From positions 1 through 37,651 of the forward strand of contig JAFLCO010000016.1 of assembly GCA_017303535.1 (NCBI GenBank): a stretch of DNA of 37,651 nucleotides, in the 5' to 3' direction. How positions within the stretch are numbered: position 1 is the first letter of the stretch; each line of letters begins with the position of its first letter. Position numbers and translations under genes: made by a program. Positions 1 through 37,651 of this stretch are shown one piece after another. Below the pieces are notes generated by a model. The model worked only from the letters and a program-made list of their open reading frames with translations. It searched no databases and had not been told where the DNA came from. Source of the stretch: Planctomycetota bacterium. Its GTDB lineage: Bacteria; Planctomycetota; Planctomycetia; Pirellulales; PNKZ01.

Positions 1-1316
1 GCCTTGCGCTCGATGATCTGGTTGTGCAGCGTGTCCATCAGCCCGCGTTTTTCGATCTGGGCCCGAGCCCGACGGATGCTTTCGCCCGTCTGTTCGGCGA
101 TCAGCGCGATTTCGTCTTCGTAATCGTCGACCGTGGCGTCGATCTTTTCGTTCTCGGCGATCCGCTCCAGCACGAAGTGCTCCTTCAAGCTCTTCGCAGT
201 ACTTTCGCGGCTGTTTTGCATGAGCTGGTTAGCATGAGCCCGAATTTCGGCTTCGCCGAAGCCGCTGCGGCGCAGCTCGAGAACGCTCCGCTCGAACTCC
301 CGGCCGGCCTGGCGCTTCAGCAATTCCGGCGGCAAGTCCCAATCGGCGGCCACGGTCAGAGCACCGAGAATCTGCTTACGCGCCTGTTGCTGCTGGTGGT
401 ACTTCAGGCGACGTTCGAGGGCTTTGCGAACGGTGTCACGCAGTTCGCCTTCGTTTTCAAAGTCGCCCAAGCCGCGGAGGAAGTCCGGCGTCATTTCCGG
501 CAGTTCGATCGACTTGACGTCGAGCACTTCGAGTTCAAGCGAAACCTTCTTGCCGCGGAGCGCTTCGTTGGGCGAATTCTCGCTAATTTCGACTTCAGCC
601 GTCTTCTTGTCGCCGGTCTTCGCGCCGACGAGCAGCTTTTCAAAGCCGTCGAGCGTGGCGTCGTGGAACGAAAGAGTCTTGCGAACACAGACGCCTTCGT
701 GCGTCGTTTCGCTGAGGGCTTCATCGCCCGACTTTGCGGTGATCTTCAGCGTCACGAAATCGCCGGCCGCAACAGGGCCGTCTTTTGGCGCCAGCTGGCC
801 TTGGTTGGCCAGCAGGTTCTTGAGTTGCGTATCGACGTCGGCGTCGGTGAATTCGCGGACCGGGCGCTCGATGGCGAGCCCCTTCCAATCCGGCAGATCG
901 AATTCCGGCCGCACTTCGATATCGAACTCGAACTTCATCGCCCCTTCTTCGGGGATCTGCACGGTCAGCGGATCGAAATCCGGTTCGCTGATCGGCGAAA
1001 GCTCGTGCTCGGTGGAGACTTGAGAAAGGCTGTCCATCAGGAGCGAGCCCTTCACCTGTTCAGACACGTCTTTCTTGAACCGCGTTTCGACGAGCTTGCG
1101 CGGCGCGCGACCGGTGCGGAAGCCCGGCACGGCGGCCTTCGGCATCAGTTCCTTGAGCGCGTTTTCAAAGTAACGATCGATGCTGTCGCGGCCGATTTCG
1201 ACCGTGATGTGGCGCTCGCACGCGCTCTTCTTGTCGATCTTCACTTGGAGATCGAGCTTTTGCGCTTCCGTTTCGGCGCCTTCTTCCGAGGCGACGGCAT
1301 CTTCCTGGTTCGACAT
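1..1316 (-). CDS. tig: Trigger factor (ribosome-associated chaperone), 3' end outside window
   Basis: Trigger factor binds near the ribosome exit tunnel and shields nascent chains; it also has a peptidyl-prolyl isomerase domain. The visible 438 codons begin at an ATG at 1316 and run off the left edge without a stop. The N-terminus has an acidic lead (MSNQEDAVASEEGAE), then the ribosome-binding domain with a GFRTGRAPRKL signature near residues 65-75, which matches the family GFRxGkxP motif. A central FKBP-like segment follows (GDFVTLKITA, GVCVRKTL), and then the helical C-terminal arms (QQQQARKQILGAL). The family is usually about 430-470 residues, so only a short tail is missing. The Shine-Dalgarno is weak. 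The tRNA-Gly gene lies about 340 bp upstream on the same strand. Identification is from motif order and length, not from a search. Confidence 0.9.
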   Translation of the reverse strand, partial: MSNQEDAVASEEGAETEAQKLDLQVKIDKKSACERHITVEIGRDSIDRYFENALKELMPKAAVPGFRTGRAPRKLVETRFKKDVSEQVKGSLLMDSLSQVSTEHELSPISEPDFDPLTVQIPEEGAMKFEFDIEVRPEFDLPDWKGLAIERPVREFTDADVDTQLKNLLANQGQLAPKDGPVAAGDFVTLKITAKSGDEALSETTHEGVCVRKTLSFHDATLDGFEKLLVGAKTGDKKTAEVEISENSPNEALRGKKVSLELEVLDVKSIELPEMTPDFLRGLGDFENEGELRDTVRKALERRLKYHQQQQARKQILGALTVAADWDLPPELLKRQAGREFERSVLELRRSGFGEAEIRAHANQLMQNSRESTAKSLKEHFVLERIAENEKIDATVDDYEDEIALIAEQTGESIRRARAQIEKRGLMDTLHNQIIERK

Positions 1317-1619
1317 GGTGGACCGTACAAAGGGGCTGCGGGACAAAGACGCGCTAGGTTCTGCGGCTCGCGGCCATATAGCAGGGCCGCACCAAGCGTC
1401 GCGCGGCGGTCACCAGACTCGCCGCATTCGACGATCGCTGCGGCCTTGGACTCGGCGCAAACGCGTCAACAGTTTTCGAAAGAGAAAAATATACCCGGTT
1501 CGTCGCGGCTCTGCGAGTGGCCCGTGACTGGAAACACATGGCCTCTGCCGGGAAACCAATTGGGCTTAGCGATGCCCTGGGCCCAAACTAGCCATCGTCG
1601 ACCGAGAGCGGCGACGCAT

Positions 1620-1640
1620 CGGCCTCGAATCCCGAGGCCG
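1620..1640. other. Perfect 8-bp hairpin downstream of tRNA-Gly, in the tig leader
   Basis: CGGCCTCG (1620-1627) pairs with CGAGGCCG (1633-1640) around a 5-nt loop. It lies 14 bp past the 3' end of the minus-strand tRNA. The T-rich run (T6 at 1645-1650, read on the minus strand) comes before the stem rather than after it, so this is not a canonical terminator. It may be a processing or attenuation structure. The rest of 1317-1653, between tig and the tRNA, holds no gene that I can see. Confidence 0.4.
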
Positions 1641-1653
1641 GAAGAAAAAAGAG

Positions 1654-1726
1654 AGCGGGCGATCGGATTCGAACCGACGACAACCACGTTGGCAACGTGG
1701 TGCTCTACCAACTGAGCTACACCCGC
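1654..1726 (-). tRNA. tRNA-Gly (anticodon GCC)
   Basis: On the minus strand the 73-nt sequence folds as a full cloverleaf. The acceptor is GCGGGTG with CGCCCGC (one G-T wobble), the D arm is GCTC/GAGC, and the anticodon stem is CCACG/CGTGG with loop TTGCCAA, so the anticodon is GCC (glycine). The T arm contains TTCGAAT. The discriminator base is T, as is usual for bacterial tRNA-Gly. CCA is not encoded. It is read in the same direction as the trigger factor gene. Confidence 0.97.
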
Positions 1727-1875
1727 AAATTCGGCACAACACCGACTATCGGCATTCCGCCCGTCGCACATCCAGCGAAAACCGTCGAACGCCTAGCGGA
1801 AAAAAGCCCTGGCCAAAAAAACCAAGTTGCCCGCCGCCGGTCGGTCGTCGTGCTCCGTTTAAGCACGAACGGACG

Positions 1876-1903
1876 ATTATAGGTCCGACCTCGACCGACG
1901 CAA
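1876..1903 (-). promoter_or_regulatory. Candidate sigma-70 type promoter for tRNA-Gly
   Basis: On the minus strand TTGCGT (1903-1898) is followed after 16 bp by a perfect TATAAT (1881-1876). Transcription would start near 1869 and give a leader of about 140 nt before the tRNA. The assignment rests on the consensus match only. The 460-bp gap 1727-2187 contains this and the divergent promoter at 1949-1977, and no gene that I can see. Confidence 0.45.
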
Positions 1904-1948
1904 GTACCACGGCGGCCAAGAAATGCTAACACCAACCGGTGAGAAAAG

Positions 1949-1977
1949 TTGCGACTACACTATTGTCGGATATAGTG
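1949..1977 (+). promoter_or_regulatory. Candidate promoter with dyad for the FHA gene
   Basis: TTGCGA (1949-1954), a 16-bp spacer and TATAGT (1971-1976) resemble a -35/-10 pair pointing at the FHA gene, with a leader of about 200 nt. An inverted repeat CACTAT (1958-1963) / ATAGTG (1972-1977) lies across the spacer and the -10, which is where a repressor could bind. Pattern-based only. Confidence 0.4.
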
Positions 1978-2187
1978 AGATTTTACGGGCTTTGGCGACC
2001 CTCTTTCGGCCCGTATTTGTCGGCCTCCGATTCGTGGCACAGTTTTGATTCGCAGCACAGTGAGGTGCCGCGACCCTCTTGTAAGACCATGGCCGGTCGA
2101 ATGTTTGCGCAGATGTTGTTCCCCTACTTACGCGTTCCCCCAAATTACGCGCGGCGGACCGGCTTGATAAAGCCGGGGAGATAGCAG

Positions 2188-5100
2188 ATGGAAGCAAAGC
2201 TGGTAGTTGTCGGCGGCAAGGCCAATATGGGCGAAGTCAAGCTGCGGCTTCCCATGACCATCGGTCGTGGGCACAAAGCCGACTTGATGATTTCGCATCC
2301 GACCGTGAGCCGCGAACATTGCCGGCTGTCTGAGAAAAACGGCGAACTGCTGGTTCACGACAACGGATCGTCGAACGGTACGTTTGTCGATGGCGAAAAA
2401 ATCTCGAAGCCGACGGTGGTGCATCCGGGCCAGATTCTCGCGATCGGCCCGCTCACGTTCCGCGCCGAGTACGAAGGCCCGACGGCGCGCGTCGGCAAGA
2501 AGTCGAGCGGGGAATTAGCGGAAACGCAGGCGATCGACAAGGACGAACTCGATCTCGATTTCCTCCTGACCGACGACGAAGCCCCGGCCGCTCCGGCTCC
2601 GAAAGCCAAGGCCGATAAGAAGACCATTGAGGCCAAGGCGCCGACGGCACCTGCCGGCAAGCCGAGCAAAAACGCGGCGCCGGCAGCGAAGGAAAAACCG
2701 AAGAGCGCCGCACCCGAAAAGGCGCCGCAAGCCAAGTCGCCGGCAATCGTCCCACCGGCCGGAGTTAGCGATACTTCGGACATCGACGTTGACTTCCTGC
2801 TCGATGATCTTAAGGAAGAACAAGCTCAAGCACCGGCCTCGCGCGATACGGCCGAAGTGGACTTCGGCGACCTCGATTTCGGCGAGCCGGAAGCGAAGGC
2901 CGAACCAGACAAAAAAGCGCCGGAAGCCAAAGGCAAGCAGCCTGAAGCCGCGCCGCCGAAGAAGTCCGACGAGCCGAAGCAGCCGGAAGCGTTTGAGCAG
3001 ACCGTCGATTTCAGTTCGGCCGGCGATCTCGCGGAAGACTTTCCCGGGCTCATCGACGACGACACGCTCCCGACGGAAAAGAACAAGGCGGGGGCCGACG
3101 ACTTCGACTTCCTCAGCGATCTCGACGATGCGCCGGCGGCTGCGGAAGCGGCAGCGCCGAAGTTCGATATTCCGGAACCCGAGTCCAAGAAGCCGGAAGC
3201 TAAGAAGCCCGAGGTCGCACCGCCGGAGCAATCCGCTCCGCCGCTGGTCGACGACGATCTCGACCTCGATGCGTTCTTGGGCGGCCTTGAAACGAAGCAG
3301 CCTGAAGACACGGCGAAGTCCGAAGATGTCGTCGCCAAATTCGAACCGGCAGCTGACGAACCTGCACCTCAACAAGAAGCGGCGAAATCCGAACCGTCAC
3401 CGGCGGCGGCCGATGCGACCTTCGACGATTTCTTAGCCGATCTTGATCTCGATGCGGGCCCCAAAACGGAAGCCGCGAAAGAACCGGAGTTCGGCGAACT
3501 TGAGCCGCCCGCCGAAGTCGCCGCTACGCCGACGGCCGATGCCGAAGTGGCTGCGAAGATTCGCACTTCCGACGAAGCCGCCAAGGAACCGGAGTTCGAT
3601 TTCTCCGCCTTCGCGGAAACGCAGGAACTTGAGACGATCGACGCACCGCCGACTACGGAAGCGGCCGAGCCGACTCTTGCCGTCGGCGAGGTAAAAGACG
3701 AACCGGCCGCGGCCGGCGACGCGATCGCCTTCGATTTCCTAGATGAGCCGAAGACTGAAGCCGTTGCTCCGCCGACGGTCGAAGCTCCGCCGGAAGTCAA
3801 ACGGCCCGAAGCCGAGGTCGACTTCGATTTCCTCGCGGCTGACGTCGCGTCGGAAGAAGTCGCCGAAGCGCCCGCCGCGGAACAAGAATTTGAAGCGACG
3901 CTGAAGTTCGATGCCATCGCCCCCGCCGCTCCGGTCGACGAATCGCCGAAGTTCGATCTCGAAGAACCTTCTGAACCACAACCCGAGGCAACTCCCGCCG
4001 AAGCTGCGAAGGCCGCGGACGATTTTGATTTCCTGGCTGATCTCGAAGTCGCAGCTGAAGCGAAATCTGAGGTTGAGAATCCCGAGGCCACCGCTCCTAG
4101 CGAAGCTGAGCCGTTTGAAGCGACGCTGAACTTCGACGCCGTCGAACCGGCCCCAACTGCGGCAAATGACGCGGCGAGTGAATCGCCGAACTTCGACTTT
4201 GAGTCGGTGGCTCCGGTTGCCGAGAACTCGGCCGTCGAAAAGCCGGCGACGGTCGCAGCAGACGAATTCGATTTCCTGGCGGATATCGGCGCGGAGCCGG
4301 CCGCCGAAGCTTCGCCGCCGGCTGAAGCAGCCAAGGCCGAAGTGCCCGCGGAGAAGGCGACGGCCGCCGCCGCCGATGAGTTCGACTTTCTGTCCGGCCT
4401 CGAAGCGGAGAAGCCCGCCGAGTCGCCCAAGGCGGAATTCGACGAAACCGCCATGTTCTCGGTCGACGCCGTCGGGCAAACGGAAGCTCCCTCGGCGGAA
4501 ACCGTCGCTCAAGAACCGAAAGCGGAGATCGAGCCCTCGTGGGATTTTGACGCCGTTGAAACGCCTGCGCCATCCGCGGAAACTCCGGAGGCGCCGCAAA
4601 CCGAGCCTACTTCCGTTGAAGCGGAAACGGCGATGTTTACCGCTGTCGACGCTCCGGCGGAGCCTGCGGCCGAAGCTGCCGCGCCGGACTTCGCCGCGTT
4701 TGACGACGCTGCGGCTGAGCCAGTTCAAGCATCGGAAAAGCCGACAGAATCGGCCTCGCCGAATTTCGACGTCGCCGCCTCCGCCGCGCCGGCCGCGAAG
4801 TCGGTCAAGCCCGCCGCCGCGAAAGGTCCGTCGTTCGTCGAGAAGCTGAAAATGCTCTTCGGCGGCTCGAAGGGAGCGGCCAAGAAAGCCCCGGCCGCGA
4901 AAAAGGCCGGCAAGTCGGGCCAGGCCGAGCCTGCGTTGCCGAGCAAGCCGATGTATCAGCCGGTCGTCCCGCTGCCGACGGCCCGCGAAGAAGCGCCGAT
5001 TCCGCTGGACGACATGCCGATCAAGCTCGACGACTTCGCGGCCGAGCCGGCGACGGAAATGTGGTCGCCCGCTGCTGGCCCAAGCCTCGGCGCGCCCGAG

Positions 5101-6477
5101 TCGACGGCCGGCATCGACGAGTTCGTTGTTCAAGACGAATTCAAAATCGAAGTCGGTCCTGCGGCAAGCGACTCGGCCCCGACCGGTGAAGTCATTACTC
5201 CGGCCAAAGAAGAGTCGTTCGACGCGTTTGTCGCCGAATTGGAAACCGTCGCCCCTGCGACTTCGACCGACGAACCGATCGCCTCGACTTCGGCGGATGC
5301 GACTTCCGTCGATCCTTTGGAAGCCGATCTGCTCGGCGAAGAACGACAAAGCCTGGCCGGTGATGCTCCGCAAGCCGCGGACGCCGCGCCGACGGCCAAG
5401 GCGGACGCTGACTTCATGATGGATTTCGCCGCGGATGAACTCGGCGCTTTGCCGACGGAATCCTCTGCGGGCGACATGGCCGCGGAGACCTCCGAAGCTT
5501 CCGCTGCTGACGAATTCTTTAACGTCGATCTTGGCGCGGCTCCGGCCCCATCCGAGGAAGCGGCTGCCAGCGCCCCGGCGGATGTTTTTGCGCCGAGCGA
5601 GCCGACGTCGAGTGAAGCGGCGCTCCCTGCGGACATTGCGGCCATTTCGCCCGTAGCACCTGCCTCGCGGCGACCGCAGAGCATCGACATCGATCTGCGA
5701 ACGACGTCGTCGTTGCGGCCGCTGGCTCGGCTCAACCTGCAACGTCCGCGGATCGACACGCCGGAGATGCAACCGGAAGAACCGGCCGGCCGTAGCTTCG
5801 CGCCGCGTGCCAAACAAACGCCGCCCCCCGTCGCGCCGCCGGAAACGCCGATCGACGTCGGTGCCTCGCTGACCGACGACGTGCCGAATGACGGCGCGTT
5901 CGCGTGGGACGCTCCCGCGTCGGACGTACCGCCCGGCGATATGTCGATGGGCGACGCACCGGCCACGGATGCGCCGGCTGCCGAGTTGGGCGACGCCGAC
6001 TTCGACTTCTTCAGGAAGGAGCAAGAAGCCGAAGCGGCCCTCGACGCGACGGCGGCGACTCCCGCCGAAGCCGAAGTCGCTCCAAGTGCCGAACCGGCCG
6101 CCGAGTTCGACTTTTTGAGCGACGTGACGGCCGTGGCTTCCCCACCTGAGCCGCAAGCCGAAGCCGGCGACGACGAATTCATCCTGATGCTCGACGAAGT
6201 CGACGCCGCCGCCGTGGAAGAGCCGATCGCCGACGCTTTGCCTTCAACAACGACCGAAGCGCCCGCCGGCGATGCCTCTGCCAAGGCCGAACTGGATCTC
6301 GACTTCCTCGATTTGGAACTCAGCGACGCTCCCGCTCCGGACGCTGCCAACAACTTGCCGCCGGCTGCGGCGAAGTCGGACGAAGCGAAGCCGGAGCAAC
6401 AGCCCGTCGCTTCGAAGAAGCAAGCGAGCGATGACGCGGAACTCGACGACTTCCTCCGCGATCTGGGCATGAACTAA
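2188..6477 (+). CDS. FHA-domain protein with very long acidic, motif-repeat tail
   Basis: This 1429-residue protein has an N-terminal forkhead-associated (phosphothreonine-binding) domain at about residues 1-98, with the key motifs GR (26-27), SREH (41-44) and NGSSNGT (59-65). The remaining 1300 or so residues are Ala/Pro/Glu/Asp-rich, probably disordered, and repeat an aromatic motif in acidic surroundings (for example DDFDFLSDL, DEFDFLADI, DEFDFLSGL). Five sites have the form T-x-x-F with Glu one or two residues before Thr (Thr 272, 571, 646, 754, 814), like the phosphorylated ETTSVF site that GarA binds with its own FHA domain. One basic patch (about 890-920, KMLFGGSKGAAKKAPAAKKA) interrupts the acidic tail. 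No signal peptide or membrane segment is seen, so it is probably cytoplasmic. The ATG has GGGGAG nine bases upstream. The role is unknown; a Ser/Thr-kinase-controlled scaffold is my inference. Confidence 0.85.
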   Translation: MEAKLVVVGGKANMGEVKLRLPMTIGRGHKADLMISHPTVSREHCRLSEKNGELLVHDNGSSNGTFVDGEKISKPTVVHPGQILAIGPLTFRAEYEGPTARVGKKSSGELAETQAIDKDELDLDFLLTDDEAPAAPAPKAKADKKTIEAKAPTAPAGKPSKNAAPAAKEKPKSAAPEKAPQAKSPAIVPPAGVSDTSDIDVDFLLDDLKEEQAQAPASRDTAEVDFGDLDFGEPEAKAEPDKKAPEAKGKQPEAAPPKKSDEPKQPEAFEQTVDFSSAGDLAEDFPGLIDDDTLPTEKNKAGADDFDFLSDLDDAPAAAEAAAPKFDIPEPESKKPEAKKPEVAPPEQSAPPLVDDDLDLDAFLGGLETKQPEDTAKSEDVVAKFEPAADEPAPQQEAAKSEPSPAAADATFDDFLADLDLDAGPKTEAAKEPEFGELEPPAEVAATPTADAEVAAKIRTSDEAAKEPEFDFSAFAETQELETIDAPPTTEAAEPTLAVGEVKDEPAAAGDAIAFDFLDEPKTEAVAPPTVEAPPEVKRPEAEVDFDFLAADVASEEVAEAPAAEQEFEATLKFDAIAPAAPVDESPKFDLEEPSEPQPEATPAEAAKAADDFDFLADLEVAAEAKSEVENPEATAPSEAEPFEATLNFDAVEPAPTAANDAASESPNFDFESVAPVAENSAVEKPATVAADEFDFLADIGAEPAAEASPPAEAAKAEVPAEKATAAAADEFDFLSGLEAEKPAESPKAEFDETAMFSVDAVGQTEAPSAETVAQEPKAEIEPSWDFDAVETPAPSAETPEAPQTEPTSVEAETAMFTAVDAPAEPAAEAAAPDFAAFDDAAAEPVQASEKPTESASPNFDVAASAAPAAKSVKPAAAKGPSFVEKLKMLFGGSKGAAKKAPAAKKAGKSGQAEPALPSKPMYQPVVPLPTAREEAPIPLDDMPIKLDDFAAEPATEMWSPAAGPSLGAPESTAGIDEFVVQDEFKIEVGPAASDSAPTGEVITPAKEESFDAFVAELETVAPATSTDEPIASTSADATSVDPLEADLLGEERQSLAGDAPQAADAAPTAKADADFMMDFAADELGALPTESSAGDMAAETSEASAADEFFNVDLGAAPAPSEEAAASAPADVFAPSEPTSSEAALPADIAAISPVAPASRRPQSIDIDLRTTSSLRPLARLNLQRPRIDTPEMQPEEPAGRSFAPRAKQTPPPVAPPETPIDVGASLTDDVPNDGAFAWDAPASDVPPGDMSMGDAPATDAPAAELGDADFDFFRKEQEAEAALDATAATPAEAEVAPSAEPAAEFDFLSDVTAVASPPEPQAEAGDDEFILMLDEVDAAAVEEPIADALPSTTTEAPAGDASAKAELDLDFLDLELSDAPAPDAANNLPPAAAKSDEAKPEQQPVASKKQASDDAELDDFLRDLGMN

Positions 6478-6520
6478 CGCTGCAGTCGACGGGCCATTCA
6501 GTTCGCAGTTGCACAATGAA

Positions 6521-6563
6521 AACGGCCGCGACTTTCGACAGTCGCGGCCGTTTCGTTTTTCTT
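6521..6563. terminator. Bidirectional intrinsic terminator between convergent genes
   Basis: A perfect 13-bp stem, AACGGCCGCGACT (6521-6533) with its complement (6540-6552), has a 6-nt loop and is followed on the plus strand by TCGTTTTTCTT. On the minus strand the stem is followed by TTTTCATT. It sits between the convergent FHA and ThuA genes and can serve both. Confidence 0.85.
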
Positions 6564-6577
6564 CAAAACTTCGCTTT

Positions 6578-7510
6578 TTACTTGGCCGGCTTCTTCGCCG
6601 GAGCGGGCTTCGCTTTCTTCGGAGGCGGCATCACACGAGCGCCCGGCGCCGTTTCCTCGAGATTCGGCGTCAACTTAAAGTCGACGTTCCCCGTCGCCCA
6701 CGCCAAGCCGCCGAGCAGAATCTGCTGGAAGGTCGGGTTCGTCCAAACGTCCTCGCGGTGTCCCATCGAGGTATAGAACACGCGGCCGTTTTGATGGTTG
6801 CGCGCCCAAGTCGACGGGAACGGCGGGCGCTCGTAGTCTTCGCCGGTCATCCCCTGCGTGTCGTTGAGCAAGATCACGTGCAGATCGGCGGCGAAGTTCT
6901 TCAGCGAGTACCACTCTTCGTGCATCTCAAACGATTCGCCGACGCCGGTCAGGCCGGGGAACGTCGGCGACTTAACGACTTGCCGCGACTTCTGCTGCGG
7001 TCCGTGGCTGATAAATTCGCCGCCGAGCATGGCGATGTACGGATCATACTGATCGGGCTTTTGCTCTTCGCGACGTTCGCCCGGCGAGTGAAACGTATCG
7101 CTGCCGCAATGCGACGCGAGGAATCCTTTGCCGCCGGCGACGGCGTCGATCAGCTTCTGCTTGCCGGCATTCGACATCGGCGGATTCTTGTCGGTGCCCG
7201 CCTGTGTGAGGTCGCCGGTCGTGTAGAAGAAGAAGGCGTCGTATTGTCCGAGGTCGCCGTCGAAGACCGAGCCGTCTTTCGTGGCCGTCACGTCGTAGCC
7301 GTGTTGTTTACCGAGTTCGATCAGCGTCTTTTCCGCGAAACCGAGATCGTCACCTTCCTTGCGAGCGATCGCCGAATGCTGGAAGCCGGCGCTCTTCGTA
7401 AAGAAAAGCACCTTGCGGCGGGGAGCGGCGGCGAAGGCGGACGCAGCGGGGAGTGCGGCGGCGGCCCATGCCGTGGCCGCGGCGACTTGTAGAAAATCTC
7501 GACGCTTCAT
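6578..7510 (-). CDS. ThuA-domain protein with Tat signal
   Basis: A 310-residue exported protein of the ThuA family (trehalose-utilisation domain, glutamine-amidotransferase-like fold). The family is common in planctomycetes, often beside sugar or dehydrogenase genes, and its reaction is poorly defined. The N-terminus MKRRDFLQVAAATAWAAAAL has the twin-arginine motif RRDFL, a hydrophobic stretch and an AFA-A cleavage region near residue 27. The mature part begins RRKVLFFTKSAGFQHSA, the usual ThuA opening, and continues with GVGESFEMHEEWY and YTSMGHREDVW, typical of the C-terminal half. The C-terminus is Lys/Pro/Ala-rich. The ATG at 7510 is chosen because upstream codons in the open frame would hide the Tat signal. 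The gene is divergent from the ASCH gene and convergent with the FHA gene. Confidence 0.85.
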   Translation of the reverse strand: MKRRDFLQVAAATAWAAAALPAASAFAAAPRRKVLFFTKSAGFQHSAIARKEGDDLGFAEKTLIELGKQHGYDVTATKDGSVFDGDLGQYDAFFFYTTGDLTQAGTDKNPPMSNAGKQKLIDAVAGGKGFLASHCGSDTFHSPGERREEQKPDQYDPYIAMLGGEFISHGPQQKSRQVVKSPTFPGLTGVGESFEMHEEWYSLKNFAADLHVILLNDTQGMTGEDYERPPFPSTWARNHQNGRVFYTSMGHREDVWTNPTFQQILLGGLAWATGNVDFKLTPNLEETAPGARVMPPPKKAKPAPAKKPAK

Positions 7511-7672
7511 GACGGGCGTTGCTCCGAATCTTGATGACGGGGGCGTGAGTGAGATGCTAGTTCGCTCGGCAGCATAATTCCCACAGGGGCGGCTCGCAAT
7601 CAGCGTGCAGTGTTGTAACCGGTGCTGCGGCAAAATTTGACCTCTGCTCTGCATCCACTTAAAACCACGCCT

Positions 7673-8038
7673 ATGTTGCTCTTCAAGAAGAAGTTTCTCG
7701 AAGCCATTCGGTCCGGCACAAAAACGCAAACCGTGCGGCTTTGGAACGTTTGCCGCTTCCGTGCTGGACAACGAAGTTACATTCCTGGTGTCGGCTACAT
7801 CTGGATCGACGCCGTCGATCCGGTGCGAATCGAGGACCTCACCGACGACGACGCCCGCCTCGACGGCTTTCCTTCGGCCGATGCCCTGCGGGCCGAACTC
7901 CGTACCCTTTACGCCGAACAGTTGGCGGCCGGATACCAAGCGTATCGCCTCCGGTTTCGCCGGATGAGCGAGGAAGAAGCCGCCGTGGCCAAAAGCGACC
8001 GAATCGCCGTGAAACGATCGAGGAATGCACGCCCTTAG
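7673..8038 (+). CDS. Small ASCH-domain protein
   Basis: 121 residues resembling the ASCH superfamily, small PUA-like beta-barrel proteins thought to bind RNA or modified nucleosides; E. coli YqfB is an N4-acetylcytidine amidohydrolase of this group. Features seen are an N-terminal FKKKFLEAIRSGTKTQTVR, where the G-T-K-T core matches the conserved lysine/threonine region, then a barrel strand region (AGQRSYIPGVGYIWIDAV) and a D/E-rich helix (DALRAELRTLYAE). I use the ATG at 7673, because translation from an upstream GTG at 7622 adds residues unlike the family. No strong ribosome site is visible. Composite repeat copy A begins 13 bp after the stop. The family call is fairly safe; the substrate is unknown. 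Confidence 0.65.
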   Translation: MLLFKKKFLEAIRSGTKTQTVRLWNVCRFRAGQRSYIPGVGYIWIDAVDPVRIEDLTDDDARLDGFPSADALRAELRTLYAEQLAAGYQAYRLRFRRMSEEEAAVAKSDRIAVKRSRNARP

Positions 8039-8130
8039 AATTCGGCAGGCCGGCCAAAAACGCCCTGGAATCGACACCGAAAAAGTGGAAAATACGGGGT
8101 TGGTTCTTTGGCAATTTGGTCTGTTTTAAG

Positions 8131-8216
8131 CGAGCGGCGGGGTTTATCCCCGCCGTCTGCTCTTGCGGCTTCGCGCGTCAAAAGGACCGGAAGGCGGGGA
8201 TGAACCCCGCCGCTCG
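8131..8216. repeat. 24-bp-arm inverted repeat with self-palindromic arms (within copy A)
   Basis: The left arm (8131-8154) and right arm (8193-8216) are reverse complements apart from one position that can form a G-T pair. Each arm is also a small hairpin, GGCGGGG-TTTAT-CCCCGCC, so the DNA or RNA can form either two short stems or one long one. Confidence 0.85.
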
Positions 8217-8347
8217 ACAGGTCTGAAAATCGACGTAAGTCGCGCAAGCGAATCAGGACTTACGTCAATTTTCCCGTGTGCGCACTCGGGCCGAAGTGCG
8301 CACTAAAACAGGCCCTTAGTGCGCGTCGGAGCGCTTACCAACAGGGG

Positions 8348-8376
8348 TGCGCACTCATTTGGAAAATGAGTGCGCA
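8348..8376. repeat. Perfect 13-bp hairpin with GGA loop (within copy A)
   Basis: TGCGCACTCATTT (8348-8360) pairs exactly with AAATGAGTGCGCA (8364-8376) around a GGA triloop. The corresponding place in copy B keeps the hairpin shape with altered bases. Confidence 0.85.
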
Positions 8377-8624
8377 GTGCGCGGTGAGTTTTGAGTATTG
8401 TCGTCGTCGTAAGTCGCCGAAGCGTTTGGGCACTTACGTCGATTTCAAATATCGGAAAGCTGAACCTCTAACCGTCGATGCACTGCCGGCATTCGCTAAA
8501 TGGGCAAAAGGCATTGCACCGCAGCGGCTTGGCGTTGACGAAAGCCGTCAAAAAAGCGACCATTCCGCCCCCTGTCGCGGATGGATTCGCGGCCGTCTCG
8601 TCGTTCGTCAACTCTTGGGCGGAA

Positions 8625-10052
8625 ATGGACTTCCGGCATCGCGCGCTAATTCTGTTGCTCGTGTTGACGACGACCGCCGGTTGTCGCCAGGGTGCCGCAC
8701 AGCGCGAATTGCTCGAACGCGAGTTGCGGTTGCAGGAAGATCGCATCTACGAGTTGGAAGCGAAACTCGAAGACACGCAGCGTTTGTTGGAGCGAAGCGG
8801 CGGCAAGTCTGCGACCGGTGAATATTGCCCGACGCCCGGCGGATCGACGCTCCGCGACGGTATGATCATCGAGCCGTCGCCGAACACTTTCGTTCCCAAC
8901 TCGTCGGTATCGCCCGGCTCTTCTTCGGGCGAAGCACCAACACGGTCGCCAAGCGCACTGCCGTCGGAAATTCCCAACGACACGTCGCCTCCCAAGGTGG
9001 AATTGCCGATGGGAATGCGAAATGAATCGGCGGCGCCGTTTGCCGGAATGCCCGTCATGATTCCGCCGGATCCGAAAAAGCCGGAGGGCTTGCCGAGCCG
9101 TGGCGGCCTCGGCGGGATGTTGGCGGAGCTTCTACCGAAGGAAGCGATGAGCACTGCGAAGCCTGAGCCTGCGATCAAGGAAATGTCGTCGCCGAAATTT
9201 CGCTCGCCGACTGAAGGGTTTCGCGGCGATTCGCCGCCACCGAACGCCGCGGGAGGTTCGTCGCGACGCGGGGAGAATTCAAGTGTTGACTCCGGCGACG
9301 TCAACATCGATCCGCCGCAGTTGCCGAGCGATCTGAACGTCGCCTCGATCGGCTTGCATCGCAACACCGGCGGATGGAACAACGACGGTGTGCCGGGCGA
9401 CGAAGGTGTTTTCGTCCTGCTCGAACCTCGCAATCAGCACGGACAAGTCGTACCGACAATCGGCGCCGTTTCGCTAGTGTTGATCGATCCGGCGATCGAC
9501 GGCGAAGGAGGTCGCTACGCTCGCTGGGACTTTACGGCGCAAGACTCGGCCGCGTTATATCGCCCTGCCGCAGCGGGTAGTAATGCCGGCCTGCACTTCG
9601 AGTTGGCTTGGCCCGACGCTCCGCCGGCTCACGAGCGGATGAAATTGTTCGTTCGGTTTACGACGGAAGACGGCCGTCGTTTGCAGGCCGAGCGAGACAT
9701 CAAGCTGCAACTTGGCGCAAGGGCGGCGACGGACGAAGTGATCCTGGAACCGGTGCCGCTCACGACGTCGAAACCGGAGTTTGGCGGGCCGTCGAATGCT
9801 CGACCGGCGGCCGCCGTCGGCGTCGAAGAAAATCTCGCGACGCGCGCCGTGCCGCAGGCCGACGCCACGAACTCGCCGCTTCGTTGGGGCGGGCCTAATG
9901 TCAGCACTAAGACGCAGTCCGCCACTGCGGTAACTTCCGGCACCGACACTCGTCCATCGTCGTCGAACTCATCGACGCCCGGCGTTCTGGAAGGTCCATC
10001 TCTCGGACCGACGCTTGCTCCGCCGCTAAACGGCGGCACTTGGCGACGCTAG
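8625..10052 (+). CDS. Predicted lipoprotein of unknown function
   Basis: 475 residues. The N-terminus MDFRHRALILLLVLTTTAGC is a lipoprotein signal with the lipid-modified Cys at position 20. A short coiled coil follows (about residues 24-52, heptad-like ELRLQEDRIYELEAKLEDTQ), then a Pro/Ser-rich linker to about residue 225. A likely beta-sandwich comes next (about 228-365, from LPSDLNVASIGLHRN to AERDIKLQLG), then a second low-complexity tail. I do not recognise the family. It looks like a surface or periplasmic planctomycete protein with a single folded module. The ATG at 8625 is preferred over an open-frame start at 8478 because it gives a proper signal peptide and has GGGCGGA just upstream. 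It lies downstream of repeat copy A and upstream of the hsp20 pair. Confidence 0.8.
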   Translation: MDFRHRALILLLVLTTTAGCRQGAAQRELLERELRLQEDRIYELEAKLEDTQRLLERSGGKSATGEYCPTPGGSTLRDGMIIEPSPNTFVPNSSVSPGSSSGEAPTRSPSALPSEIPNDTSPPKVELPMGMRNESAAPFAGMPVMIPPDPKKPEGLPSRGGLGGMLAELLPKEAMSTAKPEPAIKEMSSPKFRSPTEGFRGDSPPPNAAGGSSRRGENSSVDSGDVNIDPPQLPSDLNVASIGLHRNTGGWNNDGVPGDEGVFVLLEPRNQHGQVVPTIGAVSLVLIDPAIDGEGGRYARWDFTAQDSAALYRPAAAGSNAGLHFELAWPDAPPAHERMKLFVRFTTEDGRRLQAERDIKLQLGARAATDEVILEPVPLTTSKPEFGGPSNARPAAAVGVEENLATRAVPQADATNSPLRWGGPNVSTKTQSATAVTSGTDTRPSSSNSSTPGVLEGPSLGPTLAPPLNGGTWRR

Positions 10053-10207
10053 ATTGCCACATTGGCAGTTGGGCCAGCGCTGCCGGATTCATCGGCGTTC
10101 AGGCCAAATCGAAACTGCTAAAACGGCATTTCGGTGGCCTCTGCCCTCACTTGGCCATTTATCGCAAGCCTTTGCAAATCAATGCCTTGCGTTCCATAGC
10201 TTGGCAT

Positions 10208-10223
10208 TGGCACAGAGCGTGCA
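10208..10223 (+). promoter_or_regulatory. Sigma-54-like (-24/-12) promoter upstream of the hsp20 pair
   Basis: TGGCAC-N5-GTGCA has the invariant GG-N10-GC spacing of RpoN promoters (GG at 10209-10210, GC at 10221-10222) and one mismatch to TGGCAC-N5-TTGCA. Transcription would begin near 10235, leaving a leader of about 125 nt before the first hsp20 gene. A fragment resembling the end module of the composite repeat (CGTAAGTCGCC) lies at about 10243-10254. Otherwise 10053-10361 holds no gene that I can see. Confidence 0.5.
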
Positions 10224-10361
10224 TCCTTGCGATTCGCGACGCGGCGTAAGTCGCCAAGTCGCCGAAAGCCGGCATTTCAAACAGAGTTCGGCCGCAATTT
10301 GGCAACTTCGTTAAGGTTGCGGCTCGGCAAATTGTTCTCGATATGAGGGAGGGTCGTTGCC

Positions 10362-10811
10362 ATGTCGTACGTGTTGCGTGATTGGTTCCGTCCTCAGTCG
10401 TTTGGCCAAGCCCGACGTGAGATGGATCGTGTCTTCGGCGAAGTGTTTGGTCCGGGAGGCGCGGCCTGGGACCGTTTGGCGGTCGGCGGGTATCCGAGCC
10501 TCAATGTGTGGGAAGAAGGGGACGCGTTGCACGCCGAGGCGGAACTGGCCGGCGTTAGGGGCGAAGACCTCGACATTTCGGTGGTCGGTAAGCAACTGAC
10601 GATTCGCGGTCGACGTACCGCCGGCGTCGCGGAGCAAGCGACTTACCATCGGCGTGAACGGGCGGTCGGCGAGTTCGCTCGCACGGTCACTCTGCCGTAT
10701 GAAGTCGATGCCGAGAAGGTAGAAGCTTCGTTGGTCGACGGCGTGCTGAAGCTTGTGCTGCCGAAAGCGGAAGCCGCGAAGCCGCGAAAGATCAACGTCA
10801 ATCGCACCTAG
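10362..10811 (+). CDS. Small heat-shock protein, Hsp20/alpha-crystallin family
   Basis: 149 residues. Hsp20 proteins are ATP-independent holdases that form oligomers and keep unfolding proteins soluble. The alpha-crystallin domain spans about residues 44-138, starting at SLNVWEEGDALHAEAELAGV and closing with the diagnostic GVLKLVLPKAEA (G-V-L-x-L-x-L-P-K). The C-terminal INV is an I-x-I/V-type motif that docks on neighbouring subunits. The ATG is preceded by the strong ribosome site GAGGGAGGG. It is first of two hsp20 genes 183 bp apart and lies behind a sigma-54-like promoter, so stress induction is likely but not shown. Confidence 0.93.
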   Translation: MSYVLRDWFRPQSFGQARREMDRVFGEVFGPGGAAWDRLAVGGYPSLNVWEEGDALHAEAELAGVRGEDLDISVVGKQLTIRGRRTAGVAEQATYHRRERAVGEFARTVTLPYEVDAEKVEASLVDGVLKLVLPKAEAAKPRKINVNRT

Positions 10812-10994
10812 AGTCGACGCCAAGGTTTGATGCCCGAAATGGTTTGGAAGCTGCGGCCGAGCGCGGCTGCTCGGCGCAGGACGCACAGCGAAACCGGAAA
10901 CTCCGTTGTCTCACGACCGGCGACGTCCGGCCTCGCTCGGCCGCAGCTTCCTGAGGAACCACCGACAACACTTCATTCAAGAGGAGATTGGGAT

Positions 10995-11390
10995 ATGCAA
11001 TGCGAACAACTCACTCCGACGGAAGGCCAAGAAGTTCGTCAAGCTCCGACGGAGCTGCCGCGGCGCAATTTCGTGCCGCCGGTTGATATTGTCGAGTTGC
11101 CCGAAGAGTTGCTGCTGACGGCCGAGGTGCCGGGCACCTTGGGCGAACAAATCGACGTTCGTTTTGAGGACGGCGAATTACGGATCGACGCCCCGGTGGC
11201 GCCGCGCACCGCAGGTAAGAACTTCCTGCTCGAAGAGTACGCCGTCGGATCCTACGTTCGCTCGTTTCGGCTGGGCCAATCGATCGACGGCACGCGGATC
11301 AGCGCCGAATACGTCGATGGCGTCCTGACGCTGCACCTACCGAAAGTCGAAGCGGCTAAGCCTCGTCGGATTGCCGTTCGCACGAACTAG
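10995..11390 (+). CDS. Second small heat-shock protein, Hsp20 family
   Basis: 131 residues with an alpha-crystallin domain at about residues 28-122 (VPPVDIVELPEELLLTAEVP at the start, GVLTLHLPKVEA at the end) and a final RIAV in the position of the I-x-I tail. The ATG at 10995 has GAGGAG eight bases upstream; an upstream open-frame start at 10827 lacks these signs. It shares direction with the first hsp20 and is followed by a clear terminator, so the two probably form one heat-shock unit. The two proteins differ strongly outside the crystallin signature, so they may form mixed oligomers (inference). Confidence 0.92.
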   Translation: MQCEQLTPTEGQEVRQAPTELPRRNFVPPVDIVELPEELLLTAEVPGTLGEQIDVRFEDGELRIDAPVAPRTAGKNFLLEEYAVGSYVRSFRLGQSIDGTRISAEYVDGVLTLHLPKVEAAKPRRIAVRTN

Positions 11391-11424
11391 CGCGACGCAC
11401 GATCAGGCGATCGGTTGATCCATC

Positions 11425-11459
11425 CCGCCCGGCGAATCATGCCGGGCGGCGGCGTTTTT
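11425..11459 (+). terminator. Intrinsic terminator after the hsp20 pair
   Basis: A perfect 9-bp GC stem, CCGCCCGGC (11425-11433) with GCCGGGCGG (11441-11449), has a 7-nt loop, then CGGCG and T5 (11455-11459). Confidence 0.85.
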
Positions 11460-11538
11460 ACGGGTATATTGCGTGCCGCCGGGTTCTCGGTCATGCGTCG
11501 TTCCGGTACGATCAGGGCATCTCAGCGGAGCGACATAC

Positions 11539-13302
11539 ATGCGGAAAGGAATCGGAGTCTCGCCCGGCGTTGCCGTGGGTCGCGCTTATTGCGTTGAAGA
11601 AGTCTTCGTCAATCCGCAGCATACCGAACTCGCCGAGCACGACGTGCTCTCGGAGTGGCGCAAGTTTGAACAGGCTTGCGACGAAACCTCGGCCGAACTT
11701 CGAGCCTTACAGCACAAGGTCACGCGGCAAATCGGTCGCGATCAAACGGCCATATTCCAAACGCAAGAGTCCGTCTTGCGCGATCCTGCCTTTATCACAA
11801 AGGTCCGGGACGAAATCTTCAAACGCCGCCGCACCGCGCCGCTGGCCTTGGAGCATGTCTTCAAAGACTACGATCAGTTGCGGGCACGCACCAAAGACGC
11901 GTTTCTCAAACAACGGTTGCTCGACGTTCATGACGTGATCATTCGCTTGAGCGGGCACCTGTCGCCGCTGTTGAGCTTTGAAGGGGATGCGGCCGAAGTG
12001 CCGCATGTGCTCGTGGCCCGCGAGTTGTTGCCCTGGCACATCATGGCGATCGGCGGATTGCCGCTGGCCGGCATCGTCACGCAGACGGGGGGCCGCACGA
12101 GCCACGCGGCGATTTTGGCTCGGCGGCGCGGGATACCGGCCGTCACTGCGGCGCGAGACGTATTGTCGCAATGCGTAAACGGCGACTTGGTGGTGGTCGA
12201 CGGGCGCAATGGCACGGTGATCGTCAATCCGGATCCGGAGCAAGAAGGCGCGTATCGAAAGCTGCAGCGCGAGTTTGTCGACCTGCGAGGCAAGCTCGCG
12301 GAGAATCGCGATCGACCCGCGCGCACCGCCGATGGCGTGGAGCTATCGCTCTTGGCAAATATCAATGGCGTCGATGATGCTCAAGCGGCCTCGGCGATGG
12401 GGGCGCGCGGCGTCGGACTTTACCGCACCGAGTACTTGTTTCTTTCGCATCCGGCGGTACCGAGCGAAGACGAGCAACTCGAAAACTATCGCCAAGTCAT
12501 TCAGGCGGCGCCAGACCACCGCGTCACTATTCGCACACTTGACCTCGGCGGCGACAAAACGATTCCGTTTCTCGGGCACGATCGCGAAGCCAACCCGTTT
12601 ATGGGCTGGCGGTCGATTCGACTGTCGTTTGAGCACCCGGAGTTTTTCCTGGAGCAGATTCGCGCGGTGTTGCGAGCCGCAGCGTCGCCCGAAGGTGCCG
12701 ACGCGGAGATCAAGTTGCTCTTTCCGATGATCACCACGCTGGAGGAGATTCGCCGGATTCGCAATATGGTTCGCAAGGCCGGCAAGCAACTGGCCGCCGA
12801 ACGCAAGCCGTATCGATTCGTCCCCTTTGGGCTTATGCTCGAAGTTCCCGCTGCCGCTTTCACGATTGACTCGCTGCTGCGAGAGGTCGACTTCGTTTCC
12901 ATCGGGTCGAACGATCTCGTGCAGTACCTGATGGCCGCCGATCGCGACAACCCGAAGGTCAGTCACTTGTGCGAGCCGCTGAGTCCCGCCGTATTACGCG
13001 TGTTGCAACGGGTCATTCAAGCCTGCAACCGCGCCGATAAGCCGGTGAATCTTTGCGGAGAAATGGCGGGTGATCCACGGTCGTTCCTCCTCTTGCTCGG
13101 CATGGGCTTACGCAATTTCAGCATGAGCCCGGCGTTGATTCCCACCATCAAAAACTTGGCCGCTCAAGTGACGCTCGAACAAGCAACCGAATGCCTTCGA
13201 GACGTCCTGGCCCAGCGGACGACGGAACAGGTTCGCAAGCTTGCGGGCCGTCGCGTGACTGAACTTGCTCCGAATTTAGAATTACTCGATTCCACCAACT
13301 AA
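11539..13302 (+). CDS. ptsI: Phosphoenolpyruvate-protein phosphotransferase (PTS enzyme I)
   Basis: 587 residues. Enzyme I takes phosphate from phosphoenolpyruvate onto a histidine and passes it to HPr, the first step of the phosphotransferase system; in bacteria with few sugar permeases it is often regulatory. The phospho-histidine motif GGRTSHAAILARRRGIPAV contains His189, the same number as in E. coli enzyme I. The PEP-binding barrel follows, with RTEYLFL, LDLGGDK, FGLMLEVPAA, SIGSNDLVQYLMAADRD and the catalytic NLCGEMAGD near the end. There is no GAF domain, so it is PtsI-like rather than PtsP-like. The ATG at 11539 has GGAG eight bases upstream. The next gene (prolyl oligopeptidase) begins 15 bp after the stop, suggesting an operon. 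No HPr gene is adjacent. Confidence 0.95.
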   Translation: MRKGIGVSPGVAVGRAYCVEEVFVNPQHTELAEHDVLSEWRKFEQACDETSAELRALQHKVTRQIGRDQTAIFQTQESVLRDPAFITKVRDEIFKRRRTAPLALEHVFKDYDQLRARTKDAFLKQRLLDVHDVIIRLSGHLSPLLSFEGDAAEVPHVLVARELLPWHIMAIGGLPLAGIVTQTGGRTSHAAILARRRGIPAVTAARDVLSQCVNGDLVVVDGRNGTVIVNPDPEQEGAYRKLQREFVDLRGKLAENRDRPARTADGVELSLLANINGVDDAQAASAMGARGVGLYRTEYLFLSHPAVPSEDEQLENYRQVIQAAPDHRVTIRTLDLGGDKTIPFLGHDREANPFMGWRSIRLSFEHPEFFLEQIRAVLRAAASPEGADAEIKLLFPMITTLEEIRRIRNMVRKAGKQLAAERKPYRFVPFGLMLEVPAAAFTIDSLLREVDFVSIGSNDLVQYLMAADRDNPKVSHLCEPLSPAVLRVLQRVIQACNRADKPVNLCGEMAGDPRSFLLLLGMGLRNFSMSPALIPTIKNLAAQVTLEQATECLRDVLAQRTTEQVRKLAGRRVTELAPNLELLDSTN

Positions 13303-13317
13303 TGCATTGGGCCGAAT

Positions 13318-15432
13318 ATGGCTGCTCGGATTGCTTCGCTGTTGGTCGCATGTCTCGTTTCCGTAAACTTCGTCGAGGCCGTTGAATTGAAGTATCCCGA
13401 AACACGCCGCTCGGATCACATCGACGACTATCACGGCCGTGGGATCGCCGATCCGTATCGCTGGTTGGAAGAGCCCGATAGTGCCGAGACGAAAGCCTGG
13501 GTTACCGCGCAGAACGCCGCAACCGAGGCGTACCTCAGTGAGATTCCGGCCCGGGCCAAGATTCGCGAGCGGTTGCTCAAGTTGTGGAACTATGTGCGTT
13601 TCAGCGTGCCGACGGCCCGCGGTGGGCGCTACTTCTACCAGCGCAACGACGGGCTGCAGAATCAATCCGTCGTCTACACGGCCGATTCACTGACCGCTGA
13701 GCCTCGGGTGCTGCTCGATCCCAATACGCTTTCGTCCGAGGGAACGGTTGCCCTCTCCGGTTACGAATTCAGCGACGACGGCAAGCTGATGGCCTACGGC
13801 CTCGCCGATGCCGGCAGCGACTGGGAAACTTGGCGCGTGCGCGATGTCGCGACGGGCAAGGACCTCGACGACGAAATCCGTTGGGTGAAGTTCTCCGGTG
13901 CATCGTGGACGCCGGACAACCAAGGGTTCTACTACAGCCGCTACGACGAGCCGAAAGCCGGCTCGGAGTTTACCGATTCGAACTACTATCAGAAGCTGTA
14001 CCTGCACAAACTTGGTACACCGCAATCGGAAGACAAGCTGGTCTACGAGCGACGTGATGAAAAGGAGTGGGGCTTCGGGGGGCATGTTACCGAAGATGGC
14101 CGGTACCTCATCATCAGCGTTTGGCGCGGCACCGATCCGAACAACCAAGTTTTCTACCTGGACCTTGCCGATCCCGCCGCGAAGGTCGTCGAGTTGATCA
14201 GAGGCTTCCACGCCGAATACTCGTTCGTGGCGAACGACGGGCCGGTGTTCTACTTCACGACCGACCTCGACGCGCCCAAGTACCGTGTCATCGCGATCGA
14301 TACGCGCTCGCCGGAGGCTCGCAGGGAGATCATTCCCGAGGCCGAAGGAGTGCTCGAAGGGGCCGACTTTTTCGGCGACCGCATCTTCTGCACCTACCTC
14401 ACCGACGCCTACAACCAAGTCCGCGAGTTCGGGCTCGACGGCAAACTTCGCCGCGAGATCAAGCTGCCGGGCATCGGCAGCGCCGGCGGATTCACCGGCC
14501 TGCGGAGTGCCACGGAGACGTTCTATTCATTTACGGGCTTCACGACTCCGACGATCATCTATCGCTACGACTTGAAGACCGACGATGTCACGGTTTTCCG
14601 TCAGGCAAAGGTGGATTTTAATCCGGACGATTACGAGACGAAGCAGATCTTTTACGAGAGCCGCGATGGAACCCGCGTGCCGATGTTTGTCACGCATCGC
14701 AAAGGCGTGAAGCTCGACGGCTCCAATCCCACGATTCTCTACGGCTACGGCGGCTTCAACATTTCCCTAACTCCGTACTTCGCGGCCGGACGTTTGGCAT
14801 GGCTCGAAATGGGCGGAGTGCTCGCCATTCCCAATCTCCGCGGCGGCGGCGAGTACGGTCGCCAGTGGCATGAGGCGGGCATGATCGAGCGCAAGCAAAA
14901 CGTGTTCGACGACTTCATCGCGGCCGCCGAAAAGCTCATTGCCGACAAGTACACGCGGCCCGACAAGCTGGCGATTTCCGGCGGCAGCAACGGTGGGCTT
15001 CTGGTCGGAGCGTGCCTCGTACAACGGCCCGATTTGTTCGGTGCGGCTTTGCCCGACGTCGGCGTGTTGGACATGCTCCGGTTTCACAAGTTTACGATCG
15101 GTTGGGCCTGGGTTTCCGAATATGGCTCGGCCGACGACGCTAAGCAGTTCGAGACGCTGCTCAGGTATTCGCCGCTGCATAATCTTCGCAAAGGAACCAA
15201 GTATCCGGCGGTGTTGGTGACGACGGCCGACCACGACGATCGCGTCGTGCCGGCGCACAGTTTCAAATTTGCCGCTGAGCTGCAGCACGCGCAGGCCGGC
15301 GACGCACCGACGCTGATTCGTATTGAAACCAGCGCCGGTCACGGCGCGGGCACGCCGACGACGAAACAAATCGACGAGTTGGCCGACGTTTACGCTTTCC
15401 TCGTGCGAACTCTTAAGATGGACGTTAAATAA
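13318..15432 (+). CDS. Prolyl oligopeptidase family serine peptidase (S9A)
   Basis: 704 residues. It cleaves short peptides after proline. An N-terminal hydrophobic segment (residues 1-21, ending FVEA) looks like a signal peptide, suggesting export. The S9A N-terminal signature YHGRGIADPYRWLEE is followed by a seven-bladed propeller to about residue 430 and the alpha/beta-hydrolase domain. Catalytic residues are Ser557 in GGSNGG, Asp in DHDDRV (638-643) and His675 in SAGHGAG, near the porcine numbering (554/641/680). The NLRGGGEYGRQWHEAG motif is also typical. Length fits the family (about 700). The start follows ptsI by 15 bp, and the stop TAA directly abuts the ATG of the RNase gene. Confident on family; natural substrate unknown. 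Confidence 0.95.
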   Translation: MAARIASLLVACLVSVNFVEAVELKYPETRRSDHIDDYHGRGIADPYRWLEEPDSAETKAWVTAQNAATEAYLSEIPARAKIRERLLKLWNYVRFSVPTARGGRYFYQRNDGLQNQSVVYTADSLTAEPRVLLDPNTLSSEGTVALSGYEFSDDGKLMAYGLADAGSDWETWRVRDVATGKDLDDEIRWVKFSGASWTPDNQGFYYSRYDEPKAGSEFTDSNYYQKLYLHKLGTPQSEDKLVYERRDEKEWGFGGHVTEDGRYLIISVWRGTDPNNQVFYLDLADPAAKVVELIRGFHAEYSFVANDGPVFYFTTDLDAPKYRVIAIDTRSPEARREIIPEAEGVLEGADFFGDRIFCTYLTDAYNQVREFGLDGKLRREIKLPGIGSAGGFTGLRSATETFYSFTGFTTPTIIYRYDLKTDDVTVFRQAKVDFNPDDYETKQIFYESRDGTRVPMFVTHRKGVKLDGSNPTILYGYGGFNISLTPYFAAGRLAWLEMGGVLAIPNLRGGGEYGRQWHEAGMIERKQNVFDDFIAAAEKLIADKYTRPDKLAISGGSNGGLLVGACLVQRPDLFGAALPDVGVLDMLRFHKFTIGWAWVSEYGSADDAKQFETLLRYSPLHNLRKGTKYPAVLVTTADHDDRVVPAHSFKFAAELQHAQAGDAPTLIRIETSAGHGAGTPTTKQIDELADVYAFLVRTLKMDVK

Positions 15433-16035
15433 ATGGCTGCCGAGCCACGACGCAAACCGCCGCTGATCCGCCGCGACCAGATCGTGATCTGGATCACAAT
15501 GGCGGTCCTGATTTTCGGCTACCAGTGGTACCAGAACCGCGAAGGTCGCGACGGCGTACCGGTTCGCCCGACGCCGCAACTGCCGCAGGCCTCGGCGACG
15601 GGTGCGGAGCCCGCTACGGACAAGCCTAGCGTTTCCAAACCAACCGCCAGCACATCGACGTCCCCGAGGCCGAATGCCGCGGCGACGAAACGTCCCTCGC
15701 TTACGCGCAACGTCGTGTTACGCGACCAAGACGGCGATGTGATCTACCGCGGGGAAATCGACCTCGGGCCATCGCTGGAGCGAATCGCCGCGGCGCGGAA
15801 ATTGCGGTTTCCAAACGACGGCAGCACGTTTCAAAATCGCGAAGGCCGGTTGCCGCGAAAACCGTCTGGTTATTACACGGAGTGGGTCGTGCCGACGCCC
15901 GGAGAATCAGGGCCAGGGCCGCAACGAATCGTGCTCGGCGACGACGGCGACGTTTGGTACACCCGCGACCACTACAAGAATTTCGAGAGAATCCCCGGCG
16001 GGCTGCCTGCCGCCGAGCCCGCAGGTGCCCGATGA
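15433..16035 (+). CDS. Membrane-anchored barnase-like ribonuclease (N1/barnase family)
   Basis: 200 residues. A transmembrane helix at about 16-34 (RDQIVIWITMAVLIFGYQWY) follows a basic N-terminus, so the catalytic part probably faces the periplasm. A Pro/Ser/Thr linker (about 40-90) leads to a domain at about 93-188 that lines up with barnase: FQNREGRLP matches FSNREGKLP, and the catalytic trio is present as Glu150 (YYTEWVV), Arg165 (PQRIV) and His180 (TRDHYKNF, matching TTDHYQTF). The expected reaction is single-strand RNA cleavage after guanosine. The ATG touches the peptidase stop with no gap, and the stop overlaps the ATG of a barstar-like gene (ATGA). The context supports a toxin-immunity or self-protected secreted RNase. 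Activity is inferred. Confidence 0.85.
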   Translation: MAAEPRRKPPLIRRDQIVIWITMAVLIFGYQWYQNREGRDGVPVRPTPQLPQASATGAEPATDKPSVSKPTASTSTSPRPNAAATKRPSLTRNVVLRDQDGDVIYRGEIDLGPSLERIAAARKLRFPNDGSTFQNREGRLPRKPSGYYTEWVVPTPGESGPGPQRIVLGDDGDVWYTRDHYKNFERIPGGLPAAEPAGAR

Positions 16036-16430
16036 TCCCAAACTCAACGACGCCGGAACCGTACTTTCAATTCGTCGACGACCCCTCGGCCTATCGGAAC
16101 CCGGCTGCGATGGTGATTCGCGTCCCGCGTAAATGCCGAGGCAAGGAAAAGTTGCTCGGAGCAATCGCCAAGCCGCTTCATTTCCCCCGCTACTTCGGCT
16201 GGAATTGGGATGCACTGGACGAGTGCTTGCGCGATCTTTCGTGGCTGCGCGGCGTGAAGAAGGTCGTCATCGTTCATGACGGCCTCCCCTTTACCGAGCG
16301 CGAAGAACAACTCGCGACCTATTTGCAGGTGCTTGTCGACGCCATGTCCCTGCGGCGTGCCGAGCCGGAATGTTTGCAAATCGAGGTCGTCTTTCCAAAG
16401 TCCGTCGAAGCGATTGTTGGGCGATCCTAA
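16032..16430 (+). CDS. Barstar-like ribonuclease inhibitor
   Basis: 132 residues. Barstar is a small cytoplasmic protein that plugs the active site of barnase. The region LLGAIAKPLHFPRYFGWNWD followed by ALDECL aligns with the barstar helix [20 protein letters not shown] followed by CL, keeping the Asp-Ala-Leu core (barstar Asp35). Barstar Asp39, the main contact to the barnase active site, is Glu here. A beta strand (VKKVVIVHDG) and a C-terminal strand (CLQIEVVFP) complete the fold. The ATG overlaps the RNase stop (ATGA), so the two are likely translationally coupled. It is convergent with the paiB-like gene, with 9 bp between their stops. Confidence 0.87.
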   Translation: MIPNSTTPEPYFQFVDDPSAYRNPAAMVIRVPRKCRGKEKLLGAIAKPLHFPRYFGWNWDALDECLRDLSWLRGVKKVVIVHDGLPFTEREEQLATYLQVLVDAMSLRRAEPECLQIEVVFPKSVEAIVGRS

Positions 16431-16439
16431 CAGTTCCGA

Positions 16440-17054
16440 TCACTGCCGCGCCGACATTTCGGCGGCGATGGCCCGTTGATCGTCGGTCGCGCCGTTTGCA
16501 AGTGCCGCGATCACTCGCCCTTGTCGCTCCGGCGTGTGGTTCTGATTGAGCTTCCATTTCCCTTCCCAGCGCTCGACGGGAATGCGAAAGCCGATGATCT
16601 GCTTGATCAGTGCTTCCGCAAGCGGCGTGGTCGCATCAAATTGCCAAGGCCGTGGCAAGCTCCGCTCGTAGAACTCGACAGTTCGGACCACGATCTCGGT
16701 CAACGCCGCAGAGTCTTCAACAACTTCCAACTTACCATAGGCGTGAACCGCGCCGTAGTTCCATGTCGGCACGGTATTCGGTTCCGCGTACCACGCGGGG
16801 CTAATGTAGGCATGTGGTCCTTGATACATGACGAGCACCGTCTGGCCGGCGGCATCACGCCACTGAGGATTGGCCCGAGCCATGTGACCGACGATCGCTC
16901 CGCACTCCCCGGCACCGCGCTCTATAATCAACGGCAAGTGCGTGGCGAAAGGGGCTCCATCGTGCTCGGTGACGAGCGTCGCGAAGCCGTGTCGTTCGGT
17001 AAAGTCGAAGATCGCGGTTTGGTCGTCGAAACGGAAAGAAGTGGGAATATACAT
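16440..17054 (-). CDS. PaiB-family FMN-binding protein (putative transcriptional regulator)
   Basis: 204 residues. The family (FMN-binding, split-barrel fold) is named after Bacillus PaiB, described as a negative regulator of sporulation and protease genes. The start MYIPTSFRFDD is typical of PaiB. Other family features are GFATLVTEHDGAPFATHLPL, the central ANPQW and YISPAWYAEPNTVPTWNYGA stretches, and the C-terminal KLNQNHTPERQGRVIAAL. The ATG at 17054 is chosen over a TTG four codons earlier because it gives the family's exact start. It is divergent from the lutA-like gene, and the 85-bp gap must hold both promoters. Direct regulation of the neighbours is not evident. Confidence 0.88.
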   Translation of the reverse strand: MYIPTSFRFDDQTAIFDFTERHGFATLVTEHDGAPFATHLPLIIERGAGECGAIVGHMARANPQWRDAAGQTVLVMYQGPHAYISPAWYAEPNTVPTWNYGAVHAYGKLEVVEDSAALTEIVVRTVEFYERSLPRPWQFDATTPLAEALIKQIIGFRIPVERWEGKWKLNQNHTPERQGRVIAALANGATDDQRAIAAEMSARQ

Positions 17055-17139
17055 GGAGCTTTTCAAAAGGTGAGCGGCGGCCGGGATCGCGGCGAACTAC
17101 AAGGACCGGCCCTGCACTTGCCAGGTTCGCGAAGTTACA

Positions 17140-17865
17140 ATGCGGCCCATGAAATTATCGCTGATGATCACCTGCCTTGGCGACGTCATCCGGCCGCAGA
17201 CCGGTCGGGCCGTCGTCGGTCTCTTGCGAAGGCTGGGGCACGAGGTCGATTTTCCCAAGGCCCAAACCTGCTGCGGGCAACCATTCTACAATTCCGGCTT
17301 TAGCGACCTGGCGCAAGGGCAGGCCAAGCACACGATCGAAACGTTCGCCGGCGAGCGAACGGTCGTCGTCCCCTCAGGCTCGTGCGCCGCGATGGTGAAG
17401 GTCGAGTACCCGCACCTCTTTGAAGAGGGGACGGAGTGGCATCGCCGGGCCGTGGAGCTTGCGGCGCGGACGTTTGAACTGAGCGACTTTCTCGTCAACA
17501 AACTAGGCATCACGGACGTCGGTGCGAAGTTCGCAGGAACCGTGACCTATCACTATGCTTGCCATCTGCGAGGGCTGGGCCTGCAAACGGAGGCGGAGCG
17601 GCTGATTCGGGGCGTCGAAGGAGTGACCTATGTTCCTGCGGCCCACGAAGATCAATGCTGCGGCTTCGGCGGCTCGTTCGCCGTGCGGTATCCGCAGATT
17701 TCCGGAGCGATGGTGGCCGACAAAGCCCGTTGTGTGGTCGCAACGGGTGCGGATGCGGTCGTGAGCACCGATGCGGGCTGCCTGATGAACATCGGCGGCA
17801 AACTCCACCGCGACGGCCAACCGATCCGTGTGATGCACTTGGCGGAATTGTTGGAGTGCCGCTGA
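17140..17865 (+). CDS. lutA: LutA/YkgE-like (Fe-S) oxidoreductase, CCG-domain protein
   Basis: 241 residues. LutA is one of three proteins (LutABC) that oxidise L-lactate to pyruvate; it carries two cysteine-rich CCG domains, as also found in GlpC and heterodisulfide reductase. Seen here are CCG at 44-46 (QTCCGQPFYNSG) with Cys82 (SGSCAAMVK), and CCG at 173-175 (EDQCCGFGGSFAVRYP) with Cys141 (YHYACHLRG). Length fits LutA (about 240). Two in-frame starts are possible (17140 and 17149); the second gives the more typical MKLSLMITCLGD. No lutB or lutC lies beside it, so it is an orphan here, and a role with another dehydrogenase cannot be excluded. Confidence 0.88.
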   Translation: MRPMKLSLMITCLGDVIRPQTGRAVVGLLRRLGHEVDFPKAQTCCGQPFYNSGFSDLAQGQAKHTIETFAGERTVVVPSGSCAAMVKVEYPHLFEEGTEWHRRAVELAARTFELSDFLVNKLGITDVGAKFAGTVTYHYACHLRGLGLQTEAERLIRGVEGVTYVPAAHEDQCCGFGGSFAVRYPQISGAMVADKARCVVATGADAVVSTDAGCLMNIGGKLHRDGQPIRVMHLAELLECR

Positions 17866-17878
17866 AGCGTCGGCTATG

Positions 17879-18991
17879 TCAACCGGCCGCGCGCTTCGAC
17901 ATCCCAAACATCCACGATCTTGCCGCCGCGTGTGCAGTAGAACTTGTCGTGAAGCACCACGGTGAGGTCAGCCGGTCGCCGACCTTCAAGCTTTGTGCGC
18001 TCGGGGCAAGTTCGAGTTCGCCGTGCTCGGCCGAGAGCCGCTTTACTTGAATGTCGGCCCGTCCGAGAACCAGTGGCGTGCAGACTTCGACGTTCAGCGT
18101 CTTTCGCCCTGCATCGATGATAGCCCGCGTCGGCGTCGGCCGGCTGACGATCGTCACGGGAATCGTGAGCGCGAATTGCAGATTGGGCACGCGGCACTTG
18201 TCGCGATAGAACGCGTCCATGAAGATCGCGCCGCCGGCCTGCACTTCGGTGACGTCGGCATGGGCAATCGAGATGAGATACGACCCCGTCCCGGCACAGG
18301 AGACGATCGGACAGGGAATGCCTTCCGCGACGAGTTGCCGCTTGGTTTCGCTCAGAATATCGAGGGCCGCGTTAATTTTCGCGAGCTTCTCGTCTTGATC
18401 TTCGATCGTCAGCAGATGTCCCTCATAGCCCATAATTCCCGCGAAATCGATCCCCGGCATCTTCACGAGCGCGCGGGCCAACGCCAGCGTCTGCTCGCCG
18501 GGATGGGTACCGACGCGGCTGAGGCCGATATCGACTTCGATAATCGCCCGTACCTTTAGCCCCGCTTCGGCCATCGCGCGACTGATCGGCTCGGCCTGTT
18601 CGACGGAATCGACGGCGATCACCGGATCGGCCTTCTTTCGCAGTTCGACTAAGCGACGAACTTTGTGCGGTCCCGCCAGCATGTTTGCGATGAGCAAGTC
18701 GCGCACTCCGCCGGCGGCAAGCACTTCCGCTTCGCCGAGCTTCGCGCAAGTCGCTCCGATTGCGCCGGCGGCGACTTCCGCACGCGCGATCGTCGCGTTC
18801 TTGTGCCCCTTCGCATGCGGCCGCCAGGAAACGCCGCGCTTGGCGCAAGCTTCCGCCACGGCGCGGATGTTGGCTTCCATCACGTCGAGATCGAGGCAGA
18901 GACAGGGCGTATCCAATTCGTCAATCGATGCGCCGAGCGGCGCGGCTGCGTGGTTCATGTCTATCGGCACATGCATTAAGTGAGTTGGCAT
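17879..18991 (-). CDS. D-threonine aldolase / D-serine dehydratase-like PLP enzyme, C-terminus frameshifted
   Basis: The 370-residue frame resembles the DSD1/D-threonine aldolase group (alanine-racemase-like fold III, PLP and divalent metal). The N-terminal TPCLCLDLDVMEANI and the PLP lysine in SWRPHAKGHKN (Lys61) are intact. After KVGDRL (about residue 341) the frame reads TSPWCFTTSSTAHAAARSWM, unlike the family. A different frame from about 17970 to a stop at 17874 reads DLTVVLHDKFYCTRGGKIVD and on to GRLT, the expected end. About 8 residues that normally lie between these parts, where the family has a metal-binding motif, are absent, so an out-of-frame deletion near 17969-17973 is likely. 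The product may be inactive; a sequencing error alone would not explain the missing residues. It is convergent with lutA. Start is uncertain (ATGs at residues 1, 6 and 12). Confidence 0.8.
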   Translation of the reverse strand: MPTHLMHVPIDMNHAAAPLGASIDELDTPCLCLDLDVMEANIRAVAEACAKRGVSWRPHAKGHKNATIARAEVAAGAIGATCAKLGEAEVLAAGGVRDLLIANMLAGPHKVRRLVELRKKADPVIAVDSVEQAEPISRAMAEAGLKVRAIIEVDIGLSRVGTHPGEQTLALARALVKMPGIDFAGIMGYEGHLLTIEDQDEKLAKINAALDILSETKRQLVAEGIPCPIVSCAGTGSYLISIAHADVTEVQAGGAIFMDAFYRDKCRVPNLQFALTIPVTIVSRPTPTRAIIDAGRKTLNVEVCTPLVLGRADIQVKRLSAEHGELELAPSAQSLKVGDRLTSPWCFTTSSTAHAAARSWMFGMSKRAAG

Positions 18992-19124
18992 TCGCGGTGA
19001 GTCGGCAGTTTAGGGGATGCCGCGATGCTTGCGAAGACTTTGCTTGCGACGGTTTGCGGAATGGGGGTACCATAGGAGTGTCTGTTCCCGCCATCCGATC
19101 CCGCCCAGTAAGAGATGCAACGAT

Positions 19125-21038
19125 ATGACGTCTGCTCCACGGATGCGTAATCGATTTGTGCTGCGAATTTCCTCTGCGGTGATCGCGACCACGATCGGCG
19201 CAGCGTCGATTCAATATTTGGCCGATGTACCGACGGCGGAAATTCGTGCGGCGGCACCGTCGAATGAGACTTCGCGTTCCGTTCGCACTTCCGAAGCTCC
19301 GGTCGTCGCCGCCGATGGCCAAAGGCACCCCGTCGATCTGGTGCTAACGCCGGACGAACGCCGCTTGATCACGGCCAATCAACGGAGCAATTCGCTCTCA
19401 TTGATCGATGTGGAAGCCGGCAAAGTCTTGTCCGAAGTGGCCTGCGGCGAGAACCCGACGGCGCTGGCTTTAACGCCTGACGGCCGCACGCTGCTCCTGA
19501 GTTGCCGCTACTCGGGCGATGTGGAACTGTACAGCCTTGAATCTCGCGGACTGACGAAGCGCGGGGCCATTCATGTCGGCATGCATCCGTATGGCTTGGC
19601 CGTTGCGCCTGACGGCAAACATGCCTACGTGGCGCTGTCGGCCGATGCCCAGATCGCCGAACTTGATTTGGCGAAGCGACAGGTTGTGCGGACGATCGAG
19701 GTCGGTCGCTGGCCGCGGCAAATGGCTCTTTCGCAAGACGGAAAACGCTTGGCCGTCGGCACGAGCGGCGACCAGACAGTTTCCGTCGTTGACATTTCGG
19801 CCGGCAAGCTCGACTTCCAGCATCGCACCGGCGGTGGGCTCAACATCGGCCAATTGCAGATCGACAACAGCGGCGAGTTCATCTATTTCCCGTGGGTCAT
19901 CTATCGCCAGTTTTCCGTAACCGTCGGCAACATTCGCCTCGGTTGGGTGCTGGCAACGCGCATCGCGCGCGCCAAGCTCGCGGAGAACAAGTATCGCGAG
20001 GCTATTTCGCTCGACGTGCCGGGCCTGGCCGTCGGCGATCCGCACGGCTTTGCGCTTACGCCGAATGAAGAATGGATGGTTTGCAGCGCCTCGGGCACGC
20101 ACGAATTGCTCGTCTATCGCACGGCTGATCAGGAATTTATGAGCGTCGGCGGGCCCGGCGACTTGGCGGATCCGAAGGTGTATCGTGATCCTTCGAAGTT
20201 TTACCGCGTGCCGCTCGGTGGAAAGCCGATGAACTTGCGCGTTTCACGAGACAGCAATCGGGTATTCGTGACGAATGCGTTTTCGAATAGCGTTCAGGTC
20301 GTCGACCTCAAACAGCGAGAGGTGGCGCGGACGATCGAACTCGGCGGCCCCAAAACCGAATCGCTCGCTCATCGCGGTGAAGCCATTTTCAGCGACGCCC
20401 GTCGCAGCCTTGATCAGTGGTACAGCTGTGCGAGTTGCCATTGGGAAGGTGGCCCCAACGCCGTGCCGATGGATACTCGCAACGACGGGTCGGACCGCAC
20501 TTACAAGACCGTGCCCGCTCTTTACAACCTGACGAAAACCGCCCCCTGGACCTGGCACGGCTGGCAGACTGATCTTCATGCCGCGATGCGAAAGTCGCTG
20601 CACGACACGATGCTGGGCCCGGAACCGACGGACGATGACGTGACGGCGATGATCGCATACTTCGACGTCTTACAACCGCCGCCGAACCCGTTTGCTCAAG
20701 CTGCGGCTCGCGACGAAAACTTGCGGGCGGCGGTCGAGCGCGGCCGTGCGGTTTTTCACGGCAAGACGGCGGGCTGCGCGGCCTGTCACAACGGCCCGTA
20801 TCTGACCGACGGCAAGATTCACGACGTCGGACTCGGCTCCGAAAAAGACCGTTACGACGGGTTCAACACGCCGTCGCTCGTCGGCGTATGGCAACGCGTT
20901 CGCCTGCTGCACGACGGTCGGGCCAAGTCGCTCGAGGAAGTGCTGACCGGCGATCACAGCCCGGACAAGGTTTCCGGCGAAGGGACGCTCTCAGACGCCG
21001 AGCGGGCCGACCTGATCGCGTATTTGAAGACGCTCTAA
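19125..21038 (+). CDS. YVTN beta-propeller / diheme cytochrome c fusion protein
   Basis: 637 residues. An N-terminal basic plus hydrophobic segment (about residues 7-30, RNRFVLRISSAVIATTIGAA) suggests export. A propeller of YVTN-like repeats runs to about residue 420 (for example LTPDERRLITANQRSNSLSL, VAPDGKHAYVALSADAQIAE). A cytochrome domain follows, with two haem-binding motifs, CASCH (435-439) and CAACH (551-555), resembling the diheme peroxidase/MauG superfamily. The conserved segments YKTVPALYNLTKTAPWTWHG and NTPSLVGVW are typical of that superfamily. Periplasmic electron transfer or peroxide reduction is likely, but the substrate is unknown. The ATG at 19125 is chosen because it places the hydrophobic segment near the N-terminus. 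A TlpA-like thioredoxin gene follows 64 bp downstream. Confidence 0.85.
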   Translation: MTSAPRMRNRFVLRISSAVIATTIGAASIQYLADVPTAEIRAAAPSNETSRSVRTSEAPVVAADGQRHPVDLVLTPDERRLITANQRSNSLSLIDVEAGKVLSEVACGENPTALALTPDGRTLLLSCRYSGDVELYSLESRGLTKRGAIHVGMHPYGLAVAPDGKHAYVALSADAQIAELDLAKRQVVRTIEVGRWPRQMALSQDGKRLAVGTSGDQTVSVVDISAGKLDFQHRTGGGLNIGQLQIDNSGEFIYFPWVIYRQFSVTVGNIRLGWVLATRIARAKLAENKYREAISLDVPGLAVGDPHGFALTPNEEWMVCSASGTHELLVYRTADQEFMSVGGPGDLADPKVYRDPSKFYRVPLGGKPMNLRVSRDSNRVFVTNAFSNSVQVVDLKQREVARTIELGGPKTESLAHRGEAIFSDARRSLDQWYSCASCHWEGGPNAVPMDTRNDGSDRTYKTVPALYNLTKTAPWTWHGWQTDLHAAMRKSLHDTMLGPEPTDDDVTAMIAYFDVLQPPPNPFAQAAARDENLRAAVERGRAVFHGKTAGCAACHNGPYLTDGKIHDVGLGSEKDRYDGFNTPSLVGVWQRVRLLHDGRAKSLEEVLTGDHSPDKVSGEGTLSDAERADLIAYLKTL

Positions 21039-21102
21039 GCTTGAACTTTTCGTCGCTCTTTCGTCGTGGCTTAATGCGACGGCTTTCTCTAAGGATCATC
21101 GC

Positions 21103-21693
21103 ATGTCGATCGTTCGTTACTTGGCGCTGGCGGCCGTCTTGGGCTTCGTTGGTTGTGAAAAAATGTCCGGTGGCGCGGCGAGCGCCGGTGGCTCCCCGGG
21201 AGGCTCGGTTGCCGGCAAGCCCGCAGGCGCCGACGTTGCGGCCACTGCCGCAGCCGGCGGCGACGTGAAGCTCGATCTGAAAAGCTCGGAAGACCTTCAA
21301 AAGTTGGTGGCGTCGAAAAAAGGGAAGGTCGTCGTCGTCGATGCTTGGAGCACGTATTGCGATCCGTGCATGAAAGAGTTTCCCGGCCTCGTCGGGCTGC
21401 ACAAGAAGTACGGGCCGGAGAAGATCGCCTGCATTTCGTTCTGTATGAACTACGTGGGGCTCGGCAAAGTCGAGGATGAAATCGAGCCGGTCATCGAATT
21501 CCTGCGGAAGCAGAACGCGACGTTCGACAACATCCTCTCGACCGACGAAGACACCATGGTCAACAAGAAGCTCGGCATACAATCGGTGCCGGCGATCTTC
21601 ATCTACGACCGCGACGGCAAGCTGGTGAAGTTGATCAATACGGAGACGACGTACGCTGAGGTGGAGGAGATCGTAGCGCCGCTTTTAAATTAG
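21103..21693 (+). CDS. TlpA/ResA-like thioredoxin lipoprotein
   Basis: 196 residues. The N-terminus MSIVRYLALAAVLGFVGC is a lipoprotein signal with Cys18, followed by a Gly/Ala-rich linker (19-52). The thioredoxin fold begins near residue 60 and carries the redox motif Cys86-Asp-Pro-Cys89 in VVVVDAWSTYCDPCMKEFPG. The cis-proline segment is GIQSVPAIFIYDRDGKL. TlpA/ResA proteins reduce periplasmic thiols, often for cytochrome c maturation, which fits the adjacent diheme cytochrome. The ATG is preceded by AAGGA at a good distance. It probably shares a transcript with the cytochrome gene and ends at the hairpin near 21771. Confidence 0.9.
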   Translation: MSIVRYLALAAVLGFVGCEKMSGGAASAGGSPGGSVAGKPAGADVAATAAAGGDVKLDLKSSEDLQKLVASKKGKVVVVDAWSTYCDPCMKEFPGLVGLHKKYGPEKIACISFCMNYVGLGKVEDEIEPVIEFLRKQNATFDNILSTDEDTMVNKKLGIQSVPAIFIYDRDGKLVKLINTETTYAEVEEIVAPLLN

Positions 21694-21770
21694 AGCGACC
21701 GCTTTTGGTCGGAGAAGGCGGAACGCTACAGAGGGAGTTCCCTACAGCGCCGGATGAAGGGCCAAAAAGA

Positions 21771-21808
21771 AAGCCGCGGCCGAGAATTGATCTCAGCCGC
21801 GGCTTCTT
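21771..21808. terminator. Bidirectional terminator between convergent redox genes
   Basis: A 10-bp stem, AAGCCGCGGC (21771-21780) with GCCGCGGCTT (21796-21805), encloses a smaller GAGA/TCTC stem. Read on the minus strand the stem is followed by TTTCTTTTTGG, a good tail. The plus-strand tail (CTTGCGTT) is weaker. Confidence 0.75.
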
Positions 21809-21856
21809 GCGTTCAGTTTCGTTCGCTTAGCGAGCGAATACGTCAAACCGTCGAGC

Positions 21857-22417
21857 TTACTCGATGGCCGACTTGACTTGCTTGATCACCGCGGCGGTGT
21901 CGAGCTTGCCGGCGGCGAAGCCCATGCTCGCAACGACCTTGCTCTTGTTGGCGATGATCACCGTGACTTCGGCGTCCGGGTTCAGGCCGTAGTTGGCCGG
22001 ACCGTTTTCGCTTTCGACCGGCACGACGACCGGCACGTTCTTGACGTCGGCGTGGGCGGCCAAATCAGCGGCGGCCTTTTCGGCGGCACCCTTGTCGGCG
22101 TTGAGCACGTTGACGAACACGGCCAGCTTCTTTTCGCTGTTCGCGGCGACGGCCGAGTTCAGTTCCTTCGTCAGGTTGGCGACTTCGCCGTCGGTCTTGC
22201 GGGTGAAGACCATCACTTGCGGACGCGGACCGTACTTGCAGCGGTAGCAAAGTTGATCGCCCTTTTCGGCCAAGCCATCGCCTTCGGCGCCGGCGACCTT
22301 CACGACTTGGAAAGCACCGATGCCTTCGCCGGCGGCCAGGCCGCTCTTCAATTCTTCAGCCGAAGCGGAAACGCACGACAGAGCCACAACGGCCAAGCAA
22401 GCCAACAATTTCTTCAT
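21857..22417 (-). CDS. Exported thioredoxin-fold-like protein with CYRC motif, function unknown
   Basis: 186 residues. A clear signal peptide MKKLLACLAVVALSCVSASA precedes a likely cut before EEL. The mature part has Cys57-Tyr-Arg-Cys60 in GDQLCYRCKYGPRPQVMVFT, in the strand-turn-helix place where thioredoxins have C-x-x-C, and strands KKLAVFVNVLNAD, KNVPVVVPVES and AEVTVIIANKSKVVASMGF. I recall similar proteins mostly from planctomycetes, but I know no function. The ATG has GGAGAAGGA directly upstream. The charged, soluble character suggests a periplasmic protein. It is convergent with the TlpA-like gene. Confidence 0.82.
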   Translation of the reverse strand: MKKLLACLAVVALSCVSASAEELKSGLAAGEGIGAFQVVKVAGAEGDGLAEKGDQLCYRCKYGPRPQVMVFTRKTDGEVANLTKELNSAVAANSEKKLAVFVNVLNADKGAAEKAAADLAAHADVKNVPVVVPVESENGPANYGLNPDAEVTVIIANKSKVVASMGFAAGKLDTAAVIKQVKSAIE

Positions 22418-22476
22418 GTGTCCTTCTCCGTAACGAACAAAAACGGGTGTGCAGAAACTCGCAGACGATGCCCGAC

Positions 22477-22505
22477 AATCTACGCGCCGCGCCGGCTTAA
22501 AGCAA
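22477..22505 (-). promoter_or_regulatory. Weak candidate promoter for the CYRC protein gene
   Basis: On the minus strand TTGCTT (22505-22500), a 17-bp spacer and TAGATT (22482-22477) could form -35/-10 boxes with a leader of about 60 nt. Apart from this, 22418-22745 shows no gene or strong structure. Confidence 0.3.
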
Positions 22506-22745
22506 CCACTTGGCTGCGCATCAGTCAGTGAACTATGCACGGCCAATTATGCATCGTGCCGGCAAACGCGTAGCGAGCACGATTCTGATGCCGCTACGCT
22601 CGAATGGTTGCACAAATTCTTCGAAGTTTTACGCCATGAAATCGCAGCAGCATCTCCTTCGCAATCCTACGCACGCGCAACGCTGATGGTTCGCAACTTC
22701 ATACAATCGGAACGTTAGCCGAGCATTTTGAATACCGGGTCGGCT

Positions 22746-24158
22746 TCAAATGTCGTAGTACAAGCAGAACTCGTACGGATGCGGACGGAGCCGCAGTGCG
22801 TCGACTTCGCGTTTGCGCTTGTAGTCGATCCAGGTCGCGATGACGTCCTGCGTGAAGACGTCGCCACGCAATAGGAACTCATGGTCGCGCTCAAGATTCG
22901 ATAGCGCTTCATCGAGTGAGCCCGGAGCCTTCGGTACGCGGGCCAGCTCTTCCGGCGGCAGGTCGTAGATGTCCTTATCGAGCGGCGGGCCTGGGTGGTA
23001 TTTGTTCTGCACGCCGTCGATAACGGCCATCAGCATCGCCGCGAAAGCGAGATACGGATTGCAGCTCGGATCGGGGCAGCGGAACTCGACGCGCTTGGCC
23101 TTCGGGCTCGAACTGTACATCGGAATGCGACAAGCGGCCGAGCGGTTTCGTTGCGAGTAAGCCAAGTTCACCGGTGCCTCGTAGCCGGGCACCAACCGCT
23201 TATAGCTGTTGGTCGTCGGGTTGGTCAGTGCGCACAGCGCAGGGGCGTGCCGCAATAGGCCGCCGATGGCATGCAGGCCCATGTCGCTAAGCCCGGCGTA
23301 CCCGCCGCCGGCGAAGAGTGGTTCGTTGTTCTTCCACAACGACAGATGCACGTGCATGCCCGAGCCGTTGTCGCCGTAGAGCGGCTTCGGCATAAACGTG
23401 ACCGTCTTACCATGCTTGCGCGCCGTGTTCTTCACAATGTACTTGTAGTGGCAGATCGAGTCGGCCATGCGAACGAGATCTTGAAACTTCAGATCGATCT
23501 CGCACTGCCCGCCGGTCGCAACTTCATGATGCTGGGCCTCGACGTCGAGCCCGCACTCGATCATGGTGTGCATCATCTCGTTGCGCACATCCATGAGCTG
23601 GTCCGACGGCGGCACCGGGAAGTAGCCTTCCTTATGCCGGAGCTTGTAGCCGAGGTTCGGCTTTTCATCGCGGCCGCGGTTCCACTCCGCCTCGCCGCTG
23701 TCGACGTGGTAATAGCCTTCGTGCGCGTTTTGATCGAAGCGCACGTCGTCGAAAACGAAGAATTCCGCTTCGGGCCCGATAAAGCAAGTGTCGGCGATGC
23801 CGGAACTTTTCAAATAGTTCACGGCCTTGCGGGCGATATTACGCGGGTCGCGCGAATAATCTTCCCGCGTGATCGGGTCCTGGATATTGCAGATGAGCGA
23901 GAGCGTCGGAATGGCGGCGAACGGATCGAGTACGGCCGTTTCCGCCTGCGGAACGACGATCATGTCGCTCTCATTGATGGCCTGCCAACCGCGGATGCTG
24001 GAGCCGTCGAAGCCGAGGCCGTCTTCGAAGACGTCTTCGTTAAGCTTTCCGACGGGTATCGTGAAGTGCTGCCAAACGCCGGGAAAATCCATGAACCGCA
24101 AATCGATCGCTTTGACGTTCTTCTCACGGCAGTAGGCCAAGACTTCCTTCGGCTTCAC
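22746..24158 (-). CDS. glnA: Glutamine synthetase type I
   Basis: 470 residues. It makes glutamine from glutamate, ammonia and ATP as a dodecamer. Signatures seen are [16 protein letters not shown] near the N-terminus, the metal-ligand region [12 protein letters not shown], the ATP/glutamate motif [29 protein letters not shown] and the late [20 protein letters not shown]. Tyr398 in DIYDLPPEE matches the adenylylation tyrosine of E. coli GlnA (Tyr397), so control by GlnE-type adenylylation is possible. The start is GTG at 24158, chosen because GAGGAA lies just upstream and it gives the family's KPKEVLAYC opening; a GTG ten codons earlier lacks a ribosome site. It lies 119 bp after the M48 gene on the same strand. 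A type III enzyme lies 2.6 kb away. Confidence 0.96.
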
Positions 24159-24277
24159 GGGGCTTTTCCTCAGTTCGACGGGCCGCACGACGACGGAACG
24201 AATACCAACACTTTAGTCGCTCGCTATGCGGCCGGCGACCGCCAGACAAATTGCGTGCGAAACGGCCCGCACGATCG

Positions 24278-25567
24278 TTAGATTCGGCCTGTTTGTCGAG
24301 CCGCGGCCTCGATGGCTTCGCGGTTTTTCCAAAGGTAAAGGATTCGGAGTCGCAGCGGCGGATGAACGCCGTCGCCGTCGCCGGCCTCCTCGGGAAGTCG
24401 GAAGAGCAACCGATCAGGCTGATGCTCCAGCATTTCGACGAGTTCGGCGACCCCGTACTCATCGAGCATCCCGTCGCGGCGGCCTTCGAGAAGCGACTCC
24501 CACTCAATGCGCGGAGCGTTCTGAAGCTTGCGAATCTTGCGCATGTCATCCTCGACGGCATCCTCGTCATCGCCGTTCCAAGCAAATTGAAAGAAGCCGC
24601 CTAGCGACAGTTTTGACCGTTCTTTCGACCTCCGCTTGAGCGATTCTTTGACGGCCCGTTCCAGTTCCTCGCGGCTCGTGTGGCCGTACGGGATGGCTGC
24701 GTTAATGGCTTCGATGATGTCGCGGGCATTGAGATTACCGTGACGACGCTGGAGCAACTCCTGCTGGTGGATGGCCGATTGCAGCTCGCCGTCAACGCCC
24801 AGCTTCAGCAACCCGTTGATCGAGACGACGACGCCGTGAACCTGAGCCCCGAGGTCGTCGCACAGGTATTCAATCGCTTCCCCCGTATTTCCGGAGAGCA
24901 AGCCGGAAACGAACCACGCCGCGGCACCGCAGAAAGCCAGCGCCACCCAACTCAGACCGCTATCCATGTCGATCCATTGCGTGACGAGCACGCCGCCCAG
25001 ACCTCCGAGCAAGAGCGTGAGCCCGCGGCAACGATCGTTCAGCAGATAATACTTGAAGTAATGCCCAAGCTCGTGACCGATGACGTCTTGCACCTCGGCG
25101 GGCGTGAGCCGATGGAGCATCTGTCGATTCAGATAAACTCCGTTCAGCGATCGGAAGAATTCCGCAAAGCCGAGGTTGATCGCGCTGGCGTTCATCGCTT
25201 TATCGGCGGTGATGTAAACCGGCGGCCCTGGTAGCGGTAGCCCGAGTCGATGGAGCGTGTCGTTCACAAGTTGCCGAAGCTTGTGCTTGTCGAATTGCCC
25301 GAAGCGCGTCTGCTCTTTGAGGTCGTCGATCTCCTTACGCGGCGTCACGTAATACCGCAGCAGCGCCATGAAATGCGGCCCGACGACGACCGAAGCTGCG
25401 ACGGCGGCCACGAGCGGCGAATCTAGCACCTGCCGCCAGTCGATCAGCCAAGCCAAAAGTGCGCACAGCAGAATCTGCACGACGATCCAAGGTGCGGCGA
25501 GGCCGTTGGCCCGATCGACTTGCCGTAAGAGTTGCGAACGCGTGGGAACCTTTGAGGCGGCGGCCAT
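24278..25567 (-). CDS. M48-family membrane metallopeptidase (HtpX-like)
   Basis: 429 residues. Zinc peptidase signature HELGH at 165-169 (EVQDVIGHELGHYFKYYL), with a downstream Glu in EAIEYLCDDLGA as probable third ligand. Hydrophobic segments are at about 27-42, 51-70, 183-195 and 205-226, giving a membrane protein with a cytoplasmic or periplasmic catalytic loop. A soluble C-terminal part follows, with helix-rich ELERAVKESLKRRSKERSK and LRLRILYLWKNREAIEAAA. M48 proteins handle membrane-protein quality control or processing; the target here is unknown. It starts 4 bp after the AIM24-family gene, so the two are almost surely co-transcribed. Confidence 0.88.
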   Translation of the reverse strand: MAAASKVPTRSQLLRQVDRANGLAAPWIVVQILLCALLAWLIDWRQVLDSPLVAAVAASVVVGPHFMALLRYYVTPRKEIDDLKEQTRFGQFDKHKLRQLVNDTLHRLGLPLPGPPVYITADKAMNASAINLGFAEFFRSLNGVYLNRQMLHRLTPAEVQDVIGHELGHYFKYYLLNDRCRGLTLLLGGLGGVLVTQWIDMDSGLSWVALAFCGAAAWFVSGLLSGNTGEAIEYLCDDLGAQVHGVVVSINGLLKLGVDGELQSAIHQQELLQRRHGNLNARDIIEAINAAIPYGHTSREELERAVKESLKRRSKERSKLSLGGFFQFAWNGDDEDAVEDDMRKIRKLQNAPRIEWESLLEGRRDGMLDEYGVAELVEMLEHQPDRLLFRLPEEAGDGDGVHPPLRLRILYLWKNREAIEAAARQTGRI

Positions 25568-25571
25568 GGCG

Positions 25572-26264
25572 TTAGGTTACGGCGCCGAGAAGCTGGCCGA
25601 TAAAGCTGAACCGCGGCTTCGCACGCGTCTGATAGATCAACTTGCCGGGCCCGGTGAAGCGATTGATGAAGCCTTCGCCCGACATCAGCGAATCGCTCAG
25701 CCGTTTGCTCGACTTCACGAGTTCGAATGTCATCGTGTCCGAAAAGGCGACGACGTACCGATTGTCGAGCAGAAACCGCTCCCCCTCGGCCAGTTCACGC
25801 TCGACGACCGCGCCGTAGGTCTGGCAAAACAAGGTGCCGCTGCCGGTGATCCGCAGCAGAAAGAAACCGGTCTTGGCCATCCAGCCTTTGAAGCCGCCGT
25901 ACTTGGCGTCGAGCTTGCAGTCGCCAACGTGCGAAAGATACGCCCCGCGGGTCATCAGCATTGCGTGCCCGTCGACGACTTCCACAGGCTTCACGTCGCC
26001 GTAGTTCTCCGGCGCGAGAATCAGCGTCTGCTCGTCGCGATTGGAGCGAAAGACGGCCCGAAAGAACGACTCGCCACCGAGCATCGTTTTGAAGCCGGTC
26101 CACCACTTCTTAGAAGCGTTCGGAGCCCCGCCGATCGCGGCGGTCACTTCGATGCCCGAGGTCATCGAGATCATGCTGTCCGGCTGGGCGACGACCTCTT
26201 CCCCCTCGTGGAGCGTGAACTCGACAACGGTGAATACGGGAGCGTACAGGAGCCGATGTTCCAT
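25572..26264 (-). CDS. AIM24 / TIGR00266 family protein
   Basis: 230 residues. The family (named after yeast mitochondrial AIM24) is a beta-rich tryptophan-RNA-attenuator-like fold without known chemistry. Signatures are the N-terminal FTVVEFTLHEGEEVVAQPDS and the Gly/Lys-rich middle (SKKWWTGFKTMLGGESFFRA, GGFKGWMAKTGFF), then SGTLFCQTYGAV and the end TGPGKLIYQTR. The ATG at 26264 is preferred over an upstream GTG at 26288 because it starts nearer the conserved part. It is the first gene of a pair with the M48 peptidase (4-bp gap), which suggests a shared membrane-linked job (inference). Confidence 0.88.
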   Translation of the reverse strand: MEHRLLYAPVFTVVEFTLHEGEEVVAQPDSMISMTSGIEVTAAIGGAPNASKKWWTGFKTMLGGESFFRAVFRSNRDEQTLILAPENYGDVKPVEVVDGHAMLMTRGAYLSHVGDCKLDAKYGGFKGWMAKTGFFLLRITGSGTLFCQTYGAVVERELAEGERFLLDNRYVVAFSDTMTFELVKSSKRLSDSLMSGEGFINRFTGPGKLIYQTRAKPRFSFIGQLLGAVT

Positions 26265-26348
26265 GTCGGAAAACTTGCGAAGGGGCACACTTCGTAGAAG
26301 CGCTTACTCTGCGCCCCCGTCAATAACCGTAAGCAGGCAAGCCAAAGC

Positions 26349-26387
26349 CGCCGACTGCCCACATGATTGCCATGCGGGCAGTCGGCG
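26349..26387. repeat. Perfect 12-bp stem-loop between smORF and AIM24 gene
   Basis: CGCCGACTGCCC (26349-26360) pairs with GGGCAGTCGGCG (26376-26387) across a 15-nt loop that contains two CATG words. There is no T-tract on either side, so it is at best a weak terminator. It could end the small membrane gene or be a scattered palindromic repeat. Confidence 0.6.
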
Positions 26388-26394
26388 TAATAGC

Positions 26395-26610
26395 TTAATC
26401 CGATTCCACGCCAGGCGCGTACTTTTGCTTGAGCACGTAGCCGGCGAATGCAATAAGCGCCAGGATACCCAAGAAAATGAAGAGGGCCACCATCCGCGGC
26501 ACGCCGAGAATGTCGGAGATGCCGGTGATGCAGATGTCGTAAATGACGACTCGGATAAACCAACCGATGATCGCCCCAAAACCGCCGCCGCGTGCCGCCA
26601 AGAGTTTCAT
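26395..26610 (-). CDS. Small two-helix membrane protein, unknown function
   Basis: 71 residues. Two hydrophobic helices are visible, at about 12-31 (GAIIGWFIRVVIYDICITGI) and 40-59 (MVALFIFLGILALIAFAGYV), with a short basic/proline hinge between them. The ATG has GGCGAGA six bases upstream. I do not recognise a family. Codon use looks like that of its neighbours, supporting a real gene, and it is flanked by a stem-loop downstream. It shares strand with the M48/AIM24 pair but is separated from them by 130 bp. Confidence 0.7.
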   Translation of the reverse strand: MKLLAARGGGFGAIIGWFIRVVIYDICITGISDILGVPRMVALFIFLGILALIAFAGYVLKQKYAPGVESD

Positions 26611-26724
26611 AGATATCTCGCCTAATGCACTAAATTCTCAGTCCCACTAAATAGGGTTAGTTCTCTTTATCGACCCACTTGGACTCTGTCAAGAAAATGA
26701 ACTCATTATGCGGCAATAAGACGA

Positions 26725-26764
26725 CAAAAAACCGCGCCGCCCAGGCATGGCCCGAGCGGCGCGG
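26725..26764 (-). terminator. Intrinsic terminator of type III glutamine synthetase
   Basis: On the minus strand CCGCGCCGC (26764-26756) pairs with GCGGCGCGG (26740-26732) and is followed immediately by T6. It begins about 35 bp after the glnN stop. The rest of 26611-26799 shows no gene. Confidence 0.9.
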
Positions 26765-26799
26765 CGTAGGTGCTTCCGATTATCGGACGCGTTCGACCA

Positions 26800-28974
26800 C
26801 TACTTGATGAACAACATCTCGTGGTAGGTCGGCAGCGGCCAGATGTCGTCCGGAACGATCGTTTCGACCTTGTCGGCGATCGAGCGAACCACGTTCATCG
26901 CCGGGATCACTTCGTCGCGAAAATGCTTGGCGTGGCTGATCGAATCGCCCGAGGCCTTATGGTTGATCGCCGCTTCGAGCTTGTCGATGGCCGATTCGAA
27001 CTGAGCGACCAGTTCGGTGAGCTTGTCGAGCGAGCCTAGGTGCGGCGTCTTGCCGATTTCCTTAAGCGAAGCGGCCGTGGCGGCAAGTTCCTTCTGGTAG
27101 CGGTAGGCCGCCGGAAGGATCTGCGTCTTGGCCATGCTCAGCGCCACGAGGCTTTCCGTGTTCACGTCTTTGCAGTAACGCTCGACGTAGATTTCGTAAC
27201 GGCTGTGGGTTTCACGCGGCGAGAGCACGCCGTACTTGGCGAACAGCGCGGCGTTCTCCTCCTTCATCAGCACCGGCAACGCATCGACGGTGTTGCGCAA
27301 GTTCGGCAGTCCGCGCTTCTCAGCTTCACGGTGCCATTCTTCCGAGTAGCCGTCGCCGTTGAAAATCACCGCCTTGTGCTTAGCCGTGATGTCTTGCAGC
27401 AGCTTCTGCACGGAAGCATTGAGCTTGCTCGCATCACCGCCCATGCTCTTCTCAAGCTCGGTCGCGATATAGTCGAGGCTTTCCGCAACGATCGTGTTGA
27501 GCACGACCAGCGGACCGGCGATCGACTGGCTCGAACCAACCGCACGGAACTCGAACTTGTTGCCGGTGAAGGCAAACGGGCTCGTGCGGTTGCGGTCGCC
27601 CGCGTGCTTCGGCAGCGTCGGCAACACGTCGGCGCCGACGGTCATCGTGCCGGCCTTTTGCGACGAGCTGGCCGGGCCCTTCTCGAGCTGTTCGAAGATG
27701 TCGGCCAGCTGCGATCCCAAGAAGATCGAGATGATGGCCGGCGGAGCTTCGTTGGCACCCAAGCGATGGTCGTTGCCGCTGAAGGCGACGGCTACGCGGA
27801 GCAGGTCGCTGTGCAAATGCACGGCCCGAATCACGGCCGCGCAGAACACGAGGAACTGGGCGTTGTCGTGCGGCGTTTCGCCCGGTTCGAGCAAGTTGGC
27901 CGAGCTAGTGCCCAGCGACCAGTTGACGTGCTTGCCCGAGCCGTTAATGCCGGCGAACGGCTTCTCGTGCAACAGGCACTGCATGCCGTACTTCGGCGCC
28001 ATCTTCTGATGCACCAGCATGATCATCTGCTGATGGTCGGCCGCGACGTTAGCGTTCTCGTAAACCGGGGCGACTTCATACTGGCCCGGGGCCACTTCGT
28101 TGTGCCGCGTCTTGATCGGCACGCCGAGCTTATAGAGTTCGCGTTCGCAATCGAGCATGTAGGCCAACACGCGGTCCGGAATGGCGCCGAAGTATTGATC
28201 TTCGAACTCTTGACCCTTCGGCGGCTTCGCGCCGAACAGCGTGCGACCAGTCGACATCAGGTCGGGCCGCGCAAAGTAGAAGTTGCGGTCGATCAAGAAG
28301 TACTCTTGTTCCGGACCGGCCGAAGCCACGACCGGGCCGGGGTTCGCGTTGCCGAACAGCTTCAGCACGCGCTGAGCTTGCTGGCTCAAAGCTTGCATCG
28401 AGCGGAGCACCGGCGTTTTCTTGTCGAGCGCTTCGCCCGTCCAAGAGATGAAGGCCGTCGGGATGCAGAGCGTCGTACCGTTCGGGTTTTCCAAAATGTA
28501 GGCAGGGCTCGTCGGATCCCAGGCCGTGTAGCCGCGGGCTTCGAACGTCGCGCGAATGCCGCCCGACGGGAAGCTGGAAGCGTCCGGCTCGCCTTGGATC
28601 AGTTCCTTGCCGCCGAATTCGGCCAGCGCGCTGCCGTTGCCGCTCGGCGAGAGGAAGCTGTCGTGCTTTTCGGCGGTCAGGCCGGTGAGCGGTTGGAAGA
28701 CGTGTGCGTAGTGCGTGGCGCCCTTTTCGAGAGCCCAATCTTTCATGGCTTGGGCGACGACGTCGGCGACCGAACCGTCGAGCTTAGCGCCATTCTTGAT
28801 CGTTTGTTGCAGGGCCTTGTAGACCCCCTTCGGCAACAGATCCTTCATCTGCTGATCACCGAACACGTTCGAGCCATACAGAACGTTGCTCGGCGTCTCG
28901 CGGAAATTCCATCCGCTGTCGACCGGCTTGAAGTTAGTAACCGCGTCTACCGCCTCTTTACGTGCGTTACTCAA
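26800..28974 (-). CDS. glnN: Glutamine synthetase type III
   Basis: 724 residues, the expected size for the GSIII family, which catalyses the same reaction as GlnA but with a much longer chain and a different inter-ring packing. Family features are the N-terminal [17 protein letters not shown], then [58 protein letters not shown], the ATP-site [18 protein letters not shown] and [20 protein letters not shown]. The start is TTG at 28974, read because GAGGGAG lies seven bases upstream and no ATG gives a better N-terminus. It has its own strong terminator, and a sigma-54-like promoter lies about 50-75 bp upstream, consistent with nitrogen control. Confidence 0.96.
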
Positions 28975-29033
28975 TTGAGAACTCCCTCGGGACTACCCGC
29001 GAAAAATGAATCAGACAAGGACGCCGGCTCTAA

Positions 29034-29049
29034 GGCATGTGCCGTGCCG
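29034..29049 (-). promoter_or_regulatory. Sigma-54-like (-24/-12) promoter of glnN
   Basis: On the minus strand CGGCACG-N4-ATGCC keeps the GG-N10-GC spacing and six bases of the -24 core (GGCACG). The -12 TGC is also present. The expected start near 29024 gives a leader of about 50 nt to the TTG start. RpoN control of glutamine synthetase is well known elsewhere. Pattern match only. Confidence 0.45.
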
Positions 29050-29140
29050 CAAGAATTGGCTTCATGCCGCGGCAAAAGACGTAAGTGTCAACCGGCTAAG
29101 GTCTTAAGCGGATCGTGGCGCTGTGAAAAGCGGCTCTCAA

Positions 29141-29232
29141 GGTAAGACTGGCGTGCCGAAGATGCAAGCAGCCAGCCGGAATTTGCCATTTTTTTCAGCG
29201 TCGAAAACGCTGACACGCCCGCAGGTCTTACC
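29141..29232. repeat. Nested inverted repeat in the 28975-29835 intergenic region
   Basis: Three nested stems: GGTAAGAC (29141-29148) with GTCTTACC (29225-29232), GGCGTG (29150-29155) with CACGCC (29214-29219), and a central CAGCGT/ACGCTG hairpin (29196-29212). A T7 run lies just before the central stem. It is not part of the composite repeat that follows. No protein is encoded here. Confidence 0.55.
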
Positions 29233-29266
29233 CAGGTGGAAAGGGCCAACGGTGACCAAGCGCTAA

Positions 29267-29360
29267 GCCCAGAGACCTTCAGTCGCTGGGACGCGATCCA
29301 CAACGCCGTTTCCGAATTCGACGTCTCGCTTAGGGGCCCAGAGACCGGAGGTCTCTGGGC
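29267..29360. repeat. Three copies of GCCCAGAGACC, two forming an 11-bp hairpin
   Basis: GCCCAGAGACC occurs at 29267-29277 and 29336-29346, and its reverse complement at 29350-29360. The last two form a perfect 11-bp hairpin with a GGA triloop, the same loop as in the hairpin at 8348-8376. Confidence 0.75.
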
Positions 29361-29387
29361 TTTGAAAGACGTCGGTTTCTGGCGTTC

Positions 29388-29780
29388 GAAAGTCGACGTA
29401 AGTCCCGAAACGCTTACGCGACTTACGACGAAAGCGCAATTCTGTTGCAATACGCAGTGCGTACTATTTTTGAAAAGAGTGCGCACCCTTAATTCCTAAG
29501 TATGCGGTGCGTACTAAAAGGCGCGCGAAGTACGCACCCCGGTCCAAATGTACGCAGCGCGCGTCGACGTAAGTATCGATTCGCTTGCGCGACTTACGTC
29601 AATTCTTGGACCAAGCGAGCGGCGGGGTTTATCCCCGCCGTCGATCTTCTCGACACCAATAATGGCAAACGCAGACGGCAGGGATAAACCCCGCCGCTCG
29701 CCACAAATCACACCATATTGCCAAAGAACCAACCCCGTATTTTCCACTTTTACGGCGTCGATTCCAGGGCGTTTTTGGCC
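29388..29780 (-). repeat. Composite palindromic intergenic repeat, copy B (about 393 bp)
   Basis: Read on the minus strand, this stretch has the same parts in the same order as copy A (8052-8446). The first 70 bp or so (29780 downward) differ at only a handful of positions. Then come the inverted repeat with CGAGCGGCGGGG-type arms (29677-29700 and 29616-29639, one mismatch), the GACGTAAGT dyad (29566-29600), a variable section with GTGCGTAC/GTACGCAC words, and the CGTAAGTCGCGTAAGCG end module. It begins 55 bp after the fliM stop, in the same orientation to fliM as copy A has to the ASCH gene. Confidence 0.85.
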
Positions 29781-29835
29781 ACTTGCGATTTTGTTCTAAC
29801 GGCCGCCGGTGCCGCGAAATGCCGAAAAAAGGACC

Positions 29836-30849
29836 TTATTTCTTCTGCGGCTCAGCCTCTTCGATGCGGATCGCCTTGTGCCCCTTGAGGGCTCCCGCTT
29901 TGGCGCGGAACTTCGTGACTCCCTCTACGTTCACGGCCAGCGATGTCTTCACGTCCTTCTCCGTCGTGATGATGTCGCCGATCCGCAGGCCGATGAGATC
30001 GCGGGTCGAGATCGTCGTGTCGGCCAGATGAACGACGACCTCCACCGGCGCGCCGCGCAGGTTCTTCGTAATACGGTCGATCGTTTCCGGATTCGACGTC
30101 TTTCGGCTGGGGCTGATCCAGCTATTGGCCGAGAGCTTGTTGCCGATTCGCTCAATCGAGTTGAACGGAATGCACAAGTTTAACATCCCGCGCATTTCGC
30201 CGAGCGTGAGTTCGAAGCTGATCAGTACGACCACTTCGTTCGGCGGCACGATCTGGACGAGTTGCGGATTGCTTTCGACGCGCACGACCTCGAACGTGAT
30301 CGGCAGGACGTTTTCCCAGGCCTTACGGAGTTCGTCGAGAAAGAGCGACGTGATGCGGTGCACGAGCCGTAGTTCAATTTCCGTCAGCGGCCGGCGAGTG
30401 TGCGTGTTCGGCTCTTTGCCGCCGCCGAGCATCCGATCGATGATCGGGTACAAAATCGACGGGTTGATATCGAGAATCAGATGCCCTTCCAGCGGCTCGG
30501 CCTTCAGCAAGTTGAAGCAAGAAGGATTCTCGAGGCTGAAGACAAACTCGCTGTATGTCAGCTGGTCGACGCTCGTTAGCTTCACTTCGACGATTGAGCG
30601 GAGCATGGCCGAGAGCGCCGCGCCGTAGTTGCGGCCGAACCCTTCGTGCAGGGTTTGCAGCGCCCGCATCTGCTCTTTGCCGACGCGCTCCGGACGTTTG
30701 AAGTCGTACGGCGTCACTTTTTCGCGAGGTTTCGCCGGAGCCGCGGCAGTCGGAGCAGGCTTGCGCGCGGCAGGCGCCCGCTGTTGCGTCGTCTCCATCG
30801 CGCTGAGCAGGCTTTCCACTTCCGCTTGGCTGAGTACATCGCCGCTCAT
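29836..30849 (-). CDS. fliM: Flagellar motor switch protein FliM
   Basis: 337 residues. FliM forms the middle of the flagellar C-ring and binds phospho-CheY to switch rotation. The N-terminus MSGDVLSQAEVESLLSAM has the LSQ-x-E-[IV]-x-x-LL CheY-binding motif. A Pro/Ala linker follows (about 22-45), then the middle domain (KRPERVGKEQMRALQTLHEG, with the MLGGGKEP loop) and the C-terminal SpoA-like domain (about 250-330). The ATG at 30849 has AAGGA seven bases upstream; upstream codons in the open frame run through a palindromic element and are unlikely to be translated. No other flagellar gene is nearby. The gene follows proA and ends the minus-strand run, with repeat copy B just downstream. Confidence 0.93.
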   Translation of the reverse strand: MSGDVLSQAEVESLLSAMETTQQRAPAARKPAPTAAAPAKPREKVTPYDFKRPERVGKEQMRALQTLHEGFGRNYGAALSAMLRSIVEVKLTSVDQLTYSEFVFSLENPSCFNLLKAEPLEGHLILDINPSILYPIIDRMLGGGKEPNTHTRRPLTEIELRLVHRITSLFLDELRKAWENVLPITFEVVRVESNPQLVQIVPPNEVVVLISFELTLGEMRGMLNLCIPFNSIERIGNKLSANSWISPSRKTSNPETIDRITKNLRGAPVEVVVHLADTTISTRDLIGLRIGDIITTEKDVKTSLAVNVEGVTKFRAKAGALKGHKAIRIEEAEPQKK

Positions 30850-30880
30850 CGGGGCATCCTTGCCGGTTGATGATTTTTCG

Positions 30881-30967
30881 TGCCATGCCGTCACGGCGAA
30901 GCCGGGTCGGCATGCGCTTCTCGTCTCGAAACATGCCGACCTCGCCTGCGGCGATGACGGCATGGCA
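30881..30967. repeat. 87-bp four-arm (cruciform/cloverleaf) palindromic element upstream of fliM
   Basis: Outer stem TGCCATGCCGTCA (30881-30893) with its exact complement (30955-30967). Inside are a left mini-hairpin CGGC-GAA-GCCG (30894-30904), an apical 10-bp stem GGTCGGCATG (30905-30914) with CATGCCGACC (30932-30941) and a 17-nt loop, and a right mini-hairpin TCGCC-TGC-GGCGA (30942-30954). The arms abut with no unpaired bases at the junction. It lies 31 bp before the fliM start and 9 bp after the proA stop. Confidence 0.85.
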
Positions 30968-30976
30968 CAACTACAT

Positions 30977-32260
30977 TTACTGTCTTACTTGGCCTGTGCC
31001 GTACACCACGTACTTGTAACTCGTCAGTTCTTTCAATCCGCAGGGGCCCCGGGCATGGAACTTGTCGGTGCTGATGCCGATCTCGGCGCCGAGTCCGAAC
31101 TCGCCGCCATCGTTAAACCGGGTCGACGCGTTGACCATCACCGCCGCACTATCGACGCGGGCCGTAAATTCCCGAGCCGCCGCGAGATCGCCGGTCACAA
31201 TCGCATCGGTGTGATGCGAGCCGTATTGGTTCACATGAACGATCGCTTCGTCGAGCGAGTCGACCACTTTCACGGAGATGATCGGCCCAAGATACTCGGC
31301 CGCAAAATCAGCCTCGGTCGCTTCTTTGGCCGTCGGCACAAGCTTGCGCGTCGCCGGGCAACCGCGGAGTTCGATACCTTGCGCCGTAAGGGCGGCCGCC
31401 ACCTGCGGCAGGAACTTTGTCGCGACGTCGCGGTGCACCAGCAGCGACTCGGCCGCATTGCAAACGCCCAACCGGTGGCACTTCGAGTTGACCGTGATCG
31501 TTTCGGCCATCTCCAAATCGGCGGTCACATCGACGTAGACATGGCAATTGCCGTCGAAATGCTTAATCACCGGCATGCGGGCTTCGGCGGCCACGCGACG
31601 AATCAGGCTTTCGCCGCCGCGCGGGATGGCGACGCTCACGTACTTGTCGAGCTTCAGAAAATAACCGACGGCGTCGCGATCAGTCGTGTTGACGAGTTGC
31701 ACGGCATCGGCCGGGATGCCGATTTCGCGGGCCGTGGCGGCGAGAATTTCAGCGAGCAACGTGTTCGAATGCAGGGCTTCTTTACCGCCGCGTAGAATCA
31801 CGGCGTTGCCGCTCTTGACGCAGATCGCGGCCGCGTCGACCGTGACGTTCGGTCGTGATTCGTAGATGAAGAATACGACGCCGAGCGGCACCCGCACTTT
31901 GCGGATTTCCAAACCATTGGGGCGCACGGAACCTTCAATAGTTTCGCCGATCGGGTCCGCGAGCGCGGTGATCTCTTCGAGAGCCCGGGCCATGCCGTCG
32001 ACGGTCTTCTGCGTAAGCTTCAGGCGGTCGATCGCGGCGTCGGTCAGTCCGTAGCCGGGGGCTGCCGCAAGGTCGAGCGCGTTGGCACTTTGAATGTCGG
32101 CGAAACGTTCGCGCAAGGCCACGGCGCTACGTCGCAACCACGCGTTCTTCAGCGCGCTTGGGACAACAGCCAATTCGGCGGACGCGGCTTGGGCGCGGCG
32201 TGCCACATCGAGGCAGTAGTCGCTGAGAGCGGAAGTCGTCGCGGTTTCGGCAATCGCCAT
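30977..32260 (-). CDS. proA: Gamma-glutamyl phosphate reductase (proline biosynthesis)
   Basis: 427 residues. It reduces gamma-glutamyl phosphate to glutamate semialdehyde with NADPH, the second step of proline synthesis. Aldehyde-dehydrogenase-fold signatures: [20 protein letters not shown], the cofactor-site [17 protein letters not shown], and the catalytic Cys267 in [13 protein letters not shown]. The end region [20 protein letters not shown] is the standard ProA signature. Length fits the family (about 420). The ATG at 32260 has no strong ribosome site; an open-frame start 15 codons upstream is less likely. proB is not in the window. It lies between folP and fliM on the same strand. Confidence 0.96.
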
Positions 32261-32325
32261 ACAAGTGCTCGTGCAAAGGGCCGCGCCAGGCCGACGGGGC
32301 GGCATTCGGGCGGGGCGGGAGTATC

Positions 32326-32355
32326 GAAAAATCGGCCGCCGGCGTCAACGCCGAT
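32326..32355 (-). terminator. Possible terminator between folP and proA
   Basis: On the minus strand ATCGGC (32355-32350) can pair with GCCGAT (32336-32331), which runs into T5 (32331-32327). A competing CGGCGT/ACGCCG hairpin overlaps it. If it works, proA needs its own promoter in the remaining 65 bp. Confidence 0.35.
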
Positions 32356-32421
32356 CGGTGTGCCGGCAAGCGAGCGTCGGCGGTCGTAAACGACTGCGCC
32401 GGCTGGGCTTACCATTACAGT

Positions 32422-33303
32422 TTACTCACCGCCGCGGCAGGCGGTGAAGAGGCTCAGGGCTTGTCGGGTCGCGAGAACGTCGTGAACCCGCAATACGTGA
32501 ACGCCTTGAGCCGCCAAAGCCAGCGACACGCCGAGAGTGCCGTACGTTCGGTCGGCCTCGCGCCAGGCGGGATTCTCGCGGGCCATCACCTTGCCGATAA
32601 ACGCTTTGCGCGAATGTCCGACGAGCAGGACAGACCCCAAATCGAGAAATCGACGGCAGCCCGCAACCAGCGCCAAGTTATGGTCGTGCGTCTTGCCGAA
32701 GCCGATGCCCGGATCGAGGGCCAAACGAGCCGGATCGAGCCCGGCCGCCACGAGTTGGTCGCGGCGTTCGCGCAAGTAGCCGAAAATATCCTCGACGACG
32801 TCGCCGTAACGCGGGTCGTCTTGCATGGTCTGCGGCGTGCCGCGCATGTGCATCGCACAAACGCCGGCTTGCGACTGAATCGCCTGTCTCAGCATAGCCG
32901 GATCGCCCGTCAGGGCGGTGACGTCGTTGATGATCTCGGCACCTGCTTCCAGGGCGGCTTCGGCAACGGCGGCCTTCGAGGTATCGATCGAAACCGGAAT
33001 GTTGCTGCCGCGCACGATCTCCTGAATGACCGGCAGCACGCGGCGCAGTTCTTCTTCAGCATCGACCGGCTGCGAATAAGGTCGAGTGCTTTCACCGCCG
33101 ATATCGAGAATGTCGGCGCCTTGGTCGATCATCCGCGCCGCCGCATCAACGGCGGCGTGCGAATCGAGGTTCCGGCCACCGTCGCTAAAGCTGTCGGGCG
33201 TCACGTTGATGATGCCCATCACGAGCGGCCGCCGCTCGAACGTGAGGCGACGAGTGCGAAGCTGCCAGTATGCGACGGGGGGCGAGGAGGCGTTGGTGTC
33301 CAT
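32422..33303 (-). CDS. folP: Dihydropteroate synthase (folate biosynthesis)
   Basis: 293 residues. It joins p-aminobenzoate to the pterin pyrophosphate; it is the sulfonamide target. Signatures: VMGIINVTPDSFSDGG (about 28-43), ADILDIGGESTRPYSQPV, the NDV motif in AEIINDVTALTG, LDPGIGFGKTHDHN and LLVGHSRKAFIGKV, all in the expected TIM-barrel order. Length is normal with a slightly long N-terminus. ATG at 33303. It follows the lptE-like gene after 136 bp that contain an AT-rich inverted repeat. Confidence 0.96.
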   Translation of the reverse strand: MDTNASSPPVAYWQLRTRRLTFERRPLVMGIINVTPDSFSDGGRNLDSHAAVDAAARMIDQGADILDIGGESTRPYSQPVDAEEELRRVLPVIQEIVRGSNIPVSIDTSKAAVAEAALEAGAEIINDVTALTGDPAMLRQAIQSQAGVCAMHMRGTPQTMQDDPRYGDVVEDIFGYLRERRDQLVAAGLDPARLALDPGIGFGKTHDHNLALVAGCRRFLDLGSVLLVGHSRKAFIGKVMARENPAWREADRTYGTLGVSLALAAQGVHVLRVHDVLATRQALSLFTACRGGE

Positions 33304-33326
33304 CGCTCCATTCTAGCCGCAATTCG

Positions 33327-33430
33327 GAATTGCAAATTGGTAATTGCAAAATGCAAATTGATTTGCCACGGGCCGGGCGTCGATGCAGCGTTTTTCAATT
33401 TGCAATTGCCATTTAGCAATTTGCAATTTC
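33327..33430. repeat. AT-rich imperfect inverted repeat with AATTGCAAATTG words
   Basis: The left arm (about 33327-33368) holds AATTGCAAATTG and ATGCAAATTG; the right arm (about 33390-33430) holds the complementary CAATTTGCAATT twice. Arms of about 40 bp are imperfect complements around a GC-rich centre. Base composition is very unlike the surrounding DNA. It lies between the co-directional lptE-like and folP genes. Confidence 0.7.
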
Positions 33431-33439
33431 CGCCGCTCT

Positions 33440-33979
33440 TTACCAGGGGGCTTCCATGAGCCCGACGATCTGCCGGGCGATGCGGTTGATCGCTTCTTGC
33501 TGGGCCGTGCTGATCGATTGGCCGAGTTCGGGATAGAACTCTTCGGTGCCGAACACCTGCACCAAGTCCGGCGGCAACGGGATGGGCTGCATGTTCTGCA
33601 ACGTCACTCCGTTGCGATCGACCCAGGTCGTTTCGACGGTGTAGTACGTCGTGAGTTCGCGCGGGTCGTCCGTCGGGGCCTCGACGGAAACGCCTTTGGC
33701 TTCCGTCAGCAGCCGGCCGGTGAGGATGCTGTCGGCATCCGACGAGTTGACGACTTTGTACGGCGTGCGGCGTTCAATTTCGCGCACCACCGCTTCGGTG
33801 AGCCGCTCGCCGAGGTTGCGGCGATAGGAGTTCGACTCGAACATCGGCACGTACACCGTGCGGACGTTGCAGGAGTAAAGCGATTTGACGCCCATGCGAT
33901 AGGGGGCGCAACCGGGGATAAAGGCGGCCAAGGATAATGCCGCGAGTGCCCAAGTCGCTGCGACTCGCCGGCCGATCAT
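33440..33979 (-). CDS. lptE: LptE-like outer-membrane lipoprotein
   Basis: 179 residues. LptE partners LptD to insert lipopolysaccharide into the outer membrane. The N-terminus MIGRRVAATWALAALSLAAF continues IPGC, a lipoprotein signal with Cys24. The early motif VRTVYVPMFESNSYRRNLGE and the helix LTEAVVREIERRTPYKVV, followed by DADSILTGRLLT, are typical of the LptE fold. The C-terminus has a helix (QQEAINRIARQIVGLM). The ATG overlaps the stop of the BamD-like gene (ATGA), so they are probably translationally coupled. No lptD is in the window. The lipoprotein call is strong, the LptE call good. Confidence 0.8.
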   Translation of the reverse strand: MIGRRVAATWALAALSLAAFIPGCAPYRMGVKSLYSCNVRTVYVPMFESNSYRRNLGERLTEAVVREIERRTPYKVVNSSDADSILTGRLLTEAKGVSVEAPTDDPRELTTYYTVETTWVDRNGVTLQNMQPIPLPPDLVQVFGTEEFYPELGQSISTAQQEAINRIARQIVGLMEAPW

Positions 33980-35226
33980 GGTTGATCTCGGTACGAAACT
34001 TTCTCGCGGGCTAGCCACTTCGTCAGCCAGGGGAAGTGATCCGGCGGCTCCGGCGGCAAATTCTGAATTTCCGCCAGCCGCTGCTTCGCCAAGTCGGCGA
34101 ACTTCGTTTCGGGATATTCCTTGAGTACGTTAGCGTAGTGGGCGCTTGCGGCGCGATTGTAATCCAGCCGGCGGTAGTACTCTCCGAGGTCGTATTCACG
34201 CTCGGCGATCTGCGCGCGGATGGCTTCTTGGGCTTGGTAAAGCCGCGGGCGTTCTTCCGGCATGGAGCCGCCGTAGTTCTTCAGCGTGTGATCGGCCAAC
34301 TTCTCAGCCTTCGTGAGCGGCGTCGGGTCGTACTGCGGGCCTTGGTAGGCGTTCATGTACGACTGCAGGCCGAGCAGGTGCGCTTGCTCTTGATGTTCGC
34401 TCGACGAGTAATCCTTGCGGAGCAATTCGTAGTGATAAGCGGCGTCTTCAAAACGCTCATCAATGAAGTAGGCCGTCGATTGGGCCATGAGGGCGTCGTC
34501 GGCGAGCGGGCCGGTCGGGTCGCTCAGGCGAATGTTCTCGTAGCACTTCAGACCGTTGCCGTGCGTGTCGAACCAGGGCCGTGTCTTGTCGAAGAAGTTC
34601 GGCGCGAGCATGGCATGGTCGTGCCCTTTTTCGTCCCAGAAGCGACCGATGGCGAACTGGCGCGCCGTCACGCGGTCGAGATGCCGCGAGTTTTCGTACT
34701 TCTTAACCAGCGTGTCGAACGCATTGCGCGCCGCATGATACTGGTCGTCGAAGAATAACGCCTCGCCCTGCATGTAGAGAGCGTCTTCTTCAAGCAAGGA
34801 ATCGGGCCAACGCTCGGCCGCTTCTTCAAATTTGTCCGCGGCCTCGCCGTACTTCTTCTCTTGAAACAACGCATGGCCGGAAGCGTAGGCGTCTTTCGCG
34901 ATTTTCTGGTCGGGGGCCTTGCCGGTCGCCGCTTTGAATTGCTTCTTGAGGTTTTCCGCGGAGAGAGTCTCTTGCGTCTTTTGCCAGAGGCTCTTTTCTT
35001 CTTGGGCCGAGGGGTCGTCGATCGAAACGCCGGGCGTCGAGCCGTCGGCCGGTTCTTCGTAGGCGACCTGGTTGATCGATTGGCCGGGGCGACCGTCGGC
35101 CGCGGCTTGGGCCGCTTTGGCCTTCGTCGCAAACGGGTCGCTCAGGCCTTGCAGACCTCCCGCGCAGCCGGCGCAAAAGATCAACGCCGTGCAAGCAAGC
35201 GCAATTCTGAGCCGCAGGGCAACCAT
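33976..35226 (-). CDS. BamD-like TPR lipoprotein
   Basis: 416 residues. BamD-type lipoproteins are tetratricopeptide-repeat proteins that help fold outer-membrane proteins. The N-terminus MVALRLRIALACTALIFCAG then Cys21 is a lipoprotein signal. A disordered segment (about 22-110) leads to TPR-like repeats: AYASGHALFQEKKYGEAADK, EEDALYMQGEALFFDDQYHA, then DDALMAQSTAYFIDERFEDA and YNRAASAHYANVLKEYPETK. It is longer than E. coli BamD (about 245), so it could be a general TPR lipoprotein instead. The ATG at 35226 is preferred over one at 35322 because it gives the signal peptide. The stop overlaps the lptE-like start by the ATGA arrangement, linking two envelope-assembly factors. Confidence 0.78.
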   Translation of the reverse strand: MVALRLRIALACTALIFCAGCAGGLQGLSDPFATKAKAAQAAADGRPGQSINQVAYEEPADGSTPGVSIDDPSAQEEKSLWQKTQETLSAENLKKQFKAATGKAPDQKIAKDAYASGHALFQEKKYGEAADKFEEAAERWPDSLLEEDALYMQGEALFFDDQYHAARNAFDTLVKKYENSRHLDRVTARQFAIGRFWDEKGHDHAMLAPNFFDKTRPWFDTHGNGLKCYENIRLSDPTGPLADDALMAQSTAYFIDERFEDAAYHYELLRKDYSSSEHQEQAHLLGLQSYMNAYQGPQYDPTPLTKAEKLADHTLKNYGGSMPEERPRLYQAQEAIRAQIAEREYDLGEYYRRLDYNRAASAHYANVLKEYPETKFADLAKQRLAEIQNLPPEPPDHFPWLTKWLAREKVSYRDQP

Positions 35227-35327
35227 GCCGTGTGCGTCCCCGTGAGGTGTGGAAATGACGAAGCGACGTGATTCGGACAAGACGTGATTCAAACGAAGTG
35301 ACGCGGTCGGGCGTGTGAACAAGCGGG

Positions 35328-36095
35328 CTATTTCGACGCCGCGACGCCGGGTAGCCCCAAGTACTCGTGCATTTTCGGCTTATGGCCGAGCAAATGTGCA
35401 ATGTATTGACTGACGACTCCGCGCAATTCGCCCGCCTGACGCCGTTCGGGAACTTGCGACGACCAGCCTTCGCCCGGACTTGCCAGGCGCTCGAGCCAGT
35501 CGACCGCATCGTTCGACAACGACGCCACGTGCCGCTTTCCCGGACGACAGACCTCGCACAACACTCCGCCCGACGCGAGCCCGAAGGCTTTGCGACGGTC
35601 GCCGGTGATCGCTTTGCCGCACTCCACGCATTCGCGCAGCGACGGCAAGTGACCCAGCATGCGTAGGGCCGTGAGTTCGAAGCGAAGCACCGTTAGACCT
35701 GCCGGCAACGAAGCGGTTCGCAAGTGTTCGAGGGTGTCGACCGCGAGGTCGAACAGCTCGGGATGCGGATCACCGTCGTGCGTGAGTTCGTTCAGCAACT
35801 CCGCGACGTAGTAGCCTCCGTACAAGTAGGAGAGGTCGCTCCCGCCCGCACGAAAGCGGCGTTCCAGCTTGGCTTCCGTCAGCAAGTCGAGAGCATCGGA
35901 CGTTTTGCGGAGGAACACTAGTCGAACCCGCGAGAGCAGGTCAAGGGCAGACTCGAAAGGGCCTTTCGGCCGGCGAGCGCCTTTCGCGAGGCCGCTGATC
36001 TTGCCGAACTCGCGCGTAAACAGCGTGACCACGGCGCTGGTCTCGCTGAACTCGATAACGCGTAAAACGAGGGCTTCGGCTTTCTCGGCGGACAT
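35328..36095 (-). CDS. recO: DNA repair protein RecO
   Basis: 255 residues. RecO anneals single strands and, with RecR, loads RecA at gaps. The N-terminal OB-fold region runs EALVLRVIEFSETSAVVTLF then FGKISGLAKGARR. The C-terminal part has a four-cysteine zinc site: Cys156, Cys159 (CVECGK), Cys180 and Cys183 (CEVCRPGK). The end PKMHEYLGLPG is usual. ATG at 36095. The upstream gap carries a G-quadruplex-type repeat. The gene sits between ybeY and the BamD-like gene. Confidence 0.95.
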   Translation of the reverse strand: MSAEKAEALVLRVIEFSETSAVVTLFTREFGKISGLAKGARRPKGPFESALDLLSRVRLVFLRKTSDALDLLTEAKLERRFRAGGSDLSYLYGGYYVAELLNELTHDGDPHPELFDLAVDTLEHLRTASLPAGLTVLRFELTALRMLGHLPSLRECVECGKAITGDRRKAFGLASGGVLCEVCRPGKRHVASLSNDAVDWLERLASPGEGWSSQVPERRQAGELRGVVSQYIAHLLGHKPKMHEYLGLPGVAASK

Positions 36096-36107
36096 CGGCA
36101 GGCAAAT

Positions 36108-36132
36108 GGGGAGTGGGGAGTGGGGAGTGGGG
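36108..36132 (+). repeat. GGGGAGT tandem repeat, G-quadruplex motif upstream of recO
   Basis: Four GGGG runs (36108-36111, 36115-36118, 36122-36125, 36129-36132) are separated by exactly AGT. This is an ideal four-tetrad G-quadruplex pattern on the strand opposite recO, 12 bp before the recO start codon. Confidence 0.85.
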
Positions 36133-36214
36133 AATTATAGGCGCAAGCTACGCCGGCGATGAATGCGAGATTGTCGCGAAGGCCGAAGTCGCAATGCCGG
36201 CAAATGATTCCGTT

Positions 36215-36257
36215 CAATAGCCCCGGATGAATATCCGGGTGAACTGCCGGACTATTG
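36215..36257. repeat. Nested hairpin overlapping the ybeY stop
   Basis: CAATAG (36215-36220) pairs with CTATTG (36252-36257), enclosing CCCGGAT-GAAT-ATCCGGG (36222-36239). The outer right arm includes the ybeY stop codon. There is no T-tract, so it is more a processing or stability element than a terminator. Confidence 0.5.
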
Positions 36258-36704
36258 CAATTCTTCCGGCGGGCTCGGCAGCGAAACTCCGAACGCAGCG
36301 AGATACTCGCGCTCCCGCGCACGCATCGTCTTGCGAGGTTCCGGCGTGAGATCGTCGTGCCCGACGATATGCAACGCCCCGTGGATCGCATAGAGGAGCA
36401 ATTCGTCGTCGGGCGGGATTTTTAGTTCTGCCGCGCTGCGGGCGGCGACATCGGCCCCTAGAACGATCTCTCCTTCGAGAAGCTTGCCTTCATCTTCCAG
36501 GGCAAAGCTCACGACGTCGGTCGGCTCATCATGCTGGAGAAACCGCAGGTTGACGTCGTGGATCGTCGCATCGTCGACGACCGCTACGCTGACCGAACCT
36601 TTCGACTTGCCGGCGTCTTTAACGATTCGCAAGACGGCGGCCCGCAGACGTTCGACGTCGACCGGAAACGGCTCGTGTTCGACGGTGATATCGACGCGAA
36701 TCAT
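36252..36704 (-). CDS. ybeY: Endoribonuclease YbeY (16S rRNA maturation)
   Basis: 150 residues. YbeY is a metal-dependent RNase needed for 16S rRNA 3'-end maturation and ribosome quality control. The family block is HGALHIVGHDDLTPE, with His108 and His112 as metal ligands; the usual third His of H-x3-H-x5-H is Asp118. The N-terminal FLQHDEPTDVVSFALED and LGEIVLG-like (LLEGEIVLGADVA) motifs fit. The ATG at 36704 lies 2 bp after the pgpH stop; an open-frame start further upstream would overlap pgpH and is rejected. pgpH-ybeY is a very common bacterial gene order. Confidence 0.94.
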   Translation of the reverse strand: MIRVDITVEHEPFPVDVERLRAAVLRIVKDAGKSKGSVSVAVVDDATIHDVNLRFLQHDEPTDVVSFALEDEGKLLEGEIVLGADVAARSAAELKIPPDDELLLYAIHGALHIVGHDDLTPEPRKTMRAREREYLAAFGVSLPSPPEELQ

Positions 36705-36706
36705 CG

Positions 36707-37651
36707 CTAGGCCGACGCCGTGCTGGCGTATTTGACCCGACCGTGATAGACGGCCGTGAGCGACTTGATCAAGCTGTCTTCGACGATCCGCAGTTGTTGC
36801 AACGTCAGGCCGCATTCGTCGAATTGGCCGTCGAGAAGTTTGTTCATGCCGATCTGCTCGACAAGATTCTCGATCCGCGACGGCGTGGGCTCGACCAGCG
36901 TACGCGACGCGCTCTCGACGCTGTCGGCCAGCATGAGGATTGCGGCTTCCACAGTTTGCGGCTTCGGGCCGGGATACCGGTACGAGCTTTCCTGCACTTC
37001 GCCGGCCTCGGGATTCGCTTCGCTTTGTTCGTTCGCGCGGCGATAGAAGTATTCGACCAGGGTGGTACCGTGATGTTGCTCGATAAAATCAATGACCGGT
37101 TGCGGCAAGTGGTGTTGGCGGGCTAAATCGGCGCCGTCTTTTACGTGCGCAATGATGATCAGCGTGCTCATCGCCGGCAGCAGATTTTCATGCCGGTTGC
37201 CTTGCAGGCCTTGGTTCTCCACGAAGTAGTTCGGCTTGAGCATTTTGCCGATGTCGTGGAAGTACGCCCCGATACGAAGCAAAAGCCCTCGAGCACCGAT
37301 CTGTTCTGCGGCCGCTTCGGCAATCGAGGCGACGCTGATTGAATGGTTGTAGGTGCCCGGGGCCCGGCGAACGAGTTCCTGCATCAACGGGTGCGACGGA
37401 TCGGCGAGTTCCAGCAGGCTCATATCCGTGAGCACGCCGAACAGTCGCTCGATGTACGGCAGCAGACCGGTCATGAGGAAGCCGGTCAGGAACGTCCACA
37501 AGGCGTTGCGACCGGCGTGGCGTAGCACGGTTTCACCCAGCGGCTGTTCGTCGAAGAGCGCCATGCCGAGCGTGAGCAGAAAGGCGACGACCGCCGAAAG
37601 GAGCCCGACGCGAATCAGCTTCCCGCGAGTACGAATCGAATCGAGTTGCAA
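36707..37651 (-). CDS. 7TM-HD phosphohydrolase, PgpH/YqfF family (N-terminus outside window)
   Basis: The visible 314 residues are the C-terminal part of a membrane HD-domain protein. Two hydrophobic segments (about 14-33 and 50-66) precede the HD domain, which has GTYNHSISVASIAEAAAEQI, the metal pair in YFHDIGKMLKPNYFVENQ and a later QHHGTTLVEYFYRR. This domain order matches the PgpH/YqfF family, which in Listeria hydrolyses cyclic di-AMP. The gene runs off the right edge, so the large extracellular N-terminal domain is not seen. It is 2 bp from ybeY, as in many bacteria. Substrate here is inferred from family only. Confidence 0.9.
   Translation of the reverse strand: MQLDSIRTRGKLIRVGLLSAVVAFLLTLGMALFDEQPLGETVLRHAGRNALWTFLTGFLMTGLLPYIERLFGVLTDMSLLELADPSHPLMQELVRRAPGTYNHSISVASIAEAAAEQIGARGLLLRIGAYFHDIGKMLKPNYFVENQGLQGNRHENLLPAMSTLIIIAHVKDGADLARQHHLPQPVIDFIEQHHGTTLVEYFYRRANEQSEANPEAGEVQESSYRYPGPKPQTVEAAILMLADSVESASRTLVEPTPSRIENLVEQIGMNKLLDGQFDECGLTLQQLRIVEDSLIKSLTAVYHGRVKYASTASA

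Follow-up and report, generated by a model that had tools for sequence, protein, structure and literature searches.

A Pirellulales FHA-domain protein with a long acidic tail, candidate self-binding threonines and a predicted C-terminal docking helix

Locus, FHA domain and orthologues

The window (the whole stretch of DNA analysed, 37,651 nucleotides; positions 1 to 37,651 of contig JAFLCO010000016.1, assembly GCA_017303535.1, from a Planctomycetota bacterium) carries a long FHA-domain gene and two divergent neighbours.

3-1346, minus strand: tig (trigger factor), divergent neighbour of the FHA gene
1653-1726, minus strand: tRNA-Gly, divergent neighbour of the FHA gene
2188..6477, plus strand: FHA-tail protein P0001, 1,429 aa, stop included in the coordinates; orthologues of 1,240-1,707 aa in the same bacterial family
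2257..2448, plus strand: FHA domain, residues 24-87 (Pfam PF00498, 66.9 bits against a cut-off of 20.7)

The product has an N-terminal FHA domain followed by a 1,330-residue tail, acidic and mostly disordered as judged from composition and from a low-confidence AlphaFold model of residues 1130-1429. No Pfam domain was found outside the FHA region in the 1,429 aa, nor was a membrane domain. Congener frames at the syntenic place adjoining tig are continuous (1,453, 1,472 and 1,707 aa), which rules out an assembly chimera as the source of the long frame; tail identity among these congeners is only ~33-45%. The gene neighbours are tig, tRNA-Gly and ThuA, with no central-metabolism genes among them, and the source genome yields ~37 matches to the Pkinase domain.

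Whole-genome searches found one clear orthologue per genome in 7/7 genomes of the same bacterial family. Across the order (Pirellulales), 102 of 197 genomes gave a match at E <= 1e-15; outside it, 246 genomes drawn from the phylum gave none at E <= 1e-18. The orthologue set was built from 67 loci and comprises 64 proteins, three extra copies from one genome having been left out. Trigger factor adjoins the FHA gene, divergently, in 29/67 loci across the order, with ClpP-like frames (recognised by eye) nearby as well in 22 of these. Near relatives compared below are the congeners G004, G005 and G006, plus G001. In Rhodopirellula baltica, the FHA hypothetical protein RB1789, which may be an orthologue, has been named as a candidate in stress regulation (PMC2754498).

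Residues R27 (64/64 orthologues), S41 (63/64), R42 (63/64) and N63 (64/64), which we take from established FHA knowledge to form the phosphothreonine pocket, are kept, and the pocket is predicted to be intact. A shallow-alignment model of the domain (pLDDT 62) matched DgcB best, along with Ki-67, GarA and OdhI structures. Its first strand starts at residue 2, with no N-terminal extension ahead of the FHA domain. The Cys of SRxHC within the domain (C45, window 2320-2322) is invariant (64/64) and possibly a family signature. The likeliest reading of the protein is an FHA scaffold of Pirellulales that would respond to Ser/Thr kinases and carry polyvalent candidate self-ligands and docking motifs.

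Candidate threonine ligands in the tail

A sequence-only reading of this DNA had proposed five GarA/OdhI-like phospho-switch sites between 2989 and 4640, each a Thr with Glu at -1 or -2 and Phe at +3. All five lie there, and exactly these tail Thr, with no others, have that arrangement.

3001..3003, plus strand: T272 in FEQTVDF, retained by G004 and G005; G006 has it displaced, as EKTVDF
3898..3900, plus strand: T571 in FEATLKF, not conserved
4123..4125, plus strand: T646 in FEATLNF, kept in G004 only
4447..4449, plus strand: T754 in FDETAMF, kept in G004 (LDATAMF) only
4627..4629, plus strand: T814 in AETAMF, not conserved in place; AETAMFT occurs elsewhere in the G001 tail

Shuffling gave a mean of 0.76 such sites, and 0.04% of 5000 tail shuffles reached five. 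T571 and T646 are not independent, because both sit in one 39-nt direct repeat (85% identical); T272, T754 and T814 show no visible duplication. Recent duplication was rejected as a full account of the Thr sites, since only T571 and T646 have a DNA repeat in common. Absence from close orthologues had been set as the outcome that would count against the proposal, and this was found in part, since T571 and T814 are absent from all three congeners and T646 and T754 occur in one only; T272 is kept in 2/3. A kinase-controlled, multi-site self-binding switch is partly supported by sequence.

Better-conserved sites were found that the sequence-only reading had not listed.

2524..2526, plus strand: T113 in LAETQAID, candidate self-ligand, Thr in G004, G005, G006 and G001
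2773..2775, plus strand: T196 in VSDTSDIDVDFLLDDL, candidate self-ligand, Thr in all four relatives
3619..3621, plus strand: T478 in FAETQEL, kept in G004 and G005

These three are the more deeply conserved candidates. T113 lies 25 residues beyond the FHA domain. The context of T196, SDTSDIDVDFLLDDL, has Thr, a hydrophobic residue at +3 and D-F-L at +6 to +8, in the order and spacing of GarA; the window protein shares this T196-DFL module with its three congeners, G005 having one more copy of it; G001 keeps the Thr and lacks the DFL. The GarA sequence TVETTSVFRADFLSELDAPAQAG, as quoted for comparison earlier, was confirmed from PDB 2kfu. Its proposed counterpart here, DFDFLSDLDDAPA, is indeed present (residues 305-317), with the same likeness found in 11 other FL repeats of the protein. 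The match of DFDFLSDLDDAPA to the GarA stretch was rejected as a sign of common descent, as the protein has 12 such FL motifs. If there is any GarA-like element in the protein, it would be the T196 module.

That local likeness to GarA T22-DFL, together with the FHA similarity, is what could suggest that the protein is a genuine GarA/OdhI orthologue and regulates 2-oxoglutarate metabolism. We consider this highly improbable. The NCBIfam OdhI/GarA model (NF041660) gives 27.9 bits where its cut-off is 200, there is no extension ahead of the FHA domain to hold an N-terminal ETT phosphosite (all candidate sites are C-terminal), and the neighbouring tig, tRNA-Gly and ThuA are not genes of central metabolism. 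Models for FhaB/FipA Rv0019c (NF049868, 57.6 bits against 125) and for the GltG gliding protein (NF033760, 37.1 bits against 650) likewise stay below cut-off. Orthology to GarA/OdhI or FhaB was rejected on these scores, far under the cut-offs.

The full pattern (hydrophobic at -3, acid at -1/-2, Thr, hydrophobic at +3) was scored in the tails of seven family members, with Ser sites and the tails of the next family (f2) as background controls. It occurs at 33/464 Thr, where 6.6 are expected and none of 1000 shuffles exceeds 16, and at 8/644 Ser against 9.3 expected; the Thr-versus-Ser difference (Fisher p = 3.8e-7), like all family-level p-values here, is optimistic because the seven sequences, one from each of the only seven genomes covered, are related. 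With Ala, Lys or Gln as the centre residue, no clear excess of the pattern was seen in the family tails. Position by position, tail Thr in the seven members are enriched for E at -1 (z 5.5) and an aromatic at +3 (z 4.0), and an aromatic at +3 of tail Ser is depleted (z -3.0). Enrichment confined to Thr fits a phosphothreonine-specific FHA ligand, and the pattern positions are the same as those described for the GarA, OdhI and DgcB self-peptides (PMC6733907). Motif Thr are conserved in 16/32 aligned congener cells and other tail Thr in 24/146 (p = 1.3e-4), about a threefold difference. Read backwards, the pattern is in excess as well (18 against 6.5 expected), so hydrophobics spaced symmetrically about Thr make up part of the signal, and in 2/7 family members (G002 and G003) the pattern is not significant singly. 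The tail of the window protein itself has a dozen or so Thr sites of the FHA-ligand kind, of which only some are conserved.

These sites could instead be by-products of a repetitive Ala/Glu/Pro/Asp/Phe-rich tail growing by duplication, with no functional switch. A short duplication did give rise to T571/T646, congener tails have diverged to ~33-45% identity, and few of the five sites hold the same position in the congeners. Against such an origin stand the enrichment over shuffles, the lack of a comparable excess with Ser, Ala, Lys or Gln as the centre, and the better conservation of motif Thr, and we judge it improbable.

Six f2 orthologues, long-tailed or cut by contig ends, showed no enrichment (3 against 4.3 expected). 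The pattern is therefore a lineage trait, and the FHA protein would not in itself depend on self-ligands.

FL repeats, the predicted docking helix and other tail modules

A second series of motifs is spread along the tail, together with two conserved modules.

2551..6474, plus strand: 12 FL motifs of the F/L-D-F-L-x-D-L type, the first at F125, the last being the C terminus
4825..4914, plus strand: residues 880-909, a basic amphipathic module (GPSFVEKLKMLFGGSKGAAKKAPAAKK) also conserved in G001 and the congeners
5665..5799, plus strand: SSLR module IDIDLRTTSSLRPLARLNLQRPRIDTPEMQPEEPAGRSF, residues 1160-1204, kept in congeners and G001
6430..6474, plus strand: predicted C-terminal docking helix DDAELDDFLRDLGMN, residues 1415-1429, from the orthologue motif and AlphaFold

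Shuffling predicts 0.19 FL motifs against the 12 observed, with DNA repeat families D1-D3 as further evidence for the repeats. The FL motifs, DFDFLSDLDDAPA among them, resemble the C-terminal helix (DDAELDDFLRDLG), and by this likeness the internal repeats would be copies of the terminal one. Scored as hydrophobic-x-x-F-L-x-x-hydrophobic within the last 22 residues, the C-terminal motif ends 42/64 orthologues across the order (1.2 expected) and 22/29 of those linked to tig; proteins as short as 191-300 aa, with tails that do not align to the window protein's, have it too. An acidic amphipathic C-terminal helix motif, D-x-L-x-x-F-L-x-x-L, is kept across the order, with the tail from FHA domain to C terminus ranging from <100 to 1600 residues. 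The AlphaFold model of residues 1130-1429 is mostly of low confidence (mean pLDDT 51.8, pTM 0.15), and its C-terminal helix reaches pLDDT ~89. The C-terminal peptide may resemble the CheY-binding peptide at the C terminus of CheZ and the C-terminal peptide of FtsZ; against PDB sequences it gave a weak calmodulin match only (E 1.5). Scanning the same genome for a second protein ending in the docking motif gave 85 pattern places (69 in the reversed control), none convincing among the 50 examined.

The FHA domain might instead read a phosphothreonine on another protein (e.g., a kinase activation loop), the tail being a spacer with FL docking motifs and its Thr sites being kinase substrates or parts of docking motifs, not ligands of their own FHA domain. 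Short orthologues (~200-400 aa), which keep the pocket and C-terminal motif and mostly lack the Thr pattern, and the f2 long tails, which also lack it, both argue for such a reader. Alone it leaves unexplained the self-peptide positions (-3, -2/-1, +3) and the Thr specificity of the family pattern; we hold it to be the main rival to the self-binding mechanism, less probable than not.

In other families, acidic tails contain a basic Trp module (KRGWWPFGRKK) once or twice (L071, L074, L076, L077, L078 and L105), and such a module is exactly C-terminal in L108, L115 and L121; the window protein's family has PSFVEKLKMLFGGSKGAAKK in place of the WWPFGRK modules. Basic modules of this kind could possibly contact membrane or nucleic acid. 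The SSLR module is a 45-residue island within the diverging tail, with an AlphaFold pLDDT of only ~55-72.

Proposed mechanism and comparison with known systems

Building on the observed architecture, conservation and enrichment, we favour, at a probability of roughly 0.4, a protein whose tail Thr, phosphorylated by kinases, would bind the FHA domain in cis or in trans and so gate or cluster a scaffold that holds a client through its FL motifs and C-terminal helix. Hanks-type Ser/Thr kinases would phosphorylate tail Thr, T113 and T196 first, with the others in turnover. Each resulting phosphothreonine would be bound by an FHA domain, that of its own molecule or of a neighbouring one, and this self-binding would either close the FHA domain to other ligands, as in GarA/OdhI, or cross-link molecules into a cluster, as in Rv1747. 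FL motifs, together with the C-terminal helix, would hold a client protein, and the number and position of Thr sites would drift while overall valence stays.

A more specific version is tentative and on balance unlikely: a single-FHA scaffold in which about a dozen self-ligand Thr, interleaved with a dozen copies of the C-terminal helix, would let a kinase grade how many clients are gathered, valence being set by repeat turnover in one lineage and short forms having a single docking helix.

Planctomycetes have many Hanks-type kinases, and we know of few readers or clients for them; a literature search found no planctomycete phosphoproteome. Present across the order and conserved in its C-terminal docking helix, this FHA protein would be a defined reader for these kinases, and, if the tail binds its own FHA domain, the natural series of short to long orthologues could show how valence tunes a bacterial phospho-switch.

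The FHA-tail protein resembles GarA and OdhI in its FHA fold, its sites with E, T and a hydrophobic residue at +3, and the DFL stretch after Thr (best at T196). Those proteins differ in having an N-terminal site and ~150 aa and in inhibiting 2-oxoglutarate dehydrogenase, whereas here there are many C-terminal candidate sites. In FHA oligomerisation of the Rad53/Chk2 and TIFA type, the phosphothreonine of one molecule binds the FHA domain of the next; these are eukaryotic proteins whose architecture is unrelated to that of the FHA-tail protein. The TIFA fibre is mentioned in a study of Bdellovibrio DgcB (PMC6733907). DgcB, the best fold match, has a self-tail peptide with hydrophobic residues at -3/+2/+3 and Glu at -2, but its tail is N-terminal and it carries a GGDEF output domain (PMC6733907).

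The arrangement had been thought undescribed, and precedents do exist, in Rv1747 (PMC9312465), the DgcB self-peptide (PMC6733907) and OdhI/GarA. Rv1747 of Mycobacterium tuberculosis has a disordered linker between its two FHA domains, and its 1-310 fragment condenses on phosphorylation by PknF and is dispersed by PstP (PMC9312465). Both proteins combine FHA with a disordered region containing candidate Thr ligands, and in Rv1747 phosphorylation promotes a condensation that a phosphatase reverses. Rv1747 differs in its two FHA domains, ~300 aa and ABC transporter fusion, against one FHA domain and a 1,330-aa tail here. Multi-site FHA self-association has already been reported, in Rv1747, and one FHA domain with a very long polyvalent tail and an order-wide docking helix is a variant of this known kind.

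Follow-up and report, generated by a model that had tools for sequence, protein, structure and literature searches.

The question raised by this locus is what kind of element occurs twice, in inverted orientation and 21 kb apart, between the genes of a planctomycete DNA stretch of 37,651 nucleotides (the window). An earlier note, made from the letters of the window, proposed a non-autonomous mobile element, a structured RNA or a DNA-binding array. It described two composite copies with the same parts in the same order, and this was confirmed on both strands: copies 1 and 2 align over their full length at 75% identity (BLASTN), and the first 69 bp, said to be almost identical over about 70 bp, do so at 95.7%. 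The long inverted repeat with palindromic arms was found as described, and the dyad, palindrome-rich section and end module correspond to a GACGTAAGTC hairpin and, further right, its relative (Table 1). The note overlooked the likeness of the head to a promoter and a boxA, and the exchange of whole modules (B and V) between copies.

Table 1. Parts of the two copies in the window; promoter and boxA labels denote likeness in sequence.
Feature	Position	Strand	Remark
Copy 1, complete element A-B1-C-V1-D	8052-8446	+	
Copy 1 left-end motif GGCCAAAAA, possible UP-like element	8052-8060	+	near-invariant family-wide
Copy 1 -35-like TGGAAT	8066-8071	+	
Copy 1 -10-like GAAAAT	8088-8093	+	GATAAT in a few copies; congener homologues have TAnnnT or GATAAT
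Copy 1 head 22-bp core CGGGGTTGGTTCTTTGGCAATT	8095-8116	+	
Copy 1 boxA-like GGTTCTTTGGCAATTTGG	8102-8119	+	A to G relative to own 16S leader boxA GTTCTTTGACAATTTGGT
Copy 1 module B, type B1, GAGCGGCGGGG inverted repeat	8130-8217	+	unrelated palindromes stand here in other copies
Copy 1 B1 arms	8131-8162 and 8185-8216	+	32 nt, 88% complementary
Copy 1 hairpin C, TCGACGTAAGTCGCGCAAGCGAATCAGGACTTACGTCAA	8230-8268	+	
Copy 1 variable block V1	8269-8403	+	TGCGCAC sites at 8279, 8297, 8348, 8370
Copy 1 invariant V1 core GTGCGCGTCGGAGCGCTTACCAAC	8319-8342	+	also 32 copies in congener G003
Copy 1 hairpin D, right end ...ACTTACGTCGATTT	8404-8445	+	
Copy 2, complete element A-B1-C-V2-D	29388-29780 (about)	-	between fliM 3' end and glutamine synthetase III gene start
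Copy 2 -35-like TGGAAT	29761-29766	-	
Copy 2 -10-like GAAAAT	29739-29744	-	16-nt spacer
Copy 2 boxA-like GGTTCTTTGGCAATATGG	29713-29730	-	
Copy 2 module B, B1 inverted repeat	29616-29701	-	
Copy 2 hairpin C	29564-29602	-	
Copy 2 variable block V2	29432-29563	-	conserved core GCATACTTAGGAATTAAGGGTGCG at 29482-29505
Copy 2 hairpin D	29390-29431	-	

Copy number and modular anatomy

The element is present twice in the window, but the genome as a whole holds many more copies. A larger genomic family, as the earlier note had inferred, is indeed present, far beyond chance: the 395-bp copy 1 query gave 85 matches in its own genome (E<=0.001), the 22-bp head core occurs at 55 sites with <=3 mismatches (45 of them exact; reversed control 0), and a pattern search for the C/D hairpin gave 118 matches (control 0). 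From the hairpin count we estimate about 60-65 copies, which is a lower bound, with several copies at contig ends. In all, 66 loci were retrieved and anchored. The genome is a draft assembly of 573 contigs that breaks at repeats, and contig ends fall inside the element in L004, L022, L073, L077 and L081.

The order A-B-C-V-D holds in almost all intact copies, and the A core is missing from about seven C-V-D copies. Whole units measure 335-660 bp. Module A (~70 bp) is non-palindromic. Module B, from the head core to C, comprises 57-379 bp of unrelated palindromic repeats, single or serial, of types that include GAGCGGCGGGG, TTAGCCCCGGGCG, CAGCGAGCCGGGAGCG and CCTTCTCCC. Hairpins C and D have an invariant stem core, ACGTAAGT...ACTTACGT, with a stem of ~11 bp and a loop of ~17 nt. 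Block V takes two main forms, V1 with the near-invariant core GTGCGCGTCGGAGCGCTTACCAAC and V2 with the core CATACTTAGGAATTAAGGGTGCG, and the C-to-D spacing is 173-175 nt in V1-like and 170-171 nt in V2 copies (119 in one deletion copy). The layout is modular, with A and C-V-D constant and B variable. Copy 1 is the sole scored element that pairs V1 with a B1 insert. A general closing stem around B was considered and rejected, as it is strong for B1 only and weak in the other B types.

Each element has five TGCGYRC sites, of the types TAC, CAC and TGCAA. Within one V2 block the sites tend to be of one type (agreement 0.65 vs 0.35 shuffled, shuffle maximum 0.43). Two genomes share the L071/L086 locus with flanks ~91% identical, yet their V blocks there are wholly different in type. 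Both the concerted site type and this V-type difference are consistent with gene conversion, or with template-switch repair, between palindromes.

Beyond the right end, a second palindromic repeat (AGCCCCGAAGCGCAAGCGAGGG...CCCCCTCGCTTGCGCTTCGGGGCT) starts shortly after D in the right flanks of L010, L011, L015, L075 and L115. The V1 copies of G003 (L156-L185) carry an extra conserved module beyond D, GCGGCGA..GGCAACATTTGCCGCGAACGGCGCGG.

As far as tested, the element contains no ORF, transposase or known RNA family, as the earlier note had stated. An Rfam scan of the window found nothing above the gathering threshold in the element, which sets aside a known RNA family; its only match was a tRNA gene at 1654-1726 (-). 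None of the stop-free stretches in the copies (median 96 codons, maximum 159) resembles a conserved gene. Folding is far better than in shuffles on both strands (z -8.6 and -10.8), and the stems tested show no excess of G-U over A-C. The latter led to the rejection of strand-specific RNA stems, and both results fit DNA palindromes as well as RNA. The V stems covary, with 8 pairs showing two-sided change (0.107 vs 0.060 shuffled, 0/500), but this does not decide between RNA and DNA structure because it comes largely from one subtype and there is no G-U preference. The T run of hairpin D is short, and complementarity of the V core to 16S rRNA was dismissed, with matches of only 7-9 nt.

A head resembling a promoter and an rRNA leader

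In 54 of 56 copies the head carries T[TG]GAA[TC] and, after a spacer of exactly 16 nt, GA[AT]AAT or a near match to it; the sequence of the spacer varies. About 9 nt past the -10-like hexamer lies a boxA-like sequence, GTTCTTTG[AG]CAATTTGGT. In the 16S leader of the same genome (L205), the boxA GTTCTTTGACAATTTGGT precedes the 16S gene by 195 nt, and it recurs as an exact 18-mer in about half of the element heads; the chance expectation for an 18-mer shared with the rRNA leader is ~4e-7. Copy 1 differs from it by one mismatch and copy 2 by two, and in about half of the copies, including both in the window, TTTGGCAA replaces TTTGACAA. The leader boxA is identical in another genome of the same family, and a close form occurs in one of another family.

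Heads in the congeners have the form GGCCAAAAA-N5-T[TG]GAA...TAnnnT/GATAAT-GCGGGGTGG (also given as GC[GA]GGGTGG). In all V classes examined, those of the congeners included, head homologues keep to one side of the element, upstream of C, and point the same way. Given the -35/-10 spacing, the 18-mer and the congener heads, module A can be read as a promoter, followed in the own genome by a boxA leader. By E. coli rules it would be a weak promoter, since a consensus sigma70 scan called a site in neither window copy. The boxA is not a family-wide requirement, because most G003 copies have no recognisable one; these copies either lost boxA or never had it. Use of boxA outside rRNA has been described (PMC5725501, PMC7862264). 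For the structured RNA of the earlier note, then, the promoter-like head and boxA-like leader speak in favour, but the stems show no strand-specific G-U bias, and for this reason we infer an RNA product rather than observe one.

In the left flanks of L016, L019, L035 and L064, GTCAAGGNANTTTTTGGCC stands back to back with the head (TTTTTGGCC abutting GGCCAAAAA), and its complement ends in CTTGAC(A), resembling a divergent -35 motif. Outside the planctomycetes, the Verrucomicrobia MAG JAJPHR01 (L111:5120, L192-L203) contains 19 copies of a GGYTGGTTCTTTGACAATTGA-like sequence (control 0). In several cases a short GC hairpin stands just before this sequence and AATTAAAGTAAATTAAACC repeats come after it. 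By its sequence, this is apparently another multicopy boxA-led intergenic unit.

Gene context, distribution and signs of mobility

Gene neighbourhoods were taken from a home-made ORF-based gene caller. Among 50 scored copies, the flanking genes are convergent for 28, co-directional for 18 and divergent for 4, and the convergent share is well above that of ordinary short gaps in the same loci (13/62; binomial P ~6e-8). The copies sit in gaps beside stop codons, with the D end usually within ~35 bp of the stop of the convergent gene. A strand bias relative to genes was rejected (11 vs 7 in co-directional settings). Both window copies are co-directional, copy 1 after an ASCH-domain gene and copy 2 after fliM, ahead of the type III glutamine synthetase gene.

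The V1 core occurs 21 times in the own genome (G000), 32 times in G003, once in G002 and not at all in G001 or in other families. Among 397 genomes of the order it is restricted to the genus; the sole extra match, in G208, lies inside a coding region and was set aside as chance. The half-hairpin ATCGACGTAAGTC gives a similar picture (G000 74, G003 63, G002 9, G001 0, elsewhere 0-2), with some of the nine G002 matches in coding sequence. Homologues are thus present in two of three congeners, abundant in G003 with other V types and rare in G002. Further V classes, with the sites TGCGCAGATA and TGCGCATCTAT, occur in both. Searches of phage, plasmid and viral collections returned no match to the element, and an origin from these sources was rejected on that ground. 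Two G002 contigs (C117 and C247, with L086 and L088) may be contaminants from a closer relative of the window's species, because they are ~91% identical to G000 and the other compared G002 loci mostly 76-82%.

G003 copies have a mixed gene context without convergent bias, and at most 1 of 16 has a flanking gene in common with a G000 copy. At the four loci tested, no clean empty site could be read in G001-G003, because the flanking genes are conserved there yet not adjacent.

The left end of the element is constant (GGCCAAAA) and the right end is sharp at CGATTT. The full unit has no terminal inverted repeat, as the left GGCCAAAAACGC is not an inverted copy of the right ...ACTTACGTCGATTT; inverted repeats bound only the inner C...D segment. 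K-mers shared by the two flanks, sought as target-site duplications, are no commoner than in shuffles. Without such a duplication or a simple full-unit terminal inverted repeat, a classical MITE is unsupported, and we rejected it. No ORF-bearing version was seen among the copies retrieved from this repeat-broken draft. All four congeners have IS200-like PF01797 genes, but no C/D hairpin flanks any of the PF01797 loci checked; an association with RAYT/IS200 was rejected accordingly, and no GTAG-class RAYT gene flanked by the repeat, as in REP/BIME systems, was seen at these loci. The proposal of a non-autonomous mobile element therefore survives in part: copy number, patchy abundance among lineages, unshared sites and the convergent bias agree with it, but the classical MITE form does not.

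Competing readings, known systems and meaning

On balance, we think this genus-restricted, modular, non-coding interspersed repeat of non-autonomous mobile type is probably a small transcription unit in its own genome. Transcription would begin from the sigma70-like promoter of module A, and the RNA would open with a boxA antitermination signal resembling the one in the host rRNA leader. Nus factors would then load onto RNA polymerase and let it pass through the untranslated, hairpin-rich B, C, V and D despite Rho. The RNA would fold into stable hairpins, the last of them D, which usually lies next to a neighbouring gene's stop codon. Spread would be in trans, copies would be retained mainly between convergent genes, where the harm is smallest, and B and V modules would be swapped between copies via recombination or gene conversion.

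Many of the same features could belong to a palindromic repeat acting at the DNA level (REP/BIME/MITE-like), moved in trans by a transposase that recognises single-stranded hairpins, with the head as a transposon end and no functional RNA. The palindromes are stable on both strands, strand-specific wobble is absent, the ends are sharp or constant, and candidate IS200-like genes exist in all four congeners. However, the C/D hairpins flank none of the PF01797 loci checked, and a plain transposon end would need neither the -35/-10 spacing kept over a variable spacer nor the 18-nt match to the rRNA leader; we regard this explanation as unlikely, if far from negligible. In the DNA-binding array of the earlier note, a host protein would occupy the ACGTAAGT dyads and all five TGCGYRC sites between convergent genes, in an architectural or regulatory role such as buffering supercoils or transcription. 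In favour of such an array, the five sites of an element tend to switch type together, and the conserved C-to-D spacing and the strong bias to convergent pairs also suit it. Gene conversion or template switching explains the concerted change as well, though, and G003 copies have no convergent bias. No conserved positional role is visible, because sites are not shared with G003 and the family is missing from G001. We hold a binding array to be quite improbable.

Least probable by far is a SINE-like or retron-like repeat, in which a promoter-led structured RNA would be reverse-transcribed and the copy inserted at the 3' ends of genes. A promoter-like start at a fixed 5' end, a structured body, lineage bursts and the missing target-site duplication would all agree with it. 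Retron RNAs have a body bounded by a long inverted repeat, and the G003 body is likewise bounded by a single one (ATCGACGTAAGT...ACTTACGTCGAT). Yet the series of 5'-truncated copies that retroposition typically leaves was not noted, and it is modules in the middle of the element that are swapped. A bolder reading would make the element a SINE-like repeat of bacteria. A non-coding RNA gene with its own promoter would have acquired the boxA of the host rRNA leader at its start and spread to ~60 dispersed copies as a mobile unit, RNA-based or RNA-guided, in which both the cargo palindromes and the sets of recognition sites (the V types) can be exchanged. To this we give little credence at present, about as little as to the binding array.

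Among known systems, the pneumococcal BOX element appears nearest by design (PMC3049150). Both have fixed end modules, a variable middle, many copies, a predicted hairpin RNA and an excess between convergent genes, and both are without a clear target-site duplication or a transposase of their own. The likeness is one of design: the BOX middle consists of repeated boxB units and that of our element of swapped, unrelated palindromes, and our element, in a planctomycete host, adds a promoter-like head and an rRNA-type boxA, unrelated to the BOX module of that name. GTAG and CGTC REPs and BIMEs are also high-copy intergenic palindromes, and the C/D hairpin contains CGTC, a class with no known transposase (PMC3733652). 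REPs measure 20-40 bp and have an unpaired GTAG or CGTC tag, however, and CGTC REPs have stems of 8-9 bp and loops of 4-5 nt (PMC3733652), whereas here the longer stem and ~17-nt loop are part of a composite unit of 335-660 bp whose head is not palindromic, outside REP/BIME size and loop. MITEs and Correia elements are likewise small, non-autonomous and strongly structured (PMC2229807, PMC10969869), and Correia elements can carry promoters, according to a passage in PMC3049150. Our element differs in that no target-site duplication, full-unit terminal inverted repeat or parent insertion sequence was found. In boxA-led rRNA leaders and CRISPR arrays, boxA also precedes a long untranslated structured region (PMC5725501, PMC7862264), but here it stands in a dispersed repeat, in ~55 heads and ~9 nt past a -10-like hexamer, without CRISPR repeats or rRNA. 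In a limited search of the open-licence literature, no repeat of this kind was described with a head that combines a promoter and an rRNA-type boxA.

Interspersed repeats of small size are generally regarded as passive palindromes. If the reading as a transcription unit is true, the promoter and antitermination signal would make this one a self-transcribing repeat, and would explain how a long, untranslated, hairpin-rich RNA escapes Rho. The family may also allow gene conversion between dispersed repeats to be traced, because sites change type together and V blocks differ at orthologous sites. Finally, the absence of the family from G001 allows gene ends to be compared with and without the element.
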